64,000 nt of DNA, taken from the NCBI GenBank assembly GCA_013201395.1, contig JABMJD010000003.1, positions 1-64,000 of the forward strand, read 5' to 3'. Under the pieces are notes generated by a model that was given only the letters and a program-made list of their open reading frames with translations, did not search any database and had not been told where the DNA came from. Positions 1 through 64,000 of the stretch are shown one piece after another (position 1 is the first letter of the stretch; the number at the start of each line of letters is the position of its first letter). This DNA comes from Candidatus Syntrophopropionicum ammoniitolerans. GTDB lineage: Bacteria > Bacillota > Desulfotomaculia > Desulfotomaculales > Pelotomaculaceae. A program made the translations under genes and the position numbers.

Positions 1-90
1 ATGGTCAGGTAGTAGAGGTTGAAGTTGATATTTCTAACGGCCTGCCTTGTTTTGAAATAGTCGGACCTTATTCCAGATGATAAAAACAAG

Positions 91-112
91 AGCCCCGGAG
101 CGGGGCTTTCTT
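91..112 (+). terminator. Rho-independent terminator
   Basis: The stretch forms a six-base-pair AGCCCC/GGGGCT stem around a five-base loop, followed by a short T-rich run. It would end transcription from a gene to the left of the window. No gene is recognised in bases 1-90. Confidence 0.6.
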
Positions 113-224
113 CCCTGCTACCGCCTCCCGTCAGCTGTGCCAGCTTCATCTGTTCTCATTCGTTTCCCCAAGCCCCTACCCAAAGAGACTGTATAACAAT
201 ACATAAAAAGGAGCGATTGATACC

Positions 225-1679
225 GTGTCCACAGAAACAAATCTTTTGCCGTTCATCTGTGAGGCATTTGGCCACAACAAAAAAATCCGCCGGGATATAG
301 ACAGGCTGTATAAAATCAAAAAGTATGAATTCTATCGCCTGGCTAGGGAGTCCGAAATCTACAACCATATAATCATTCGGGAGGGTGATATCCACAGAGA
401 GGAGTATGCAAAAAAAGCACTGGGGATATTGCTTTATCTCCATGAAAATCCGCAAGATACTGAGATCATGAAAAAGCTAACTACTTTAATCCGTAAAGGT
501 TGGACTAGAGTCTATATGTGGGTACAGAATCACGAAATGATATCAGTAGGAAAATATTTGTATAGCGGGACGAAGTCCGGCAACTATAAAACAGATGATG
601 ATTTTAACACTGATATGCTGATGCTGATTTGGTTTGCCTTGTTAAAAGAAAGAGAGCTAAAGCAAGATGAAATATTCGCTCGGATAAGGCAAGTTTTACA
701 TCAACGACTAGAACACTCTAGCGAAAACAGCAAAACAAGGTACTCACGCAAAACAATGGAAGAGGATTTATTACAGGATACCCATAAGTTGAAACAAAGA
801 ATTTACGATACCTATGGGCCAGTTAATTCATATGATACTATTTTTCATGGCCACGATGATGTGTTTGCTATATCCGAGCCCATTTCACTAATAGCAGACA
901 CTGAAAGCATAAGTATTCCCAGCGTTTTCAACGATGTAAAATTCAGCAATGATGATGTAGATGAAACGCTCGGTATTTATTACATGTACAACAAGAACAA
1001 AAATACCGGAGAAGCTGTCAAGCATTTGGTGCACGGTTTAATTTTGAAAGGTATGTGCAAAGCATATAAGCAGGTTAAGCAACACTATTTTGAAAACAAC
1101 AAGGAAACTGTTTTTATAGACCTGGAAAACCAGGAAAAAGAGCTTCAAAGGCTAACTGAAGATAACAATATTCTTAACAAAAAATTATCCAATGCGGAAA
1201 AAAGGATCCAGGAAATCAAAAGTGAAACAGAGGAAAGATACAAAAAAAAGATATGGGAATTGAGCAACAGGGTCAGATGTCTGGAAGAGGAATTGGAAAA
1301 GGAAAAGGAAAGCAATCAAGAATTGACTGCACTGAGAGAGTTCTTGTTTTCGCTTGACAGGGGGCTGGTGCCGAAAAAAATAGAGGATGTACCGGATTTA
1401 AGCACAACAGCCGGGGTTGTTATCGGTGGCCACCAACGATGGCAGCAAAAAATGAAAGAATTATTACCAAAGTGGATTTTTATATCATCCGAAAACTTTG
1501 ACACACGCGTTCTGGACGGTGCTGATATAGTGTGTTTTTTCACACAGCATCTAAGCCACGCATTGTACTATAAAGCAATCGAGGAAATACGAAAAAGGAA
1601 TATAAGCAAAATAGGCTATATAAATAGCGTAAATGAAGAATTGGCATCCTACGAGATAGCAAAAATATTGAAAAATTAG
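225..1679 (+). CDS. DUF2325 domain protein with central coiled coil
   Basis: A 484-residue protein of unknown function. Residues about 295-370 are a charged coiled coil. The C-terminal 90 residues carry VVIGGHQRW, then a GADIVCFFTQHLSH stretch and a Rossmann-like beta-alpha pattern, which is the DUF2325 signature. Translation most likely starts at a GTG preceded by AAAAAGGAG. The gene lies between two terminators, is AT-rich compared with the phage genes and is on the opposite strand, so it may be host flank or an end-of-prophage cargo gene. Its position beside the CRISPR array may or may not be functional. The domain call is fairly firm; the role is unknown. Confidence 0.7.
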   Translation: MSTETNLLPFICEAFGHNKKIRRDIDRLYKIKKYEFYRLARESEIYNHIIIREGDIHREEYAKKALGILLYLHENPQDTEIMKKLTTLIRKGWTRVYMWVQNHEMISVGKYLYSGTKSGNYKTDDDFNTDMLMLIWFALLKERELKQDEIFARIRQVLHQRLEHSSENSKTRYSRKTMEEDLLQDTHKLKQRIYDTYGPVNSYDTIFHGHDDVFAISEPISLIADTESISIPSVFNDVKFSNDDVDETLGIYYMYNKNKNTGEAVKHLVHGLILKGMCKAYKQVKQHYFENNKETVFIDLENQEKELQRLTEDNNILNKKLSNAEKRIQEIKSETEERYKKKIWELSNRVRCLEEELEKEKESNQELTALREFLFSLDRGLVPKKIEDVPDLSTTAGVVIGGHQRWQQKMKELLPKWIFISSENFDTRVLDGADIVCFFTQHLSHALYYKAIEEIRKRNISKIGYINSVNEELASYEIAKILKN

Positions 1680-1711
1680 AGCAGTTAAGCCTGTTTTTGA
1701 GCAAAAAATAA

Positions 1712-1738
1712 ACCCCCAGGAAGTAATCCCTGGGGGTA
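1712..1738 (+). terminator. Terminator between the DUF2325 gene and the CRISPR array
   Basis: An ACCCCCAGG / CCTGGGGGT hairpin is followed by a short T run. It ends the DUF2325 transcript and, because both arms are nearly symmetrical, could also stop the array transcript arriving from the right. Confidence 0.7.
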
Positions 1739-1767
1739 GTTTGTTAGATTAATATTCCTGTACTAAA

Positions 1768-2267
1768 TTCCAACCCTACAGATTTTGGCTTGATGTTCCA
1801 ACTCAACATAGCTACCTTGGGAACGAGGGTTTTCCGAAGATATTGTGATAGGCATCAGTTCCAACCCTACATAGCTACCCTGGTAACGGGGCCGTTTTTC
1901 TCGTCTGGTGTTTTGGTTCCAACCTTACATAGCTACCCCGCCAGCAGAGAAGACTGGCTATTGGCTCGACGCTCCAACCCTACATAGTTAGGTCAGGAAC
2001 CCATTTCTCCAATGTCCCGATTGTAGGTTTTTTCGGTCCCAACCCTGCATAGTTAGGTCGGAAACATTAGTTTTTGTCTATCTGTGTTCATGTTGTTTTT
2101 CCGCTAGTCCCAGCCCTACATAGTTAGGTCGGAAACTTAATCACCCTAACTCCCTGTTTTAGATGTTCAATGCTCCAACCCTACATAGTTAGGTCGGAAA
2201 CCTGGGGCCAGCCTGCTGGCAAGTGTCATTTCAATAAGCTCCAACCCTACATAGTTAGGTCGGAAAC
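1768..2267 (-). CRISPR. CRISPR array, eight full repeats plus one fragment
   Basis: Repeats of 29 nt start at 1796, 1859, 1917, 1972, 2037, 2108, 2173 and 2239, with a 13-nt fragment at 1768. Read on the minus strand the repeat begins GTTTCCGACCTAA and ends TAGGGTTGGAG; CCTA pairs with TAGG, flanked by a second CC/GG pairing, giving a small hairpin. The four repeats nearest 2267 are almost identical and decay steadily towards 1768, so the leader is on the right and transcription is leftward, in line with the Cas12f-like gene. Spacers are 34, 29, 26, 36, 42, 36 and 37 nt, more variable than in a typical array. No cas1 or cas2 is present in the window. Confidence 0.85.
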
Positions 2268-2520
2268 CCGTTCTAACTACTGGTCATTATGCGGTTCTCA
2301 AGGACCCTAGCTATGTTTTTGTCGTTGACCACCAATAGCGCACAACCCCCGGCACATCGACGACATTATGTTTTGGTTGTCTAGCCCCGCCGTGCATACG
2401 CAGTTCAGGCTAGAGGTTTCCGGCTTTCGTCGCGGCTTAGTGAGCGTTCCCTCCGTTGCCGAAGTCTTGGAGGGCTTCTCACCCCAGGCTGCCGAATCAG
2501 CCCTAATTTTTTATCACCGC
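2268..2520 (-). ncRNA. Leader and candidate tracrRNA region
   Basis: About 250 bases lie between the effector gene and the first repeat, with no convincing ORF. On the minus strand bases 2316-2303 read ACATAGCTAGGGTC. This can pair with the repeat segment GACCTAACTATGT over 12 base pairs with one mismatch and one bulge, which is what an anti-repeat of a tracrRNA looks like. Cas12f systems use a tracrRNA encoded between effector and array, so the position fits. A second, weaker match (GGAAAC near 2420) could pair with the repeat start. No promoter was identified with confidence. Confidence 0.45.
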
Positions 2521-3780
2521 CTAGCTTTTTGCGATCCGCTTGGCGGTATTGTAGTCTTTATCTATTTTAGCACCGCAACTCGGACAAGTCAAAGGGCTTT
2601 CGTTATCACTATCAATTTCAATTTCCGCATCGCATTTGTGGCATCTAGTGCCATCTAGCGATACCACTTTAACAGCAATGCCCTTTTCCTCGGCTTTATA
2701 CTTAATTTTTTCTACCACTCCTGCCCAGGGGTAGTTAACCAGTTCCGAGACGCTGGCACCGGGGGTAACCAGCTTGTCCAGTATTTTTATTGTCCCGCAC
2801 CGGTTAGCCATTGCCACATCTACAACCCGGCGGCTGTATTTATGGTTCAGGGTGTCCCGGATAGCGCTAGCCTGTCCAGCAAGCACTTCTGTGCCCTGTA
2901 GTTTTCTTTTTATGCCATGACCACGGTATCCTGCATGTCGTTGTATTTCCTTCCGGCGTTCGGCAATAGCATGGATTTTCTTTTCTGTCGCTATCACCTC
3001 ACCCGCCGGCAGGGTATATCTTTTTTGTCCAACGCTGTACGCGGCAAAGACCGTATAATTGCCAGTTCCAAACATCAGCCCCATTGCCCGGTCCGGATCC
3101 AGTTCCCGGTTTTGTTTTTCCGGGATAAAGCTGAAAGACACAATGCAAAACCACTTTTTCTTACGCTTGTTGTAAGTGATCTGCATTGCACCCTGCTTAT
3201 ACTCGCCTTCCATGATTCGGCGGAATATAGCTTTCTTGGATCGGTCACCGCCGTCAAGCAGTATGCTATACCGCGTCTGTTTGCCGGCGGCTAGAGATAG
3301 TAGGGTTATGGTAGCAATGAAACTAGACCTGCCGTTGTCTTGCTCCTCCACAGACAGGGTGTAGTTTGCATTTGCTACCTGCGCCGGAGTACCCAGTCTG
3401 AACGAAGGAATGGACTTCTGCAGCCGCATGATTTCTCGGACATCGTTCTGCCAGCGAGACATCGCAAACTGATTGGTCTGTGATGTGTTGCTGGAGGCCA
3501 TATCTGGATACATTTCCCTCATTTTCCGGTAGACATGGTTGCGAAAACTGCATCCATATCGCTCCTTGTCCTCGGCTGCTGCTGGATACTTCCCGGTTTC
3601 CTCTTTGTGCGCCAGGCGGTAGTTGTGGTGTTGCCAATACAACTGCACCGCCATATTGCACAGTTTTGTTGTGTGATAGGACAGGTCCCGGAGAACCTGC
3701 CCCAACTCGTCCCACCCGGTATCCAGTGGCTTGATAATCTGAAACCGGGTAGCTTTGGTGATCATCTTTGTTTTTGTCAT
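2521..3780 (-). CDS. Cas12f-like CRISPR effector with degenerate RuvC site (predicted nuclease-dead)
   Basis: A 419-residue protein matching the Cas12f1 (type V-F) layout: N-terminal RFQIIKPLDTGWDELGQVLR and SIPSF segments typical of this family, then a split RuvC domain and a C-terminal zinc ribbon (C380, C383, C399, C402). The RuvC-I motif that should read GIDLG reads GLMFG, so the catalytic Asp is Met236. RuvC-II reads GTIKILDKL where a Glu is expected, giving Leu334 or, with a shifted alignment, Asp335. Only the RuvC-III Asp409 (DKDYN) is intact. It should bind guide RNA and DNA but not cut. The start was chosen for the AAGGGGA ribosome site; an ATG 20 codons upstream lacks one and lies inside the preceding gene. 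It follows the EXLDI gene by 10 bp and precedes the array. A TnpB is less likely given the array and Cas12f-type N-terminus. Confidence 0.85.
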   Translation of the reverse strand: MTKTKMITKATRFQIIKPLDTGWDELGQVLRDLSYHTTKLCNMAVQLYWQHHNYRLAHKEETGKYPAAAEDKERYGCSFRNHVYRKMREMYPDMASSNTSQTNQFAMSRWQNDVREIMRLQKSIPSFRLGTPAQVANANYTLSVEEQDNGRSSFIATITLLSLAAGKQTRYSILLDGGDRSKKAIFRRIMEGEYKQGAMQITYNKRKKKWFCIVSFSFIPEKQNRELDPDRAMGLMFGTGNYTVFAAYSVGQKRYTLPAGEVIATEKKIHAIAERRKEIQRHAGYRGHGIKRKLQGTEVLAGQASAIRDTLNHKYSRRVVDVAMANRCGTIKILDKLVTPGASVSELVNYPWAGVVEKIKYKAEEKGIAVKVVSLDGTRCHKCDAEIEIDSDNESPLTCPSCGAKIDKDYNTAKRIAKS

Positions 3781-3790
3781 GGCTGTCCCC

Positions 3791-4282
3791 TTATAGGTCA
3801 AGATACTCGGCAGTATCCAGACCCAATGTCTCCCCTGCACCTTTTAACAGACTACCGGGGATTTCTTTCGTTGCCTGCAGCTCTTCCAGGGTATCAAACA
3901 CCCGGTACTCTGCATAGCAATTTTCATTTTCCCACCTGGTCCACTGATAGATATGGACCAGGTATTTTTCTTTCTTGGTGAGATACAAGGTGTAATCTAT
4001 ACCCTGATCATCCCGGGATTTGGTTTGACCAGAATAAATTCGGGCATCGGCAATCTGTTTGCCGATGAATTTGTATAGCTTAACATCATCATCCCCACGG
4101 GGATAATAAACCCCGCTTCCGATGACTTGTTCTTCCATACCGGTCTCCTTGCTTTCTTTCTGATCCACAAGCCGGCGTACGGCTTCGGCAATCATAGCGC
4201 TAAAGCTGTCGCCAAATAGCTCCTCAGCACGCTCAAACATGCCGACATCTTCATCTTTTATATAAACCTGTTTCCGTGGCAT
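3791..4282 (-). CDS. EXLDI-family protein with ribbon-helix-helix-like N-terminus
   Basis: A 163-residue protein. The N-terminus (PRKQVYIKDEDVGMFERAEE and on through SFSAMIAEAVRRLV) has the beta-helix-helix pattern of CopG/Arc-type DNA-binding proteins, and the last residues, EYLDL, match the E-X-L-D-I/L ending that names the EXLDI family found on plasmids and phages. It has a good AGGAGG site and is directly upstream of the Cas12f-like gene, probably in the same transcript. It could autoregulate the effector unit. The family call is moderately sure; the regulatory role is inference. Confidence 0.6.
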   Translation of the reverse strand: MPRKQVYIKDEDVGMFERAEELFGDSFSAMIAEAVRRLVDQKESKETGMEEQVIGSGVYYPRGDDDVKLYKFIGKQIADARIYSGQTKSRDDQGIDYTLYLTKKEKYLVHIYQWTRWENENCYAEYRVFDTLEELQATKEIPGSLLKGAGETLGLDTAEYLDL

Positions 4283-4300
4283 TATGTTTTCCTCCTTCTT

Positions 4301-4519
4301 TTACCATTTGTGACTGAAGGGTATTTCATTGCCCTTGTCATCCACGATTTTGTAATTAAAGTGGTGGCCATCATGCAGGATTGCATGGGCCATCACCTTA
4401 CGGGCAATTTTGATAAAATCTTCTTCGCAGCTGTATTCGTTTTTGTCCTTGTCATATTTTAACGGCACATTCACTGTTAGACTGTCAGCGAGTGTGACCT
4501 CCATGCTATATTTTTTCAT
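4301..4519 (-). CDS. Small hypothetical protein
   Basis: This 72-residue protein begins at an ATG after AAAGGAGGAAC. It is strongly charged, with a DGHHFNYKIVDDKGNEI segment in the C-terminal half and no recognised domain. It belongs to the leftward cargo operon and overlaps the small ORF upstream by four bases. Confidence 0.6.
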   Translation of the reverse strand: MKKYSMEVTLADSLTVNVPLKYDKDKNEYSCEEDFIKIARKVMAHAILHDGHHFNYKIVDDKGNEIPFSHKW

Positions 4520-4620
4520 TTTTTTGTTCCTCCTTTTTTTTCTTTTACCACCGTATCGCTCAGGGAGACAACAATGTCCCCCCGAATGATATCTTCAATT
4601 TTGGCTATATGAAAGTGCAT
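4516..4620 (-). CDS. Possible short ORF or displaced C-terminus of the preceding gene
   Basis: A 34-residue frame starts at an ATG inside the last codons of the 104-residue gene (ending at 4605) and runs on as IAKIEDIIRGDIVVSLSDTV. No ribosome site is seen. It may be translated by coupling, or the two frames may be one gene split by a frameshift. The reading is uncertain. Confidence 0.3.
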   Translation of the reverse strand: MHFHIAKIEDIIRGDIVVSLSDTVVKEKKGGTKK

Positions 4621-4919
4621 GGTATTTTTTCTGATATGACCTGTGTAACAGTGAATATCTTCCCGAGCACTTGGGAGATATACACAGCGCCTGCCTTTTC
4701 GTCTATCCTCAAGATATCGACAATCTTGGCTTCCCACTTGTTGACAAGCGCCTGTTTGGTTTCCTCATCTCTAGTAAATATGCTTTCTTTCCAGGTGTTG
4801 TGGGCTGCATTGTTTTGGTGGATTACGTAGATGCTATACTTGCGGATGCGTCCGTCGGCCGCTTCTTCGTCGGTGTAAGCTGTTCTCGCTAACACCTGGA
4901 TTTCAAAGTTTTCACTCAT
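4605..4919 (-). CDS. Hypothetical protein
   Basis: This 104-residue protein starts at an ATG that overlaps the preceding stop codon (ATGA). No domain is recognised. A central stretch rich in Lys, Glu and Trp is followed by alternating hydrophobic residues (AKIVDILRIDEKAGAVYIS) that suggest beta strands. Its end may be frameshifted relative to the ORF at 4516-4620. Confidence 0.55.
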   Translation of the reverse strand: MSENFEIQVLARTAYTDEEAADGRIRKYSIYVIHQNNAAHNTWKESIFTRDEETKQALVNKWEAKIVDILRIDEKAGAVYISQVLGKIFTVTQVISEKIPCTFI

Positions 4920-5089
4920 TTTTCTTCCTCCTCTTTCTTATTAATTTTAATGACAGGGTCCGAAACCGGACCAGATGGTCCAGGCCAGCAACTCCCGCAA
5001 CATTGCGGGTGGTACCCTGAAAACCAACCAATGCCAGGATTTCCATCCCGGCAGCAAATGGGTTCCCACTTCTTATCTTTTTCTTTCAC
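4916..5089 (-). CDS. Cysteine-rich 57-residue protein
   Basis: A GTG start follows GGAGGAGGAGCTACT at good spacing, and the TGA overlaps the next ATG by four bases, so a real small gene is likely. The protein holds five cysteines (ICC early, then QCCGSC) and several prolines, suggesting metal binding or disulfides, and ends in a lysine/glutamate tail. The function is unknown. Confidence 0.55.
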   Translation of the reverse strand: MKEKDKKWEPICCRDGNPGIGWFSGYHPQCCGSCWPGPSGPVSDPVIKINKKEEEEK

Positions 5090-5104
5090 AGTAGCTCCTC
5101 CTCC

Positions 5105-5503
5105 CTATGTGGCTCCGCAACCAGGGCAATGCCAGCCGTCCCGATACACCTGCGCGCCACAAAACGGGCATTGGCCTGCGTCTATCCGGGTGATAATCCG
5201 GACAGACAGGTCATCCATAGTAACCGCTTGGTGGGGGCTGGTGTACCCCTGTTCCTTGCGGTCACTCCTGCCCTGGCGGATAGCAAAACAGATAGCGCTT
5301 TCCCCGGGATTCAGACCGAAAAACAATTTGCTAGGGGCCTGAATAGCCCCTAGCTCCTCCACTATTGTCTTTGTGTCGGGGTGGCCTATGTAGTGCTCCA
5401 CCCCGGTTACATCAGGACACTCACTCAGGGCCCTGACCTCATATGCCCCATCCACCGGCAGCACTGTCGTAGACAGCACTGCCTTGATTTTCATATTTTT
5501 CAT
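5105..5503 (-). CDS. DUF1874 (AcrIII-1 / YddF / STIV-B116-like) protein with C-terminal zinc ribbon
   Basis: A 132-residue protein. Residues 8-27 (AVLSTTVLPVDGAYEVRALS) match the start of the DUF1874 family as seen in ICEBs1 YddF, followed by YIGHPDTKTIVEELG, whose IGH (His41) corresponds to the conserved histidine of AcrIII-1 ring nucleases. The VRIITRI segment matches the family's C-terminal strand. After that comes a four-cysteine ribbon (C112, C115, C126, C129) not usual in the family. Archaeal virus members degrade cyclic tetra-adenylate and block type III CRISPR immunity. Whether this divergent member does so is unproven. ATG follows AAGGAGCG. Confidence 0.65.
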   Translation of the reverse strand: MKNMKIKAVLSTTVLPVDGAYEVRALSECPDVTGVEHYIGHPDTKTIVEELGAIQAPSKLFFGLNPGESAICFAIRQGRSDRKEQGYTSPHQAVTMDDLSVRIITRIDAGQCPFCGAQVYRDGWHCPGCGAT

Positions 5504-5838
5504 TTCTTTCGCTCCTTCTCATATTCTTCAAAAGTAACTTCATGGACACTAAAGTCCCGATCTTCAAAAACCTTCAGATAGAATGGGAATTCCCTATCCA
5601 GGATTTCCTTTATCTTCGGATCCTCTGCCGCTTTACTACCGGATAGGATTTTCCGGTCCGGCAGGGGGGTGGCTATCTCCTTGATGTAGGTGCAGTGAGA
5701 CACTGCATCCACCACACGAGGTGTGTACCCGTGTAGTCTTAACACGTGAGCAGCTTCCTCAGTATATTCGCTGCTTACGCTGGAGTCGTTAAACCCCCGC
5801 TTGAAGAACACTTCTGTCATCGGATATAACGTAGCCAT
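5500..5838 (-). CDS. Hypothetical protein
   Basis: A 112-residue charged protein that ends by overlapping the DUF1874 start (ATGA), implying translational coupling. No domain was recognised. The C-terminal third (FYLKVFEDRDFSVHEVTFEE) looks like a helix-strand pair. Confidence 0.6.
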   Translation of the reverse strand: MATLYPMTEVFFKRGFNDSSVSSEYTEEAAHVLRLHGYTPRVVDAVSHCTYIKEIATPLPDRKILSGSKAAEDPKIKEILDREFPFYLKVFEDRDFSVHEVTFEEYEKERKK

Positions 5839-6308
5839 TATTTTGCCTCCTTTTCAATCCACCGGGAGATTGAGTCTACCTCCGGGTGATTCTTAATTTC
5901 CTCAATTACTTGATCCGGGCTAAGGATTCGCCCATAATCCAGCCCTGACCAGTATGGCTGTTCATGCCAGACTACTAGGTTTCTACCGGTTTCCACTTCC
6001 ACTACCCTGAGTAGGGTGTCATGGAAGTCGGTGTCCCCCTTATCCAGTGGGTATCTATCCTGAATAAGGAAGGAGCGCATATTGTCTATCACAATTATAT
6101 GATCCCGGTAATTCCCAGCATCATATTGATAGACTCGGCACGGCCCCTCCATCTCGGAGAGAAGTGCCCTTTGTCCGGCCCCCAGGGCAGGATACCGGAG
6201 TTCTGGAAACTCCTCTATCTCCTCTATCTTCCTAGTTGGCACAATGGGCCCGGCTAAAGGCCCTATTACCAACAGCATAGAAATCTCCTTTTCAAAGCTT
6301 GTTTTCAT
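5838..6308 (-). CDS. Hypothetical protein
   Basis: A 156-residue protein with a hydrophobic N-terminal strand (MLLVIGPLAGPIVP) and a mixed alpha/beta pattern. It resembles small phage cargo proteins of unknown role. Its stop overlaps the next start (TAATG), so the genes are co-translated. Confidence 0.6.
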   Translation of the reverse strand: MKTSFEKEISMLLVIGPLAGPIVPTRKIEEIEEFPELRYPALGAGQRALLSEMEGPCRVYQYDAGNYRDHIIVIDNMRSFLIQDRYPLDKGDTDFHDTLLRVVEVETGRNLVVWHEQPYWSGLDYGRILSPDQVIEEIKNHPEVDSISRWIEKEAK

Positions 6309-6333
6309 TTTTCTACCTCTCCCTCTCTCATGG

Positions 6334-6543
6334 TTATTTCTCTATCTGCCCCAGGCTTTCCACAAACTCGCTTGTGTACTTATTCCAGCCCCAGGGCCCT
6401 TCTCCGCCCAATTCTTCCTGCGGGGTCCAATCCCGGGACAATCGGATTGTGACCTCGTCGCCCCGGGCATAACGCTTGCCAAAAAGTATCGCGGGGCGAT
6501 TCGTTGCGATAATAATTTTGGCACCTTTTTTGTATGTTTTCAT
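6334..6543 (-). CDS. Small hypothetical protein
   Basis: Translation probably starts at the ATG preceded by AGAGGAAG, giving 69 residues. A longer frame from 6615 would run into the upstream gene. The protein begins MKTYKKGAKIIIATNRPAIL, a beta-rich pattern. No family is recognised. Confidence 0.55.
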   Translation of the reverse strand: MKTYKKGAKIIIATNRPAILFGKRYARGDEVTIRLSRDWTPQEELGGEGPWGWNKYTSEFVESLGQIEK

Positions 6544-6592
6544 CGTCCCGCTTCCTCTCTGCCGGGATAGGCCCCCGGCGGGCCTAGTTTTC

Positions 6593-7198
6593 CTACACCC
6601 ACCCATCTGGGACAATCACGATGACTTTTTCGTCTAGCCCACCCAGCTCATATATGGTTCCGCTGGTGGGCTCTTGGTCGACACAGGCTCCTAGTCCGAT
6701 GTCATATCCCCACAGAGCGGGGATGTCCCCGAAGTGGTCATGTACTATTTCCATATCTTCGGCCACAATGGTATTATCCCCAACGCCAGGGACTATTCCC
6801 CCAGGCAGGGCTTCCCTGATGTCAGCTACGCTATATTTTTTTACAACTTCAATCTCATCCGGCCAGGCGATAATTCCTATTCCGCCGGGGGCCATTCTGG
6901 GCAGCCCGCCAGCTATACATGAGTGGGCCCAGTTTGTGACAATTACGCCGGCATCGTATACAACAATGCCGGACTCTTGACCAGTTAAATCTTTAAGGGC
7001 TTTTGGATACTGGTCAAAAACCTTCACCAGCTCCTCTCTCATTTCGTCTGTAATGACAATCTGGTTTTCGCTCTCCGGCTCGTATTCATTTTCCAGGTAG
7101 GAAATGAGGTCCTCCGCCGTCTCGAAAACGTCATAGTCAATGCCCAAATTCAGGCAGTCAATAGCGTTCTCGATTTTCGCTACTTTTACATATTTCAT
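6593..7198 (-). CDS. Hypothetical acidic protein
   Basis: A 201-residue acidic protein with a GVIVTNWAHSCIAGGLPRMA segment and two conserved-looking GG/PGG loops. It has a clear GGGGGAG ribosome site. The overall look is of a phage anti-defence or cargo protein, but no motif supports a specific role. Confidence 0.6.
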   Translation of the reverse strand: MKYVKVAKIENAIDCLNLGIDYDVFETAEDLISYLENEYEPESENQIVITDEMREELVKVFDQYPKALKDLTGQESGIVVYDAGVIVTNWAHSCIAGGLPRMAPGGIGIIAWPDEIEVVKKYSVADIREALPGGIVPGVGDNTIVAEDMEIVHDHFGDIPALWGYDIGLGACVDQEPTSGTIYELGGLDEKVIVIVPDGWV

Positions 7199-7218
7199 TT
7201 TTCTCCCCCTTTTTGTTT

Positions 7219-7605
7219 TTAGAAATTTTCTTTTACGAATTCTGCAAGATCGCCTCTGGCATCTTGCAAGTATTCAAGTATTTCCTCCAGGGAGGCAAAA
7301 ACCATGCCCCCATTTTCACCGTTTTCGTCCCCTATCTCCAACAAGGTTTCTGGCTCCATAAACTCGCCGGTATTCCATGTCCAGAAGAATCGGCCGTCCT
7401 TCAGCCTCCCAATGGTGTCGTGGTCGCCGATTTCTTCTGTCATTTTCCAGTCGATTTCGCTTCCGATTTCTTTCATTTTTTCGCAGACAATTTCGAGCTC
7501 CTCATCTGTGAAGGTGTACTCCTTTTTCATTTCGTTCTTGTCTTCCACCCGCCAGCCGCCATCCCAAAGAGAGGTGGCAGTTTCCCTGAGCTCGTTTCTT
7601 TCCAT
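7219..7605 (-). CDS. Hypothetical highly acidic protein
   Basis: The 128-residue product is rich in Glu and Asp (for example DEELEIVCEKMKEIGSEID). Phage inhibitors of DNA-binding host enzymes are often acidic in this way, but that is only a suggestion. The ribosome site is GGAGGAAAAAG. Confidence 0.6.
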   Translation of the reverse strand: MERNELRETATSLWDGGWRVEDKNEMKKEYTFTDEELEIVCEKMKEIGSEIDWKMTEEIGDHDTIGRLKDGRFFWTWNTGEFMEPETLLEIGDENGENGGMVFASLEEILEYLQDARGDLAEFVKENF

Positions 7606-7623
7606 TTCTTTTTCCTCCCTCTG

Positions 7624-7887
7624 CTAATCTAAAGATACATGATCTTTTGCCAACCAGCAGTCTTCTTCAAACTGCTTTTTCGAGTCTGGGACAATACAAA
7701 TTCGCCCTCCAGCATCTTTATACATACGACCATATGGCCGGATGTCGCCAGTATCGTATTCTGTGCGAATATCGTCCAGCGTAAAAATACGTTCGTTTCT
7801 TAACATCCTTTCGTAGACCACTGGGTCCGAAGGCTCTAATTTTCGATGGTCTTCAACTAGAATCACTTCGTCTAGTTTTACATACAT
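7624..7887 (-). CDS. Small hypothetical protein
   Basis: An 87-residue protein with a strong AAGGAGGAAT site. Composition is charged, with no transmembrane segment and no recognised motif. It is one of a run of evenly spaced cargo genes. Confidence 0.55.
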   Translation of the reverse strand: MYVKLDEVILVEDHRKLEPSDPVVYERMLRNERIFTLDDIRTEYDTGDIRPYGRMYKDAGGRICIVPDSKKQFEEDCWLAKDHVSLD

Positions 7888-7906
7888 TTTTTATTCCTCC
7901 TTTTTT

Positions 7907-8161
7907 TTATCGCAGGTTGCTCCTGCGAAGTTTGTCCTCTAGGCCGATGAGCGCGTCAAGCCGCTGCCTGAGCACTATCTCGGCCTGGGTGTATTCATGG
8001 TCGGGGATATCGTCTGGGAGTGCTTCAAATTCCCGGAAAAGCCGCTCTCTTTCTGCGTGGAGCTTTTCTATCTCGTTTTTTGTCTCCCGATTAAGCTGGT
8101 AGCTGCTTCGCCAGTACCGCGGGGTTCTGTCCCTGCGGGTATATCCGATACTGCCGTGCAT
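7907..8161 (-). CDS. Small helical protein
   Basis: This 84-residue protein is basic at its N-terminus and has a long helical segment (residues 25-80) with repeated Glu, Arg and Leu spacing, suggesting a coiled coil. It has a good AGGGAGG site just after the structured non-coding stretch. The function is unknown. Confidence 0.55.
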   Translation of the reverse strand: MHGSIGYTRRDRTPRYWRSSYQLNRETKNEIEKLHAERERLFREFEALPDDIPDHEYTQAEIVLRQRLDALIGLEDKLRRSNLR

Positions 8162-8499
8162 TTTTATCCTCCCTTTTTGCTCCCGGGCTTGTGACCGGGG
8201 CCAGCTTTTCGCTAGCGCGCATTACTGGCCCATTTGGGCCATCACTCTGCATGTCCGTTTTTGTTGCCGGTGTTCGGACTAACACCGCCCTAGCCTCCCC
8301 TTTCGGCTCTCGATGGGGAAGGGTGCCACCGCACGCTCTTTTTTTACATGCCCGATTGCGTGATTCGGGCTGGTTGCCTATCCCCCGGGCAGCTTTTCGG
8401 GCTCCCGGAGAAACCTCCGGCAGTGCCGTACCCCAGTGACTGCACCGGCTACCGGGACAGTTTAGAGCAGTCGGCGGGGAATAGGGTGTATGTAGCTAC
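8162..8499 (-). ncRNA. Hairpin-rich non-coding stretch, candidate structured RNA or long leader
   Basis: No convincing ORF is present over about 335 bases. On the minus strand at least five hairpins follow one another: GCCGGAGG/CTCCGG, CCCGA/TCGGG, CCTTCCCC/GGGGAGG, GGTGTT/AACACC and TGGCCCA/TGGGCCA. GC content is higher than in the neighbouring genes. This could be a stand-alone structured RNA, or the 5' leader of the gene that starts at 8161. It does not match a known phage RNA family that I can name. Confidence 0.4.
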
Positions 8500-8952
8500 C
8501 TAGAATTTAACCACCTCCAGCTTTCCGTTTTTATCTAGGTGGTACACCGGCAGGTCGTACATGTCGGCATACCACTTCACAGTACCCCGAATCCGTCGGG
8601 GCAGGTTTTCAAATCCTTCTCCAGCGTCCCGATATATACCGGATGCAATCACGATTCCGGTATATATGGCACAGGCCCAGGCTTCCCTGTGTCGGCTGTT
8701 GGAAGCTCTGGGATTCCGGGTTTTGTATAACTGGCCCCAACCATCATGCTCGGACCAGCAGTCGCCATTAAACGCCTTGATAACGGCGTTTTTATCAACC
8801 AGCAGGCCAACTTTTGCGTTGACTTGCTGGCCGCTTCCGCCAATCGGCTCAACCGCCACTTCGTCGCTGATGCGGCGGCTGAGCTCGAACTTCAGCGCTT
8901 CATGCAGGGTTCCGGCTTTTCTGAAACTGCCCATCCAGCGAACGAATAACAT
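8500..8952 (-). CDS. Hypothetical protein
   Basis: Translation probably starts at the ATG preceded by AAGGAGGCAC, giving about 150 residues rather than the longer frame from 9003. It includes a Trp-rich centre (CWSEHDGWGQLYKT) and a hydrophobic AWACAIYTGIVIASGIY segment that may be a membrane or buried helix. The family is unknown. Confidence 0.55.
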   Translation of the reverse strand: MLFVRWMGSFRKAGTLHEALKFELSRRISDEVAVEPIGGSGQQVNAKVGLLVDKNAVIKAFNGDCWSEHDGWGQLYKTRNPRASNSRHREAWACAIYTGIVIASGIYRDAGEGFENLPRRIRGTVKWYADMYDLPVYHLDKNGKLEVVKF

Positions 8953-8974
8953 TTTTGTGCCTCCTTGTTTTTTC

Positions 8975-9349
8975 TTATTCACAAAAGACAACGTAAACAT
9001 CATCTTTTGCGTTATATTCTATTTTGTCAATATATACGTCCTCATTGATGGCCAGCCATTCGTCATCAGTGAGGCGTATTCCTTCGACCGTTCCCGCAGG
9101 GACAACCAGGATGTACCCGCCAGGGCCGGCAAAGTTCCAGGCGTAATCCTGACTGGGGGACAAGGAAACGACAGCCTCCATGTCCTGAAGGGGTATGGTG
9201 TCCCCTTCTTCCAGGTTTTCCAAAGACAAGCCCCGGTATAACACCGGGGCTTCTTCGGCGTGGTCGTAGATGTAATCCACGACTGCCTCTAACTCGTCGC
9301 TGCCCAGGAAAAACCCGTTTTCAATGTAGCTTCTGATTTCTGCTGTCAT
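8975..9349 (-). CDS. ADP-ribosyltransferase-like protein
   Basis: A 124-residue protein with the order of motifs of R-S-E type mono-ADP-ribosyltransferases: LYRG (Arg39), a VSLSPSQDYAWNFA stretch (serines 62, 64 and 66, followed by the usual A..FA), and TDDEW (Glu97). The family is used by phages to modify host RNA polymerase, ribosomes or tRNA. The short length, and a single Glu where E-x-E is common, leave doubt. It is second in the cargo operon driven by the 9.8-kb promoter, so early expression is likely. Confidence 0.45.
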   Translation of the reverse strand: MTAEIRSYIENGFFLGSDELEAVVDYIYDHAEEAPVLYRGLSLENLEEGDTIPLQDMEAVVSLSPSQDYAWNFAGPGGYILVVPAGTVEGIRLTDDEWLAINEDVYIDKIEYNAKDDVYVVFCE

Positions 9350-9371
9350 TTCTCTGCCCCCTCCTTTTGTT

Positions 9372-9536
9372 TTAGTGTTTTTTTAGGTAGATAGTGGCGC
9401 TTTCTACGGTATGCATGACTGCTCGTAACATTGTCATTGCATCCCTGCCATCTAGTTTTCCATATTTTCCACCTAATGTTTCTTGTAGGCGCTTTGTTGC
9501 CGCCTCAAGATTTGCCATTGCTTCTATTTTTGTCAT
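9372..9536 (-). CDS. 54-residue helical protein, first gene of the cargo operon
   Basis: A small gene with a very strong site (AAGGAGGGGACAGGAA before ATG). The product starts MTKIEAMANLEAATKRLQET and looks almost wholly helical. It is the first coding sequence downstream of the consensus promoter at 9.8 kb, a usual place for a regulator or early inhibitor. No family is recognised. Confidence 0.55.
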   Translation of the reverse strand: MTKIEAMANLEAATKRLQETLGGKYGKLDGRDAMTMLRAVMHTVESATIYLKKH

Positions 9537-9772
9537 TTCCTGTCCCCTCCTTATTTTTGGTACCTGCCGCCTCCGGCAACGCTCCGGGCTTAAACCCTGT
9601 TTATCCTGGCCCGGTCCAGTGGTCTTGCTTCTCCCGCTTTCCGCAGCTCTGGTGGCTCTCCCCTCGGCTCCGGTGTTCGCTTCCCTTGGCCGGCTTCATG
9701 CCTGGCTTCCCTGGTCCGCGCTTGCGGGTCTTCTCTGTGTTTTGTTGTCGCTGTGTTTTTCTCTCTATATAT
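9537..9772 (-). other. Long GC-rich 5' leader of the cargo operon
   Basis: About 230 bases separate the predicted transcription start from the first gene. One frame is open for 63 codons but has no ribosome site and a skewed Arg/Glu/Pro composition, so I regard it as non-coding. Short self-complementary segments (GCCGGAGGCGGC) are present near the 3' end. No riboswitch family is recognised. Confidence 0.35.
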
Positions 9773-9814
9773 AGTATACACACTTTATACACACATGTCA
9801 ACACTTTATACACA
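9773..9814 (-). promoter_or_regulatory. Consensus sigma-70 promoter with two direct operator repeats
   Basis: On the minus strand TTGACA (9801-9796) is followed after exactly 17 bases by TATACT (9778-9773). A 15-base direct repeat, GTGTGTATAAAGTGT, occurs twice, at 9814-9800 and 9794-9780, 20 bases apart (two helical turns). One copy overlaps the upstream edge of the -35 box and the other fills the spacer. A bound repressor would block polymerase. The promoter drives the cargo operon that leads to the Cas12f-like gene. Confidence 0.8.
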
Positions 9815-9843
9815 CTTTTTTAAAGTTTTTCAAAGTTTTTTTG

Positions 9844-9872
9844 CAAAAAAAATACCCCCTTTTTTTTAAAGG
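9844..9872 (-). terminator. Terminator of the type IV-B operon
   Basis: On the minus strand ACCCCC and GGGGGT form a stem around an A/T loop and are followed by TATTTTTTTT. The stop codon of the last gene of the operon lies within this hairpin. The terminator separates the CRISPR operon from the promoter of the cargo operon. Confidence 0.85.
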
Positions 9873-10186
9873 GGGTCAATGCGCTTAAACAATGCCTTGT
9901 TCAGCAACCAGTGTTCTTTTGTTCTGTAAGCATCTGGCACCATATCCCTGGTAACCTGTTGAGGTATAGGGCCAAATATTAATCTATACAAAAAAAGCCC
10001 TCTAGAGCTTTCATGGGCACAATTGCGTAACGCCATAAACGCCAGGCCAGGGCTGGGTGCAACACAAATTCTTTTTGTAATGCCATCTTCATTATCCATG
10101 CGCGTGACCGGTATCCAGGGATTCAGGATTAACAATGCACCTTTGTCTACCCACTCCCATCTGTACCACTCTATCATCCTAGACAT
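9866..10186 (-). CDS. Hypothetical last gene of the type IV-B operon
   Basis: A 106-residue Trp/Pro-rich protein whose start overlaps the end of the CysH-like gene by eight bases, so it belongs to the same transcript. No domain is recognised. Co-occurrence with CysH suggests a joint role, but nothing in the sequence shows which. Confidence 0.55.
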   Translation of the reverse strand: MSRMIEWYRWEWVDKGALLILNPWIPVTRMDNEDGITKRICVAPSPGLAFMALRNCAHESSRGLFLYRLIFGPIPQQVTRDMVPDAYRTKEHWLLNKALFKRIDPL

Positions 10187-10970
10187 ACTGCCGCACCTCT
10201 GGAAATTCCTTAGTAAACATTTGATAATATTCGGGATAATATTTTTTCAGCCAGACAATGCGGCCGTATTGGGCTGCACTCGTTCCCCAGATACTTCCTA
10301 ACCGCCGCCGGTTCCTGTCTCTACCATCATCAAGATCATACAACTGGCAGTAAGGCAACCCATACCTGGCAACATAAGACCAGACATCTTCTGCGGTCCA
10401 ATCTAAAATGGGGTCAAGCACCCAAATACCGTTTTGTTTCCGTAGCCATTTGCCATACTGTCGCAGGTTTTTCCTTTCCCGACTCTCCTCTGCTCTTATT
10501 CCACGAAGTGCACCATCAATGCCTTGTTCTTTTTCGTATTTTTCCACTTGCCGCTTGTATTCCCGGTCAATGGCAGGGGCTTCAAGCCCATGTTTTTTAT
10601 ACATCTCAAAAAGGCTGCCGAAAATAAAATTATTTATATTTACGCCTTTGTTTTGCCAGTAGGCCATCATTTGCCTAACATCCGGCAAGTGTGGCTCTGC
10701 AGACGAGTGGCGTATCACTAAAATGCCTGGTTTCAATGACAAGGCAAGGTGCAGAATTATTATGCTATCCTTGCCGCAACTAAAACTCACAGAAGGTTTT
10801 TCGCACAATTCTAGCCATTCTGTTATTTTTTCTTTGGCGCGTTCTGCCAGCACAGGAATGCGGCGATTGATAACTATGGGAGACTGAATTGTTCGTAAAT
10901 GAGTATAACCGGGAACCGGTATAGAAGTGCCACACCAGGTTGCACCATTTACTTGATATGTCTTAGTCAT
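10179..10970 (-). CDS. cysH: CysH-like PAPS-reductase-family protein of the type IV-B system
   Basis: A 263-residue member of the adenine-nucleotide alpha-hydrolase/PAPS reductase superfamily. It has the PP-loop SFSCGKDS at residues 62-69, an RGIRAEESRERK segment and a WTAEDVWSYV motif as in the CysH/DndC group. A cysH-like gene is a recognised companion of type IV-B CRISPR loci, where its role is unsolved. The ATG overlaps the csf3 stop by four bases and has a GAGGTGAGGGA site; the longer upstream frame is a shadow of csf3. It lacks a visible C-terminal catalytic ECG(I/L)H motif of true sulfate-assimilation reductases, so a nucleotide- or RNA-modifying role is possible. Confidence 0.85.
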   Translation of the reverse strand: MTKTYQVNGATWCGTSIPVPGYTHLRTIQSPIVINRRIPVLAERAKEKITEWLELCEKPSVSFSCGKDSIIILHLALSLKPGILVIRHSSAEPHLPDVRQMMAYWQNKGVNINNFIFGSLFEMYKKHGLEAPAIDREYKRQVEKYEKEQGIDGALRGIRAEESRERKNLRQYGKWLRKQNGIWVLDPILDWTAEDVWSYVARYGLPYCQLYDLDDGRDRNRRRLGSIWGTSAAQYGRIVWLKKYYPEYYQMFTKEFPEVRQYV

Positions 10971-11653
10971 TCCCTCACCTCCGGCATGAATACAATTGCC
11001 TGGCTCTCCCGCCGCCAGTACGGTGGCCGGATACCATACTGTCGCATGTTGGCAACTTTCACACCGGGTGGCAATCCCTGCTCGGCCGGCAATGCACGGG
11101 TAATTCTCCCGTTCCACGATTCGGACCAATCTTCCGGCCAGGGCACAACTTCCCAGCAGTCTACAAAACCATACCCCTGCGCTGATTTTTTCCCAACCGA
11201 TACAATTCCCCGACACAATTCCTGCACTTCTCCCAGATTCCCCACCGCATACCACTCTAGCGCCCCCGCAAACAGCAAAATATTCAGTGGCATCCGGTAG
11301 GCTTTGAGCCGGCCGCTGCTTTCGTCTACCTTCCCCCGCCGGCTTTTGAAGTCAATATACCGCTCCATGTGGTCGTCAAACCGCCGGTGCCAATACGTAA
11401 CATATTCCGTCACCGGTGGTGTCATGTTGAAACTGCAAGCCCAATACCACTTATCCCCCCTGCCCCGCCGCTCCAACGGCAGCGGGACCTCAATCCAGCC
11501 TTCTTTTGTTCCTGGTGGTGGTGGCTCGTAGTAGTTTTCCGGGTGATTCCGCCGAATCCACTCGGCTGCTAGAATACTATCTAGTGGGAAAAATGGCTCG
11601 GTACCGGCAATACGGCCGTCCAGCAGGTATGCTCGAATCCGCAATGGCTGCAT
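10967..11653 (-). CDS. csf3: Type IV CRISPR protein Csf3 (Cas5-like)
   Basis: A 228-residue protein following csf2. Its SVGKKSAQGYGFVDCWEVV segment has the glycine-rich loop seen near the C-terminal half of RAMP proteins (Cas5/Cas6/Cas7 families), and MPLNILLFAGALEWYAVGN matches an N-terminal RAMP fold helix-strand region. In type IV complexes Csf3 caps the guide-RNA 5' handle. The start at 11653 was chosen because GGAGGG lies six bases upstream, using the end of csf2; an upstream ATG at 11668 is possible. Position and operon order make the call firm although the sequence is divergent. Confidence 0.8.
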   Translation of the reverse strand: MQPLRIRAYLLDGRIAGTEPFFPLDSILAAEWIRRNHPENYYEPPPPGTKEGWIEVPLPLERRGRGDKWYWACSFNMTPPVTEYVTYWHRRFDDHMERYIDFKSRRGKVDESSGRLKAYRMPLNILLFAGALEWYAVGNLGEVQELCRGIVSVGKKSAQGYGFVDCWEVVPWPEDWSESWNGRITRALPAEQGLPPGVKVANMRQYGIRPPYWRRESQAIVFMPEVRE

Positions 11654-11654
11654 A

Positions 11655-12677
11655 CTATTTCCCTCCATCCAGCAGCTGCTTCAATTCTGGCGTTTTTTCT
11701 TCCAAATAACCATCATATAGCTTTTGCAAGAAGTCATCGTATCCCTGTTTTGCTTCCTCTGCTGGGCGCGACAGCCACAAGGTATTTTCAGCCACACGCA
11801 AAAACACCCCCCGCGGTTCCGTGTCACCAGGATAACTCCATTCGTATTCTATTTCACATAGTCCATGGCCGGTGCCGGACTTGCCGCCGATATGTGGGCT
11901 TTTCTGGAATTCGTGCAATGCTGATACAAATGCACCCAGTTCAAGCTCGGTCATGTCCTGCAAGCCTATCCGCTGGTATAGAATACTGCCGGCCGCTAAC
12001 AGCTCCACAGTGTAACGCATCTGTGTGGCCGGGCCGTCTTTTTCCTTCTTCTTTTCCTGTTTCTGTTTGCCATCATCCAATAGTGCCTGCTGTTTTGGTG
12101 CCAACAGTAAAGTATCTGCTTCCTGGGCCTCCGCGATATATTTGCGCATGTTTTCCTGCTTTGAGTCATCCCGCCGGGTATAGCTTTTCTCATATGTCCA
12201 CTTCTTCCAAGATGGGGCATTCTTGTCCCGGTATTTTTCGGGAATCACCCGCTGACATTCTTTTACCAGTGGGTACATACTGCCTATTTTTAGCTTTCCT
12301 TCCATGATTTGATTCCCTACACCACCACCAAAAATGGAAAATGCCGGCAGCAGCTTCCGATAAAGCCGGGCCTGGTCAATGTCCAGGGATTGCTTGCCGC
12401 CGATACTGCCACCGGAAAATAGCAGGTGAAACGTTTCCAATGGAATTATAACCCCCAGTTTATCCAGCAAATACTTGGCCGCCATGTCCCGCAGAATACC
12501 CCTAAAACTGTTGCCACTATAAAGGAAGCATTCCACCGGCTGCCCATCGGGGCCAATAATGATATCCTCCGACAAATAACTGTCAATACCCAGCGACTCA
12601 CCAATATGGCTTAACGCCGACAGTAACATTATCTTTCCGTCCAACTTGATTGTCTGCAATTCGTCAGTCTTTTTCAT
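11655..12677 (-). CDS. csf2: Type IV CRISPR backbone protein Csf2 (Cas7-like)
   Basis: A 340-residue RAMP protein. Residues about 54-68 (YSGNSFRGILRDMAAKYLL) are the typical Cas7 glycine-rich segment, and HIGGKSGTGHGLCEIEYEW is the second conserved loop. A charged, lysine-rich insertion at about 195-215 may be the flexible thumb. Csf2 polymerises along the guide RNA. It has a TTAGGAGGAAT site and is spaced 14 bases from the Cas11-like gene. Confidence is high from motifs and context. Confidence 0.88.
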   Translation of the reverse strand: MKKTDELQTIKLDGKIMLLSALSHIGESLGIDSYLSEDIIIGPDGQPVECFLYSGNSFRGILRDMAAKYLLDKLGVIIPLETFHLLFSGGSIGGKQSLDIDQARLYRKLLPAFSIFGGGVGNQIMEGKLKIGSMYPLVKECQRVIPEKYRDKNAPSWKKWTYEKSYTRRDDSKQENMRKYIAEAQEADTLLLAPKQQALLDDGKQKQEKKKEKDGPATQMRYTVELLAAGSILYQRIGLQDMTELELGAFVSALHEFQKSPHIGGKSGTGHGLCEIEYEWSYPGDTEPRGVFLRVAENTLWLSRPAEEAKQGYDDFLQKLYDGYLEEKTPELKQLLDGGK

Positions 12678-12690
12678 TTTTCTATTCCTC

Positions 12691-13146
12691 CTAATCTTTA
12701 ACTTCGAATCTTACTTCATAGGGTCTTTCGCGTTCTAACCTTTCGCGAACAAGTAGAATCACATAGGCGGTTTTGTTGTATAAAACGTCCAGCACGTCCC
12801 TATTGTTGGCCCTCCTTAATACACCGGTCAGGAATTGCCTCCGGTCGTCATTGGCCAGTTCAATCAGTCCCCCCATTCCATCGCTCATCATATCTGGCAT
12901 GCCGTCCGGTACAGTCTTGGCCCATTTCGGTTTGATGCTGGAACAGGCCAACTTGGGCTTTAGTTTTTCGATAAATTCCGGCAAATCTTCTGCTCGCTTG
13001 GCAACGCTTTTAACGGCTCGTTCAATTTGGTCCCATAGTCCAGGAGTAATTTTGAATCTTTTGTGGTCCCTGGAACGATAAACCACGTAAACCAAAAAAG
13101 CCGCTGTAGCGGCATTTTCTTCGCTGGTATCAAAATTGTGAATCAC
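12691..13146 (-). CDS. Cas11-like small subunit of the type IV-B complex
   Basis: A 151-residue, almost wholly helical protein with many Arg and Lys residues, located between csf1 and csf2. Type IV-B complexes include a Cas11 small subunit of similar size and composition. The GTG start overlaps the upstream TGA (GTGA), with AAGGTGATATTC as site. The identity rests on size, helicity and position; no diagnostic motif exists for Cas11. Confidence 0.6.
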   Translation of the reverse strand: MIHNFDTSEENAATAAFLVYVVYRSRDHKRFKITPGLWDQIERAVKSVAKRAEDLPEFIEKLKPKLACSSIKPKWAKTVPDGMPDMMSDGMGGLIELANDDRRQFLTGVLRRANNRDVLDVLYNKTAYVILLVRERLERERPYEVRFEVKD

Positions 13147-13574
13147 TGAATATCACCTTCCTTTTTCATTTTTGCAAATGCGTCACATGTCCGGATCCGT
13201 TGTATTGCCCGGCCCGGAGACAGCCCGGCGGCAAAGGCTGTTTCCAGCAAAAAAGCAGCCCTCTTTATATCGGAGCTGCCTTTTATCCTTTTCCGGTGTC
13301 GGCACATCTTTGTTTTTACCGCCCTGGGGCTGCGCCGCTTCAGCTTCTGTGCTATCTTCCCCGGGGATTTACCGCGCAAATAGCTGTCCGTGAGGATGCT
13401 TTCTTCTTTGCTAGTCCAGCGTGGCATTTTCTTCCCGCCATGCAGGTACTTATACACCACACTTTTGCTCCTGCCGATAACCCCAGCTATCTCATAACCC
13501 GTTAAGTGTGAGTTGCTCCGCAGGTGCTTTATCCTCTCCTTTTCCGCAGCAGTCAACGGTGGGTAGCGGCTCAA
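13143..13574 (-). CDS. HTH/SANT-like DNA-binding protein embedded in the type IV-B operon
   Basis: A 143-residue basic protein with two probable helix-turn-helix units: LTGYEIAGVIGRSKSVVYKYL (about 24-44) and a Myb/SANT-like WTSKEESILTDSYLRGKSPGKIAQKL (about 52-78). The start is a TTG with a near-perfect GGAGGTG site seven bases upstream, so the gene overlaps csf1 by 83 bases. A shorter ATG start at 13427 would remove the first unit. A DNA-binding subunit in this place is not a standard type IV-B component that I know of. It may regulate the operon or assist targeting. Confidence 0.6.
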   Translation of the reverse strand: MSRYPPLTAAEKERIKHLRSNSHLTGYEIAGVIGRSKSVVYKYLHGGKKMPRWTSKEESILTDSYLRGKSPGKIAQKLKRRSPRAVKTKMCRHRKRIKGSSDIKRAAFLLETAFAAGLSPGRAIQRIRTCDAFAKMKKEGDIQ

Positions 13575-14277
13575 CAGGCTTCACCTCCGGCTTTTCCTTC
13601 TTCTGCGCCACAAACAGAGCCAGCTCAAACAGTGGCCGGCCCCGCCAAAACTCCAACATTCCTTCTAGTTCCCCCCATTGGCGGATACCACATTCTTTAA
13701 TTCTGTGCTGGCTATAATTGCCTGTGATGATCTCGTTTTTAGTGAAATAGACATAAAGCTCTTCAACCATGTCCAGCAGGTGCTCTAGCTTTTTTGGTGA
13801 TACATGGATTGGCTGCTCCTCCAGCATCACGGTAAATCTTTGTCTGTCCACATTCACCGGGGCTTTGAACGTGAGGTGTTTCTGCCCCGACACCGCCAGG
13901 CAACATACGAACGGCGGGTTGGGTGGGTCAAGCAATATCTCCCGCCATTCTGCCCGGGAAGGGTGCTGTAACTCGGCTGGGGAAGCCAGGATGGAGTAGT
14001 TCCGCATCTCCCGCCGGGATAAGCAAAATGCACAACCGGTGCAAATGGACTGGCTGCCCTGCCCCCGGGCGTATGGATGATCGGTAAATGTTGGCTTGAT
14101 TGCTTTTTTTGTTGGCACCCCTTGGCCATTGGTATCACCACCACACAGCCAACAATAGCTATCGGCCACATCCACTGTTTCTATTTGCGTGTAGGCAATA
14201 TTTTTGCGTGGGGTAGCTACCGTCCCCGTAGCCATAGCAGCTTCATATATCAGACCTGTTGCTGTCGGGATTTGCAT
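13492..14277 (-). CDS. csf1: Type IV CRISPR protein Csf1 (zinc-finger large subunit)
   Basis: A 261-residue protein with a treble-clef-like zinc finger: C42 and C45 (YCWLCGG), then C79, C82 and C85 (ICTGCAFC). This arrangement near the N-terminus, followed by a helical C-terminal half, is the signature of Csf1, the Cas8-like subunit of type IV systems. The ATG has an AAAGGGTGAG site and overlaps the upstream gene by 28 bases. The identification is strong given Csf2, Csf3 and CysH in the same operon. Confidence 0.85.
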   Translation of the reverse strand: MQIPTATGLIYEAAMATGTVATPRKNIAYTQIETVDVADSYCWLCGGDTNGQGVPTKKAIKPTFTDHPYARGQGSQSICTGCAFCLSRREMRNYSILASPAELQHPSRAEWREILLDPPNPPFVCCLAVSGQKHLTFKAPVNVDRQRFTVMLEEQPIHVSPKKLEHLLDMVEELYVYFTKNEIITGNYSQHRIKECGIRQWGELEGMLEFWRGRPLFELALFVAQKKEKPEVKPVEPLPTVDCCGKGEDKAPAEQLTLNGL

Positions 14278-14579
14278 TTTCTCACCCTTTCTGTGTAAAT
14301 TCTCATGTCCGGCTTTAGAATCGTTGGCACCACCGGCCAGGCGTTTGCCTTTTTCCTTTCCGCTATCACGGGTATCAGATATTCTTTGTCCCGATACTGA
14401 GCCTTATAGACGGGGCATTTCCGCCGGTTATAAACTTGATAACCAACTAACTGCTTGCCACTATGTTGCAGTGCAATTTGGATGATTACCCGAATTACCC
14501 GGGTGGGTAGATTGGCGACACGTTTTTTAAACCGTTGTACTGCATGAGTGCTGACATAGTATGGCTGCTCAAATCTCAT
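14250..14579 (-). CDS. Hypothetical basic protein, second gene of the type IV-B operon
   Basis: A 109-residue basic protein. The N-terminal VSTHAVQRFKKRV and later CPVYKAQYRDKEYLIPVIAE recall the HA-x-x-R helix and beta strands of BrnT/DUF4258-type RNase folds, but the match is weak. Together with the ribbon-helix-helix gene just upstream it could be a toxin-antitoxin-like pair or an RNA-processing accessory. The ATG overlaps the preceding stop. Confidence 0.5.
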   Translation of the reverse strand: MRFEQPYYVSTHAVQRFKKRVANLPTRVIRVIIQIALQHSGKQLVGYQVYNRRKCPVYKAQYRDKEYLIPVIAERKKANAWPVVPTILKPDMRIYTERVRKCKSRQQQV

Positions 14580-14713
14580 GATTTCTTCCCCATCGCTTTG
14601 TCCACTAACCCCCTGATGATTTCCCCGATAGACTTATCTCGCGTCTTGCTTTCTGCTTGGAGCCAGGGGTATTGATCTTTTTTACGAATTAATAATTGTA
14701 ACCTATGCCACAC
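14576..14713 (-). CDS. 45-residue ribbon-helix-helix protein leading the type IV-B operon
   Basis: A GTG start follows AAAGGAGGTTATATTC and the TGA overlaps the next ATG (ATGA). The sequence (RLQLLIRKKDQYPWLQAES, then SIGEIIRGLVDKAM) has the short strand plus two helices of CopG/Arc regulators. As first gene after a terminator it is well placed to repress its own operon. Confidence 0.5.
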   Translation of the reverse strand: MWHRLQLLIRKKDQYPWLQAESKTRDKSIGEIIRGLVDKAMGKKS

Positions 14714-14757
14714 GAATATAACCTCCTTTTCATTGTGTATGTGTAGCGCAATCCTAA

Positions 14758-14784
14758 AAAAATACCGCCCTTTATTCGGGCGGC
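14758..14784 (-). terminator. Terminator between lysis cassette and type IV-B operon
   Basis: On the minus strand CCGCCC and GGGCGG pair around GAATAAA and are followed by TATTTTTTT. The late transcript should end here, leaving the CRISPR operon as a separate unit whose promoter must lie in 14715-14757 (no clear boxes seen). Confidence 0.85.
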
Positions 14785-15107
14785 TTGTTATTCGGTATTT
14801 CTTTTTCGGCTAGTGGGTCATTCAGGAATTCATAACCACCCATTGCCGCCAATGTCACCACAATAGCATTGATGATTGTTAGTAGCACGGCTATGGCCAA
14901 ATCACTTTCGGCGACATTGAATAATCCTTGACACCAATAAACCAAGGACACAATGATTAGGGCCCACACAAAAGCATAAAGCCTGACAAGCACATCATCA
15001 AAAGCTTTCTTGACGACACTTTTTGTAAACTGGACAATAAGCCCCAGGACTACAACCATTCCTGCAAATGTGCTCAGATATTCGATAGTAATAAATTCGT
15101 TCGGTAT
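14772..15107 (-). CDS. Phage holin, probably translated from a non-standard ATA codon
   Basis: A holin of about 111 residues with two hydrophobic helices (VRLYAFVWALIIVSLVYW and IAVLLTIINAIVVTLAAMGG). The first ATG is at 15059, but the reading frame stays open upstream as PNEFITIEYLSTFAG before MVVV, which looks like a normal holin N-terminus. AGGAGG sits seven bases before an ATA codon at 15107. Either ATA is the start or a mutation has removed the original ATG. It permeabilises the inner membrane at lysis. Confidence 0.65.
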   Translation of the reverse strand: MPNEFITIEYLSTFAGMVVVLGLIVQFTKSVVKKAFDDVLVRLYAFVWALIIVSLVYWCQGLFNVAESDLAIAVLLTIINAIVVTLAAMGGYEFLNDPLAEKEIPNNKPPE

Positions 15108-15120
15108 TTTGCTCCCTCCT

Positions 15121-15801
15121 TTAAATGTTGTTTAGTAATATTTTTACCTCTTTGATTAGTTGCTTGGTTCGCATGTTTTCATCGTGCAACTTGGTGTTTT
15201 CGATTATCAAATCGCTTATTCTTTGGCAGTTTGCGCATGGGTCCGGTTTGGGGTCATCGACAGACACCTTTTGCAACCCCAATGCTTGCACCACTCCATA
15301 GGCAACCTCATTAGCCAGGCCATCCAGAAACACAGGAGACTTTAGCAGCTTTGCGTCCTCCTGGCGGTCAATAAATAGGCATTCCAACAGCACGGCAGGC
15401 ATGGCAGTTTCGCGCAAAACCTGAAAATTGGTTGCTTTTTGCCCGCGGTCCGGCATGTTGAATTTCTGCATGTAGCCCATTACCGCATTGTGGATAACTG
15501 TTTGTGTTTCCTTTGTCTCCACCCCGGTCGTCAGATAGGTATAACTTTCAAAACCTGTCCCGCCACCAGCATTGACATGAATGGACAGAAATAAGTTCGC
15601 CCTGTGGCTGTTTGCATATGCTGCCCGCTCTGCTAGGTCCTCTGTCCGGGGAACCATATGCACTTCACAGGCATAGGCCTCTAGCCTCTGTGCTACCCCT
15701 TGGGCAATGCAGCTAGTTAAATCTGCTTCCTTTAGTCCATTTCCGACAGCCCCGGGGTCCCGGCCGCCGTGTCCCGCATCTATACAAATTATCTTGCTCA
15801 T
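15121..15801 (-). CDS. N-acetylmuramoyl-L-alanine amidase (Amidase_3) endolysin
   Basis: A 226-residue zinc amidase that cuts the peptide from muramic acid in peptidoglycan. The zinc ligands are in IDAGHGG (near the N-terminus), the SIHVNAG motif, and VLLECLFID, which holds the catalytic Glu. After about residue 185 the protein ends in a short C..C segment and a coiled coil rather than a large wall-binding domain. The start was chosen as the ATG overlapping the protease stop (ATGA). Confidence 0.88.
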   Translation of the reverse strand: MSKIICIDAGHGGRDPGAVGNGLKEADLTSCIAQGVAQRLEAYACEVHMVPRTEDLAERAAYANSHRANLFLSIHVNAGGGTGFESYTYLTTGVETKETQTVIHNAVMGYMQKFNMPDRGQKATNFQVLRETAMPAVLLECLFIDRQEDAKLLKSPVFLDGLANEVAYGVVQALGLQKVSVDDPKPDPCANCQRISDLIIENTKLHDENMRTKQLIKEVKILLNNI

Positions 15802-16535
15802 ACCTCTACCCCGTTCTGTCTGCAAAAAACCCTAATTTGATCATACCGGACACAAAAGCCCATGTTGTCCACTCCGGTAAACTTCCAAACGGCAATCCCC
15901 ACAACATGGCCATTGCCATCAATTGCTGGCCCGCCACTGTTTCCGGGATTGATAGCTGCATCTGTTTGGAAAGCGCCAAGGGTACCAGCCCCTGGGAAGG
16001 ACTCCCGCCTCGGTGCAGAAATAACCCCCTGTGTCACACTGTCGTCATATCCGTGTGGGCTACCAATGATTGCGATATGTTTGCCACGATATAACGTTTC
16101 ATCAATATCCCCCTGGCAAATAGTGAAGTGGTTTGGCACAGTCCTATCAACTTTCAGCAGCGCTATGTCTTCCGTGGGGGAAGTGGCAACCAGGTGGCAT
16201 TTGTAATTGGTATCCTCAATCGCGGTGAAATATTTTTCATTTTCCACCACATGTTTTGCTGTGATTAAATAACCTGTCTCAGTGATGAAAAACCCTGTCC
16301 CAATGCCCCCATCACCCCTATACAGGGTAAACACTGCCGGCAGCAATGGTTGTAGAATCCCATCAAGCAGGCACATTTTAAATGTTAACCTGGACACCAC
16401 AGATGCCAATTCTTCCCGGCTAATGTTTTGTTCCGGCTTAAATGTTCCATCTGGATAACCACTCATCAACCCCGCATTGGCCAATCTCTCAATGTCCTTG
16501 TAGCTCCATCTATCTTTTGAAACATCAGTAAACAT
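15798..16535 (-). CDS. SLH-domain trypsin-like serine protease
   Basis: A 245-residue fusion. Residues 1-50 form one S-layer homology motif (FTDVSKDRWSYKDIERLA ... GYPDGTFKPEQNISREELA). Residues 70-240 form a DegP/trypsin-type protease with His95 (AKHVV), Asp123 (EDIALLKV) and Ser200 (NPGNSGGP). All three catalytic residues are present. There is no signal peptide, so release through the holin or placement on the virion is needed. It sits inside the lysis cassette, overlapping the amidase, which suggests degradation of the S-layer or other cell-wall proteins during exit or entry. Confidence 0.82.
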   Translation of the reverse strand: MFTDVSKDRWSYKDIERLANAGLMSGYPDGTFKPEQNISREELASVVSRLTFKMCLLDGILQPLLPAVFTLYRGDGGIGTGFFITETGYLITAKHVVENEKYFTAIEDTNYKCHLVATSPTEDIALLKVDRTVPNHFTICQGDIDETLYRGKHIAIIGSPHGYDDSVTQGVISAPRRESFPGAGTLGAFQTDAAINPGNSGGPAIDGNGHVVGIAVWKFTGVDNMGFCVRYDQIRVFCRQNGVEV

Positions 16536-16553
16536 AGATTTATCTCCTTTTGT

Positions 16554-16817
16554 TTATTTAATTGCATAACTAATAAGGGCCAACAGCAAGCCAATACCGC
16601 CCACGGCGTAGCCCCACATCTCTTTGCCGCCGGTTGACCGCCCACGAAGGTCCTCAATGCCTCGCTCGCAGATATCCACCCTCTCTCTGAGGCCGTTGTA
16701 GTCACGAATCATCACCTGCGTTTTGTCCAGCTCAGCCGATAGGGATTCCATCTTTTTGCTCAGCTGGACCTGCATCTCATACAAATCTTTATTGCTATAC
16801 CACTGCTCTCCCGACAA
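16554..16817 (-). CDS. XhlA-like holin-associated membrane protein
   Basis: An 87-residue protein with an N-terminal coiled coil (residues 10-58) and one C-terminal membrane helix (WGYAVGGIGLLLALISYAIK). This is the layout of XhlA-type proteins encoded beside holin and amidase in PBSX-like phages. Confidence 0.7.
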   Translation of the reverse strand: MSGEQWYSNKDLYEMQVQLSKKMESLSAELDKTQVMIRDYNGLRERVDICERGIEDLRGRSTGGKEMWGYAVGGIGLLLALISYAIK

Positions 16818-16898
16818 TCGCCCCTACCCCCCTCAGCCCCCGGCACCCAGCCAGGAGCATAAAAAATACGCCCTTGAGCGTTTCAACTGTATTACAGG

Positions 16899-17072
16899 TC
16901 AAGCACCAGCACCTACATGCTTGGTAACGGAGCCTTTCAGCCGCCGAATTTCGCGGAGCTCCTCTTTGGTGATTGCTTCATGTTGCAAACAAGCCGAAGC
17001 AATTCGGTTTATAATGTCATTTTGCCTTCGTATGATTTCTGTTTGTGTATCAATAATCTGCATAGCATCCAT
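16899..17072 (-). CDS. 57-residue protein downstream of the reverse transcriptase
   Basis: The ATG has a GGAGGAGGGG site and overlaps the end of the reverse transcriptase gene by 23 bases. The product (starting MDAMQIIDTQTEIIRRQND) is a short helix-rich protein that resembles small phage structural or lysis-linked proteins. Its role is unknown. Confidence 0.5.
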   Translation of the reverse strand: MDAMQIIDTQTEIIRRQNDIINRIASACLQHEAITKEELREIRRLKGSVTKHVGAGA

Positions 17073-18177
17073 TTTGCCCCTCCTCCCCTGCAGGCCCCTT
17101 GGGGTTACGTGTCAATACAAAGTCATTAAACAGCTTTTCCTCGAACTTTTGACAGTCTACCCGGTCAAGTATTGCTTTATAGGACTGCACTGTTGCGTTT
17201 GCCTCTTCCAACGTGATTTTGCCTTGCCGGTATTCTTCCGCTCTATTGCGCAGGTGCCTTTTCATTCGGAGCGAGGTGGTCTTCCTTAATATTGCATGGT
17301 CGTCATAAATCAATATCCCAACAAATTCACAGCCGCGCCTCACTGGCCGCAGAGCTGTCTTGCTGTTAAATTCCAGGCGCAGACGCTCCTCCAGGAATGC
17401 GGTCATTTCCTTCCCGTGTTCTTGCAGGCGCTCCCTGTCATTGTCCACGATAATTATGTCGTCCATATACCTGATGTAGCGCTTTATACCCAGTTCCCGT
17501 TTTGCGTATTGGTCGAGGGGGTCCAGATACATATTGCCCAGCATGTGACTGAGCCCACCGCCGATCGGGATCCCTGAATCCCACAGCATCTCTGCCTCTG
17601 TGATTGTCAGGTGGTCTGCATCTATCGGCAGGCCAAACGGTTTTGACGTGCTGCAAACATAATACTTGATTAAATCTACGGTCCTGGGATCGTCTATTTT
17701 CTTCCTACAAATCTCCAGAAGTATTTCATGGTCTATGCGATAGAAAAATTTCGCTACATCAAACTTGTAATAAAACCATTCGCCCTCAGATGCCCTTGTC
17801 GCCCGAAGCCAGCCATATAAAGTATCAAACGCGGCCAATTGGCCACGCCCTTTAATGCATGCATACGTGTCAGTTATAAATGTTTTTGTAACCCTTGGGT
17901 TTATTGCGTCATAAATTGCTCGCTGTATGATTTTGCTCTGGAAATCGATGTAGATGACTTTCCGGACCTTCGGCACATAAACAAAAAAGCTCTTGTAATA
18001 TACCTTGGGCACCTTGCCTGAACGTAGCAGGCGGCTAATCCCATGCAGCCTGTCCTCCAGGTTTTCCTCAAATGCAAGGGTTTCCCGGTTTTCCCGTTTC
18101 CCTTTCGCTATCTCCTTTTCTGCAACCAGCAGGCTGTGAAAAGAAGATATCTCCATAAACACTCTTCTAATTGCCAT
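17050..18177 (-). CDS. Diversity-generating retroelement reverse transcriptase
   Basis: A 375-residue stand-alone reverse transcriptase. Polymerase motif A is KFDVAKFF (Asp140), motif C is YMDD (237-240), and motif B/4 is GIPIGGGLSH (202-211). Most DGR enzymes have S-Q at the end of motif 4; here it is S-H, which is unusual. It copies the template-repeat RNA with adenine-specific errors and, with Avd, replaces the variable repeat in the tail gene upstream. Order on the strand is target, avd, template repeat, RT, as in classic DGRs. Confidence 0.9.
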   Translation of the reverse strand: MAIRRVFMEISSFHSLLVAEKEIAKGKRENRETLAFEENLEDRLHGISRLLRSGKVPKVYYKSFFVYVPKVRKVIYIDFQSKIIQRAIYDAINPRVTKTFITDTYACIKGRGQLAAFDTLYGWLRATRASEGEWFYYKFDVAKFFYRIDHEILLEICRKKIDDPRTVDLIKYYVCSTSKPFGLPIDADHLTITEAEMLWDSGIPIGGGLSHMLGNMYLDPLDQYAKRELGIKRYIRYMDDIIIVDNDRERLQEHGKEMTAFLEERLRLEFNSKTALRPVRRGCEFVGILIYDDHAILRKTTSLRMKRHLRNRAEEYRQGKITLEEANATVQSYKAILDRVDCQKFEEKLFNDFVLTRNPKGPAGEEGQNGCYADY

Positions 18178-18390
18178 AATAAAAAAAGTTTCGTGGCAAT
18201 GCGGGCCTCGGATGCCCTACCGCCGGACCAGGCGGGCTTCACCCCGCCCGTATAGCCTACGGGAACCGCAGGCTATCATCGCCACTGTTTTACTTTTTAA
18301 CTTCCGGCTTGGAAGTAAGGGAAGCAGATCCTTAATCCCTGTACCATCCGGTATCCCTTAGGCGTACCGGCCTTTGACGAATTGGGATTG
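18178..18390 (-). other. Structured spacer between template repeat and RT gene
   Basis: About 210 bases without an ORF. It holds two clear hairpins: ATAGCCT/AGGCTAT around an 11-base loop near 18250-18277, and GCGGG/CCCGC near 18229-18245. In known DGRs the RNA downstream of the template repeat is required for cDNA priming and Avd-RT binding, and this stretch is the corresponding region. Confidence 0.6.
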
Positions 18391-18509
18391 AGCGGAGCGG
18401 AAGCCGATGTTCGTGTTGGCGTTCGTGCGGGAGTTGTTGTTGCCGTTGGCGTAGAAGACGCCCGCGTTCGTGGTGTTCGTATAGTTGCCACCGGAGTTGA
18501 ACAAGCGCT
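18391..18509 (-). repeat. DGR template repeat (TR)
   Basis: 119 bp matching the variable repeat at 19010-19128. All 15 differences fall on T of the plus strand, i.e. on A of the template as read on the coding (minus) strand, out of 31 such positions; no G, C or T of the coding strand differs. The template reads as a run of AAC codons, the codon best suited to adenine mutagenesis. It lies in the gap between avd and RT and is not itself in a gene. Confidence 0.95.
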
Positions 18510-18531
18510 GTATCCGCATTCCCTAAACTGC

Positions 18532-18918
18532 TTACCTCCTTGTGCTTTTTATCCATCCACCCAACATGCGACCGATCTCTTTGGTCTTTTCCGTCCATAT
18601 CCTATATTTCTTGAACGGCAGAAATTTCAGCCTGTATGTTAACCGGATGTATTTTTTGAGCTTTGCAAGCTCCACGTCCATTTCCTGCAAGGTGTTCTTT
18701 TTATAGTATTTCTTGTTAGCCTCTATGGCCCGCTCAAGCAGGCGATCCATGCAGCGCTTTACATCTGCAACAATGGCCTGTTTTTCGGAGCGGGGGAATT
18801 GTGCCAATGCCAGATATGCATACTCCATCATGTCAAATATTTTCTTGACAATCAGGAGCTCTTCTTCATCGTCTGGGTCCTCCGGTAACCCATAGCCTTC
18901 CACTTCTTCCATAGCCAA
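18532..18918 (-). CDS. avd: DGR accessory variability protein Avd
   Basis: A 128-residue four-helix protein. The ALAQFPRSEKQAIVADVKR segment and the ending KTKEIGRMLGGWIKS are hallmarks of Avd proteins. Avd forms a basic pentameric barrel that binds the template RNA and the reverse transcriptase. It lies between target gene and template repeat as expected. Confidence 0.9.
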   Translation of the reverse strand: MAMEEVEGYGLPEDPDDEEELLIVKKIFDMMEYAYLALAQFPRSEKQAIVADVKRCMDRLLERAIEANKKYYKKNTLQEMDVELAKLKKYIRLTYRLKFLPFKKYRIWTEKTKEIGRMLGGWIKSTRR

Positions 18919-18955
18919 TTTCCCCCTTCCTCTAAAAGCCCAGGATTTGCGGATC

Positions 18956-18971
18956 GCCCGCTATCGCGGGC
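18956..18971 (-). promoter_or_regulatory. DGR target-site hairpin downstream of the variable repeat
   Basis: On the coding strand GCCCGC and GCGGGC form a perfect six-base-pair stem with a GATA loop, 38 bases after the end of the variable repeat. A hairpin or cruciform with a four-base GRNA loop at this place is required for efficient retrohoming in the Bordetella phage system. GATA fits GRNA. Confidence 0.7.
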
Positions 18972-18994
18972 TAAACAGATTACAAGAACCAGAT

Positions 18995-20059
18995 TTACAA
19001 GGCGACATAAGCGGAGCGGAAGCCGATGTTCGTGTCGGCGTTCGTGCGGGAGTAGTGGGTGCCGGTGGCGTAGAAGACGCCCGCGCGCGTGGCGACCGTA
19101 CAGCCGCCACCGGAGACGAACAAGCGCTCTGCTGCTACGTTGTTGAAATAGAGCACATCACCCTCATAGTTAAAACCGCTATCGTCAGCCAACAGCCCAT
19201 AAGCAATAAGCACTGCCTTGGCCGCATCCCCTATAGTTGCGTCGCATGTCACATCGCTGATTGCAGAGTTGAAGCTGTCGCTCTGTGTTTCTACAACTGT
19301 TCTGTATTGAGGTTTGTTGTTTACTTTGTCTACCTTTACAGTTCCGGTTCCATTCGGGTCTACAAAATCACCGGTAGCGGCATCGATTGCCTTCCATGTC
19401 GCAGCGTCTGTGCTTTGTGGGTTGTTGCTATCAGCCGCATTGTTATTAGCCAGTAGCTGCAGTTCCCCGTATACCGTCCTGATACCGCCGGTCCATTCGG
19501 ATACGTTGCCGTTTATATCCCAGATACCATCCACGGCCTTGTTATGGCTCCAGGTTACCGGTCCGGTGCCTGTCAGCACTCTGGTAACTTTGGGCGGCGT
19601 ATCGGTGCTGAAAGCTGCCGGTATAGCTACTGCTAATGTTTCACGGCTGTCTTTGCCGTAGTCATTGTTGCCGTATGGTAAATACCCGTTTTTCTTACAC
19701 CAGAGGGCAATTGCCGCATACTCCGCCTTGGTCATCATGTGCCAGCCGCGTCCCTTTGCCTCACATGCCTGGCGTGCTGTATCCCATGTCAAGTGATTGG
19801 CCGGATCTTCTCCAGGCAAACTGTAGGCCCTGCCGTTGTGGATTACGTTCTGATATTTTGATAGATAAAGTCCCGGCACTTCCTGTCCATTAATAATAAA
19901 CATCGGAGCCGTACTGTCGCTCCCTCCGGTTATCACGTCCGACATTTTAAATTTAGGGACATATACCATCACGCTGGGCAGCCCCTTGTCGTCCAACAGA
20001 ATGTCATTACCTGGGCACGTTGCTTTGAGCGCCAGTTTTACTAAATCAAAATTTGCCAT
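18995..20059 (-). CDS. DGR target: C-type-lectin/formylglycine-enzyme-like tail protein
   Basis: A 354-residue protein. The middle (NHLTWDTARQACEAKGRGWH, then a NGNVSEWTGG segment) belongs to the sulfatase-modifying-factor/C-type-lectin fold used by DGR variable proteins. The C-terminal 40 residues hold the variable repeat and end GFRSAYVAL. Eleven residues differ from what the template would encode (mostly Asn to Val, Gly, Arg, Thr, His, Tyr, Asp). As it is next to the tail fibre genes it is probably the receptor-binding tip. Confidence 0.88.
   Translation of the reverse strand: MANFDLVKLALKATCPGNDILLDDKGLPSVMVYVPKFKMSDVITGGSDSTAPMFIINGQEVPGLYLSKYQNVIHNGRAYSLPGEDPANHLTWDTARQACEAKGRGWHMMTKAEYAAIALWCKKNGYLPYGNNDYGKDSRETLAVAIPAAFSTDTPPKVTRVLTGTGPVTWSHNKAVDGIWDINGNVSEWTGGIRTVYGELQLLANNNAADSNNPQSTDAATWKAIDAATGDFVDPNGTGTVKVDKVNNKPQYRTVVETQSDSFNSAISDVTCDATIGDAAKAVLIAYGLLADDSGFNYEGDVLYFNNVAAERLFVSGGGCTVATRAGVFYATGTHYSRTNADTNIGFRSAYVAL
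19010..19128 (-). repeat. DGR variable repeat (VR)
   Basis: The C-terminal coding part of the target gene. It aligns without gaps to the template repeat at offset 619. The substitutions are clustered in 19036-19117, while the coding-strand 3' end (19010-19035) is identical to the template, as expected for the initiation-of-mutagenic-homing end. Confidence 0.95.
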
Positions 20060-20074
20060 CTTTTCTGTCCTCCT

Positions 20075-20407
20075 TTATATTTCTGCTGGTTCCGGGTTAT
20101 CAAGGCTCCAAAGGGTTAGCACGACCTCGCCCATGTCAATGGGTATCGGCTCCGGCGCCTCCTCTTCAGTTTCCGGTTCGGTGTATTCTGTTGCCGGAAT
20201 ATCAAACTGTGCCACGTAGTACAGCCCTTCTCCGGTTCCTACGACCAGCTGGTTGTCTCTATTACTGCAAATGTCAATATGCACCGGCCAGTCTCGCTGG
20301 TATTTGGCCACGTTTAGCATGAGCTCGTAATTGCCCAGGAAGACCATTGTTCCGTTCTCCTCGTGGGCAATTTTTGGACCTTCGTTTTTTTCGATTATCT
20401 GCATCAT
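20075..20407 (-). CDS. Tail-fibre-associated protein (assembly factor or chaperone candidate)
   Basis: A 110-residue protein ending in an acidic, proline-rich tail (EYTEPETEEEAPEPIPI). It lies between the fibre gene and the DGR target and overlaps the upstream gene by four bases. The position suggests fibre attachment or assembly; no motif was recognised. Confidence 0.5.
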   Translation of the reverse strand: MMQIIEKNEGPKIAHEENGTMVFLGNYELMLNVAKYQRDWPVHIDICSNRDNQLVVGTGEGLYYVAQFDIPATEYTEPETEEEAPEPIPIDMGEVVLTLWSLDNPEPAEI

Positions 20408-20871
20408 ACGAGCATTCCTCCTTTAATCCTTATTTTTAGAGTTACGCTGGTTGCGCTGCCGTCAAAGGCTATCTTGAAGCCATTCAGTAGCTTGTCGCTT
20501 ATCGTTATGTCTCCGACGTTTCCATTCGCCGACACTATTTCCCAGCTTACGTCATAGTTGAGCGTCTTCCTGACCGTGGTTAGGTCTACTGTTTGCGCCT
20601 GGCTGTTAAAGAATGCGATTCCCTTATTATTAGTCAGGGTTATGGTCTTGATTTCGTTCAAGAACTCGGCTGCATGGTCTGCTACTGTCTGCCTTGCCCA
20701 GCGGTCAAATTGCATGAAATATTGCAAGAATACCGCTGTTGCCGTGTGTGCGTCCTGGATCCCGTTTTCCTGGTTGTTGAAGTTGGTCGCGCTCTGTGGC
20801 GTCCCTTGCTGGATAACATCGCCTGTTTGCTCATCAACAACATGATCCTGCCAATCCGTTGAATCATACAT
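20404..20871 (-). CDS. Tail fibre / baseplate protein
   Basis: A 155-residue protein. The N-terminal DSTDWQDHVVDEQTGDVIQQGTP-type start (with QSATNFNNQENGIQDAH) is characteristic of fibre proteins in Firmicute phages, followed by a beta-rich C-terminus. The ATG is preceded by AAGGAGGTG. Confidence 0.6.
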   Translation of the reverse strand: MYDSTDWQDHVVDEQTGDVIQQGTPQSATNFNNQENGIQDAHTATAVFLQYFMQFDRWARQTVADHAAEFLNEIKTITLTNNKGIAFFNSQAQTVDLTTVRKTLNYDVSWEIVSANGNVGDITISDKLLNGFKIAFDGSATSVTLKIRIKGGMLV

Positions 20872-20875
20872 GTGC

Positions 20876-21169
20876 TTACACCTCCTTAATCTCATAAGCA
20901 AACTTAATCAACACGCCCTGGATGTCAGTTTTAACCATGTTTAAAGTTTTATCGTCCCATATGTCCTGTTCTATGTCGTATAGCTGGGCACGCGTAACTG
21001 TGCCTGCTGCTTTGTGATCGGCCAGCAAATAGATTGCCAACCTGTTATTTGCCTCAACCTCAACTTTGTGCAGAGGCACTTTGTATGTTTTGCCGCCGGC
21101 TATATATTTACCGTAAATGACTTCTCTTTTGATAAACTTGATGACTTTATTTAGCGCTGATGGTGTCAA
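20876..21169 (-). CDS. Tail region protein of unknown function
   Basis: A 97-residue mixed alpha/beta protein in the fibre cluster. No domain is recognised. It lies between the YmfQ-like gene and the fibre gene, implying a virion or assembly role. Confidence 0.5.
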   Translation of the reverse strand: MTPSALNKVIKFIKREVIYGKYIAGGKTYKVPLHKVEVEANNRLAIYLLADHKAAGTVTRAQLYDIEQDIWDDKTLNMVKTDIQGVLIKFAYEIKEV

Positions 21170-21185
21170 CTATTATCACTCCCTC

Positions 21186-22178
21186 CTATGCTGCAGGGTA
21201 TGTGCCGCATAGCAATTCTCCGGTGGGTGGGCACAGAAAACGAGCTGCTTTGAGCTCGCCTGTAACGCCTAAATTTGTTTCCTCTTCATGCCCCTTTACC
21301 CTCGGGGTAGGGCTTGCCCCACACAGCAATCCACCACATTCCGGATATGAAAAACGAGCTGCTTTAAGCTCGTTTTTGATGTTCAAGCTGGTTTTTTCTA
21401 TATGCCCCTTTGTTGTTACAACAGGATCTGTCCCACATAATTCGTAATCAAACTTATAAAGAAAAAGACTTGCTCTAATATCGCACCCTGTTTTCAGTAT
21501 TGTCCCAAGGGTGGATATAATTGGTTTTGTGCCCGCTAGCACATAGTCAAAAACAGTGGTATTTATGTTTCCACTTATACCTGTAGGGCAGGCTAGGATC
21601 TTGCCCAGCACTGCTATGTCCGGATATGTGCCTGTTTTGTAAACATTACACAGAGGATAGCTAAAGAGCCAGGCCCTGCACTCTTCAGTAATGTCTAGCT
21701 TCACTTGAAAGGCAACACACAGCTGATATGCCAAATGCGCTGGTTTGACACTTTCGATGGTTTTCGCAATTTCAGCAAGGTTTAGCAGCTCACCTGTATG
21801 CAATGTATATATAAAATCTACCCGGAAGGTATAGGCAGCCACATTCTGGACAATCGCAACGGGTATTCCGCCTGAAATGTTAGAGATATATGCTTCCGTT
21901 TTTGCAGGTGTAATCGGCCAGCGTTGCTGGATTTTTGCAATCACTTTATTTCTTCGATCCTGGTATGACACCCTTTCATTTACGGGTATGCCCACAAGGT
22001 TCTCCCAGTATATCAAACCCCATGTTGCTGTTTGTGGAAGAAGTTGTTTCCTAATGTCTGTTACTAGGGCCCGTATATTATCAATTTCGTACTCGTTGGC
22101 CTGCATGATTGCCTGCATAGTCCGGTTGGGTCCATAGATAGGGGAAATGTACCCCATCATCCTCCTGCTGTTACTCAT
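21186..22178 (-). CDS. YmfQ/DUF2313-like baseplate wedge protein with C-terminal repeats
   Basis: About 330 residues. The N-terminal half (ISPIYGPNRTMQAIMQANEYE and on through ETATWGLIYWE-like text) matches DUF2313 wedge proteins such as Mu gp48 and YmfQ. The C-terminal half repeats a roughly 40-residue unit ending in Cys-Gly (for example YPECGGLLCG, YPLCNVYKTG), which may bind metal or form a beta stack. The start overlaps the end of the baseplate J gene by eight bases. Confidence 0.65.
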   Translation of the reverse strand: MSNSRRMMGYISPIYGPNRTMQAIMQANEYEIDNIRALVTDIRKQLLPQTATWGLIYWENLVGIPVNERVSYQDRRNKVIAKIQQRWPITPAKTEAYISNISGGIPVAIVQNVAAYTFRVDFIYTLHTGELLNLAEIAKTIESVKPAHLAYQLCVAFQVKLDITEECRAWLFSYPLCNVYKTGTYPDIAVLGKILACPTGISGNINTTVFDYVLAGTKPIISTLGTILKTGCDIRASLFLYKFDYELCGTDPVVTTKGHIEKTSLNIKNELKAARFSYPECGGLLCGASPTPRVKGHEEETNLGVTGELKAARFLCPPTGELLCGTYPAA

Positions 22179-23283
22179 TCGCTTCCACCACCCCAGACAC
22201 AGCCACCTCTGTGCTTGAGAGCTGTATGTTTTCGGCAACATCATTCACAAGCAAGCCAGAGTGGTCTTTAATGCCGTCGATTCCGGTTAAAATGGCGCTA
22301 ACTTTATTGAATCTTATAACCCCTCCGGCGCCAATGTCTGTGTAGTACTGCTGCAAGGCTTTTTTGAACTTATCATTGATAGAATCAATCGCAAATTCTT
22401 CCTCCATTATTGGAGTATAGCTTATATTGATCTCTTTTATGTCTGGGGGCGTAACGGTAACAAGCGCCCCTATTGGTGCCACCCCTCCGCCATTGCGTCC
22501 ATCAGGAGCAATATATTGCTGTACCCTGTCAACCAAGGCCTGACCCCCCGGTGTCCCGGAAGCATCCAATATCATAACCTTCACTGTCCCAGGCCCATCC
22601 CACAGGGGCTCAACAAACACCCCCCCAACCCCAGACACCTCTAGCGCCCATCTTTCATAGTCACTTTTAGCACCAGATAGCGGTGGATCCTGATAGGAAT
22701 ACAGCATTCGTTCCCTAAAAGAATCATCATCTTCAATGTCAGTTCCACCAGTTGCGGCCTCTAGGTTTGTTATAGAAAAAACACCATCAATGCTTTCCTT
22801 TAGTGCTATAATTGTTCCGGCAGCAACATTGCCTTTAACTCCTGGCTCAATGGCTTCAGCCTCTATATCAACGGCTTCAGCTTCGGTAACATTGCCTTTT
22901 TCTAGTATAATAAATTCTATTGCTGGCCTATCCGCTTCCGCGGGGGCAACGGCAACAGCTCCCGCTGGGATAACAGTTCCTGGTGCAGCTTCTATTGTGA
23001 TTGTTACTTTTGCTTTCAGGGCCTCTCTTTCCCACACGCCACGCAACGCACCTAATAGCCTCAGCCATGCCCCATATGAATACTGGGGTAGAGCAAGCCT
23101 TAATGTTTCTACAAGCAAGACCCTACGCACCTCTGAAACTTCGGTTGCCGTGGGCCTAGTTGCATCCCAAAAAAAATCCCCTTCCCTGGTACTAATCCCG
23201 GGCGGGGCTTTTTCTAACATTCTTCGGTGTATTGCTTCCTCATTTTCCTGCAAAAAATCAGGAATAGGTAATTTATACGGCAT
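22171..23283 (-). CDS. Baseplate J-like protein
   Basis: A 370-residue XkdT/Mu gp47-type wedge component. The IEAAPGTVIPAGAVAVAP segment, the TGGTDIEDDDSFRERML motif and the GPGTVKVMILDASG motif are typical of baseplate J. The ATG lies after GGAGGTGAGGG, within the end of the upstream gene. Confidence 0.85.
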   Translation of the reverse strand: MPYKLPIPDFLQENEEAIHRRMLEKAPPGISTREGDFFWDATRPTATEVSEVRRVLLVETLRLALPQYSYGAWLRLLGALRGVWEREALKAKVTITIEAAPGTVIPAGAVAVAPAEADRPAIEFIILEKGNVTEAEAVDIEAEAIEPGVKGNVAAGTIIALKESIDGVFSITNLEAATGGTDIEDDDSFRERMLYSYQDPPLSGAKSDYERWALEVSGVGGVFVEPLWDGPGTVKVMILDASGTPGGQALVDRVQQYIAPDGRNGGGVAPIGALVTVTPPDIKEINISYTPIMEEEFAIDSINDKFKKALQQYYTDIGAGGVIRFNKVSAILTGIDGIKDHSGLLVNDVAENIQLSSTEVAVSGVVEANE

Positions 23284-23725
23284 CAACCCTCACCTCCTCA
23301 ATGCGCGCAGCATCACCAATTACCGGCACCGCTACAAAGCTGACCCATAACTGGTCAGCTTCCCGCCTAAAGGTGAAATCCCGCACCTGCTCCGTACGAG
23401 GATCCACAAGCAGGGCCTCCGTAATAGTTCTTTCCACTTCCATTTCTATTGCCAGCCTGGACGGTTGCCGTAATGCGCCTCCTACTTCTACGCCATAATC
23501 CCAACTGTATGCCAGGCACGCAAATCGCTCTGTCAGTATCGTTTTGATGCACCACTGCACCCAGGCGGTATGCCCATCGGCTATAACTACTCGGCCAGCA
23601 CCATCAACAACAAAATCGCCTTTTTCGAAATCAAACAGGTAGCTTTTCGGGTACTTGGGCTGTGGTCGCTCCTGCCGCTGCTCTACCAGTTCCGGCATCT
23701 CAAAGGTGGGGTATAAACTCGCCAT
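23273..23725 (-). CDS. XkdS-like DUF2634 baseplate protein
   Basis: A 150-residue protein with YLFDFEKGDFVVDGAGRV and YSWDYGVEVG segments characteristic of DUF2634/gp25-like lysozyme-fold baseplate proteins. It overlaps its neighbours and follows the usual XkdR-S-T order. Confidence 0.8.
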   Translation of the reverse strand: MASLYPTFEMPELVEQRQERPQPKYPKSYLFDFEKGDFVVDGAGRVVIADGHTAWVQWCIKTILTERFACLAYSWDYGVEVGGALRQPSRLAIEMEVERTITEALLVDPRTEQVRDFTFRREADQLWVSFVAVPVIGDAARIEEVRVDAV

Positions 23726-24180
23726 TAGCTGCTCACCACCTTAGACAGGATAATGGGGTCCGTCCCATCATTCACCCAGGCCACCAATACCCGGTCGCCT
23801 GATTTTAATTCCGGCTTAATCTCAATAGAGGCTTCACTGATTTCCACTGGTTTAAATGAATAACTGGCAAGTCCCTTCCCTGAAGCACCCGGCATAGGAG
23901 AGCCATCGTCATACACTGAAGTGCTCGTGGTAACCAGATCATCAGAGTCCATGCACGTTTCTGAGCCCACCAGCGAAAATGAAGGCAGTGTGATTTTTGC
24001 CTTCCACTCGGCTACGAGATACTCTCCTGTTGGCATTGGAATTGCGAACCGGTCCAGCTTTAGACTCATATCATCCTGGATGGTGCCCAGCTCAAGCGCA
24101 TCCGGCCGCTGAGTTTGGTCTGCTATACGCCTTGCTATCACCTGCGCCAATCTGCTTGTACCACTGCCGCCACTAACCAA
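23725..24180 (-). CDS. XkdR-like DUF2577 protein
   Basis: A 151-residue protein with an OB-like core (GDRVLVAWVNDGTDPIIL). It starts at TTG after GGAGGTGGAGG and overlaps the XkdQ-like gene by eight bases. It is a spike/hub accessory in PBSX-type tails. Confidence 0.75.
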   Translation of the reverse strand: MVSGGSGTSRLAQVIARRIADQTQRPDALELGTIQDDMSLKLDRFAIPMPTGEYLVAEWKAKITLPSFSLVGSETCMDSDDLVTTSTSVYDDGSPMPGASGKGLASYSFKPVEISEASIEIKPELKSGDRVLVAWVNDGTDPIILSKVVSS

Positions 24181-25174
24181 TGTCCTCCACCTCCATTACC
24201 ATCGTCCGGGCCTTAATGTCACGCATCACCCCGGCTACGACATAATCGCCAATCAGCGTCCCGGCAGACACATGCACCTTATCCCCCCGTCGTAAAAACG
24301 GCAGATCGGGTGCCGGCACCTTCCGGCGTTTCTGCGGACCCCCTCGTTCAGCCAGTATCTCCTCTGCGGCAGCCTGAGCTGCCGTAGCGTTGTCAAACTG
24401 CCGCTGGTAAACCAAGTCCTGCAGTATTCCGAATTCAGTTTTACCGTCCAGCGTAGCCACCACCGGTGCCCTGCCTTCCTTATCTTCGGCGCCAATAATC
24501 TTCACCCGGGTAACAAGGTTTTCTATGTCCTGCTGGTCTTCTATTTGTTCCACGTTTGCATCTGCCCCGAAGTAATAGACCGGGGTGTTTTGCCCCGGCT
24601 TAATTACGTCAATTTTTCCTTGTTTGCTTCTGGCTACCCATTTGCCACCGCCCCGTTTTCGGGCCTGGTCAAGTACCTTGTGAATCATGTCTCCCAGGCG
24701 CTCCCCACGGAGTACCTGCTTAGCCAACACTGTGTCCGGCCCCTCGATAGTCCCTAGCGGTATACCCCAAGCGCCGGCTATATCCTGGATGATTGCTTTG
24801 GCTGTGGTTCCCGCTCTGTAAAAACGGTCGTCATTGCTTTTTATCAAATAAATCAGCTGATCGTAAGCTGTAACCGCTAAGTGCCCCAGCGGATCCGTCC
24901 GGTAGTACCAGTTAAACATCGTGCCTCTGAATATTTCATGCCATCCTGCGCCCCAATCTGAGAGGAGAACTATCTGCCCGCCTAGCTGCAGGTGCTGGTG
25001 CAGCCATTTGCCGCCCAGCATCTGCTGGTTCTGGATGTCTGCCTCCAACCGCACCGCCAACTCTCCGAAATTTTCCTCAGTATGGATGCTGCGGGCCATG
25101 TTGTTTAAGTGGGTTTTCATCCCATCCGGTGTCATTAGCACCAGATCGTATTTAATTTTGCTAACATCAATCAA
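24173..25174 (-). CDS. XkdQ-like baseplate hub protein
   Basis: A 333-residue protein of the late-control/gpD-like hub family. Landmarks are VTAYDQLIYLIKSNDDRFYRAG, the PVYYFGADANVEQIE segment and a C-terminal KVHVSAGTLIGDYVVAGV strand region. The start appears to be TTG. It joins tube and spike. Confidence 0.8.
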   Translation of the reverse strand: MIDVSKIKYDLVLMTPDGMKTHLNNMARSIHTEENFGELAVRLEADIQNQQMLGGKWLHQHLQLGGQIVLLSDWGAGWHEIFRGTMFNWYYRTDPLGHLAVTAYDQLIYLIKSNDDRFYRAGTTAKAIIQDIAGAWGIPLGTIEGPDTVLAKQVLRGERLGDMIHKVLDQARKRGGGKWVARSKQGKIDVIKPGQNTPVYYFGADANVEQIEDQQDIENLVTRVKIIGAEDKEGRAPVVATLDGKTEFGILQDLVYQRQFDNATAAQAAAEEILAERGGPQKRRKVPAPDLPFLRRGDKVHVSAGTLIGDYVVAGVMRDIKARTMVMEVEDIG

Positions 25175-25189
25175 TGCCGTTGCACCACC

Positions 25190-25825
25190 TTAAGGTATTC
25201 GTAGGGTTTGCCCAGGCTTAATCAAATCTGGATCATTTCCGATTACCCCAGTGTTGGCACTATATATCTCTTGCCATCTGCCACCATCCCCCAGGACCTG
25301 TTTTGCTATACCGTAGAGGGTATCGCCGCTTTTAACAGTGTATGTTTTTGGTGTGGGCGGTGTTGGTCTGCTGGTGGCAGCAGCGGCATTTGCTTGAGGT
25401 TGGTTTTGTGGCTGGGTGGTGATTATTAATTCTCTAGCTTCTACTAGTGTGATGCTATATTCAATATCTCCATGTCCACCTGTCCAATCCGGAAGGAACG
25501 TTGCGATATAGACATCATGATTGATTGCAGTATTAGTAACTAAAAGTCTTACTTTCGTGTCTGTGTTGCTCCAGCTAAGCAACTGCTTGGCTAAATCAAG
25601 CGGGGGCTTCCAGTTTTTCACGAACGACGCACCTTTACGGCCAATACCAGGCAGGTTACCTTTCCAGGAAAAACGCACTGGCTCTCGGCCTTTCGACATG
25701 CTAATACTGCCCAGGTTTATAACATCAAATGATATCACTCTTGCTTCTGTTTGCATCGTCACCCGCTCCGGGTTCATCGGAAAATGAATACGACCCCCGT
25801 CGGGAGCCGTAAGGTAGAAGTCCAT
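25190..25825 (-). CDS. XkdP-like LysM tail protein
   Basis: A 211-residue protein. Residues 1-130 are the XkdP/gp53-like tail domain and residues about 162-211 are a LysM domain (TYTVKSGDTLYGIAKQVLGD ... LIKPGQTLRIP) that binds peptidoglycan or other proteins. Confidence 0.85.
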   Translation of the reverse strand: MDFYLTAPDGGRIHFPMNPERVTMQTEARVISFDVINLGSISMSKGREPVRFSWKGNLPGIGRKGASFVKNWKPPLDLAKQLLSWSNTDTKVRLLVTNTAINHDVYIATFLPDWTGGHGDIEYSITLVEARELIITTQPQNQPQANAAAATSRPTPPTPKTYTVKSGDTLYGIAKQVLGDGGRWQEIYSANTGVIGNDPDLIKPGQTLRIP

Positions 25826-25837
25826 AGAATCACCTGC

Positions 25838-28800
25838 CTAATTTGACCTCGTCATATTTTGAAATGTTTTTTCCAGCCCCTCTGCAAGCTTGACGGTTAT
25901 TTTGCCAATGGCCTTGTCTATGTCTTCCTGGTTTTCAATAACCACCTGGCCGACCAATCCCGCTAGATCAAAGTTCAGGTTAACTGTGGCCGTTGTAGCA
26001 GGTATTGAAGGGGCAGGATTAACAGGAACATTGTGTTCCCAGCCCGCTGCCACAGGCAAGGCTTGTACTGTGTCAGCAAATCCGCCGTATGCATATGCCT
26101 TAACGCCTAGCCGCCGCCCGGTTTCCTCCCAAAGTGTCAATGCACGCCCCCGCATGCGAGAAGATAGCGGAATAGCAGCTTCCGGGCCGGCTTCACCAAA
26201 TATGGAAGGACGGCTTGCAAATCCGCCGGTGGCATAGGCTCTTATGTTGCGGTACTCCGCCAAATTGATAACATTTGCCCTGGCCCTAGCTTCCACGCCC
26301 AACCTTTGTCCTCTCATTTGGCCAGACATATGGCTATCTGAAGCAGAAAAGTGTTTTAGCCTTTCAGTTACAGCCTCGTTCTTTTGCTTCAGTCTTTGGT
26401 ATTGTGCAATATCTGTTACATCGGCAAGACGCTTCTCTGTTTCTATAACATTCTTTACATTGGTAAGCCGATCGGTAGTCTCAGAGATATTTGCTACCTG
26501 TTGCCAATTTTCATTAATTGCCCTATCCTGCGTTTCAGTAGCAAAACCCATGATGCTCCCTACCTGTCGCCACAGTTCCAGTGCTCTTGTCGGTTTTGTC
26601 AAAGGTATTATCGCCTCTGGCCCAGCCTCGCCACATATTGAAGGTGTGTCAGCAAATCCGCCGTATGCATATGCCTTAACGCCTAGCCGCCGCCCGGTTT
26701 CCTCCCAAAGTGTCAATGCACGCCCCCGCATGCGAGAAGATAGCGGAATAGCAGCTTCCGGGCCGGCTTCACCAAATATGGAAGGACGGCTTGCAAATCC
26801 GCCGGTGGCATAGGCTCTTATGTTGCGGTACTCCGCCAAATTGATAACATTTGCCCTGGCCCTAGCTTCCACGCCCAACCTTTGTCCTCTCATTTGGCCA
26901 GACATATGGCTATCTGAAGCAGAAAAGTGTTTTAGCCTTTCAGTTACAGCCTCGTTCTTTTGCTTCAGTCTTTGGTATTGTGCAATATCTGTTACATCGG
27001 CAAGACGCTTCTCTGTTTCTATAACATTCTTTACATTGGTAAGCCGATCGGTAGTCTCAGAGATATTTGCTACCTGTTGCCAATTTTCATTAATTGCCCT
27101 ATCCTGCGTTTCAGTAGCAAAACCCATGATGCTCCCTACCTGTCGCCACAGTTCCAGTGCTCTTGTCGGTTTTGTCAAAGGTATTATCGCCTCTGGCCCA
27201 GCCTCGCCACATATTGAAGGTGTGTCAGCAAATCCGCCATATGCGAAACCGGGCAATGGCAACGTTGCAGGCACCCCCGGTACCGCCGGCAATCTAAAGG
27301 ACCGCGCTCTTGTTGCAGCCTCACCAAGGGCAACAGCGAGATCCTCCCCGTTGGCAATAATGCTGTTTGCCTCTGTTTGCAAATTAGCACCAAACGCCGT
27401 TGTTGTAGCAACAACATCCCATGTTTGCTCTGACCAGGTATTCATTTTTGCAATTATATCTGTTGCCCTGTTCTGGAGATTCGCTGCATAAGCAGTTTTT
27501 ATTGCAACAATATTCCACGCTTGTGTAGCCATTTGTGCCGAGTTAGAAATGATTGCATTAGCCTGTTCTTGCAAATGTACTCCAAAACTCTCCAGAACGG
27601 CATTTGCTTTGCTTGTTTCAATCATCGTGTCAATGGTTGCGGGTGCCCCTGGCGGTCTCCATGCCACATCCCTGGCCATATCCACCGCTTTGCTGCCAAC
27701 CCATCCTCCAGCAACATATCCTCCAATACCACCTAAGGCACCACCTATTGCCGTTCCAATCCCCGGAAGGATTGCCGTACCAATCGCAGCCCCTAGCTTA
27801 GCACCGCCCAAGCCGGCACTTAGACCGCCAACTGCTTTCGCCGCTGATGCAACCTTGTCTTGGGAACGGGCAACACCTATCAACTCAGCTCCTATTGCAA
27901 GTGGCATGGCTACACGCCCCAGGACCTTGCCAACCGTCCCAGCGGCAGGAATTTTTGAACCTATATTCTTGATTGTCTCGCCAGCCTTGCTAAAAGCCGG
28001 CAATTTGGTTGTTATTCCTTTTATGGCTCCACCAATTTTACCAAACGCCGGAAGACTAAATTTTCCGGCGCCAGCTCCGGCTTTTGTGGCTGCTCCTATA
28101 GCAGCAGCTCTTGTAGCAGATCCAGCAGTAACTGTTTCTGCAACAGTCGTACTCATGGGCAATCTTTTGAATACCTTTCCACCTATACCCAGTGCCCCTT
28201 TGCCCAACCCCCATGCACCTCGGGCGATAGCCCCGCCACCCAATAGGTACATGGCCGCAGCCGGGACGGCGGCTCCCTTTATATTGCCCTCTTTTAGCTC
28301 CTCAACCGTTTTGCTACCCAGAGCCTTCATGCCTGCAATATAAGCCTTGACCGATGTCTCACCAAGTGTGACAAATACACTCGCTAGTTTTTCCTTGCCT
28401 GGGCCATCTAGCCAGGTGATCACATCATCAAGACCGGCTTCGATCAACATTTGAACCTTTTCGCTAAATTTAGCATTCTGGAATTCTGGCGATCCTAAAA
28501 CGCTCTTTATGCGGGCCATTGCCCTATCAAAAACGCCTGCCACTTTTTTGCCCCATTGTTCTAGTGTTTTTTGATTTCTCTCAGCCCATTTTATGCCGCT
28601 TTTAAATGCGTCTGTCAGGCTATCTATCACGGACCCGAAACCAGCCAAAAACAAAGGAGTACCGATTTTTGTTTTAAAATCAGTCCAGTAGCGTGTTAGC
28701 GATCCCAGCTTCTTAAATGCAGAATCCATGGAAGCTTCATAAGTTCCGGCTATTTTTTCTCCTTCTTCTAGAATGTAGTTTACCATAGCTTGTCTTTTTT

Positions 28801-29923
28801 GAACTTCTGTCAGTTGGCTGGCATTTCTTCCTATGGTTTTTGCATAATCACCATAAACAGCGTTTAGGTTCTTTGTCATTCCAAACTGGGCCAGGAGCTC
28901 CGGCCGCAGTTTAGCAATGGCCTCCACCATCGTTTCGGTGGCCTCAGAACTGTTAGTGCCAGCGATTACCGCGGCGTCCTGTGCTACCCGTGCAATCTTA
29001 GATGCCTCTGCAATGTCAATCTGCCCTTGCATAAACCTAGTCATTACTAGGGTAGCTTCCTGTTCGGCGATGCCTAAACCCATGACTGCCTCCCGGGCTG
29101 CTAGGAGTTCAGGCAATGCAGTGCTAGTTGATTTTGCTACTGATCGCATCGCAATATTCAGTGTCTCTGTTCGACCGGCAGTCATAGTAAAGTCTTTTAT
29201 AAGAGCCCCTAGACCAATACCACCACCGATCAAGCCAACTGCCGCCAAGGGGCTAGTTAATACCCCCCCAATACGCTTAGCGACACCGGCAACCTTATCC
29301 TTAGCCTCGATGGTTACGGTCCATGCCCTGGAGGTCAACTGGCGTAGCCCAGTTCCAATCTCTCTAACCTTCCAGGTCACCCGCTCCCGAAGTGTGGCCC
29401 GTGGCTCAACCATAAGCTGGCCCAGCTTCTTCGCCTCAGTAAAGGCCCGGGTGAGCTGCCCAAATAGTTCGCCCCTTAATTCTGCCACCGGCCCGGCTCT
29501 TACTCCCTCCAATGCTTTAAGGCTTGCTTTCGCTCTAACAATTTCATCCATGAGCGGCCCTTGCATTCCAGCGATCACTTTCACATCGCCACGATCTAGG
29601 GCCTTAAGGGCCGCATCAACCCTAGTCACCACGGCTGACGCTCTGTCCTGTGCTTCAATCAGCGGCGAAGCCTTCTCCATACCCAGTTGCTTGATTAGCT
29701 TGTCAGCATTGAGAACACTATTGGTCAGCTGATCCTTGATCTGCATGATTGGCTCAATTTTCATCTTGGCAACGGAGGCTATGTGCTCTCTCACCATTTT
29801 CGTTTGCTTTTCGGCTACCTGCTGGAAGCGGGACACACGCTCTTCCGCTTGACGAAAGGCGCCTTCCGTCTGGTCGTCAACTATGATTGGTATTTCTACC
29901 CGGTATATTTCATTTCCGGCCAC
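25838..29923 (-). CDS. Tail tape measure protein
   Basis: A 1361-residue protein that sets tail length and enters the host during injection. It has an N-terminal helical region, a central hydrophobic Gly/Ala-rich part (residues about 570-760) with transmembrane-like stretches, and near the C-terminus repeated GGFA..PSI.GEAGPEA.IPL motifs. Translation starts at GTG with GGAGG ten bases upstream. Two perfect 192-residue tandem units lie within residues about 900-1285. Confidence 0.9.
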   Translation of the reverse strand: MAGNEIYRVEIPIIVDDQTEGAFRQAEERVSRFQQVAEKQTKMVREHIASVAKMKIEPIMQIKDQLTNSVLNADKLIKQLGMEKASPLIEAQDRASAVVTRVDAALKALDRGDVKVIAGMQGPLMDEIVRAKASLKALEGVRAGPVAELRGELFGQLTRAFTEAKKLGQLMVEPRATLRERVTWKVREIGTGLRQLTSRAWTVTIEAKDKVAGVAKRIGGVLTSPLAAVGLIGGGIGLGALIKDFTMTAGRTETLNIAMRSVAKSTSTALPELLAAREAVMGLGIAEQEATLVMTRFMQGQIDIAEASKIARVAQDAAVIAGTNSSEATETMVEAIAKLRPELLAQFGMTKNLNAVYGDYAKTIGRNASQLTEVQKRQAMVNYILEEGEKIAGTYEASMDSAFKKLGSLTRYWTDFKTKIGTPLFLAGFGSVIDSLTDAFKSGIKWAERNQKTLEQWGKKVAGVFDRAMARIKSVLGSPEFQNAKFSEKVQMLIEAGLDDVITWLDGPGKEKLASVFVTLGETSVKAYIAGMKALGSKTVEELKEGNIKGAAVPAAAMYLLGGGAIARGAWGLGKGALGIGGKVFKRLPMSTTVAETVTAGSATRAAAIGAATKAGAGAGKFSLPAFGKIGGAIKGITTKLPAFSKAGETIKNIGSKIPAAGTVGKVLGRVAMPLAIGAELIGVARSQDKVASAAKAVGGLSAGLGGAKLGAAIGTAILPGIGTAIGGALGGIGGYVAGGWVGSKAVDMARDVAWRPPGAPATIDTMIETSKANAVLESFGVHLQEQANAIISNSAQMATQAWNIVAIKTAYAANLQNRATDIIAKMNTWSEQTWDVVATTTAFGANLQTEANSIIANGEDLAVALGEAATRARSFRLPAVPGVPATLPLPGFAYGGFADTPSICGEAGPEAIIPLTKPTRALELWRQVGSIMGFATETQDRAINENWQQVANISETTDRLTNVKNVIETEKRLADVTDIAQYQRLKQKNEAVTERLKHFSASDSHMSGQMRGQRLGVEARARANVINLAEYRNIRAYATGGFASRPSIFGEAGPEAAIPLSSRMRGRALTLWEETGRRLGVKAYAYGGFADTPSICGEAGPEAIIPLTKPTRALELWRQVGSIMGFATETQDRAINENWQQVANISETTDRLTNVKNVIETEKRLADVTDIAQYQRLKQKNEAVTERLKHFSASDSHMSGQMRGQRLGVEARARANVINLAEYRNIRAYATGGFASRPSIFGEAGPEAAIPLSSRMRGRALTLWEETGRRLGVKAYAYGGFADTVQALPVAAGWEHNVPVNPAPSIPATTATVNLNFDLAGLVGQVVIENQEDIDKAIGKITVKLAEGLEKTFQNMTRSN
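26071..27222 (-). repeat. Perfect 576-bp tandem duplication inside the tape measure gene
   Basis: Copies lie at 26071-26646 and 26647-27222, with the first bases of a third copy at 27223-27239 before divergence. I saw no difference between the copies. 576 is divisible by three, so the frame is kept and each unit adds 192 residues. Confidence 0.95.
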
Positions 29924-30116
29924 GTTTCATCGCCTCCATCTGCTCTAGCATCTCCCGCTCTTTTTCCGTATCCGATTCCAGCCAAACCACCATAGATGCA
30001 AGCATAAAAGCCCTAACTTTGTAGGGTTTTGCGTAAAACTCATCTGGTGTTATCCCGTGTCGCTGAAAAATATGATGAAGCAGGGTAGTTTTGCCCCCTG
30101 CTTCTATGAGTTTTTT
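29910..30116 (-). CDS. Frameshift extension of the tail assembly chaperone
   Basis: After a -1 shift at 30116-30110 the frame continues for about 66 codons (LLHHIFQRHGITPDEFYAKP ... VRAFMLASMVV) and stops at 29910, overlapping the tape measure start. The text resembles the T part of G-GT chaperone pairs. It has no own start with a ribosome site. Confidence 0.75.
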   Translation of the reverse strand, partial: KKLIEAGGKTTLLHHIFQRHGITPDEFYAKPYKVRAFMLASMVVWLESDTEKEREMLEQMEAMKRGRK

Positions 30117-30592
30117 AGGGTCTCATCCAAGTCTTCCTCGTCATAGCCACTTAGCTTTTCAATTAACTCAATAACCCGCTCTTTCTCGCCGGCTTTTAGG
30201 ACTTTATCAACTACCTGCCAGCCGGTAATGACTTTTGCCTTCTCCTGCAGCTCTTTGTTATTCCATAAGTGCGGTCTATCTTCCGGGTGCGTAGCTGCTA
30301 CAATTAACATGGAATTATATTTAGCAGCATTAAGATCAGTGGGAATAGCTACACCACCCAGCCTTTTGCTTTTCACCATCTTGGTTGCTTCGGTTCGGCA
30401 TTTTTCGCCTTCTTGATCATCCAGGCCCCGAACGCGGAAAGAAAAGAGTTCTTTCCCGCCACGCACTACTTTGAATAATTCGTACTCCTCCATAGTGTCC
30501 ATGGCCTCAAACACACCGCCAACATCTTGCAGCACGCTTTCCTCCACTGCCAACAGCTCATCCCTGCCATATTTTACGCTATCTTCACTCAT
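30104..30592 (-). CDS. XkdN-like tail assembly chaperone (short form)
   Basis: A 162-residue protein of the XkdN family (RVRGLDDQEGEKCRTEATK, then HPEDRPHLWNNKELQEK). It binds the tape measure protein during tail assembly. A portion of ribosomes should shift at its end to give a fused form of about 227 residues. Confidence 0.82.
   Translation of the reverse strand: MSEDSVKYGRDELLAVEESVLQDVGGVFEAMDTMEEYELFKVVRGGKELFSFRVRGLDDQEGEKCRTEATKMVKSKRLGGVAIPTDLNAAKYNSMLIVAATHPEDRPHLWNNKELQEKAKVITGWQVVDKVLKAGEKERVIELIEKLSGYDEEDLDETLKNS
30110..30116 (-). promoter_or_regulatory. Programmed -1 frameshift site A-AAA-AAC
   Basis: The heptamer AAAAAAC lies in the correct phase (CTA AAA AAC) two codons before the XkdN stop. 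The -1 frame is open into the T-like extension. This is the standard slippery site for tail chaperone genes. Confidence 0.8.
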
Positions 30593-30618
30593 AGCTTGCC
30601 TCCTTTATGATTCCATCA

Positions 30619-31068
30619 CTAGGCATCGTTATGCCCGCGCAGTACACCCATGAAGTTCAGCACTGCATCCGGGGCACCGTTTTGTATGCCGGCAACTATT
30701 TTTCTCAGCAGGCTGGCATCCCTGATCACTGTTTCCGTGAAGGTCAGCGTCACAGTATAACTCTGCATAACAGCCCAGGCCAGTTTGTTTCCTGCCGCCT
30801 GGTACTCGCTATTCGTAACGTTTATCTGGGATTGCCAGGTGTTCACCTCTGCCAAAAAATTGCCGTCTCCATCATAGAGTTCCCCATCATAGCCCCTCAA
30901 AATGTTCCGGGGATCGAATTTTCCTGTGTCAAGCTCCTCCTGCAAACCAGGTGGCATGTTTACCCGAAACGACCAGGCCCTATTTAAGACATCGCCTGGC
31001 GCCACGTTGGCAATGTCTATCGCCCCATCAGGCACACATTCTCTGAAAATATAGCGTCCATCAGCCAT
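30619..31068 (-). CDS. XkdM-like tail tube protein
   Basis: A 149-residue beta-rich tube subunit placed directly after the sheath gene. The ending GVLRGHNDA, the TVTLTFTETVIRDASLL segment and the position match XkdM. Confidence 0.82.
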   Translation of the reverse strand: MADGRYIFRECVPDGAIDIANVAPGDVLNRAWSFRVNMPPGLQEELDTGKFDPRNILRGYDGELYDGDGNFLAEVNTWQSQINVTNSEYQAAGNKLAWAVMQSYTVTLTFTETVIRDASLLRKIVAGIQNGAPDAVLNFMGVLRGHNDA

Positions 31069-31072
31069 TTAT

Positions 31073-32563
31073 CTACACCTCCCCAAAAATTAACCCACCA
31101 CCAGGACTAAAGCGGAAGCCAAAGGTAATATAGGTCTTCTCCGCACTGTCCAGGTCGTCCACATAGGCCACGAACCAGGCCGAATCTCCCGCCGGGGGGT
31201 TGTTTGCATCTTCTGCGAAAATACCGCCCAAAAGCGCACCCTCGGCTACCATCTTATTGATCGTGCCCTGGGCCAAAGCAATCAGCGTTGCCCGGCCATC
31301 CGAGCTGTTGTTGATTTTCCCGATCAGCGGATCCCATGTAAAAGTAATCCTATCAATGAGACTATCCCTGGTCTTGACCCGCCGAATCTTCTTCCAACCG
31401 GCATCCATATCGGCTGTAACAGTCACAAACGTGTTAATGCCCTGCTCGATCTGGACCTGCTTCCGCGCACTCATAGTGAAAACCAGAGCGCCAGAAGAAA
31501 GTGCCGCCTCTATTTCAGCATTAGTCAGAGCCCCTACCACTTCAGTTGCTCCGCGAACTACAGCATGAGTTAGGGAATCCGTAACCTGTGAACCAGCAAT
31601 CATCCCGGCCACTCTAGCTGCGGCCAGGTAGCCCTCGCGTGTAATGCCGTCTGCACCCTTAAAGCCGTTGGCCACGTAAACTATAGCCGGATCATTGAAC
31701 GCCCGGGCATGGGACAATCTTGTGGCTAACGTTTCGCTTGTTGGTTCGCCGACCACTCCGATTACCCGCTTGCCTTCGTTGCGAACCCTGTCAATGTAGG
31801 TCTGTACCATGGCATGGATAACAGCATCATCTGTATCCACACACGGCACATTCCAGTCCAGCGCTTCAATCGCCTGCAGTCCATTGCTATAATCCTCACC
31901 GGTAACAGTTGGATCATCTCCACCGGAAAACTTTGCACTGGTGGCAGTTGTTGCAAGGAGCTTATTACCCCCATCGCTTAGCACCTTTGCGGTAACCCAA
32001 GGGGAATTGCTTGTGGCAATGGCAGCCGCCAGAGACTTGGGTTCCCCGTCGCCTCCGTCGCCTTTTGCAAATTCGATAGTCTGCCTTAGGGTAACGCCTT
32101 CATAAATGAGCACCTCTCGTTTAGTTTCGTCCACCAGTGAATCGCGCACCGTCACGGAGAAATCATTGCCCCGTTTGCCAACGTAGAGCGCATCGAGCTG
32201 CACCACATCCTTTGCGGAATCTTGTGTCGTATCTTTGAGTTTAAGTGTCGCCTTGCTCCCACCGGCGCCCAGTCTGAAACTTAACACATTGCGGCATCCA
32301 CCGAGGAAAGCCTCTGCCGGCACGTCCAGGGTATAGTCCTCGCCATTACCCCCAAATGCGGTAGAAATCCCTTCTGCGTTCTCCAATATTACTACATTCT
32401 CCTTCGTTCCATCTTTGCCCAGTGGCCCCCAAGGTGCCCGAAACAATGCCGCAACCGTCCCCTGTGGGACAATCGCCTCCGGTGGCTGCCCCACATCGGT
32501 TACCCGTACATAGACACCCGGGCGAATCCTCTGTTCACCTACTTGAAATACAGATCCTGCCAT
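31073..32563 (-). CDS. XkdK-like contractile tail sheath protein
   Basis: A 496-residue sheath subunit. It begins with RIRPGVYVRVTDVG, and its C-terminal region (RVKTRDSLIDRITFTWDPLIGKINN) and ITFGFRFSPGG ending are typical. It establishes that the phage is a myovirus. Confidence 0.9.
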   Translation of the reverse strand: MAGSVFQVGEQRIRPGVYVRVTDVGQPPEAIVPQGTVAALFRAPWGPLGKDGTKENVVILENAEGISTAFGGNGEDYTLDVPAEAFLGGCRNVLSFRLGAGGSKATLKLKDTTQDSAKDVVQLDALYVGKRGNDFSVTVRDSLVDETKREVLIYEGVTLRQTIEFAKGDGGDGEPKSLAAAIATSNSPWVTAKVLSDGGNKLLATTATSAKFSGGDDPTVTGEDYSNGLQAIEALDWNVPCVDTDDAVIHAMVQTYIDRVRNEGKRVIGVVGEPTSETLATRLSHARAFNDPAIVYVANGFKGADGITREGYLAAARVAGMIAGSQVTDSLTHAVVRGATEVVGALTNAEIEAALSSGALVFTMSARKQVQIEQGINTFVTVTADMDAGWKKIRRVKTRDSLIDRITFTWDPLIGKINNSSDGRATLIALAQGTINKMVAEGALLGGIFAEDANNPPAGDSAWFVAYVDDLDSAEKTYITFGFRFSPGGGLIFGEV

Positions 32564-32567
32564 CTGG

Positions 32568-32792
32568 CTACACCTTCCTCTCCAAAAATTTCTTAATCGC
32601 TGCCTGTGCCTCTTTCTTAGTCATTTCATCCTTGCCGGCTAGTCGCAAAGCCCCGGTCATCACCTCAGGCTTCACTCCAAAAGAAACAGCCGCCCCGATT
32701 AGTTCGTTGCAGCTGTATTTTGCTTCCGGTTCGGATTGGGGAACCCTGGTTTCAACCGGATTTTTGGGTTTTTTCTCTTTAGTCAAGTTCAC
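32568..32792 (-). CDS. Small protein upstream of the sheath gene
   Basis: A 74-residue protein with a basic Pro-rich start and a C-terminal helical half (MTKKEAQAAIKKFLERKV). Similar small genes precede the sheath gene in PBSX-like phages; the function is unknown. Confidence 0.55.
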   Translation of the reverse strand: MNLTKEKKPKNPVETRVPQSEPEAKYSCNELIGAAVSFGVKPEVMTGALRLAGKDEMTKKEAQAAIKKFLERKV

Positions 32793-33126
32793 TCACCCCT
32801 TTGTTTTTTAGTGACGGGTTAATTACTGCCTTGCCGATTGCCACCGTTATTGCCTTCCCCTCGTCGTCCGCCATAACTGCTTCATGATAATAGCTGCCGT
32901 GGCCCAATCCTTTAGTGTCACCCGACGTCAAGGTAACCGTAAAGCTGTTCCCTTTGACACTTATCCCCTCCGGGCTTTCCTTGTATACTAGCGGTTCAGC
33001 CTTCACGGAAGGGGCTAAAAACCAGTTTACTGTCAGGCCTACCAGGGACTCCACATCTTCAACTACAAAAGTGATTTCCCGGTAATCGCCCGCCCATATC
33101 TCAAAGTTCTGTTCTTTTGTGGCCAC
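32779..33126 (-). CDS. Hypothetical beta-rich head-tail region protein
   Basis: A 115-residue protein starting at GTG. Its pattern (FEIWAGDYREITFVVED, then a SYYHEAVMADDEG segment) resembles the N-terminal domain of BppU-like baseplate proteins and other Ig-like phage domains. The exact role is unknown. Confidence 0.5.
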   Translation of the reverse strand: MATKEQNFEIWAGDYREITFVVEDVESLVGLTVNWFLAPSVKAEPLVYKESPEGISVKGNSFTVTLTSGDTKGLGHGSYYHEAVMADDEGKAITVAIGKAVINPSLKNKGVSELD

Positions 33127-33267
33127 CTAACCACCTTCCTCCTGCTCCTCGTCTTCTTTCTCCTTTGGGACAAACCCTGGGCCAGCTTGTGCCTTTAGGT
33201 TTACGGTTTTTATCTGCCGGGCAATGAATTTTATATCCCTATCCATCCGCGCTTTCAGGCTTGCCAT
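33127..33267 (-). CDS. 46-residue acidic-tailed protein
   Basis: A small gene with an excellent GGGAGGTGACGG site. It starts MASLKARMDRDIKFIARQIK and ends in a run of Glu. It overlaps the end of the 288-residue gene and stops just before the next GTG. Confidence 0.5.
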   Translation of the reverse strand: MASLKARMDRDIKFIARQIKTVNLKAQAGPGFVPKEKEDEEQEEGG

Positions 33268-34105
33268 TTTCCGTCACCTCCCGATTGACTGCACCGCTTA
33301 CAACTGCCCTTCGCAAGATTGAACATTCCCCAACTGGCTGTAATGCCCCAAACCGGGTAATTAGCTGCACCTGCCCCCGGCGCATTGGGTCCACCTCGCT
33401 ATTGGCGGCAACCTTCAGCAACTCCAGTGGACCACCATCGGGCATTCTTAATCGTCGCTGTTGTGCCAACCCTTCTGTTATCCGGCGCGCCCAGATAAGC
33501 CTTACTGCTGCGCTAGGAGCCAAAATATGGCCATTGATTTGTGCCTCCAGCCAGTTCACAGCAGCCGTGGCTTGTACAGTGTTAAGCTTTGCCAGCCTCC
33601 AGTAGATACCTGGCTTTTCGTTAGAGGGGGCCCAGGAAGAAGAATCTGTATGTGCTTCAACCGGCCACAGCTCTTTTACCCAGGACTGCAGTGTTTCCAC
33701 CGGATCCGGTTCATAGGTCAAGCCATTCAACCAGCCCAGGGCAAAAACCTGAAACCTCAACCCCCGGGTAATGGCATCCCACTCGGTGTCAACGAAGTCC
33801 TGCCCGGCGCTGCCCAAGTAGTCAACAAGGTGTTGTTCGCCGGCAGCAGAAAACCTGGCTCTGTGTAGTGCATTTATAATGGCACTTGCCAGGGCATCTA
33901 CCTGCTGGAACGTGGTCCGCGTCACATAGGGCCACACCTCAATGATGGTCGAAAAGGCTGACCAGTCAGCTTCCGGATCCTGAACACCTTCTCGTAGCAC
34001 CAGGTAGGGCTTTTTGATGGTGGGCCCGGCTGCGTGGGGCTCATAAACCCGGCTTTCAACTTGCGAAATATTGACGACAAGTAGTTGCCTAATTGCTGTG
34101 CGCAT
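33239..34105 (-). CDS. Tail completion / terminator-like protein
   Basis: A 288-residue protein between the gp10-like gene and the sheath region. The N-terminal 130 residues (YLVLREGVQDPEADWSAFST ... VWPYVTRTTFQQVDALA) look like a tail terminator of the gpU/gp17 type, with a second domain after a Trp-rich linker. The identification rests on position and general pattern. Confidence 0.5.
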   Translation of the reverse strand: MRTAIRQLLVVNISQVESRVYEPHAAGPTIKKPYLVLREGVQDPEADWSAFSTIIEVWPYVTRTTFQQVDALASAIINALHRARFSAAGEQHLVDYLGSAGQDFVDTEWDAITRGLRFQVFALGWLNGLTYEPDPVETLQSWVKELWPVEAHTDSSSWAPSNEKPGIYWRLAKLNTVQATAAVNWLEAQINGHILAPSAAVRLIWARRITEGLAQQRRLRMPDGGPLELLKVAANSEVDPMRRGQVQLITRFGALQPVGECSILRRAVVSGAVNREVTENGKPESADG

Positions 34106-34108
34106 TTG

Positions 34109-34432
34109 TTAATCCCTCCAGTGATCCAGTACCGTCTGGCGGATTCGCGGTAAGTGGATGTCGGCGGTCGGCTTGACAATAGCGTAACTACCGCCGTGGG
34201 CCAGCTCTAACCAAATGCCGTATTCCATGCCATGGGAAAGATAAAGCGTATACTGCCCGCCATGCTCATCAACCCCGCCGTGCAGAGATTGACGTGCGTG
34301 CCCCGTTCTGTCTGTCCAGGGGGCATGGCTCTTGCTGTAACCCTCCATTTGCCCGGCCCAGTTCTGCAGCAGGCCATAAAGCCCGGCCCGTTTTCTGTTG
34401 ATATATTCCCTTGCACCGTCACCTAAAGCCAT
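34109..34432 (-). CDS. HK97 gp10-like head-tail connector
   Basis: A 107-residue protein with the motif order of the gp10 family: WAGQMEGYSKSHAPWTDRTGHARQS..., then YGIWLELAHGGSYAIVKPT. It probably completes the neck. Confidence 0.75.
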   Translation of the reverse strand: MALGDGAREYINRKRAGLYGLLQNWAGQMEGYSKSHAPWTDRTGHARQSLHGGVDEHGGQYTLYLSHGMEYGIWLELAHGGSYAIVKPTADIHLPRIRQTVLDHWRD

Positions 34433-34511
34433 TTAGCTCACCTTCTCCAATATTGCCTGATATCCAATCAGCAGGGCACCATTAAACCACAACCCTTTAA
34501 ACCACAACCCT

Positions 34512-34790
34512 TTAAAACACTATCTTATTGTCTTTTAGTACCTGGCAGAGAGCCGATGACAAAACCGTCAAATGGTGATGATCGATGTCAAGGTCATAGA
34601 TGTCACACACCGCCTCAATAATTTCATGCAAAAGTATCTCATCATGTCGTTTTGCCAAAGAAGCATCAAGCGTTATCGCTAGCTCCCGGGGAGAATACTC
34701 TCCACAATGATCGCGATCTACGGTAAGACCTTCCTTCACACTCACACAAATACTATGTGGGCCAATTTTTAATATTTTCGGTATATCCAT
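34512..34790 (-). CDS. Hypothetical HExxE protein in the head cluster
   Basis: A 92-residue protein with LLHEIIEAVCDIYDLDIDHHHL, i.e. HExxE plus a downstream His cluster, which suggests a zinc-bound mini-peptidase-like fold. Similar small proteins occur in Firmicute phages. Its place within the neck genes is unusual. Catalysis is unproven. Confidence 0.5.
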   Translation of the reverse strand: MDIPKILKIGPHSICVSVKEGLTVDRDHCGEYSPRELAITLDASLAKRHDEILLHEIIEAVCDIYDLDIDHHHLTVLSSALCQVLKDNKIVF

Positions 34791-34806
34791 TCAAACCTCC
34801 TGATAT

Positions 34807-35190
34807 TTAGCTCACCTTTTCTAGGGCTACTTGATACCCTACTAGGCTGCCATTCATCTTTTGCGGGAACACTCCTACAACCTGAAAACTTCCCAGCCCC
34901 GGCACATCAAATTCATCCAGCACGTTCGGCCCGGCCTTAATATCAGCCTGCCAATCAGCCAGCATCCCCCATGTCTTGTCCAATTGCTTGGTGCCAGCCA
35001 AGGTGCTGACCCCCTGCAGCACCTGCGTTCCCTGGGTGAATATGCGCACGGTAAAGGGGCCTGCTTCGCTCTTTATTTCCTCGAAATAGCCCCCTTTGTC
35101 TATCTTTTCCGTGCGATTAACAATTATGATTGTTGGGTTCTGCTGTATCGCCCAGGTCGTATGTTGTTGCCGGAGGCTGACTAAATCCAT
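34807..35190 (-). CDS. Head-tail joining protein
   Basis: A 127-residue protein in the connector position between the YqbG-like and gp10-like genes. The beta-rich C-terminus ends VGYQVALEKVS. No specific family is recognised. Confidence 0.55.
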   Translation of the reverse strand: MDLVSLRQQHTTWAIQQNPTIIIVNRTEKIDKGGYFEEIKSEAGPFTVRIFTQGTQVLQGVSTLAGTKQLDKTWGMLADWQADIKAGPNVLDEFDVPGLGSFQVVGVFPQKMNGSLVGYQVALEKVS

Positions 35191-35544
35191 CTATAGCACC
35201 TCCGGCTTGGTTATTTTCAACATTACGCTACCCCCGCCGGCCTTAGCCATTGCAGTATATTTTTCTGCCATGGCAAAAGCATGGGCCACCCGATCTCTCA
35301 GGCTGGTCAGGTCATACCTTTCCTGTCCTACAGCATAGCTTTCAATCTGCCCCTGCAGCATTCCGGCTTTCATGGCCCAACCGGTAGCTGCAGCTCCATA
35401 AATGCTTTGGGTTTCAAGCAGTATTTCATCCAGGTCACAATCAAAAAACTGCGTATCACTCTCCGTGCCCACCGGGGGAATAACTTCATTGAGTAGCCGA
35501 CGCAGTCTTAACCTTAAATCTTCAGTTGGGGTCATTGGCATCAC
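35191..35544 (-). CDS. YqbG/gp6-like head-tail adaptor
   Basis: A 117-residue helical protein directly downstream of the capsid gene, with DLTSLRDRVAHAFAMAEKY in the C-terminal half. Size and position match the gp6/gp15-type connector of PBSX-like phages. Confidence 0.6.
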   Translation of the reverse strand: MMPMTPTEDLRLRLRRLLNEVIPPVGTESDTQFFDCDLDEILLETQSIYGAAATGWAMKAGMLQGQIESYAVGQERYDLTSLRDRVAHAFAMAEKYTAMAKAGGGSVMLKITKPEVL

Positions 35545-35547
35545 CTC

Positions 35548-36591
35548 TTACGGCGCCAGGGTGATTTTCTGTACGTTGGCTTGGACAGCGGCATACACAC
35601 CACGATAGCCGTAACCAACTATTTGACTTTCGATTAGCCGGGACAGGTCAGCAGTGGCGGCCTCGATGCGCAGGTCTTGCTTAACTAGCTCCTTAAAACC
35701 GCGGCGTGGACGAATAAGATACGCCTCTCCGGGCGTTACCCCGCCATATTCATAATCCTTCTTGCCTACTGTTACGCTCCAGCCGTCGTAGTAAATAACA
35801 GTGTCAATGCCATCTACCGCCGGGTAGGTCGTACCCCCAATCATAAACCCGCCCTTTAGAGCCATTTCGATATTGGCTCTATTTTGAGCACTAGCCAAAA
35901 GAATATTTCCTGGACGCTTGGCCACGTTGGCATCGTTCACAGCTGCACTAAGAGTTTTCCAGTAGCCAACCCACATACTGTCCCCAGCCTCGCCGGCCCA
36001 ATCTGTTTGGTTGTCTGGGTCCGGATAGTTAAATGAAATAATCGGGTTCAAGTGGATATGATTAAGCAGAGCGTTCCAGGACTCGCCCATAGACCGGTTT
36101 AGAATTTCCACAGAAAACGAATCGTTAAAATCCTTCATTTCCTTGGTGTATTCAAACCCAGCCGTAAAGGTAAGAATCTTGGCTGTTGGTCCGTGCTCAA
36201 CTGCTAATCTACCGAATTTCACTTCTTCACCTTCCAAGTGCTCGGTAAAAATGACCGTGCCATAAAGCGCCCACTTCGCATCGATCAGTTTGGGCATGTT
36301 AGGGTCGGAAAGCCTTTCGTAAATAGGTCCATAAATCACGGGCACCTGCTCCCGCCCAAGCTCGACATCAAGCACGACCTTCCGCAGAAGCTCGGTAAAC
36401 TGGGCCGAAGAGCCATAGGTGATCATCTCGCCAAAGGGTTTGGTCATTTCAAAGGTTTCCATTTCACCGTTAACGATTTTCTTTTCAACCTCATGGGGCT
36501 TGCCATTTACAGCAAAAGGCACCATCTGTGTGACAGTGCCCTGGCGACGCCTCTCTTTAAGTGATTCGATTGATACAATTTTTAAGGACAC
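35548..36591 (-). CDS. Major capsid protein
   Basis: A 347-residue protein of the Mu-like/HK97-fold group (KWALYGTVIFTEHLEGEEVKF, EILNRSMGESWNALLNHIHL, and an R-R-G-F-K-E-L ending motif). Two GEM motifs near residues 42 and 54 (VNGEME and PFGEMI) resemble the repeated motif of the upstream protease/scaffold gene and may be maturation sites. Confidence 0.8.
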   Translation of the reverse strand: MSLKIVSIESLKERRRQGTVTQMVPFAVNGKPHEVEKKIVNGEMETFEMTKPFGEMITYGSSAQFTELLRKVVLDVELGREQVPVIYGPIYERLSDPNMPKLIDAKWALYGTVIFTEHLEGEEVKFGRLAVEHGPTAKILTFTAGFEYTKEMKDFNDSFSVEILNRSMGESWNALLNHIHLNPIISFNYPDPDNQTDWAGEAGDSMWVGYWKTLSAAVNDANVAKRPGNILLASAQNRANIEMALKGGFMIGGTTYPAVDGIDTVIYYDGWSVTVGKKDYEYGGVTPGEAYLIRPRRGFKELVKQDLRIEAATADLSRLIESQIVGYGYRGVYAAVQANVQKITLAP

Positions 36592-36613
36592 TTTTTATAC
36601 ACCTCCAAAAAAT

Positions 36614-37432
36614 CTATTCACCATCCGACATCAAGCCGGCCGTGGTCAATGCCGTAATCAATGCGTTCAGCTGGGTTGCAACTGCCTTAAGATGTGTTGC
36701 GTCAGCAACGCTTAAACCCTCAACGTTATCAATGGGATCTACTTTCGCCGCTACCTTTTCATTCAAAACACCTACTACAGTCGTTGCTGAATCTGGAGCC
36801 GGGCTAAGATCGCCTAAATCACCAATGATATCTTCAACCACTTCATTGATTGCTCCTACTATAGAGCTCTGCTCTGTTGTCTCCAAATCACCCAGCTTCC
36901 CAACCTTGCCATCCGCCTTGTTTAGAGCGTCTACTACGGATGAAGCAGCAGGGGTAATCGCCGGATCAAGGTCAAGCGAACCGAAGTCCCCTACCTGCCC
37001 CGCCAGAGTAGTTACATCACCCAGCACAAAGGGCCGCTCAGCCAACTTAAACCAGATAACATTGTTGTCATCTGCAGCTACTGTAATTTTCCCCGCATAA
37101 ACAGCTTTAGCAGTCACAGTAAAGTGCTTTGCGCCAGCAGCATCATCCCAGTAAATATCTGCTCCCACAGTCATCGAAGCCTTATCGTCTGCCTTAATCT
37201 GATCCGTCTCAAATTCTGCCTGTTCAATGCTTAGAACCGCTTCAGCGGTTTCACCTGCCCCGGTGGTTACAGACTGCATAGCACAGCCCAAAAAACCCCC
37301 TAGCAGATAAAACCTACCTGCTTTAATCTCGGTAGACTCCGGAACCGCCACTTTAACCGATTTGCCATCTGATATTTTCCCATACCCACCGTAATGAACT
37401 GTTACAGGGGTTGGTTGTCCAGTCCAAGACAT
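36614..37432 (-). CDS. Capsid decoration/head-fibre-like protein
   Basis: About 272 residues. The first 120 form a DUF2190-like capsid cement domain (SVKVAVPESTEIKAGRFYLLGG). The C-terminal half has two copies of a short repeat (TEQSSIVGAINEVVEDI; ATTVVGVLNEKV) common in head or tail fibres. The ATG at 37432 has GGAGGTG upstream. Confidence 0.65.
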   Translation of the reverse strand: MSWTGQPTPVTVHYGGYGKISDGKSVKVAVPESTEIKAGRFYLLGGFLGCAMQSVTTGAGETAEAVLSIEQAEFETDQIKADDKASMTVGADIYWDDAAGAKHFTVTAKAVYAGKITVAADDNNVIWFKLAERPFVLGDVTTLAGQVGDFGSLDLDPAITPAASSVVDALNKADGKVGKLGDLETTEQSSIVGAINEVVEDIIGDLGDLSPAPDSATTVVGVLNEKVAAKVDPIDNVEGLSVADATHLKAVATQLNALITALTTAGLMSDGE

Positions 37433-37459
37433 TTGCAACACCTCCAAATTAAATTTTTA

Positions 37460-38920
37460 CTAAATGCTTGACGTGCGCTTTCTTAAAAATCCAGTAGCTG
37501 CATTGCTGTCGCTGCTGCTGCCGGCAACAAAAGCCGGTTTGTCCACAAACAGCCTGCTTAAAGCATCCTTGATTGTTTCGTCCGCCAATACCCGGTCAAT
37601 CTCACCAGACACCTGTTCTTTGGTAGCATTTTCAGGCACATTCAGCATTTTTATTACTAGTGCTTGCGCCATTTCACCGGATATTTTCTTATCGAGCACC
37701 TCTTTAACCATCGCCTGATGGGTAGCTTTTTGATGTTCGCTACGGGCTTTTGCAGCCTCCTTGGCCATCTCAACAACGTCCATCTCCCCGGCAACCCCTA
37801 GCTCTTTTTTGGTTTTTTCCAGGGTGTTAACCATTTCACCGGTAACCTTTACAATGTCGTCGTCATCTTTGATGCCTAGCACCTTCTGGACTTTAGCCAA
37901 TGTTCCGGCATCAGTTAGAGCCGTTTTTAGCTCAGTCATTTCCCCGGCTACTGTGTCAGCGCTAAGTCCCATTTCTCCCACCACTTGGCCCAGGGTAACA
38001 TCCCCAGATGCCAGCATGGCCTTTAGTTTTGCAACATATTCCTTCCAAGTCATGTTATCTCCACCTCCATAAATTTCTCCTATAGGCTCATAGATTTCTT
38101 TCCTGACTACCTCTGTTTTTTCTCCCAGCTTCACCTCACTATCTACAATGCCATAGGGTATGCTGTAAAGCCGCCTGGTATTGTTTCTGTTTTTATGCTC
38201 CACTATCACGTAAGCATCATACACTTTTTGGATCCATATATACTCATTCTCTTTATTACCCAGATGTGCCCTGGCGGCCACTGCAATGGCCTCCCTTAGC
38301 TCCTCATGGCTGCCATCCAATTCTCCCACTATCTCGTCAGTCCCATCCATCTCACCGGTGGCCACAATGGCAGTGGGCATGCCTGCCCTTCCTAGTGGCG
38401 TCCAATCGATGCTGAGCGGTTTGTAGTCCACCACATTGGTTTCCCCGTTAATTTTTTGTAGCTTAGGAATGCCAAAAATACTAACCGTTTTAATTGTCTT
38501 AGCTTTAATCCATCGCTTTAGATCTGCTGCAGCTTTGTCCACCACGCCTCGGAAATATGCCTTTTTGCCAACATCGTCCCATTTGGCACCCACCCAATGG
38601 GTTACCGGTGTGGGGAATTGGCTATCCACATCCTCCGGCTTTTGGTGTCCCAAAAAGCCCGGCAAGCCCTGGACCATTACCTCGCCGATAATTGCCTGCA
38701 AAGATTTTGGTTTATAATTCCAATGCCTTTTGCTTTTACCTGCAGGCACCTCAACCACAATTTCCAGGGGTTCCTTGTCGCCTGCTTTCAGGGCCGCCAG
38801 GTCCACGCCTGGGTTAAGCGGTACATCCTCAGGTTGCATTTCCCCTGCAATCCTGGCACTTAAACTAGTAATCTCCCCGGAGACCACGCTCATTTCCCCA
38901 TATGGCTTAATTGACCACAC
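37460..38920 (-). CDS. Prohead protease fused to scaffold
   Basis: A 486-residue protein. Residues about 1-190 form the protease half (LPGFLGHQKPEDVDS, then KTVSIFGIPKLQ and SIDWTPLGRAGMP). The rest is an acidic helical scaffold. The motif x-G-E-(M/I/L/V/T) occurs 14 times, mostly in the scaffold part and at the N-terminus, as if the protease cuts itself to fragments. This assignment is by position upstream of the capsid genes and domain layout. Confidence 0.65.
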   Translation of the reverse strand: MWSIKPYGEMSVVSGEITSLSARIAGEMQPEDVPLNPGVDLAALKAGDKEPLEIVVEVPAGKSKRHWNYKPKSLQAIIGEVMVQGLPGFLGHQKPEDVDSQFPTPVTHWVGAKWDDVGKKAYFRGVVDKAAADLKRWIKAKTIKTVSIFGIPKLQKINGETNVVDYKPLSIDWTPLGRAGMPTAIVATGEMDGTDEIVGELDGSHEELREAIAVAARAHLGNKENEYIWIQKVYDAYVIVEHKNRNNTRRLYSIPYGIVDSEVKLGEKTEVVRKEIYEPIGEIYGGGDNMTWKEYVAKLKAMLASGDVTLGQVVGEMGLSADTVAGEMTELKTALTDAGTLAKVQKVLGIKDDDDIVKVTGEMVNTLEKTKKELGVAGEMDVVEMAKEAAKARSEHQKATHQAMVKEVLDKKISGEMAQALVIKMLNVPENATKEQVSGEIDRVLADETIKDALSRLFVDKPAFVAGSSSDSNAATGFLRKRTSSI

Positions 38921-39050
38921 CCTTTTCGCCTCCTTTGTTTAAGGTTGCTCCCTCCTTGTTTTATAGCCCGGAAAGGCGGGGGAAAGGAGGCAAAACCCCG
39001 CCTAAAATGCGCCATATCCGGGCCATAAGAAAAACGCCTTGGCTTTCGCC

Positions 39051-39191
39051 TTAGCGCTTAACCTGTTCTTTTTTATTTTGCTTCTTACCATCCACTACCT
39101 TGAACTTATCTCTGGCCACTTCCCGTCTTAGTTTTTTCAGGTCCCCTTTGGTTGGATCCATAGGGAAACCCATTTCCCAGCGGTAAGTCAC
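39051..39191 (-). CDS. Small basic hypothetical protein
   Basis: A GTG at 39191 with AAGGAG upstream gives 46 residues ending in a Lys-rich tail (KKQNKKEQVKR). The longer frame from 39239 would overlap the upstream gene and lacks a site. The function is unknown. Confidence 0.5.
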   Translation of the reverse strand: MTYRWEMGFPMDPTKGDLKKLRREVARDKFKVVDGKKQNKKEQVKR

Positions 39192-39195
39192 TGCA

Positions 39196-39423
39196 TCACT
39201 CCTTGTTTGCTTTTTCAAACTGAATACCATTATCTCCAAAGTAAGACTTAGTGTGCTTATTTAGCCCCAGCCATATCTCCAGCGGGATACCGCCTGGGAA
39301 GGCCTTGCAGGACCTTTTTTCGGCCTCTACAGCAAGATGCTTGCAATAAGTGCATACCGGGCTATACACAGGGATGTTGTGCCCTTTATCAATTATTATA
39401 CCTTTACCACTTTTCCCGCCCAT
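39196..39423 (-). CDS. Small Cys-containing hypothetical protein
   Basis: The product has about 75 residues with VCTYCKHL and a later KRSCKAF, a C..C....C zinc-like arrangement. GGAGGCGGG lies upstream of the ATG, inside the end of the head morphogenesis gene. Confidence 0.55.
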   Translation of the reverse strand: MGGKSGKGIIIDKGHNIPVYSPVCTYCKHLAVEAEKRSCKAFPGGIPLEIWLGLNKHTKSYFGDNGIQFEKANKE

Positions 39424-40948
39424 AATCGATTCCCGCCTCCTTTGCAAACCGACTCCACACTTCATGCCAGTGTTCTAAGTTGGCCTTATCCATCGTTATT
39501 TTGCCTTTTCTGATTTTTTCGGTGAATTCTATTCGGACATTTTTATTATGTTTTTCTACAATCGGCCGCATTGTATCGTTCCAGAGCTCCCTTGACCACC
39601 CGGCAGGAGGTCGTTTCATGTAATAACGATAATATTTTCCGCAAGCTCGAATTTCTTTAATATTCGCAGATGTCGCTAAAACCACATCAGTTAAAGAGAG
39701 TGATGTGCCCATGGGGTGGTTATGTGTTAATGTTTTGCCTTTGAACAGCGCTAGCTCTTTTTTCTCAAAGGATACACTGCTTTTGTCGCCTGACTTTTCA
39801 AAGATAATTGTTCCATCATCTGCAAAGACTATTGCTTTTTCAGTTTTTCTCTTAATAAGTTCCTTTTCTGTTTTATCAAGGGCCGTCTTTAAAGCTTTTT
39901 GATCATCCCTTGCCTTGCTGACTGCCCGGCGTCTCTGCGCATCTTTTGCTCTTCCTTGATAAACCTTATTATACCAATCTTCCAGCTCCTTGTCATTGTT
40001 CGGATCGTCTTTCCATTTCTTCAGCCGCTTAACAAACTCTTCTGGTTGCTCATGGACTGGAGTGGCGATGCAACAGCAATTCGGGTGGAAAGGGTAGGCC
40101 GGTTCGTCACCCGGCCCATATACCCCCGGACCCAGTCCGCTGTCATGAGCAGTTATATAGTCGCAAATATCAAATTCGGGGTGCGAGGACGAAAGGATAT
40201 ACTTCATCCCGATATAGCTCGGGCTAGTCTGCGCCGCGGCCAGCGACCCTTCACCAAAAGCTGCCGTCATCTCTGTCCGGGCCAGCCTCAACGCTTCATG
40301 GCAAACATCACCCGGGATACGGTTACCCATGCGTTCCATCATTTTGGGGTAACTTGCCGCTAAAGACTGCTTCCCTTGTTTCACATACTGTTGCAATGTC
40401 CTGGCTGCCTTGACTGCATCCTGGCCAGTGGCTACCGCTTCCTGGACAATGTCCCGCATGACATCGCGGTATTTTTCTTTTTGTTTCCAGATACGGTCCG
40501 ATAAATGCAACCCCTTCTTCGTTCGGGCCCAACAGGCTTCTACCGCCTGGCGGTTCACCGAAGCAAATACACTTTTTAAGCCCGGGGTTCCAATGCCGGC
40601 TTTTTTAAGCAGGTCCATTGTTACAGTTTGGCTGTAGCCGGCCCCCCCATCCACCGCCTGCTCGATATATTTATCCAGGGCCTTTTCTAAGTCGCCCCGC
40701 AGCTTTTCCGCTTCTGCCCGCAGAGCTGCCTCCAACTCTACTAGCTGGCGCTTCCTGAGATAGCTGGAAGGTGTTTTTAAGCCCAGTTGCCGCAGCTCCT
40801 TGGCCACCCGATTAGCTGATCGAATATAAAGACCCCGGATTTCGGGGTCTTGCCTTAGCCTCAGATTGATATATTCTTTTCGCGCCTCCAGTGCCCAGCG
40901 TCGGTAAGCTCCTGCTGCATCCTTAATTTTGCTTATCTCTTGACTCAT
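39404..40948 (-). CDS. Phage head morphogenesis protein (Mu F/SPP1 gp7-like) with C-terminal H-x-H-P domain
   Basis: A 514-residue minor head protein. The central ALRLARTEMTAAFGEGSL and HPNCCCIATPV segments are diagnostic of the SPP1 gp7/MuF family. Residues about 370-514 form an extra domain with GKTLTHNHPMGTSLSLTDV, a JAB-like or cargo-enzyme fold. MuF C-terminal domains are often effectors injected with DNA, so this could be one. The function of the tail domain is inference. Confidence 0.78.
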   Translation of the reverse strand: MSQEISKIKDAAGAYRRWALEARKEYINLRLRQDPEIRGLYIRSANRVAKELRQLGLKTPSSYLRKRQLVELEAALRAEAEKLRGDLEKALDKYIEQAVDGGAGYSQTVTMDLLKKAGIGTPGLKSVFASVNRQAVEACWARTKKGLHLSDRIWKQKEKYRDVMRDIVQEAVATGQDAVKAARTLQQYVKQGKQSLAASYPKMMERMGNRIPGDVCHEALRLARTEMTAAFGEGSLAAAQTSPSYIGMKYILSSSHPEFDICDYITAHDSGLGPGVYGPGDEPAYPFHPNCCCIATPVHEQPEEFVKRLKKWKDDPNNDKELEDWYNKVYQGRAKDAQRRRAVSKARDDQKALKTALDKTEKELIKRKTEKAIVFADDGTIIFEKSGDKSSVSFEKKELALFKGKTLTHNHPMGTSLSLTDVVLATSANIKEIRACGKYYRYYMKRPPAGWSRELWNDTMRPIVEKHNKNVRIEFTEKIRKGKITMDKANLEHWHEVWSRFAKEAGIDYGREKW

Positions 40949-40951
40949 AGC

Positions 40952-42463
40952 TTACACCAGCTCTAACTCTTTATCTATTTCATCCCGCTGCTTCTCTAGG
41001 AACTCAGCATCCTCCAGCCTGGCCATGAGGATCTTGGTTTTAAGTATGCGTTCCCTTTCCCCGGGAACCTCCGGATTGTCGGAAATAAAATCATTCATGG
41101 TGTCAATATACTGTCCAAGGAATTCCGCAGCTGCATCAAGGCTGATGAACTCGCCCATCAGTGCCATATTCAGGGATTGGGTCACGAAGAATAACTCTTG
41201 GGCAATGTCCTTCCCATCCCTGGGGTCTATCTTGTCCCAGCTGATGGTTGTAGCATGGGTGGAAAAACGCCGCCCCTCTGCCTTAGCTGTCATGGCCAAC
41301 ACAATCCGCGCCAGGTGCTGCCAGGCTTCGGAGAAGTGCTCCCGCTTCCGGGCCACGCGGCGAATCAGGATTGGCATCTGCTCCTGCACGGAGCTCAGAC
41401 TGCTGGGCGTGTGTACGCCAAAAGAAAACTCAGGCGTTTCCGATGTGTCAACAATGCAATAAAACAAGAATTTCAATAAATCGCTAGCTGCCCCAATAGC
41501 GCTCCCCACTTCGATAAAACTAGCATCTTCCTCATCTTGAAATATAAGCAGCTCATGACCGTCCAGGTTAATCGTGCCGCCGTCCCGGGCAAACTTTTGA
41601 GGGTCATCCACCCCGAAGTTATTGGCCAGAAACTCTGCCACGTCCTGAAGTTTTAATTTCAATCGAGGAGTGCTGTGCATCTTTGAACCCTGGATAGCGT
41701 GTAGCATTACATCATGATAGGCTTTCATGAACGGTTCCATAGCTTCCAGGTCACTGGTGCCAAATTCTTCTGTTGCATCCCCCTCGTTTCTGAAATGGAC
41801 AACAGGGATGAACCCCCAAGGGTTGGGCTCCTCTCCTGGCTCCAGGTCCGGCGGAATGTCGCCCTCGACTAAAACTACCCGGCGATCCTTACTAATGCGC
41901 TGGACTATTGCTGCCTTCCGCTTTTCTCCGTCTTCGTCCTCCCAGGTGTGTTCGGATCTAAGGATATATTCCCGGGGCCGGCCGGTCACCGGGTTCCGAT
42001 TTACTTTGGTCACCTGTTCCGGCGGAACAATGTTAAACACCAGCCGTGCTCCGCCCTCGGGGTAGAGCTCAGCGTCCTCTTCTTCCTCACGGGTAATCCA
42101 GACAAAGGCATCCCCATCACGGAGAGCATCCCGGTGGGCCTGCTGCATCCGGCTCACATTATCGCCAAAGAAGCTATCCAGCGCCACCTGAACGTCCTCA
42201 TCCTCCGACCGGAACCTGGGCACACCCATAAAGCCGGCAGTGGTATTTATCACCGGTTTAGCGAATCCGGCGCCCAATTTATAATCATCATCGGTGTTTT
42301 TGTAAAGTGCTCGGGCTTTAGCATAGTCCACCCGGCTGCTACCCAACCGGTACGGGGCACCGTAACTGCCACCGATTATACGCCAGCCGAACTTGTTGAA
42401 TATATTTTGCCGCAACTTGGATATTTCGCCGGTGGCTTTTTTTAGCCATGATTGTTTAGCCAT
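40952..42463 (-). CDS. Portal protein
   Basis: About 503 residues. FGTSDLEAMEPFMKAYHDVM, EFSFGVHTPSSLSSVQEQMP and a C-terminal helical tail are typical of PBSX/SPP1-type portals. The ATG at 42463 overlaps the terminase end. The N-terminus carries ATGEIS, similar to the repeated GE motif of the protease/scaffold. Confidence 0.85.
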   Translation of the reverse strand: MAKQSWLKKATGEISKLRQNIFNKFGWRIIGGSYGAPYRLGSSRVDYAKARALYKNTDDDYKLGAGFAKPVINTTAGFMGVPRFRSEDEDVQVALDSFFGDNVSRMQQAHRDALRDGDAFVWITREEEEDAELYPEGGARLVFNIVPPEQVTKVNRNPVTGRPREYILRSEHTWEDEDGEKRKAAIVQRISKDRRVVLVEGDIPPDLEPGEEPNPWGFIPVVHFRNEGDATEEFGTSDLEAMEPFMKAYHDVMLHAIQGSKMHSTPRLKLKLQDVAEFLANNFGVDDPQKFARDGGTINLDGHELLIFQDEEDASFIEVGSAIGAASDLLKFLFYCIVDTSETPEFSFGVHTPSSLSSVQEQMPILIRRVARKREHFSEAWQHLARIVLAMTAKAEGRRFSTHATTISWDKIDPRDGKDIAQELFFVTQSLNMALMGEFISLDAAAEFLGQYIDTMNDFISDNPEVPGERERILKTKILMARLEDAEFLEKQRDEIDKELELV

Positions 42464-43727
42464 AGATTTTTGCACCTCTTAGCACCTCTACCCCTTTTAC
42501 GTTAAAGCCAACCATGTCATCCTCCAGCCCGTATCTGGCGACATCGATGCTATGGTTATCCTTATCGGGGAATCTGCTTTTTACATTGCCCTGCCGATCC
42601 ATTTCCAGCGCGTAATTTATAAACTCTCTTGCAGCCAACGGGCAACGTTCCGGGTCAATAACAATTTGCTCTAAATCCTGCAAAAACTTGATGCCAAATT
42701 CTACACTCCCCGGCCCTTTCTTGGCGCCTTTAATCCGCATGCCAAAACTCCGCAGCTCATCAATGCTTTTCGGTTCGGCGCTGTCAGCTATGGTCATCAC
42801 ATCGTTATACCGCTGTGCTTTCTTCCAGAACTGCCGGTTGAATAGGTTTAGTCCGCTTATTTCGGCAAATATATAAAGCCGGCGCCTGGTCCGATCAAAG
42901 TGCATACGCTCAAAGCATAGCGGATCCACGGCATAACCGAAGTCCAGACCCTGGCGAACACGGTCAAAATTAGCAATTTCACTCTGGGCTATAGGCCGCA
43001 ACAAGACATTTGTAAACACTTCTAAGCCGGTGCCTACTTCTTCTCCTAAATACTCATGCCGGTAGGCCGTTTCATTGACTTTCTCCAGGTGCGCCGCATC
43101 GGCCAGAAACCGCTCTCCCAACCATTCCTGCGGCACACCCAGATAATCACTGTGGTGAACCCGCCGGCTAGGCTTGGGCACCCTAGCCTCCTGATTGACC
43201 CAACTTCTTCCCGATTTTGGCGGGTTGTATGAATAAAAGGAAATCCGTTTTTCATCCCCGCCCCTAAAAAGAGACTGGAGTATATTGCGGATCTCGTCCA
43301 TGCTGGCGAATTGATCGAGCTCCTCAAACCATGCGTATTTAACATAGCCTTTACCCAGGTTAATTGATTTCATCTTTTTGGGATTATCTGCACCCCTGAA
43401 AACAATCCTTTGCCCCGTAGGGGTGTATATAATCTGCATGGGTGAAACCTGGAACTTAAAAAGATGGGCAATACCCATTTTAGCAGCCGTCCATTCAAAC
43501 TGCCCGAACACAGTATCTCTTAACTCGTTCTGGTAGCGTCTTAACACGATAGCGTTGGCGTCTGCATCCTTGACAAACCCTAGAAGTATTTCCGCGCTTA
43601 CAAATGTTGATTTTGTGCTACCACGGCCCCCTTTGAGCCAAAACTCGTCATATTGTTCTGTTTTGAGTTCCCTGTGTAATCCGTAAAAGGACGGGGCAAT
43701 GAGTTCTGAAAGCCTAATCTTCGTCAT
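42456..43727 (-). CDS. Terminase large subunit (PBSX family)
   Basis: A 423-residue ATPase-nuclease. Walker A is GGRGSTKS (33-40); the YAWFEELDQF segment is Walker B; QGLDFGYAVDPLC begins the RNase-H-type nuclease, and HSIDVARYGLEDD holds late acidic residues. It packages DNA through the portal. Confidence 0.9.
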   Translation of the reverse strand: MTKIRLSELIAPSFYGLHRELKTEQYDEFWLKGGRGSTKSTFVSAEILLGFVKDADANAIVLRRYQNELRDTVFGQFEWTAAKMGIAHLFKFQVSPMQIIYTPTGQRIVFRGADNPKKMKSINLGKGYVKYAWFEELDQFASMDEIRNILQSLFRGGDEKRISFYSYNPPKSGRSWVNQEARVPKPSRRVHHSDYLGVPQEWLGERFLADAAHLEKVNETAYRHEYLGEEVGTGLEVFTNVLLRPIAQSEIANFDRVRQGLDFGYAVDPLCFERMHFDRTRRRLYIFAEISGLNLFNRQFWKKAQRYNDVMTIADSAEPKSIDELRSFGMRIKGAKKGPGSVEFGIKFLQDLEQIVIDPERCPLAAREFINYALEMDRQGNVKSRFPDKDNHSIDVARYGLEDDMVGFNVKGVEVLRGAKIYG

Positions 43728-44217
43728 CTATATCATCCACGATCTTAACGGCCATTTCGGCATTAATGTTCAGCCTGTCGGTAAACATGCCTAAGTGTTT
43801 ACCCAGTAGCTCCAATGCTTTTATTTTGTCGGCCATTCTTATTTCCCGTTCCATGATATCCCCTGCTTCGGTAGGAATACGCTTAACCTTCACAGACAAG
43901 ATCGCTGCAGTGTCATCGGAGCTAGCCATATCCTTTATGGTTGCCTCGTCCATGTTCACCACATCGACCGGATTGACCAGGGCGATGCGGGCTAGCTCAC
44001 GGATTACCCGGTCTGCGTTTATGCCGGTTCGCCTAGAGCGTTCAGCTAATTCCTTGTCGACGCGCGCGCGGATGTTAACATTGGCTAACATGCGACTCGC
44101 TTGCTCTTTAGCTGTTTTGGGGCTGTATCCTGCCCGAATGGCGGCCGCAGTTCCATTGAGATCTAATAAGTATTCTTTTATAAAAAGTTCCTGCTTTTTA
44201 GTCACCTCAGCCACCAC
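43714..44217 (-). CDS. Terminase small subunit
   Basis: A 167-residue DNA-recognition subunit. TKKQELFIKEYLLDLNGTAA followed by IRAGYSPKTAKEQASRMLAN is the standard N-terminus. It starts at a GTG with a weak site only 24 bases after the homing endonuclease stop, so expression may depend on coupling. Confidence 0.88.
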   Translation of the reverse strand: MVAEVTKKQELFIKEYLLDLNGTAAAIRAGYSPKTAKEQASRMLANVNIRARVDKELAERSRRTGINADRVIRELARIALVNPVDVVNMDEATIKDMASSDDTAAILSVKVKRIPTEAGDIMEREIRMADKIKALELLGKHLGMFTDRLNINAEMAVKIVDDIDDED

Positions 44218-44241
44218 CCCATCGCAAGAAAAAAAGAAAGT

Positions 44242-44859
44242 TTACACCTTCTTAAACAACTCCTTGCCAGTTTTCCCGCTTCTTATTCTACTCCTTATGG
44301 TTTCTTTGTTAATTCCTGTTATTCTTGACCACTCTGCAATCGTGTGCTTTTTCCCATCCATTTCTATGTATACATTGCTTCTTCTGTTGTTGTCTTGCGT
44401 ATATTTATCTGCCCACCTGCAGTTAGAGGGTTCATAGTTCCTGCTGTTGTCTATCCGATCAATAGACATTTTATCTGAATATCCGTTTTTTACTGCCCAA
44501 TTATGGAAGGCTTCGAAATTATTTCTCCATTCTTCACAAACAGAAATCCCCCGACCACCATAAAACTCGTATCCGTTTGTTCCTGGATACTCGCATCTAC
44601 TTATCATACTATGCCATATTCGATATATTCTAGTGTTGGTCATACCATGCGTTCCCATTGTTTTGATTTTATATTCTCCACGCTTGCAACCGCAACTCCT
44701 TGAAGTACCCTTTCTTAATTTTTGACTTTCGGTGACAACAATATTGCCACATGAGCAAACACATTCCCACTTTGCGTTTTTACTCTTAAAATCGACTTGT
44801 CTTTTTGCGGTCAATTCTCCAAATGTCTGGTTTGTTAAATCGATTGCCCTTCTCCCCAT
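44242..44859 (-). CDS. HNH/AP2-type homing endonuclease
   Basis: A 205-residue free-standing phage endonuclease. The N-terminal zinc part has WECVCSCGN and SCGCKRG, and the centre has RIWHSMISRCEYPG, FYGGRGISVCEEWR and MSIDRIDNSRNYEPSNCRW. The C-terminal DNA-binding part has a HTIAEWSRITGINKETIRSR helix pair. It lies between a truncated and an intact terminase small subunit gene, which points to invasion of that gene. The start codon is buried in a perfect hairpin. Confidence 0.82.
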   Translation of the reverse strand: MGRRAIDLTNQTFGELTAKRQVDFKSKNAKWECVCSCGNIVVTESQKLRKGTSRSCGCKRGEYKIKTMGTHGMTNTRIYRIWHSMISRCEYPGTNGYEFYGGRGISVCEEWRNNFEAFHNWAVKNGYSDKMSIDRIDNSRNYEPSNCRWADKYTQDNNRRSNVYIEMDGKKHTIAEWSRITGINKETIRSRIRSGKTGKELFKKV

Positions 44860-44891
44860 AATAGCACCCCCTTATTGTATAGTGCTATTAT
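44857..44891 (-). promoter_or_regulatory. Ten-base-pair hairpin over the homing endonuclease start
   Basis: On the minus strand ATAATAGCAC and GTGCTATTAT form a perfect stem around a 14-base loop with AAGGGG. The AT of the start ATG is in the stem, so translation from long transcripts should be blocked. TATACAATA in the loop resembles a -10 box, so a transcript starting inside would escape the hairpin. A similar device controls T4 I-TevI. Confidence 0.65.
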
Positions 44892-44910
44892 AACAAATAC
44901 CCCGCCTTTA

Positions 44911-44985
44911 TTAAAGCCTAGTTGCGTTTAGATCAACTAGGTATTCCTCTATAAACCTTTTTTGTTTAGCTGTTAATCTTGCCAT
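44911..44985 (-). pseudogene. N-terminal fragment of a terminase small subunit gene
   Basis: 24 codons, MARLTAKQKRFIEEYLVDLN then AT and RL before a stop. This matches the conserved start of terminase small subunits but differs in DNA sequence from the intact gene at 44217. It ends at the point where the homing endonuclease unit begins. GGTGGTGGTG precedes the ATG. It is likely the original 5' end, cut off by the insertion. Confidence 0.75.
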
Positions 44986-45009
44986 CACCACCACCTCACT
45001 ACTGTTAAT

Positions 45010-45038
45010 CAAAAAAGAAAAGAGCCTTTTAACTCTTT
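45010..45038 (-). terminator. Terminator upstream of the late operon
   Basis: On the minus strand AAAGAG and CTCTTT form a stem around TTAAAAGG, followed by TCTTTTTT. It separates early from late transcription. Confidence 0.6.
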
Positions 45039-45081
45039 ACTCTTCTTTATCCATCACTTGCCAGAATAGTCAACATAATAA

Positions 45082-45102
45082 AAGCTGCCTTTGCAGACAG
45101 CC
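45082..45102 (-). terminator. Terminator after the late regulator gene
   Basis: On the minus strand GCTGTC and GGCAGC form a stem with one G-T pair around TGCAAA, followed by TTTTATT. It ends the early transcript just after the regulator. Confidence 0.6.
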
Positions 45103-45141
45103 TCTCAACCTAAAGTTTTCACTTTTCCACCTAGTATCATG

Positions 45142-45588
45142 TTAACATATATCTTCCGGATTTTTCGGATTATGTGCATTTAAGTATTTATCATGTATCA
45201 TTTTCCGCGGGTAACTCTCATCCTGCCGGCCAATCAGGTGCGCCACCTTCAACCAGCTATAGCCATCTATGTACCGGTACTGAAACACCAATCGCGTCAA
45301 ACTATCCGGTATCGTTGATATGTATATTTCAATCCTGAACTTTAGCTCCTCACATTTTTCTTTCCGTTGCACCAATAAACTCCGCAATGTCATTAGCCGC
45401 TCCTGCCTACGGGCACTGATACCCTCGATGTGAAAAGTCTTTTTAGTGTAGGGAAATTCCGTATCGGAACCCACAACGATATCATGCTCAATAACATCAA
45501 CCTGGGCTTCAATACGACCAATACGTTTCTCCAGGCTTTTGATTTCCAGCACCAAATCCGTATACTGTCGCAACAGCTTCTTAATCAT
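45142..45588 (-). CDS. ArpU/RinA-like late gene regulator
   Basis: A 148-residue protein with an N-terminal coiled coil and a sigma-region-4-like end (IPDSLTRLVFQYRYIDGYSW, then KVAHLIGRQDESYPRKMIHD). It is encoded last in the early region, directly before the terminase, where Firmicute phages place the activator of late genes. The ATG at 45588 fits better than the longer frame. Confidence 0.65.
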   Translation of the reverse strand: MIKKLLRQYTDLVLEIKSLEKRIGRIEAQVDVIEHDIVVGSDTEFPYTKKTFHIEGISARRQERLMTLRSLLVQRKEKCEELKFRIEIYISTIPDSLTRLVFQYRYIDGYSWLKVAHLIGRQDESYPRKMIHDKYLNAHNPKNPEDIC

Positions 45589-45677
45589 TGCTTGCTCCCT
45601 ACACCTCCTGAAAAAGAATCCAGCCCCTGCCCCTACAGAAAGCAAGGGCTGGTGTACCGCTTATCTATCCCCTATTA

Positions 45678-45770
45678 CTACTTGCTATTGGTACCGCAGG
45701 GCACTTTCATAAAATCAATGAAAGGCGACTTCCCTGCAAGTATGCCATCGCGAAACTTTTGTGTCTTCAT
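45678..45770 (-). CDS. Possible 30-residue protein
   Basis: An ATG after GGGGGTGATGG opens a frame starting MKTQKFRDGILAGKSPFIDF. The gap between larger genes here is about 350 bases and otherwise holds nothing recognised. Coding status is uncertain. Confidence 0.3.
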   Translation of the reverse strand: MKTQKFRDGILAGKSPFIDFMKVPCGTNSK

Positions 45771-45947
45771 CCATCACCCCCTTTTTAAGTAAACAGTTAG
45801 CCATTAATAACCTCCTCGCATGTTTAAGGATGTTTATAACAAACCCTATCTGTATTGCTTTTAGATAGCTTCCCTTTCCTGTAATGCGGGCACTCTAATA
45901 CTATATACAAGAATACATAGCGTCCTTGTGCAATCATGCTTTTACGT

Positions 45948-46220
45948 TTAATATATTTCGCACCCATTTGGTCCAACACTTCTTTCTTTCATTCTCCTTT
46001 TTGACTCTGTAGCAATGAATTCGCATAAATGCGCGTATCCCCTACCACAGGACACACAAAGCGATACAACACCTGCCTTTTTCCTGGCTATTCCTGCCTG
46101 GTCTAACCTTCTTGCTATATACCTTTCTTGCTTTTTTAGAAGCCTTGCAGTTTTATTGACACTTCCCACTTCGTGAAATGTTTTAATTATGGTTTCAATG
46201 CTTACTGAAACAACACCCAC
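45948..46220 (-). CDS. Small HTH protein with Cys cluster
   Basis: A 90-residue protein. Residues 8-44 (ETIIKTFHEVGSVNKTARLL and on) form a probable helix-turn-helix, followed by LCVSCGRGYAHLC, a possible zinc site. It may regulate the early/late switch. Confidence 0.55.
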   Translation of the reverse strand: MGVVSVSIETIIKTFHEVGSVNKTARLLKKQERYIARRLDQAGIARKKAGVVSLCVSCGRGYAHLCEFIATESKRRMKERSVGPNGCEIY

Positions 46221-46255
46221 CTCCTTTGAATGCCTAGCTATTTGTCCTCTGGCCC

Positions 46256-46465
46256 CTAGTAGTTAACCTTTACCCAATTTTTACACCTGTTCCGTAGAGG
46301 GGAACTTATATACACCCTGTCCAGATTAGGTGATGAAGCTGCGGGCCATACACACATTTGTTTTGATAACATAAAGTAACGGCATGTTTGGCAACATATA
46401 GGCTGATAGTCAACTCCGGTCTAGTAAAAATTCTTCTCTATCTCTCTTTTAACCTTAGTGGTCAT
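46256..46465 (-). pseudogene. Small zinc-ribbon gene interrupted by an in-frame TAG
   Basis: ATG after GGAGGGGTAGAG opens MTTKVKREIEKNFY, then TAG at 46423-46421, then the same frame runs 54 more codons with PICCQTCRYF ... QMCVWPAA ... RNRCKNW, a conserved-looking four-cysteine protein, to a second TAG. It is either a decayed gene, a sequencing error, or an amber codon that is read through. Confidence 0.5.
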
Positions 46466-46535
46466 CTCTACCCCTCCTGTCTTTTTGGCTGCCCATTCCT
46501 CCGGTGGTACCTTTATCTGCCCCGTCAGACCACGC

Positions 46536-46799
46536 TTAACTTAGCTCATTCAGATGTTCTAGTGTTTTATCAGCAACGCTGTCATCGAGCCTCATTCCAG
46601 CATGCTGCATTGTAACCCGCTCCATGAGCTGCTTTAACACCGATTCCTCCACGATAACCACATCGGCACCGGGTTTAAATCCAGCCAGCTCGTCTCGCAC
46701 ATTGCCACCGTCACGGCTTCGTAGACTTTTTTTACCTTCCTGCATTGTGCTCCAAATGATTTTCATCCTACCTATCACAAACTTGTGATTTTTAGCCAT
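46536..46799 (-). CDS. Hypothetical protein
   Basis: An 87-residue protein that starts at the ATG overlapping the RusA stop by eight bases. It has a hydrophobic-basic start (MAKNHKFVIGRMKIIW) and a helical C-terminus. The role is unknown. Confidence 0.55.
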   Translation of the reverse strand: MAKNHKFVIGRMKIIWSTMQEGKKSLRSRDGGNVRDELAGFKPGADVVIVEESVLKQLMERVTMQHAGMRLDDSVADKTLEHLNELS

Positions 46800-47166
46800 T
46801 ATCATCACTCCCAATAATTACTTCCACCCGCGGATCATGTTTATCGACACCAAAACTGTGTCGGATATTACCAATATGCCTCCACCCGTCATTAGGCAGC
46901 ACGCCGGCAACAACAAGTCCATCAAGTATAAATTTCGTCCCCGCTATGATGTTATCTTTATCCTTGCGCCTATCTTTGCAAACCCACCGGATAGCAACAT
47001 CGACCTTTTTAAACCTTCCAGCAGACTTCGCAACCCAGGCAACTTTCTCTGTGTGCACTTTTTTCATGGCCGCGTAGACCATGTAGTGGGACTTGGCTGC
47101 CTCAATGATTTCATTCAGGTCTGGAAGATCGCCTGGTATAATAAATTTTGCCCACACGCGCCACAC
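46792..47166 (-). CDS. RusA-like Holliday junction resolvase
   Basis: A 124-residue protein with KDKDNIIAGTKFILDGLVVA, the RusA motif whose two Asp residues bind magnesium, and a basic KKVDVAIRWVCKDRR stretch. It resolves recombination branches before packaging and fits the RecT module upstream. Confidence 0.8.
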   Translation of the reverse strand: MWRVWAKFIIPGDLPDLNEIIEAAKSHYMVYAAMKKVHTEKVAWVAKSAGRFKKVDVAIRWVCKDRRKDKDNIIAGTKFILDGLVVAGVLPNDGWRHIGNIRHSFGVDKHDPRVEVIIGSDDNG

Positions 47167-47398
47167 CTCCCCCTGACAGCAACCAGTCCCTTACTCCTGC
47201 CGGGAACCTCCTCCTGGACGCGCTATTCGCTACTAGCCTTGTGTAGGAGGGATGCCTTGGAGCAGCACCAATCGCTTGGGCTCTATTTCGTACTGCGGGA
47301 ATGGTGCGGCCTAATGCCGTCGCTATTTCCTGAACAGCAACTTTGCCGTATCGCTGCCTGACATATTTGTCCTCCGCCGGTGTCCATGGTTTGCCCAT
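47111..47398 (-). CDS. SANT/Myb-like DNA-binding protein
   Basis: A 95-residue protein. Residues 3-40 (KPWTPAEDKYVRQRYGKVAV, then a helix ATALGRTIPAVRNRA) form a SANT-type helix-turn-helix found in phage HTH proteins. The rest is basic. It overlaps the RusA gene by 56 bases. Confidence 0.6.
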   Translation of the reverse strand: MGKPWTPAEDKYVRQRYGKVAVQEIATALGRTIPAVRNRAQAIGAAPRHPSYTRLVANSASRRRFPAGVRDWLLSGGGVARVGKIYYTRRSSRPE

Positions 47399-47402
47399 AC
47401 TA

Positions 47403-47900
47403 TCACCCCGTTATTTGCTTGATTTCTACGCCGGCTATGAACTCCCGCATAGACTCCGGCAGTTGCGCCCGGGTTTGCTCACTGTGCGCCAGTGGCTCGT
47501 ATAAGCGCATGAATTGCGTTTGCAGTACACCGATAGGCACCTCCGCGTATCCGATAGCATCCAGACCGCCCATCCCTCGGACCGCTCGTTGAATTGCCGG
47601 GTGGAGTCTTTCCGCAGGCATATCTCGGCGAATAGCCTCACGTACCAGCGCCCAGGCATCGGCCGGCAGCGGTGGTACGTTGCCCATCATCCTGGCGGCA
47701 CTCTCCCGAACCGCGCCCACTGCAGGCATACAGGGTATGTGCTGCATAGACAAAACCTCCACAAAGGCAGCCTTTGCCACGCCAGCGTCAAGGTCTCCGA
47801 TGACCTCATACCACGCTTCGAGGGTCCCGTCTTTTATCTTGATATTTGGGTAAAGTGCCGTTAAAAATGCGAACAGTTTACCCATTTCTTTTTCCGTCAC
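47403..47900 (-). CDS. G39P-like replicative helicase loader/inhibitor
   Basis: A 165-residue protein. The N-terminal 90 residues (KLFAFLTALYPNIKIKDGTL ... AFVEVLSMQHIPCMPAVGAV) match the SPP1 G39P fold. It brings a DnaB-type helicase to the origin. It overlaps the replisome organiser gene by four bases. Confidence 0.7.
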   Translation of the reverse strand: MTEKEMGKLFAFLTALYPNIKIKDGTLEAWYEVIGDLDAGVAKAAFVEVLSMQHIPCMPAVGAVRESAARMMGNVPPLPADAWALVREAIRRDMPAERLHPAIQRAVRGMGGLDAIGYAEVPIGVLQTQFMRLYEPLAHSEQTRAQLPESMREFIAGVEIKQITG

Positions 47901-48883
47901 CCGTCACCACTCCCGTCTATGAATTTTTCTATCAAATGCCATGAATCCGGCACATTTGGCGCTGGCTGCGCATGCTCGTCTTCCCAACCCTTGTCATTCA
48001 GCCAGGTCGAGGGATGGGGGATATACTGGATGTCCTTGTTTTTCCATCCCCGGCTTTTGGCCTGCGACAAACCGGTCATAATAGCTGCAAATAACTCGTT
48101 ATCCGGTTTCAGCTTTTGCCAGGCTCGCTCTGCCCGCCCCTTGCTTTGGCGCCTTGGATATTGCTCCCAGAACTCATCAAAAAGCTGCTCCTGCCGTTTG
48201 CTCTTAAACGGCGATCGTGGCCCGCTCTTTTTCAGGGGCTTGTCCTTGTCTGGTGTAGCAGTCACCTTTTCGGCCTCTACGCTTCCACCGGGTTGGGGTT
48301 GGACACACTCCTGCGCGCCGCCAGGTGCGCATATGTTTTTATCTTCTGTTCCTGATCCTGTTCCTGTTCCTGTTCCTGATCCTGTTCCTGTTCCTTGTTT
48401 CGAAAGGGTTACGGAAGGGTTTCGAAAGGGTTCCCCAACCAGTTTATGTATCCGTTTTAAAAGGGCTTCATAAGGGTTCTTTTTTGTCTCTAAGTATGGC
48501 TTGCTTAACTGCTCCACAACCGTTAGGAAATCCTTTAGCAACACAGTTTGCGGCAATTCCTTTAGCTTTGAAACCGCTCCTTTGCCCTGGTTTGGGTTTT
48601 CAAGCGGGTTATGTTTAAGATAATTAACAACCAGCAACACGTGGGCTTCCTGGTCGTACAAGACAACACCAGCAGCGATTAGCTCATTTAATGCTACATT
48701 AAATCGTTTTTCGTCCCATCCCAGGTCAAAACACGCATAAGGTGCGGGCAAAAAATAGAACCCAATTATGTTGCGATGTGGGGATGTCAGCAAATAAAGC
48801 ATCAGGTATCTTGCATCCACCGACACCGCCCGCATTTTTTCATCTTGCCAGAACCTGCTTTCAACCCTCGTGTACACTTTCAT
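47897..48883 (-). CDS. Phage replisome organiser
   Basis: A 328-residue replication initiator. An N-terminal winged-helix domain (RVESRFWQDEKMRAVSVDAR ... GLWDEKRFNVALNELIAAGV-like text) is joined by a low-complexity Gly-Thr-Ser linker (residues 165-180) to a C-terminal domain with FDEFWEQYPRRQSKGRAERAW, the DnaD/DnaB-loader type motif. The origin may lie within or near this gene. Confidence 0.75.
   Translation of the reverse strand: MKVYTRVESRFWQDEKMRAVSVDARYLMLYLLTSPHRNIIGFYFLPAPYACFDLGWDEKRFNVALNELIAAGVVLYDQEAHVLLVVNYLKHNPLENPNQGKGAVSKLKELPQTVLLKDFLTVVEQLSKPYLETKKNPYEALLKRIHKLVGEPFRNPSVTLSKQGTGTGSGTGTGTGSGTEDKNICAPGGAQECVQPQPGGSVEAEKVTATPDKDKPLKKSGPRSPFKSKRQEQLFDEFWEQYPRRQSKGRAERAWQKLKPDNELFAAIMTGLSQAKSRGWKNKDIQYIPHPSTWLNDKGWEDEHAQPAPNVPDSWHLIEKFIDGSGDG
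48345..48396. repeat. Hexanucleotide microsatellite in the replisome organiser gene
   Basis: The unit GTTCCT, with GATCCT variants, repeats about eight times and encodes the Gly-Thr/Gly-Ser linker. Length variation would change linker length in steps of two residues without breaking the frame. Confidence 0.7.
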
Positions 48884-49106
48884 TCCTCCAACCTACTGCC
48901 ATGTCTAGATCCTCTAGCCTTTTCCGCCTTTTGGCGGCCGCTATAAGCGCCTCAAGCTCTATGGGTCTAAGGCCTAGTTTTTCTAGCGTCCTGGCACGAA
49001 TGTGGCCCAGCATATGTTCAAAATAAACCTCTTTGGCCGGTGCCCCCAGGTTCCCCATCTCCCTAACTAAGTAGTAAGCACATTCATCCACTGGCTTGAT
49101 TTTCAC
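48861..49106 (-). CDS. Small hypothetical protein
   Basis: An 81-residue helical, charged protein between methyltransferase and replisome organiser. The middle holds HIRARTLEKLGLRPIELEAL. No family is recognised. Confidence 0.5.
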   Translation of the reverse strand: MKIKPVDECAYYLVREMGNLGAPAKEVYFEHMLGHIRARTLEKLGLRPIELEALIAAAKRRKRLEDLDMAVGWRNESVHEG

Positions 49107-49129
49107 TATGCCTGTGCCTCCTCCCTTAC

Positions 49130-49927
49130 CTAAAACAAAGATGCTTGCTTGTATTCGTCCTTCCCTGGTCTCTTTGCATTCCTTACAGTCTTACCTTTCA
49201 ATGCCGCCCCTGCACCCGATGATATCAATAGTGACTTTTTCAACGCATTCATTGTCCCAAATCCCCCATCGGAAAGCACCCGGCAGAACGCATCTACAAC
49301 CGGAATACCTTCTGGCGTGACCATGCTTAAAATTCCCGGAACATTTTCAAAAATAAATGTTTTGGGCCATATCTCCAGAATCAGCCTGGCAAAGTCAAAC
49401 ACAAGGCTATTGCGCGGGTCCATTACTTCCCGTCTGCCGGCAGTGCTGAACCCCTGGCAAGGTGGCCCGCCAGCCACACAATCGATCTCGCCCTTTTTCA
49501 TGCTGATTGCGTCAAGTATCTGCTGGCCGGTGAATTTGCGCACATCACCGAAAAAGAAATGACTTACTCCCGGCATATTAGGCTCGCCGGCAATCCACCC
49601 GGTACCGGGCAATAGCATTCTATATACGTTGTCTTCCCCGGGCTTCTGCCTCTTGATCTCTTTTTCCAGGTAACCATTCAATCTTTCTTCGTCCTCCGGT
49701 GTGGAATAGTGCATGTTAATCGGGTATGTACCCAGATTAATCATGTACGTGAGAGCAGCGGCCTCTTCCCACTCGACACCTGCTACCACCTCAAAACCAC
49801 CCATCATCATGCCCAGGCTAAGCCCTCCGCACCCTGCAAAGAAGTCAATGCAGGTAGGCCGTTTTTCTCCTGGCAGAAGCAGTCCTGACCGGTGTTGATA
49901 ATATTTACCCGGTAGCGTTTTGAGCAT
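49130..49927 (-). CDS. Cytosine-C5 DNA methyltransferase lacking the target-recognition domain
   Basis: About 265 residues. Motif I is DFFAGCGGLSLG (28-39), motif IV is GGPPCQGFS with the catalytic Cys157, and motif VI is ENVPG (193-197). Normal enzymes continue with motif VIII (Q-x-R-x-R), a target-recognition domain and motifs IX-X; here the protein ends after about 65 unrelated residues (KKSLLISSGAGAALKG, then KQASLF). It may need a partner protein or belong to a compact phage family. It probably modifies phage DNA against restriction. Confidence 0.8.
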   Translation of the reverse strand: MLKTLPGKYYQHRSGLLLPGEKRPTCIDFFAGCGGLSLGMMMGGFEVVAGVEWEEAAALTYMINLGTYPINMHYSTPEDEERLNGYLEKEIKRQKPGEDNVYRMLLPGTGWIAGEPNMPGVSHFFFGDVRKFTGQQILDAISMKKGEIDCVAGGPPCQGFSTAGRREVMDPRNSLVFDFARLILEIWPKTFIFENVPGILSMVTPEGIPVVDAFCRVLSDGGFGTMNALKKSLLISSGAGAALKGKTVRNAKRPGKDEYKQASLF

Positions 49928-49958
49928 TGTGTTGTCCGCCCCCCTTTGTCTCCCTAAA

Positions 49959-51374
49959 TTAGCCTTTATTATCCGATTGTGTAGCCTCCCCGCCAAACAG
50001 CTCATGTGTGCCATCACGCAACGCTATCTCGTCATCCGACATCTGATAGCCCAGCTTTTGCAGTATTTCATACAACAAATCCAGCTTGTTGTTTTTTTTA
50101 TATACCGGGTAACCATCCTCCTGAGTAATGTGATAGTAACCCTCATGTTTTCTATCCTCCAGCTCACTATACGCTACAGCAAATACCACTCTCTCTGGTG
50201 AAGTCTCGAACCTGCTAATAACACCTTTTACCAACGGTTCATTATTTAGGTCTATCCCCAGTAGCTCTGTAACCCTTTTATTGTTGAAGCAGGAAAAGTA
50301 AATGATTAGCCGGCTGCGCACCCAAAATTCCATAATAGCGGGCATGTGCTTTTTTGCACCTTTATAATTTTTTACAAAGTCCTGGCGCAGCTTGTAAGCA
50401 TGTTCAGCAGCATTATTAAATTTGGTAAGCACTATGTTTTCCGGTGTTTGCTGATAATCAACTTCGTTCATTGTTCCTTCCTGATAAATTCTCACGTCAC
50501 CATAAGCACTTATCTGATAGAAGTAGTTAACTGTGTCGGCATCTTCTGGCACATCCAACAATTCAATGCTTTGGTTTAGGCTGTAATTCCCCACGATCTG
50601 CTTACCCTGTGTATATATAATTGACGCAGACTTGATTTCTTCTGCAAATTCTTTTAATGCCGCTGCCCATACCGCTTTCCTTTCTTTATACTCTTCATGG
50701 TTTATTGCTTCCCGCAACTCCCAATCAAAGTTATTGGTACCTATTGATTCCAAAACTCCATTCCGCAAATCAATATCTTTGATTTGCTCTAGTTTTATAT
50801 AATCGGCTAGGGTAACTTCTCGGGCAGCGGACTCCTTGAATTTTTCCGGGTCCAGCTCTAACAGCTTCGTCCGGTGTCTGATGGTAGTCTTGGAGAAACC
50901 CGTTTTCTCAGCAATATCCTGCACTGTTTCCCCGAAGTTCAGCATCATTTGGAAGCCCTGGGCTTGTTCATACACAGTTAAATCAGCCCGCTGCATATTT
51001 TCTAGCAGCATGGTGGCCACCTGTTCCTTTTTTGTCATTTCCACCACTGCACAGGGCAGCTTCTCCAGCCCTGCTAGTTTAGCTGCTGCCAGTCTCCGAT
51101 GGCCGATAACAACTGTGTAGCCATCCTGTTCGAATCGGTTGTTTATTTGTTCCCTCAGCTCTTCAGTGGGCTTTTTTTGGTATTCCCGAGATAGTTCGAT
51201 CCACTTAGCAGCCGACATTTCATGGCCTGGTGTTACCGTTAGGTTTTGCATAATCCCCCTCGCCTTGATGCTCTCTGCTAGCTCGACCAGGTCTCCCAGG
51301 TCCCTGCGCGGATTGTCTGGGTGTGGGTGCAGACTGTTAATGTCTATATTTTGGATCATGGCAACTCTTTTCAC
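49959..51374 (-). CDS. ParB-like nuclease-domain protein
   Basis: A 471-residue protein. LHPHPDNPRRDLGDLVELAE and VVIGHRRLAAAKLAGLEKLP are the ParB N-terminal boxes, followed by a KorB-type helix-turn-helix (IAEKTGFSKTTIRHRTKLLE). The rest (about 210-471) is unassigned. Such proteins in phages may act in replication or transcription control rather than partition. The start is probably GTG. Confidence 0.8.
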   Translation of the reverse strand: MKRVAMIQNIDINSLHPHPDNPRRDLGDLVELAESIKARGIMQNLTVTPGHEMSAAKWIELSREYQKKPTEELREQINNRFEQDGYTVVIGHRRLAAAKLAGLEKLPCAVVEMTKKEQVATMLLENMQRADLTVYEQAQGFQMMLNFGETVQDIAEKTGFSKTTIRHRTKLLELDPEKFKESAAREVTLADYIKLEQIKDIDLRNGVLESIGTNNFDWELREAINHEEYKERKAVWAAALKEFAEEIKSASIIYTQGKQIVGNYSLNQSIELLDVPEDADTVNYFYQISAYGDVRIYQEGTMNEVDYQQTPENIVLTKFNNAAEHAYKLRQDFVKNYKGAKKHMPAIMEFWVRSRLIIYFSCFNNKRVTELLGIDLNNEPLVKGVISRFETSPERVVFAVAYSELEDRKHEGYYHITQEDGYPVYKKNNKLDLLYEILQKLGYQMSDDEIALRDGTHELFGGEATQSDNKG

Positions 51375-51382
51375 TCCCCCCT

Positions 51383-51646
51383 TTAAAAAAGGCTCAGTTG
51401 TCTTGGTGCCGGCTGTCCTGATATTTTGAGCGGTACCTTTTCATAGGTAATCACACCGTCTTCCCCCACTCTGATAGAATTTATCCAGCATTTTTTACCG
51501 TCTCTGTCATGCTTGTAGGTAATCGTGTAGCAACCACCAAAGGGACCGGCCACGGCAATAACAATTCCACCTGTGTTGTAGTGTGTACTTACTCTGCATC
51601 CAATGATGTTTTTCAGTGCATCAAGTTTTTCGTCTCGTATTATCAC
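51383..51646 (-). CDS. Hypothetical beta-rich protein
   Basis: An 87-residue protein with a GIVIAVAGPFGGCYTITYKH strand region and a QLSLF ending of the kind that binds sliding clamps (Q-L-S-L-F). A clamp interaction is plausible for a protein in the replication region. Confidence 0.5.
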   Translation of the reverse strand: MIIRDEKLDALKNIIGCRVSTHYNTGGIVIAVAGPFGGCYTITYKHDRDGKKCWINSIRVGEDGVITYEKVPLKISGQPAPRQLSLF

Positions 51647-51667
51647 AAGCTATCCCTCCTCCTGGCT

Positions 51668-51808
51668 TCAAGATTTCAGAATGATGGCCATTTCTCGACA
51701 ATACGTCATTAACCTGTCCCGAATTTCTGTATCTTTTTCTATAGCATCTATAGCATGAATTAACTTCACAAGATATTTAGCAACCTCCCGGCTTTCCTGG
51801 TTTGTCAT
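51668..51808 (-). CDS. 46-residue helical protein
   Basis: An ATG after GGAGGAGTGGATATC opens a frame MTNQESREVAKYLVKLIHAI that continues as two helices. Good ribosome site and spacing support coding. The role is unknown. Confidence 0.5.
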   Translation of the reverse strand: MTNQESREVAKYLVKLIHAIDAIEKDTEIRDRLMTYCREMAIILKS

Positions 51809-51822
51809 GATATCCACTCCTC

Positions 51823-52002
51823 CTACTCCACCTTCTCCGGTTTAAAAATCCACCTATCTACCCAGAAAAATATAGTCCCGCCAATTAAATTCGCTATTGC
51901 TGCGGCCACCCATTCCCCCAGGTAGGCCAGCCAGGCTATTACTACCGCTAGTATTGGGGTACTAAGCTGCCAGCGTAGTAGGTACAAACAAAAGCGTTTC
52001 AT
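51823..52002 (-). CDS. Small two-helix membrane protein
   Basis: A 59-residue protein with two membrane helices (LSTPILAVVIAWLAYL; AAAIANLIGGTIFFWVDRW) and a Lys-rich end, of the DUF2061-like type. GGGAGGAACC precedes the ATG. An early-expressed phage membrane protein such as this could serve superinfection exclusion; that is inference. Confidence 0.6.
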   Translation of the reverse strand: MKRFCLYLLRWQLSTPILAVVIAWLAYLGEWVAAAIANLIGGTIFFWVDRWIFKPEKVE

Positions 52003-52217
52003 GGTTCCTCCCGATACCGTCTCCGGCGTGATTGACAGTCTGGGCAATGTTCCTCCCAGCGCACCAAGTCCGAGCAATAGCGCAATTTACTTTTCCATCC
52101 AGCAGCTTTTTTGTAGATTACAACCTCTTGGACTGTTTTGAAGCCTCGATCCTCTATTTCTCCACAGCTATCACAAAACAGAAGATATCTATCCCCGCCG
52201 CTTACCTGTTCAATCAT
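51999..52217 (-). CDS. Zinc-finger small protein
   Basis: A 72-residue protein with FCDSCGE and HCPDCQS, a four-cysteine zinc site, and a basic end. It overlaps the membrane protein start (ATGA). Confidence 0.6.
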   Translation of the reverse strand: MIEQVSGGDRYLLFCDSCGEIEDRGFKTVQEVVIYKKAAGWKSKLRYCSDLVRWEEHCPDCQSRRRRYREEP

Positions 52218-52223
52218 TTTCCC

Positions 52224-52397
52224 CTACCTCCTCTGGCAACCTTTTGGCGGTTTAAACCCCGCTATTGTCATGGCCCAGGATGTTTCCCGCCCCCGTATAC
52301 AGGGAATCCTTGCCCCACACTTTTCGCACTTCCATTCGTTGCAAGTATCGGTGCTATGCCAAACCGCATGGCACCGCGGACAAACCCTTTTAGTCAC
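52224..52397 (-). CDS. 57-residue zinc-ribbon protein
   Basis: A GTG start with GGGAGGACAAAG upstream. The product has VCPRCH and KCEKCGARIPC, a classic rubredoxin-like ribbon. It overlaps the end of the preceding gene by eight bases. Confidence 0.6.
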   Translation of the reverse strand: MTKRVCPRCHAVWHSTDTCNEWKCEKCGARIPCIRGRETSWAMTIAGFKPPKGCQRR

Positions 52398-52707
52398 TTT
52401 CTTTGTCCTCCCTCAATAGTAACTCCCTGGCTTTTCTCATGGCTTCGTTGTATTGCCGCTCCCGATTCGGCAATGGTGGCCCATTTTGTTCGTCACACAC
52501 TGCTTGCAGCACATCCCGCAGCTGTCGGTTCTCGGTTCCCAGTCTGGCAAGTTTTTCAAACACCCCTGCAACATCCTTTGCCGCTTCTGCAAATCCTTTG
52601 ATAACTCTCTCTTGCGCCTCCATAGCCAGGAAAGCATTGGCAAGCAGACTATTCAACTGTCGGTTTTCGGCTTCTAGTTTGGCAATTCTATTATCAGTTT
52701 TAGCCAT
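52390..52707 (-). CDS. Coiled-coil protein
   Basis: A 105-residue protein that is mostly heptad repeats (IAKLEAENRQLNSLLANAFL and on; LARLGTENRQLRDVLQ). No enzymatic motif. A structural or regulatory partner role is likely. Confidence 0.55.
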   Translation of the reverse strand: MAKTDNRIAKLEAENRQLNSLLANAFLAMEAQERVIKGFAEAAKDVAGVFEKLARLGTENRQLRDVLQAVCDEQNGPPLPNRERQYNEAMRKARELLLREDKESD

Positions 52708-53084
52708 TATTGCGCCTCCTTCAACGGTAGCAAGAATTCAGGATTATCGTGAATGTTGCCAACAACTTTTAACCCGGTCCTAATATCTCCGATTGGGCAT
52801 AGGTAGTCTTTGTTTTTCAAGTACCAAGCAAACTCACACCTGCTATGGTTCCAGCCACAAGAACACCAGCCATTAACATCATCTAGCTGCACAATATCTC
52901 CTCTGTAAACCCTTGTTTCGTTCTTGTCTTTTAGGCCGGTAAACTGACCAATAGTAACGGGGTCAACTTCGTGATAGATCTCGTCTACAATAGTTGCTCC
53001 GTGATGGTAAACGTATTTGGTCATTAAATCGCCATAAACCCATTCCCCGCTTGCTTTTCTGCCACGGAATTCTATCTCAAGCAT
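52707..53084 (-). CDS. YopX-like protein
   Basis: A 125-residue protein of the YopX family: IEFRGRKASGEWVYGDL, the VDPVTIGQFTGLKDKN segment, RVYRGDIVQ and VVGNIHDNPEFL. Common in Firmicute phages, function unknown. Confidence 0.8.
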   Translation of the reverse strand: MLEIEFRGRKASGEWVYGDLMTKYVYHHGATIVDEIYHEVDPVTIGQFTGLKDKNETRVYRGDIVQLDDVNGWCSCGWNHSRCEFAWYLKNKDYLCPIGDIRTGLKVVGNIHDNPEFLLPLKEAQ

Positions 53085-53635
53085 TATTTCACTCCCCCTC
53101 TCACTTCAGCCACAACCCGCTTTGCGCGTTCCTCCAGGCTGCCAGACACAGTTATAAACTGCTTGCCCCAGCGGTGCAGGAATAGCTGCACCAGGAAATC
53201 TATCTCTTTTTGGTAGGCAACGTCGTCGCTCCTGAAGCCGTCACTCACCAGGGATATCTCAATCGGGACGTACACCAATAGGTCGTATTTCCCGGCATTC
53301 TTTTTCGCCTTTCGGTAATATTCCATGTTTACGATGGACGTGGCTTTGTGTGCATGCCACTTCAGCCAATACGCTGCATTATCGATTGTGGTCCGGTCAC
53401 TTACAAAAGTCTCTCCATATTGACGCTCCTTAGCTATTTGTTCATTCAAGCAGCTAATTTGAAATATTTTGCCCATTGCAGGATGCTTCTTCAGGGCCCT
53501 TGGCGATGCCATGTTCATGTCGCGGGCCACCTTACGGGCCACTTCCTGGATAAGCGGATATCCCAATTCTTTAGCCAGTGCTTCCGCCAGGGTGGTTTTG
53601 CCCACACCCTGGGCCCCTAAAATCCCTATGCGCAT
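53084..53635 (-). CDS. P-loop ATPase/kinase (NadR- or nucleotide-kinase-like)
   Basis: A 183-residue protein with Walker A GAQGVGKTT (7-15) and a VSDRTTIDNAAYWLKWH lid-like segment. This is the AAA_28/NadR-like group. It probably phosphorylates a nucleoside or nucleotide precursor during phage replication. Confidence 0.7.
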   Translation of the reverse strand: MRIGILGAQGVGKTTLAEALAKELGYPLIQEVARKVARDMNMASPRALKKHPAMGKIFQISCLNEQIAKERQYGETFVSDRTTIDNAAYWLKWHAHKATSIVNMEYYRKAKKNAGKYDLLVYVPIEISLVSDGFRSDDVAYQKEIDFLVQLFLHRWGKQFITVSGSLEERAKRVVAEVRGGVK

Positions 53636-53638
53636 TGT

Positions 53639-54121
53639 CTATACCGCCTCCCGTTCGGGGGGTTCAAATAGTGCCAGCTGTGCCCGCTCGCCTCTGGCGT
53701 ACGCCTCCGTCTGCACCACAAGGTTGTCCAGCGCCTCAATGCAGTCATCGGACAACAGGCACTCCCCATCAACTTCAGCGTCGCTGTAGGGTGCGCTAGG
53801 CTTATGCGGGGTGTTAAGATTCAAACCGCAGTTCGAATAATCCAGCTCCATTTCCGCGCTGATGGTGGCACCCATCACCTCTGCATCGCCACCGTAGCTG
53901 AACGACACACCCTTGACTTTGATCCGTTCTGTATATGTGACCGGTAGCTCGCACAATTCAATTACGTGTTGGGCCAGGGCTTCGAATGCGATGTATAACT
54001 CCGGCAGCGCCCTGTCGGCGCAGTTGAATGAGTATTCATCCCACGTACCGGCTTGGTTTTTCTTCTCATAGACAGCGGAAATCCGCTCTCCTTTCAGTAG
54101 TTTAATCTTCCGAAATCGCAT
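53639..54121 (-). CDS. Hypothetical early protein
   Basis: A 160-residue protein with mixed strands and helices and an acidic centre. Similar proteins lie near recT in Firmicute phages; no domain name can be given. Confidence 0.55.
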   Translation of the reverse strand: MRFRKIKLLKGERISAVYEKKNQAGTWDEYSFNCADRALPELYIAFEALAQHVIELCELPVTYTERIKVKGVSFSYGGDAEVMGATISAEMELDYSNCGLNLNTPHKPSAPYSDAEVDGECLLSDDCIEALDNLVVQTEAYARGERAQLALFEPPEREAV

Positions 54122-54165
54122 AGTTTATCGCCTCGCTTTTATAGGTATTTTCCAAGGTTGGTATA

Positions 54166-54272
54166 GGCGGGGGCCGGATTCGAACCGGCTGTATTGGCCA
54201 TTTCAGGAAGGCAAGATTAATGGCGCAACTTCACCTGCCTGATTTTTGTGTGTCCCACCACACCGCCCCGCC
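54166..54272 (-). tRNA. tRNA-like element (degenerate or unusual tRNA)
   Basis: On the minus strand a perfect 7-bp acceptor (GGCGGGG with CCCCGCC) and a perfect T arm (GCCGG, TTCGAAT, CCGGC) frame 107 bases, with a GTGTG/CACAC D-like stem. No canonical anticodon arm can be drawn in the 58 bases between, and position 8 is C rather than T. No CCA is encoded. It could be a decayed phage tRNA, one with an insertion, or a tRNA mimic. Confidence 0.45.
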
Positions 54273-54361
54273 CTATATTTCTATCTCCAATAGCAGAGGT
54301 AACTAGTTCTTTTTTTGGATAATGGTCTTTTCAAATGCCCCCTTTTTTTCGTGGTCTAATA

Positions 54362-54592
54362 CTAGACTGTTATGCCATACTCTTTTAAGGCTTCTTTCCA
54401 CGCCTGTTTTACTTCCTCCGTACAATGTCCCATAGCATCATCCCATGTAGGCCACCGACCGTGTTTACCATAAAATTTGTACTGATAAGTTAGGCTTTGC
54501 TGGTTATGCGGCTGTTCCGGGTCGTGTTTAGTGGCGCATTCAGGGCATATCCCCGGGGATATATTGTCAAGCACCATGAAGCATTTTTTCAT
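54362..54592 (-). CDS. Small Cys/His protein
   Basis: A 76-residue protein starting MKKCFMVLDNISPGICPECA, with C..C and later His and Cys residues, and a Trp-rich middle (RWPTWDDAMGHC). The site is AAGGAGG. The function is unknown. Confidence 0.55.
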   Translation of the reverse strand: MKKCFMVLDNISPGICPECATKHDPEQPHNQQSLTYQYKFYGKHGRWPTWDDAMGHCTEEVKQAWKEALKEYGITV

Positions 54593-54677
54593 TTTAGCCT
54601 CCTTCTCTTGCAAGGTTTAATCAAACGCCTGATCGATATAGAGATAATCTCCATCCTCAACACTGATAGTTTTTTCT

Positions 54678-55382
54678 TCATCCGGCCACAAACACCGGTT
54701 TCCCGGTGGCGGCCATCACCACACGCCTGAATCGCTCTGCGTCACTATTTTGGTCCGATAGGTGCAACAGCCATATCTCCTGCACCCGGCTCAGGTCATT
54801 GGCTGCCAGGAACTCTTTGGCTGTTTCAAGGCTCATGTGTGACCGCATCACCCGGACCTTGTGTGCCACGGGCACCGCCCCGGCCGCTACATTGGCGTTG
54901 AGGATGTCTAGTGAATAGTTTGCTTCAATTAGGATGTGGGTTAATTTGTTGAAACGATACTTACAATAAGCCGTGTCGGTGAGGAATAGCACCCGCGCAC
55001 CAGCCTTGTGAACCAGCAGGAAACCTAGCGGATTTTGGGCATCATGTACTGTGTCAAAAGGAAGCACCGTCCAGGCACCAATCTTAAACTGCTCCAGGGC
55101 TCGGACTATTTTTAGCCGATGGCCGGTTAGCCCCAGAGCGTCAGCCGTGCCCTGGGACATGTATACATCCACCCCGGCTTTCATCATGTCCGCCGCAGCC
55201 TTAGAATGATCGCCGTGGCTGTGGCTTACGAAGCACCCAGCTATGTCGCTCACCCGGTAGCCGATGCCGCGCTGAATCTCCCGAAACCGGATCCCGCACT
55301 CCAGAAGCAGAGGGTTGCTACCGTCTGTCACCCGGTAGCAATTGCCTGTGCTCCCCGATGCTAGGGGGTATATCTCAATCAT
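54678..55382 (-). CDS. MBL-fold hydrolase (YycJ-like)
   Basis: A 234-residue metallo-beta-lactamase-fold protein. HSHGDH (54-59) binds two zincs; FLTDTAYC and LLHLSDQN supply further ligands. Relatives act on nucleic-acid ends. It overlaps recT and belongs to the recombination module. Confidence 0.8.
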   Translation of the reverse strand: MIEIYPLASGSTGNCYRVTDGSNPLLLECGIRFREIQRGIGYRVSDIAGCFVSHSHGDHSKAAADMMKAGVDVYMSQGTADALGLTGHRLKIVRALEQFKIGAWTVLPFDTVHDAQNPLGFLLVHKAGARVLFLTDTAYCKYRFNKLTHILIEANYSLDILNANVAAGAVPVAHKVRVMRSHMSLETAKEFLAANDLSRVQEIWLLHLSDQNSDAERFRRVVMAATGKPVFVAG

Positions 55383-56326
55383 TAGAACGGTGGACCCCCG
55401 ATGCTCATGCTGGTTTTGGCCAGCATCTCTGGCTCAACCTGCGCCTGGGGCTCCTGTTCAGGTTCTTGTTCTTCCACAGGCTCTGCATTCAACACTTCGC
55501 CGGTTTCCATGTCTACCTCACGGGGCCCGGATTCGATGTCGATGGTCATAGCGTTAGCGTTTTCAGCAATCTCCTGCGCCACTTCTTGTTCCACCCGGAT
55601 TTCATCAGACCTGGCTGCTGCCTGCTGGAACAGATGGCTATCGCTAGAGCTATTGATTATTGGCTTGCAAGCACGATTGATCACGGTTTTCTTAGCCATA
55701 TCGGCGGTAAATTTGGCGTGGGTGCTGCCGGCTTTGATGTTGCCTTTGTCATCTACTGGATTCATTTGGCTCTGTCGCCAGGACTGCTTTATTTCCTCAA
55801 GGGACATTATTTCAGTCTTGATAACCTTGTCGCCATGCCCAACAATGAGGCAATATGCAGCCTTGATTTTTCTGCCGTCTATGTTTTCTAGGGCCTGTTC
55901 ATGGTTGCTAATTTCTTTGCGGCCACGAATTATTTTGTACTTGAACGCATCCCCCGCATAAACAATTTCGCTTATAATCTCTGCGATATCCGGCCGCACC
56001 ATTTTGGCGACTGCCATGGTGCCAAAATAACTACGTTGACACACAAGCTGGTTACCATAGGCAATGAAATAGCACTGCTTCTTTGCCGGGTTCAATCCCT
56101 GCACCACCATGTCTAAAAGGCTGTTGGCAATGCTAGCCTGGGTGCAGGCCGACAGGACCGGTTTTTTGTCACGTGTTTGGGTGTTTTGCAGTGCCAACCA
56201 AGCAGACTTCATCGCGTTTTCGGGGCTATAGTCTGCCGGGAGGTTGAGTTGCCCCTGCTCCTGAAACTGGCGCACGCGGGCCGCCACAATATCCACAGTG
56301 TCTTTACTTACAATCGCTTTAGTCAC
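55382..56326 (-). CDS. recT: RecT single-strand annealing protein
   Basis: A 314-residue protein of the RecT/Bet group: AWLALQNTQTRDKKPVLSAC, the QCYFIAYGNQLVCQRSYFGT core and MARKTVINRACKPI-like text. The C-terminal 70 residues are acidic and end GGPPF, a single-strand-binding-protein tail mimic. It anneals homologous strands. Confidence 0.88.
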   Translation of the reverse strand: MTKAIVSKDTVDIVAARVRQFQEQGQLNLPADYSPENAMKSAWLALQNTQTRDKKPVLSACTQASIANSLLDMVVQGLNPAKKQCYFIAYGNQLVCQRSYFGTMAVAKMVRPDIAEIISEIVYAGDAFKYKIIRGRKEISNHEQALENIDGRKIKAAYCLIVGHGDKVIKTEIMSLEEIKQSWRQSQMNPVDDKGNIKAGSTHAKFTADMAKKTVINRACKPIINSSSDSHLFQQAAARSDEIRVEQEVAQEIAENANAMTIDIESGPREVDMETGEVLNAEPVEEQEPEQEPQAQVEPEMLAKTSMSIGGPPF

Positions 56327-56701
56327 CTAGCCCACCTTCCTCTCTGCCGGTGCCTCAGCTATAATTCTGACTCCAAATACCGGCTTATCCTTGTTGCTGC
56401 CACCTTTGATGATCCGGGCATCTACCACCCGGTAGACCTCCCCGGCATCTATCCGGGGCGCCAGTTTCGCAGCCAGGGCTTTGGGAATAAAGCCCACTTG
56501 CTCCCCAGCCAGCTCCACCGCAATGGCGTTCGGGTCATATGGGTTGTCGGGTTGGCGGATCAACCCACAATGCCAGCTCATTTTGTATTTCCATCCTTCG
56601 GTGGAGTGCTCTGCTTCCTCATACAACTCCCGCAGGATCTCCTGGCGCCCTTCAAAGGTCACGCCAACCACTGCTATTTCAAAACGTTTATTATCTTTCA
56701 T
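56327..56701 (-). CDS. HIRAN domain protein
   Basis: A 124-residue protein that is essentially one HIRAN domain: LIRQPDNPYDPNAIAVEL, then GEQVGFIPKALAAKLAP. HIRAN binds free 3' DNA ends and stalled forks. Beside RecT and an SbcC-like ATPase it fits DNA-end handling. Confidence 0.75.
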   Translation of the reverse strand: MKDNKRFEIAVVGVTFEGRQEILRELYEEAEHSTEGWKYKMSWHCGLIRQPDNPYDPNAIAVELAGEQVGFIPKALAAKLAPRIDAGEVYRVVDARIIKGGSNKDKPVFGVRIIAEAPAERKVG

Positions 56702-56719
56702 CTATACAACCTCCCATTT

Positions 56720-56995
56720 CTAGCCCGTATAAGGCGATTTTTTATAGTATCTATACTTGCCTTCCCCTGTCCTTGAAAATTTGTAACACCCGTGAAAGTA
56801 GCTATTCGCATCATTCGTGTTCCACCCTGTACAGGCTTGGGAACAGGGCCTTAAAACCTTTGTGCAAAAATTCTTTACCATGTCATCGCCACAGTCAGCT
56901 TCAATTTCATATTCGTATTCGCTGTCGGCATATGCCCTTGGTTGCCCTTCACGTATCACCTTGACCTTAATGCTGAATTCATTTTCTTCTTTCAC
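56720..56995 (-). CDS. Small Cys-rich hypothetical protein
   Basis: A 91-residue protein with four Cys (ADCGDD, NFCTKVLRPCSQACTG) and an acidic N-terminus, in the recombination operon. The family is unknown. Confidence 0.55.
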   Translation of the reverse strand: MKEENEFSIKVKVIREGQPRAYADSEYEYEIEADCGDDMVKNFCTKVLRPCSQACTGWNTNDANSYFHGCYKFSRTGEGKYRYYKKSPYTG

Positions 56996-58987
56996 TTATA
57001 CAACCTCCTTAAAAAGACTTCCCTGTGTGGGCTCAGTATTGGCTTCTGCCACCCGCAGCTCTTTGTCCTCAGCCGACACAACCAGTCGAATGACCTGGGC
57101 CTTCATCGGAATTAGCTTAGTAACTGCTTCGGCGTTATCGATGAAAATCGGGGGGCAAAACCGGTAGTGCTGGGACAGTGTGCGAATAATGTCTAGCCCC
57201 ACGTTCGTACGCGCTCCGTGGTTCAATGAACCCCAGGGCACACCTTTGTGCGTTATTTCACAACATTCCTCGATGCCGCCGTTCACAAGCTCGCGAAACA
57301 TTTTGAATTCTGCCAGCTCAAACCTGGAGTTAATGGCATCGCTGACCATGGCCATCTTTGTGCGGGTGAACTGTTCGCACAAGTAGAGCTCACCCTCAAG
57401 GCGCTCATACTCTGCCGCCAGATCCCGCTCCCTGTCTTTTAGCTCGTCAATACGCTTTTCGCCCTGCTCGCGCTGTTCAATGCGTGCGATCTGGCTCTGA
57501 ACCACTGCTATTTCCTGATCCAGCACTTCTGTTTCACCGGCCAGCTTGTCTAATGCACCGGTGTTACCTTTGCGGAGCTGACCTATGTCCATACCCAGGG
57601 CATCCCGTTCTGCGGCCAACTTTGCATACTCCGGCGGCAACGTTGCCTGGACAGGCGGGGCATCCTCTACCTTTTTGATGCGCTTTTGTAGCTGCACTTC
57701 CTTTGTTTGCAGGCTCTTTAGGCGTTTTTCAGCATCCGTTTTTTTGCCTTCAAAAACAGAGGCTTCCTCTCGTAGCATCTTGGCTTTTTTAGCCAGGGCT
57801 TTCCCGTCAGCGGAGATTACTCCCAATCGGTCGGCCTTGTTGACATTAAAACCAGCAAGCGCTTTTTCTCGGGCCTCCTGCACCTGGTCGGCAGGCAGGC
57901 TCTGCCCACATGTTGGGCATGTGTCGACCACGCTGCATTCAAACACCTCGGCGTCAACACTGTTCCACTTTTCCCGCAAGCCTGGTAATTTTGCTTCTAT
58001 TTCTTCTGCGGATGCATAGCTGTCTTCGATATCTTTTTCATGCCTGCTGATTTCGCGCTCAACGCCATCGATGTCACTTTGTACCGTGCGCAGGGCTTTC
58101 CGCTCGGCCTCAGCAGCACCAACCTGGCTTATGCGCGATTTGTGTTCCATCTCCAATAGTTCGGTTTTTATCTCCGCTAGCCGGCGGGATTTTTCAGCTA
58201 TTTCCCCGCCGGTTTCAATTCGCGTGCGCTCCGCTTCTTTGGCCTTGCGCCGCTCCTGTAGATCCGCCAGATTCACGGCCAGCATGTCCGGGTTTGCATC
58301 AATTGCGCCAGGGAGCCCCCGCTGCACCTCATCAATGCGTGCCGGAAGCTGCTCCAGCTCTTTGTTGATCTTGGCTCGGCGGGCAGCGATGATTTTGCGT
58401 AGCTCGTCCATGGTGTGATCACCCAAGATACTCGGGAGCTTGGCCAAAGCATCATCTGATGCAATAATGTCATCATCAGATACAGAACCCCCGAGAACAG
58501 TCACTATCTCCCTGGCGTCCTGCCAGTGTAGATTGGCGAATGCCGCTGGGTCAGTGAGTAACCGGAACACCTTTTCGTCTGCAATATCCTTGATAAAATT
58601 GTCATATTCGGATTTTTTGACAGGAACATCGTTAATAAAGTGGTCTGTGGTGTGACCAGTGAATTGTTTTTGTGCGGAACCGCGCTTTTTGGTCCATTTT
58701 TCCTTGTATGTCTTAGCCAGGGAAACGGACTCCCCAAGCAGTGTAAACTCTGTCTCAACTGTGTGGTCTAGGCCATGGATAGCCTCACCTGCTGGCGTTA
58801 GTGTCTTGATTTCAAAGTCAGCCCGCCCTTCGCTGTCCTTGCCGAACAGAAGCCAATGAAAGGCGTCGGATTGGGTTGACTTGCCGGTGGCATTATCTCC
58901 GTATATGGTCACGTCGCCCCCCTGGGCGTTCAGTGTAAAATCTTTGACACCTTTGAAATTTCTTAGCGCCAGTCTCAAGAGCTTCAT
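56996..58987 (-). CDS. SbcC/Rad50-like AAA ATPase
   Basis: A 663-residue protein. N-terminal Walker A (GDNATGKST, 30-38), two long coiled-coil arms with a zinc hook CPTCGQSL near residue 360, and a C-terminal SLNHGARTNVGLDIIRT signature with FIDNAEAV Walker B. It lacks a separate SbcD nuclease gene nearby. It likely works with RecT on DNA ends. Confidence 0.85.
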   Translation of the reverse strand: MKLLRLALRNFKGVKDFTLNAQGGDVTIYGDNATGKSTQSDAFHWLLFGKDSEGRADFEIKTLTPAGEAIHGLDHTVETEFTLLGESVSLAKTYKEKWTKKRGSAQKQFTGHTTDHFINDVPVKKSEYDNFIKDIADEKVFRLLTDPAAFANLHWQDAREIVTVLGGSVSDDDIIASDDALAKLPSILGDHTMDELRKIIAARRAKINKELEQLPARIDEVQRGLPGAIDANPDMLAVNLADLQERRKAKEAERTRIETGGEIAEKSRRLAEIKTELLEMEHKSRISQVGAAEAERKALRTVQSDIDGVEREISRHEKDIEDSYASAEEIEAKLPGLREKWNSVDAEVFECSVVDTCPTCGQSLPADQVQEAREKALAGFNVNKADRLGVISADGKALAKKAKMLREEASVFEGKKTDAEKRLKSLQTKEVQLQKRIKKVEDAPPVQATLPPEYAKLAAERDALGMDIGQLRKGNTGALDKLAGETEVLDQEIAVVQSQIARIEQREQGEKRIDELKDRERDLAAEYERLEGELYLCEQFTRTKMAMVSDAINSRFELAEFKMFRELVNGGIEECCEITHKGVPWGSLNHGARTNVGLDIIRTLSQHYRFCPPIFIDNAEAVTKLIPMKAQVIRLVVSAEDKELRVAEANTEPTQGSLFKEVV

Positions 58988-59439
58988 AAAGCAACATCCT
59001 CCTTTTCCTGTAAATTATGAAGAGACTCTGTGCCAACCTCAATTGACTTAATGATTCCTTGCAGCCCCGCCCTTGTTTCTTGGCGGGAGTCTTCTAGTGC
59101 AGCAATCTGCTCTCGCAGGTCAGTAATTTTATTGGTAATATCATTGATTTTTTGCTGAAACAAATCCCGTCTTGCTTCAAGCGTGTCAATAGTTCTTTTG
59201 AGGTTCTCGTTGCTCTTATTGATTTTCATGTCCATCACACCCCTTTGATAAACTAGGTTGCATTTTTTCACCTGCACCTCACGCCCTTCCCACAGCACCC
59301 GGTACAACTCGCCACTCAGTCCTTGCTCGGGGCCTGACACAATCTTCAGCGGCACCCCCGGCAAGCTCTTGTGTTCGACAACTGTACCGGGCTGCAGGCG
59401 GCGCGGTGGCTCCAACAACGGGTGGCGATATATGTGCAT
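58984..59439 (-). CDS. Coiled-coil partner of the SbcC-like protein
   Basis: About 151 residues, with a beta-rich N-terminal half (HIYRHPLLEPPRRLQPGTVV) and a coiled-coil C-terminal half that begins after an internal MDMKINKS. The start was chosen for the AAGGAGAGG site. The end overlaps the ATPase start (ATGA), suggesting a complex. Confidence 0.6.
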   Translation of the reverse strand: MHIYRHPLLEPPRRLQPGTVVEHKSLPGVPLKIVSGPEQGLSGELYRVLWEGREVQVKKCNLVYQRGVMDMKINKSNENLKRTIDTLEARRDLFQQKINDITNKITDLREQIAALEDSRQETRAGLQGIIKSIEVGTESLHNLQEKEDVAL

Positions 59440-59514
59440 TTCAACCTCTCCTTGAATTGCATCCCCAGCCCCTGAGAGAGTAGGCTCTTGCAGGAGCCAG
59501 GGAAGAAGTTTTAA

Positions 59515-59551
59515 AAAAAGAATTGCCGGGGCCGGAGCCCCGGCCGTAGAA
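59515..59551 (-). terminator. Terminator after the 80-residue gene
   Basis: On the minus strand GCCGGGGC and GCCCCGGC form a strong stem followed by AATTCTTTTTTT. It partly separates the first early genes from the recombination operon. Confidence 0.75.
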
Positions 59552-59563
59552 TAGGGAGGTAAA

Positions 59564-59806
59564 CTATAACTCAAGGGGCATTTCTTCCCCATTGATCGTC
59601 AAAGCTTCATTGTGCTTTTCGATCGTGATGGAGATTTTGCACAAGCTAGCTTTGCGATCATCGTAGGCGCTAGCCCCCTTTTCCAACAGCTCGTTCGCCA
59701 GTAACTTTTCCAGGCTGACACCATTGATTGTAGTTGTCGAATAATTGCCACTTCCGTTTCGGTATGCTTCAATTTTCGCGATCCCGTTTATCTCGACTTT
59801 TTTCAT
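59564..59806 (-). CDS. Small hypothetical protein
   Basis: An 80-residue protein (MKKVEINGIAKIEAYRNGSG) with a beta-alpha-beta pattern. It precedes a strong terminator. No family is recognised. Confidence 0.55.
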   Translation of the reverse strand: MKKVEINGIAKIEAYRNGSGNYSTTTINGVSLEKLLANELLEKGASAYDDRKASLCKISITIEKHNEALTINGEEMPLEL

Positions 59807-59835
59807 TTTCTACACCCTTTCTTTTGGGTTTTTGT

Positions 59836-60044
59836 CTACCGCTTGCTCCTTTTCAATAGCTCGTTTTTCAATAGCTCGTTTATGGTATGCCTCGCGGCCA
59901 ACATAAACGGGAAGCTGGTTTCGCACGTCACAAGCACCCTTCCCTTATTTGCAGCAATAATGACGTATTCTTCTACATCCTCTATTATCGTTGGATGGGC
60001 CCGCCCCTGATGTCAATGGTTATAGCTTTCGTTTTTTCACTCAT
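59836..60044 (-). pseudogene. Small gene with apparent frameshift
   Basis: ATG at 60044 opens MSEKTKAITIDIRGGP and stops soon after. A second frame continues from the same place as HPTIIEDVEEYVIIAANKGR, through a plausible protein to a stop at 59836. A single-base change in the run GGGGCGGGCCC would join them to about 68 residues. Two tandem 15-bp repeats lie near its 3' end. It is either an inactive gene or a sequence error. Confidence 0.5.
59852..59881. repeat. Tandem 15-bp repeat
   Basis: On the minus strand AACGAGCTATTGAAA occurs twice in tandem, adding NELLK twice to the frameshifted small protein. Confidence 0.75.
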
Positions 60045-60100
60045 TGCTTTCCTGTTCCTTTCTTGTCACGCCATATCGGGCGTGGTATACTAGATTTGGA

Positions 60101-60649
60101 TTATTTACTAGCCGCTTTCGACGGCTTATTTTTTTTGTCTAGGTAGCCGGACCTGATCAGCTTCTCCTGGTGCTCGTCCCACAACTGGGCCAGGTTAAAC
60201 CCATACCCTTTGGCCAACCTGGCCACCGTGTTCTGACTTGCTGTTACAACCTCGATGATCTCTACCATCGTGGTTTTGATTGTATCCAGCTCGCCAGTGG
60301 TAACCTGCTCCCGGCCCTCTGGCCGAAGCAGTACCGGCATTACCTGCTCCAGCATCTCCAACGCCTCAATAACCTCCTCTCTAAATTTCATCACACAGCA
60401 CACTCGATGCCCATCAATCCTGTCCAGCCATGGAGCCCCTATGCCACCGGTGGCCTCCCGGGCCAGTGTCAGATACAAAGCCGGATCATCCAGCTCCCGA
60501 GCCAACCTGGGTTTAATGTCCTTCGGAATCCTTCGTCGCCCCTGTTCCACCTCGCTGATCATGCTACCTGACAGGTGAAACATATCTCCAAGCCCTTTTT
60601 GTGTAATTCCGTACTCTGTCCGGGCATCTTTGAGTATTCTGCCTAGCAC
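60101..60649 (-). CDS. Xre-family regulator
   Basis: About 182 residues, starting at a GTG with AAGGAGG upstream (a longer frame from 60700 has no site). ILKDARTEYGITQKGLGDMF followed by LSGSMISEVEQGRRRIP is an Xre helix-turn-helix. The C-terminal half is helical and may bind a ligand or partner. It probably controls early gene timing. Confidence 0.7.
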   Translation of the reverse strand: MLGRILKDARTEYGITQKGLGDMFHLSGSMISEVEQGRRRIPKDIKPRLARELDDPALYLTLAREATGGIGAPWLDRIDGHRVCCVMKFREEVIEALEMLEQVMPVLLRPEGREQVTTGELDTIKTTMVEIIEVVTASQNTVARLAKGYGFNLAQLWDEHQEKLIRSGYLDKKNKPSKAASK

Positions 60650-60759
60650 TTTTCCACACACCTCCTTTTTGATTGCGTTACTAAGTTGCTTACATTGCAC
60701 CCGCCTGGGGTTTATACTTTAGGTAGAAGCCTTCCACCTATATATCCCCACCCCGGCCA

Positions 60760-60951
60760 TCAGGTACCGGTTGGCCGGCGGGCTATCCTTCCATCCGCCC
60801 ATGCCACACATTTGCCTGGGCTTATCTCGCAATAATATTCTGGGTCCCAGTGTCTTGGCCGATGTATTACAATTCGGCGCTTGTTTTTTTCCTGGGCTCG
60901 CCGTTGTCGCGCTAGCCTGGCCTTGCTCCCTGGGCGCTTATGTTGACTCAT
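60760..60951 (-). CDS. Small basic protein
   Basis: A 63-residue Arg/Lys-rich protein (RPGSKARLARQRRAQEKNKR) with a Trp-rich C-terminus. It could bind nucleic acid. No family is recognised. Confidence 0.5.
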   Translation of the reverse strand: MSQHKRPGSKARLARQRRAQEKNKRRIVIHRPRHWDPEYYCEISPGKCVAWADGRIARRPTGT

Positions 60952-61018
60952 GATGCTGCCTCCTTAATTTGCTATCTTTTCCGGTCCTCGCTCTTGCTTC
61001 ACCTAACACAGGATCACC

Positions 61019-61204
61019 TCACCACCCTCCCGTTGCCTCACAAAATGCTAGCACCGCTACTATCCAGACCAGGACCAACCCAGCGGTAACTACCAGTCCC
61101 TTGCGCCAATTCCACCGCCACCGGCATTGGGGCTGTGGCCTGGGTATCAGCACGCTGCGCACAGGCTTGTCCTCTCTGCGCAGATAGATAACCTTGCCAC
61201 TCAT
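61019..61204 (-). CDS. Single-pass membrane protein
   Basis: A 61-residue protein with a basic cytosolic half and one membrane helix near the end (GLVVTAGLVLVWIVAVLAF). It overlaps the upstream gene (ATGA). Confidence 0.55.
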   Translation of the reverse strand: MSGKVIYLRREDKPVRSVLIPRPQPQCRWRWNWRKGLVVTAGLVLVWIVAVLAFCEATGGW

Positions 61205-61395
61205 TTTTTCACCTCCTCGTTAACCTTTGATAACTCCATCGAGGGGAAAAGAATACTGCTACGACATTGGGGGCAGTCATACCAAGTGCCACAAAATTTC
61301 TGTTCATAGGTCTGGAACGCAAGTGGCCGCAAAACCATTTCCCCGTGTTCAGCGCTGGCGGGACAAACAGGTAGCACCATCGGTAAGTTGCTCAT
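61201..61395 (-). CDS. Small zinc-binding protein
   Basis: A 64-residue protein with a YDCPQCRSS motif and earlier Cys residues that may complete a zinc site. Coupled to its neighbours by four-base overlaps. Confidence 0.5.
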   Translation of the reverse strand: MSNLPMVLPVCPASAEHGEMVLRPLAFQTYEQKFCGTWYDCPQCRSSILFPSMELSKVNEEVKK

Positions 61396-61523
61396 TTTTT
61401 CACTCCCTCGTTGGCTTTCTTGAATTTTTCGTACATTTTGTTTATAAGTTGCCTATCTTTTTCGCCTAGCTGCAACTCTTCAAAAATCTTTTGCAGTATT
61501 TCTCTGTCGCGCTTTTCTCTCAC
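61392..61523 (-). CDS. 43-residue helical protein
   Basis: A GTG start with AAGGCGGTG upstream. The sequence (REKRDREILQKIFEELQLGE) is amphipathic helix. Its TGA overlaps the next ATG. Confidence 0.5.
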   Translation of the reverse strand: MREKRDREILQKIFEELQLGEKDRQLINKMYEKFKKANEGVKK

Positions 61524-61547
61524 CAAAACACCGCCTTTCTGCAATTG

Positions 61548-61721
61548 CTAACCCACGCGTGTCCGATCGGGCTGACGGTGGGCTGCATCTTTAACACTTT
61601 GCTGTGCTTCAAACTCATCTATTAAATCGTTGAGTGCCTTGAGCCCTTGTCTAAATAGAGTGCGGTAGTATGGTGTGTCAGGCGCATCGTAGACAATTAC
61701 CTTGTGCGTTTTCCCCGCCAT
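61548..61721 (-). CDS. Small hypothetical protein
   Basis: A 57-residue protein starting MAGKTHKVIVYDAPDTPYYR, with a strand then a long helix. First or second gene of the leftward early operon. The function is unknown. Confidence 0.45.
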   Translation of the reverse strand: MAGKTHKVIVYDAPDTPYYRTLFRQGLKALNDLIDEFEAQQSVKDAAHRQPDRTRVG

Positions 61722-61816
61722 GTGTCTCATCATCCCCTTTCATAGGTTGCTGCCTCCCTCTGCTTGTGGCACTTCAACCAACCACCTTAATTAAGGAGTG
61801 TTTAAAACTGCGCTAC

Positions 61817-61993
61817 ATGGTTGAATTGATAGCCTCTAACGACCACAACGAGCTTCAGATCCAGCTTAATGCCTGGCTTCGGATGAAACGCCCCCGGCGT
61901 ACGCGGTTTTACTTTGTAGCCGACGGCGCCGAATACACATACTGCGTTTTAATCGTGTATACGCCCCGAGAAAAGCCTCTGCCGAAGAGATAG
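61817..61993 (+). CDS. Small plus-strand hypothetical protein
   Basis: 58 residues from ATG (MVELIASNDHNELQIQLNAW) with alternating strand pattern. AAGGAG lies upstream but nearer to a CTG codon three codons before the ATG, so the start is uncertain. It is convergent with the Cro-like gene, which is unusual for this region. Confidence 0.45.
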   Translation: MVELIASNDHNELQIQLNAWLRMKRPRRTRFYFVADGAEYTYCVLIVYTPREKPLPKR

Positions 61994-62011
61994 CGGCGCT
62001 TTCTTGTTTTT

Positions 62012-62245
62012 TTAGCCGGCAGTATCGGTAGGTGTAACCCTTTTGTTAACCCCATCGATATAAAAAAGGTCCCCTATTGAACATCCCAGAATTTTTGCTA
62101 TTTCAAAGGCCTCATTTACATAAATCTTCCTTAAGCCTCTTTCTTTAAGACTATATGCATTTTTACTCTTAAAACCTAGTTTCTCTGATATTTCTTCTTG
62201 TGTTATTCCTAATTTTTCGCGGCGTTCTCTCAAACGATGGTACAC
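62012..62245 (-). CDS. Cro-like Xre repressor
   Basis: A 77-residue protein with LGITQEEISEKLGFKSKNAY and an AFEIAKILGCSIGDLFYID end, the standard small Xre layout. It is the first gene transcribed from the minus-strand promoter of the switch. Confidence 0.8.
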   Translation of the reverse strand: MYHRLRERREKLGITQEEISEKLGFKSKNAYSLKERGLRKIYVNEAFEIAKILGCSIGDLFYIDGVNKRVTPTDTAG

Positions 62246-62259
62246 ACTATCACCTCCCA

Positions 62260-62367
62260 GGTAACCACAATGTTAACCCCTATATGTTATTATAGTCACC
62301 GTCCTGGTTACTGTCAACACTATTTTGAATAAAAGTAAGCTTTTTGGTTACATTGTTAACAGTAACC
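62260..62367. promoter_or_regulatory. Operator set of the immunity switch
   Basis: Three related dyads occur: GGTAACCACAATGTTAACC at 62260-62278, TGGTTACTGTCAACA at 62305-62319, and a GGTTAC...GTAACC dyad with central TTGTTAACA at 62346-62367. They share the half-site GGTTAC and overlap both promoters. Confidence 0.7.
62289..62317 (-). promoter_or_regulatory. Lytic promoter of the switch
   Basis: On the minus strand TTGACA (62317-62312) and TATAAT (62294-62289) are both perfect and exactly 17 bases apart. The middle operator overlaps the -35 box. It would drive the Cro-like gene and the early operon. Confidence 0.85.
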
Positions 62368-62384
62368 AGTTTGTGCATTATAAT
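62356..62384 (+). promoter_or_regulatory. Repressor-maintenance promoter
   Basis: TTAACA (62356-62361) and TATAAT (62379-62384) are 17 bases apart. The third operator overlaps the -35 box, so the repressor could control its own synthesis. Confidence 0.75.
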
Positions 62385-62404
62385 TCTTATGAGGGGGAAT
62401 AACC

Positions 62405-62863
62405 TTGAATTTAGGACGCCGCATTAGAAAATTAAGAACATACAAAGAATTAACCCAAGAAGAACTTGGAAAACTACTAAATAAAACAAAAAACAACATA
62501 TCACAGTATGAAACAGACAAACGTTCTCCTGATCCGGAAACGATACGGCAGTTAGCCGATATTTTCAATTGTAGCGTCGATTATCTATTTGGCCGCACCG
62601 ATGACCCTACTCCGCCCAGGGCGAAACGGCAGGAACCCACCCACGAGGAATATATACTGGACGTGCGGACCCTGGCGGACGCAGCGATCCGCATCGCGAA
62701 TCTTTTCAACGAGGACCTCATAGACGAAGACGAGTATTTGCGGCTTAATAGATTAGCTGTCAAAAAGTTTCCTTTGCGGCCGACCAAGGGATCGCCTGCA
62801 GCAGCCCACCTAGTAGTAAACGTGCCCTGCACTGGAGTGTTTGAGAAAAAAAAGGATCGGTAA
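62405..62863 (+). CDS. CI-like phage repressor (Xre)
   Basis: A 152-residue protein. The N-terminal helix-turn-helix is RRIRKLRTYKELTQEELGKL ... NISQYETDKRSPDPETIRQL, followed by a short helical C-terminus instead of a LexA-type peptidase, so induction is not by self-cleavage. The start is TTG after GAGGGGG. It pairs with the ImmA-like gene downstream, as in ICEBs1. Confidence 0.82.
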   Translation: MNLGRRIRKLRTYKELTQEELGKLLNKTKNNISQYETDKRSPDPETIRQLADIFNCSVDYLFGRTDDPTPPRAKRQEPTHEEYILDVRTLADAAIRIANLFNEDLIDEDEYLRLNRLAVKKFPLRPTKGSPAAAHLVVNVPCTGVFEKKKDR

Positions 62864-62905
62864 AGGCTGTCGCAAACAAGATTATTGCACCATGGTGGCA
62901 TCATA

Positions 62906-63406
62906 ATGAAACTAAACTCAGGTTTACTAAAAAAACAAGCGGAAATATACGGGATAAGGGTAGTTTACAAGCTCCTCCCCGAAGGCTTGCTTGGGGAAGC
63001 CAATGCCGACGCTATGACTATCACATTAGACATGGGCCTTTTAGATGACCCCAGACAGCATGCATGCGTTCTAGCGGAAGAAATTGGACACATTCTATTG
63101 CCACCCAGACCAGGCCATGTTAGATATCATTCTAGGGGATTTTACCAACAAGAAAATTGCAGCCTAATCAAGCATACAGTTGCCCAGGACGAGCGCAAAG
63201 CCCGTGACTGGGCAACTAGTGTTTTATTGGGACATGTCACTTTGTGTCGAATACAGTCGATTGGGGCAACAAGCATTAAGGGGCTAGCCGATTGCTTAGG
63301 CACTGAGCCCTGGCTTATAACTCATAGAATCAGCTACTTGAGGCGAAAGGAACATGCGGGTGGGCGGAAAGCGAAATGGAGGGATTTAATAAAACGGCAA
63401 AAATAA
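62906..63406 (+). CDS. ImmA/IrrE-type metallopeptidase
   Basis: About 166 residues with VLAEEIGHILLPP as zinc site and ARDWATSVLLGHV in the C-terminal helix bundle, the usual ImmA pattern. It probably cleaves the repressor encoded upstream to induce the prophage. Confidence 0.8.
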   Translation: MKLNSGLLKKQAEIYGIRVVYKLLPEGLLGEANADAMTITLDMGLLDDPRQHACVLAEEIGHILLPPRPGHVRYHSRGFYQQENCSLIKHTVAQDERKARDWATSVLLGHVTLCRIQSIGATSIKGLADCLGTEPWLITHRISYLRRKEHAGGRKAKWRDLIKRQK

Positions 63407-63479
63407 AAAGGAGGCATGTGGTTTAGATTAAAAACACTAGCTAGATAATTAAACTAAAAATTCAAAGGAGGTAACTACC

Positions 63480-63983
63480 GTGAAAACTAAGGCCATTCCA
63501 ATTTTAATACTTGCGTGTATGTTGTTATCCGGTTTGTTCTTAGCCGGGTGTGGCTCGGACCCAGTGCAAGAGGACTTGCTTAACTATCTAAATGAGCAAA
63601 CGCCCAGACTGGCGGCAATGGAAAATGAGGTAGTAGAGGAACTTGATAGCGTAATAGGTAAAAATTATAGCAATGACATAGAAACCTACCAGGTCATTGT
63701 TGACAAGGTTATACCGGGGTACAGGGATTTTATGGAGGCGTTAGAAGCTGTAAAGCCGGCTACCCCAGAGGTTGTGGGGCTGCACGAAATATATATTGAT
63801 GCTGTAAATAAACAGTTTAATGCTATAGTTCAAATTTCTGCTGCAATTGAAAACCAAGATACGAACTTAATTTCCCATGCAAATGAAAAACTATCCGAGG
63901 GCAGGAAGGGCATTAGGACATACGAAAATGAGTTGCAGGCGTTAGCACAAAAGCACAACGTGGTTCTACAGGAGGGGTCCTAA
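63480..63983 (+). CDS. Lipoprotein, candidate lysogenic-conversion gene
   Basis: A 167-residue protein starting at GTG after AAAGGAGGTAACTACC. The signal peptide ends in a lipobox (LFLAGC), so it is anchored outside the cell membrane. The mature part is helical. It is expressed near the repressor and so may act in lysogens, for example in superinfection exclusion. Confidence 0.7.
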   Translation: MKTKAIPILILACMLLSGLFLAGCGSDPVQEDLLNYLNEQTPRLAAMENEVVEELDSVIGKNYSNDIETYQVIVDKVIPGYRDFMEALEAVKPATPEVVGLHEIYIDAVNKQFNAIVQISAAIENQDTNLISHANEKLSEGRKGIRTYENELQALAQKHNVVLQEGS

Positions 63984-64000
63984 ATGAGTAATGCCAGAAC
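63984..64000 (+). CDS. Start of a gene cut by the window edge
   Basis: ATGAGTAATGCCAGAAC begins right after the lipoprotein stop, with AGGAGG about 12 bases upstream. Position suggests an integrase, but only five codons are visible. Confidence 0.4.

Follow-up and report, generated by a model that had tools for sequence, protein, structure and literature searches.

The temperate myovirus prophage in the window (the whole 64,000-nucleotide stretch of DNA analyzed) carries an operon that is, with near certainty, a divergent type IV-B CRISPR operon. Type IV-B on a phage is by itself already known, as seen in Skermania phage SPI1 and the archaeal Fuxivirus; what is new is the setting, namely, a conserved group of phage operons near lysis genes, Cas6 without an array, exchange of CysH, pairing with type V effectors, and ribozymes. 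The operon and its borders comprise the following features.

14772-15825, minus strand: lysis genes directly upstream of the operon, holin-like and endolysin (phrog_435 endolysin, 2.9e-55; hydropathy)
14764-14784, minus strand: terminator-like hairpin separating the lysis genes from the operon (7-bp G+C-rich stem and T7)
14250-14579, minus strand: p109, a 109-aa protein, first gene of the operon (motif HAVxRF...RVAxLP; without family match)
13492-14277, minus strand: csf1, type IV Cas8-like large subunit (PADLOC typeIV_Cas8, 1.7e-46; TIGR03114, 4e-21)
13143-13574, minus strand: helix-turn-helix (HTH) gene (Pfam HTH_38, 1.3e-5; PHROG D5-like regulator, phrog_323, 1.8e-11)
12691-13146, minus strand: cas11, type IV small subunit (PADLOC, 7.9e-41)
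11655-12677, minus strand: csf2, type IV Cas7 (PADLOC, 1.7e-66; TIGR03115, 2e-18; phrog_22746, 4.5e-56)
10967-11668, minus strand: csf3, type IV Cas5 (PADLOC, 3.4e-42; TIGR03116, 3e-14)
10179-10970, minus strand: cysH-like gene with ATP pyrophosphatase domain, motif SCGKDS (Pfam PAPS_reduct, 9.5e-17)
9866-10186, minus strand: p106, last gene of the operon (phrog_25542, 8e-9, a family of unknown function)
9854-9876, minus strand: terminator-like hairpin at the operon end (9-bp stem and T8)

The original prediction had placed Csf1, a Cas11-like protein, Csf2, Csf3, and a CysH-like protein in one overlapping operon with a complete IV-B gene set and had proposed profile searches for csf1 to csf3 as the check. 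These searches, run with PADLOC, NCBIfam, and Pfam, bore it out: Csf1, Cas11, Csf2, and Csf3 gave strong matches to type IV models (PADLOC E values of 1e-40 to 1e-66), which leave no doubt about their families. The NCBIfam scores fell under the cut-offs (75.7 versus 140 bits for TIGR03114, Csf1; 66.8 versus 130 for TIGR03115, Csf2; 53.2 versus 140 for TIGR03116, Csf3), and the three proteins are therefore divergent family members. All of the genes are encoded on the minus strand, and neighbors either overlap or are almost contiguous. The HTH gene and csf1 share 83 nt; cysH likely starts at the ATG at about 10970, overlapping csf3 by 4 nt, the start at 11255 being a mechanical call of a long open reading frame. 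The core genes had thus been listed correctly, but the HTH gene, p109, and p106 had been missed, and the first two are conserved elsewhere. The HTH protein is probably a regulator of the operon.

The composition of the operon also agrees with subtype IV-B. Besides csf1, csf2, csf3, and cas11, it has a cysH-like gene without the catalytic cysteine, and neither an array nor Cas6 was found within 9866-14579. Profile searches detected within the operon none of the hallmarks of IV-A (DinG helicase, own array with Cas6/Csf5), nor the Cas10-like large subunit with an HD domain of IV-C, in whose place Csf1 stands. The IV-A Csf2 models of PADLOC scored far below the match to Csf2 (33 to 62 bits against 223); the Csf2 tree was built from IV-B-like plasmid and phage sequences only.

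Hairpins with T tracts lie on either side, as had been predicted, and since terminators bound both ends, the operon is its own transcription unit, moron-like cargo just past the lysis genes. The claimed location in a myovirus prophage, with lysis genes on one side and cargo genes on the other, also held. Profile matches identified a tail sheath (8e-95), a portal (7e-53), a terminase, a tape measure, and a baseplate; head, contractile tail, lysis genes, integrase, and attachment site are all represented. The holin-like protein has two predicted transmembrane segments by hydropathy. The left prophage end (attL) is marked by a piece of comM, and its complementary half, the C-terminal piece, begins at contig position 67,037, after a serine integrase.

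1-65, plus strand: N-terminal piece of comM, translating as GQVVEVEVDISNGLPCFEIVG

A mis-join between plasmid and phage, named beforehand as a finding that would overturn the reading, is excluded because complementary comM pieces flank the element and the same kind of operon occurs in eight other phage contigs.

The prophage also encodes a second CRISPR-related locus and two ribozymes.

9558-9620, minus strand: Pistol self-cleaving ribozyme, some 250 nt past the operon's end on the downstream side (Rfam RF02679, 57.5 bits versus a gathering threshold of 34.5)
8183-8251, minus strand: Twister-P5 self-cleaving ribozyme (Rfam RF02684, 53 bits versus 37.6)
2521-3780, minus strand: cas12f, apparently nuclease-dead (PADLOC Cas12f, 7.6e-84; PDB Cas12f family, 1.8e-55 over 410 aa)
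2268-2520, minus strand: possible tracrRNA region between cas12f and the array (weak anti-repeat near 2306)
1795-2267, minus strand: CRISPR array of 8 repeats of 30 nt, degenerate at its left end (repeats with 0 to 8 mismatches; spacers of 25 to 41 nt)

The claim that the system lacks arrays therefore stood for the operon but not for the prophage, whose array lies 7.6 kb away. The effector, initially taken for a TnpB/TldR (as 2521-3840), is a Cas12f; it matches the AsCas12f1-like family (PDB 7wju/8dzj) over its full length. Effector and array are those of type V-F, but the RuvC triad, when compared with the PDB chains and with L028, whose Cas12f is intact, has lost two of its three residues (RuvC-I Asp to Met and RuvC-II Glu to Leu; the RuvC-III Asp is kept). 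The repeat occurs nowhere else in the host MAG, and an exact search in viral contigs gave no match. The spacers matched none of 50,697 phage records and nothing beyond chance in the prophage itself; in related genomes, weak matches fell inside the palindromic part of one spacer. A tracrRNA in 2268-2520 is suggestive only: the anti-repeat score was reached in 7 of 200 shuffles, and the fold was not unusual (z of -0.75).

Nine distinct phage IV-B operons, the window's included, were compared. They group together, in largely unrelated phages, and csf1 of the window is 44 to 64% identical to those of the other eight. An HTH gene is present in seven of the nine. Homologues of p109 occur in L001, L030, and L036, at differing places inside the operons, and never together with Cas6 at the loci examined; p106 has no counterpart in the other IV-B operons compared. 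The AF2 model of p109 has low confidence (pLDDT of 67) and a weak likeness to the RelE/HigB fold (best Foldseek E value of 0.05). Cas6 is encoded by three groups of phage operons (relatives L021 and L031-L034; Pfam, 6.9e-14; PADLOC, 8e-13 to 2e-13). No array of at least 3 repeats was found in the other IV-B phage records examined, including the whole 67-kb G028; the records of relatives are fragments, and two-repeat arrays could escape the search. A Csf2 search of genome contigs gave no match. Self-cleaving ribozymes lie downstream of the IV-B operon in three phages.

A CysH-like gene was present in every operon with a sequenced 3' side (window, L001, and L031-L035). Across nine aligned IV-B CysH proteins, the PP-loop SxGKDS and the GxRxxES motif are kept, and the C-terminal catalytic cysteine motif is absent from the alignment. 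Such comparisons indicate that CysH is exchanged between operons: Csf2 of the window and L001 are 77% identical and their CysH only 28%, and in a tree the L001 CysH clusters with a Rhodovastum plasmid CysH (support 100/99). Since CysH is swapped and yet always keeps the ATP-binding motif, its predicted enzymatic activity matters. Purifying selection on the core genes is strong, with dN/dS of about 0.03 to 0.06 for csf1, cas11, csf2, and cysH between L032 and L033 (about 0.06 for cysH), so the complex does something.

We tentatively favor, at somewhat less than even odds, a nuclease-free ribonucleoprotein that loads small RNAs, in all probability guides of the host, and acts with CysH in conflict with the host or rival elements. 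By analogy, Csf2 and Cas11 would form a filament on a small RNA, with Csf3 and Csf1 as caps. In a solved Mycobacterium IV-B complex, Csf2 and Cas11 make up such a filament, and the small RNA in it has a regular length (PMC7937560). The loaded RNA would come largely from the host, crRNAs included, since the operon has no array, relatives carry Cas6 without one, and the host encodes a I-B gene set as well as a type III locus that has 46 repeats. The complex would occupy or re-use these RNAs, CysH would add an ATP-dependent nucleotidyl-transfer step, and the prophage would be protected or helped against rival elements. Co-expressed crRNAs were not enriched in the Mycobacterium complex (PMC7937560), which argues against a preference for crRNAs. 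Just one host spacer resembled the prophage, with a partial match of 24 nt in a tRNA-like stretch, so a direct sign of attack by this host on this phage is lacking. Counting against the host-guide model, CysH is given no specific role and the window operon lacks Cas6.

The constancy of CysH could instead mean that the RNP recognizes rival nucleic acid, which CysH adenylylates or otherwise modifies, or that CysH makes a signal, giving the lysogen superinfection immunity. For this rather unlikely reading speak the strong selection on the PP motif, a polytopic membrane protein adjoining cysH in L032, L033, and L035, and the ATP alpha-hydrolysis proposed for CasCysH (PMC8175902); however, it needs specific recognition without a known guide source, the window has no effector membrane protein, and the CysH activity is putative. 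Guides might also come from the prophage array and serve IV-B, either exclusively or jointly with the inactive Cas12f, in cleavage-free silencing. This seems quite unlikely, even though the prophage itself holds the array, the repeat is unique within the MAG, a sister phage (L032/G029) carries IV-B alongside Cas12m and a degenerate array, an Actinomyces plasmid combines IV-B, an inactive Cas12b3, and a mini-array (PMC12669027), and Fuxivirus has a mini-array at its IV-B locus (PMC10848311). The array adjoins cas12f, its old repeats keep, in our reading, the spacer-side end as in type V crRNAs and not a class 1 5' handle, and Cas6 is missing from the operon; most likely it serves the neighboring Cas12f, and its assignment to IV-B is disfavored. 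Pairing with type V was seen in two of nine phages, from partial records, and no plasmid record among the matches listed had both Cas12m and IV-B, so that the pairing is not a rule.

Eight of the nine operons lie on the same strand as lysis genes and within about 3.5 kb of them, in phages that otherwise have few genes in common. This would be expected if the complex bound late phage or host transcripts and modulated the timing of lysis or takeover, its role explaining its place. We regard such control as improbable: a terminator parts the lysis genes from the window operon, the L035 operon lies near the terminase, and cargo genes commonly land in the region behind phage lysis genes. That the operon is passive or decaying cargo without function, in line with the lack of any known IV-B phenotype, is hardly credible, given that every frame is open, relatives are under purifying selection, and gene order and composition are kept across divergent phages. 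A broader and decidedly speculative proposal is that IV-B on such phages is one half of a nuclease-free RNA-guided silencing system, working with catalytically inactive type V effectors (Cas12f in this prophage, Cas12m in the sister phage, Cas12b3 on the plasmid) and their arrays or with guides cut by ribozymes from phage transcripts. If true, the type V partnership or the ribozyme-made guides would provide what is missing for IV-B, an RNA source and a mode of targeting.

Returning to the favored uptake of host guides, complexes that take them would form a class of phage counter-defence; complexes sharing guides with an inactive Cas12 would form a two-part silencing system. The conserved phage group, with its fixed place, exchanged CysH, Cas6 without an array, and repeated non-cutting type V pairing, narrows the hypotheses on IV-B function and RNA source. 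A single lysogen here holds a compact IV-B operon together with the systems that it is likely to be in conflict with (I-B and III of the host and the inactive Cas12f), which makes the purpose of IV-B easier to test.

The original prediction had regarded IV-B as mainly plasmid-borne, a view not supported in that form, since phage- and virus-borne systems have been published; one study reports IV-B in an archaeal virus and mentions type IV from prophages and from several lytic phages (PMC10848311). Compared with plasmid IV-B (Mycobacterium sp. JS623; Rhodococcus, Mycobacterium, and Gordonia plasmids), the operon shares csf1, cas11, csf2, csf3, a cysH-like gene, and the absence of a nuclease and of an array in the operon. 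In contrast, its Csf2 is only 27 to 37% identical to the plasmid forms, and the phage group is phage-borne, near lysis genes, with the additional HTH gene and p109 and with Cas6 in relatives. Skermania phage SPI1 (KR011061) likewise has a complete csf1-cas11-csf2-csf3 set in a phage genome, followed within a few kb by genes for lysin and holin; its Csf2 is 33% identical and in the tree sides with the form on the Rhodococcus plasmid (long branches), and no match to the HTH gene or p109 was found there. Fuxivirus, compared by its description (PMC10848311), also combines IV-B and CysH in a virus genome, for which counter-defence or inter-element conflict was hypothesized, but it is an archaeal virus with a two-repeat mini-array beside its operon and a virus Cas4. 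The Actinomyces plasmid, again compared by description (PMC12669027, Extended Data Fig. 7), resembles the prophage in that a single mobile element carries IV-B, a small array, and a type V effector that has been inactivated, and differs in being a plasmid without phage genes, with Cas12b3 instead of Cas12f.

The proteins encoded at 9866-14579 on the minus strand were searched against four profile libraries. Csf1, Cas11, Csf2 and Csf3 matched the type IV models of PADLOC (1.7e-46, 7.9e-41, 1.7e-66 and 3.4e-42, respectively), as anticipated by the original prediction, which had proposed a profile search for csf1-3. Csf1, Csf2 and Csf3 also matched NCBIfam models (4e-21, 2e-18 and 3e-14), all under the NCBIfam cut-offs, and are therefore divergent family members. 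The gene after csf3 encodes a PAPS-reductase (CysH) domain (9.5e-17). As seen from the profiles, the overlapping or almost abutting genes and the hairpins with T tracts, csf1, cas11, csf2, csf3 and cysH form one terminator-bounded operon, as had been claimed; nevertheless, these five named genes were an incomplete list, since the unit also holds p109, an HTH gene and p106:

14784-14764, minus strand, hairpin and T tract, one boundary of the type IV-B unit
14250-14579, minus strand, p109, 109-aa protein, first operon gene
13143-13574, minus strand, HTH gene
9866-10186, minus strand, p106, protein at the operon end
9876-9854, minus strand, hairpin and T tract, other boundary

Tail sheath, portal, terminase, tape measure, baseplate, endolysin and recombination genes were found in the prophage. 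The host contig measures 147.5 kb, in a draft genome of 2.36 Mb, and the window covers its positions 1-64,000. ComM is split in two: an N-terminal piece occupies bases 1-65, and its C-terminal part resumes past a serine recombinase (L008:1464-3023, on the host contig beyond the window). The prophage therefore spans approximately 62 to 67,050, inside comM. The location of the operon inside a prophage, also part of the original prediction, is borne out by the surrounding phage structural and lysis genes and the flanking comM halves. A contig mis-join was excluded, given the ComM pieces on both sides. Adjoining the endolysin, a phage gene at 15798-16535 fuses an S-layer-homology domain to a trypsin-like protease. 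The prophage also carries a diversity-generating retroelement (17050-20059; reverse transcriptase and bAvd), with its template repeat at 18391-18509 and, as the terminal part of an FGE-fold gene, its variable repeat at 19010-19128; 15/15 mismatches between the two fall on template adenines.

A search with the Cas11 alignment retrieved ten IMG/VR loci, and Csf2 queries retrieved a subset of those ten. After merging near-duplicates (L031/L032, L033/L034 and L022/L037), eight distinct phage IV-B operons remained besides that of the window. Csf2 identity is 45-78% inside this group and falls to 28-37% against phage SPI1 and the plasmid forms. In 8/9 cases, lysis genes are located no more than ~3.5 kb upstream of the operon and share its strand; BLAST comparison of the loci identified some of them, and visual inspection those of L001, L021 and L022. 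The exception is L035, where the operon is near the terminase. The remaining phage genes are mostly not common to the relatives and the window’s phage; therefore, the operon passes from one phage to another, and the kind of place where it is inserted recurs. Phage-borne IV-B is already known, and among 50,697 annotated phage records the only Csf2 match was Skermania phage SPI1. To our knowledge, the literature searched holds no joint description of a lysis-gene group with HTH, p109 or Cas6, CysH exchange, and an inactive Cas12f with an array.

An HTH gene is present in seven of the nine phage operons, p109 in four and Cas6 in three (L021, L031/L032 and L033/L034); p109 and Cas6 never share an operon, although the numbers are small. 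One operon (L021:7468-11976) has two csf1-csf3 pairs and Cas6, with a single csf2 and cas11. In three phage loci, cysH has as its neighbour a ~300-aa protein that is predicted to span the membrane seven times and has no family match:

L032:13704-14642, membrane protein beside cysH
L033:13506-14435, membrane protein beside cysH
L035:12108-13010, membrane protein beside cysH

Between L032 and L033, dN/dS is 0.03-0.06 for csf1, cas11, csf2 and cysH; all four diverge more slowly than Cas6 and the membrane protein. In the Csf2 tree, the window and L001 are sisters (97/97 support), yet their CysH proteins are only 28% identical, and that of L001 groups with a Rhodovastum plasmid CysH (41% identity, 100/99 support). 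By these trees, CysH has been exchanged between operons. The SxGKDS motif is kept in all CysH proteins compared.

Rfam identified four ribozymes of four classes downstream, no more than ~2.5 kb from the operon end (for L032, from cysH):

Window 9558-9620, operon’s strand, Pistol ribozyme
Window 8183-8251, operon’s strand, twister-P5 ribozyme
L032:16133-16203, operon’s strand, HDV-F-prausnitzii ribozyme
L033:15158-15228, operon’s strand, twister-sister ribozyme

This grouping is a post hoc observation; in ~280 kb of background DNA, taken from elsewhere in these phages and from further phages and plasmids, two hammerhead ribozymes were detected.

The window’s prophage also carries a CRISPR array (1795-2267; eight 30-nt repeats, spacers of 25-41 nt, degenerate left end) beside a full-length Cas12f (2521-3780; PADLOC 7.6e-84, PDB 1.8e-55). 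In this Cas12f, the RuvC-I aspartate is methionine and the RuvC-II glutamate is leucine, with the third aspartate kept, whereas the phage Cas12f in L028 has all three residues intact. By our reading, the old repeats retain the end adjoining the spacer (minus strand), as expected for type V guides. Because of this retained end, the adjacent cas12f and a weak anti-repeat in the region separating cas12f from the repeats, the array most likely belongs to Cas12f. A 484-aa gene (phrog_11092, 225-1679) flanks the array. No further copy of the repeat was found in the host draft genome. The host has a type III locus (Cas10, cas1, 46 repeats), alongside a set of I-B genes that includes cas1, gene names other than Cas1 being read by eye; no I-B array was found within the stretch read, and the host repeats, as far as seen, are unlike that of the prophage. 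One type III spacer (L052:16381-16418) is identical to the prophage over 24 bases (window ~54155-54185); the shared stretch resembles a tRNA T-arm, and ARAGORN detected no tRNA there.

Gene content, location, selection and CysH exchange are established directly. As to mechanism, we tentatively propose, at somewhat less than even odds, that the phage complex would be loaded with RNA from outside the operon, most plausibly host RNA, crRNAs included, and that CysH would perform an ATP-dependent step. Outside guides are supported by the relatives that carry Cas6 without an array. A preference for crRNAs is counted against, because the IV-B complex of Mycobacterium sp. JS623, a Csf2/Cas11 filament on small RNA, showed no enrichment of co-expressed crRNAs (PMC7937560). 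CasCysH is possibly an ATP alpha-hydrolase (PMC8175902), and an immunity centred on CysH itself is a less probable reading. That the prophage array, assigned above to Cas12f, supplies guides to the IV-B complex is more doubtful still. Type IV-A silencing works without cleavage (PMC12669027).

In phage record G029, which contains L032, IV-B with Cas6 is accompanied by a type V effector (PDB 3e-164, PADLOC 5.5e-141):

L032:17609-19644, Cas12m gene and three degenerate repeats

A homologue of the window’s 484-aa flanking gene (48% identity) likewise borders the array in the Cas12m phage (L041:1-1113). Since none of the plasmids listed in the searches combines Cas12m and IV-B on one record, the pairing of IV-B with type V effectors is only suggestive, a pattern in three elements and not a rule; among known systems, it is found on an Actinomyces plasmid that carries IV-B, an inactive Cas12b3 and a mini-array (PMC12669027).
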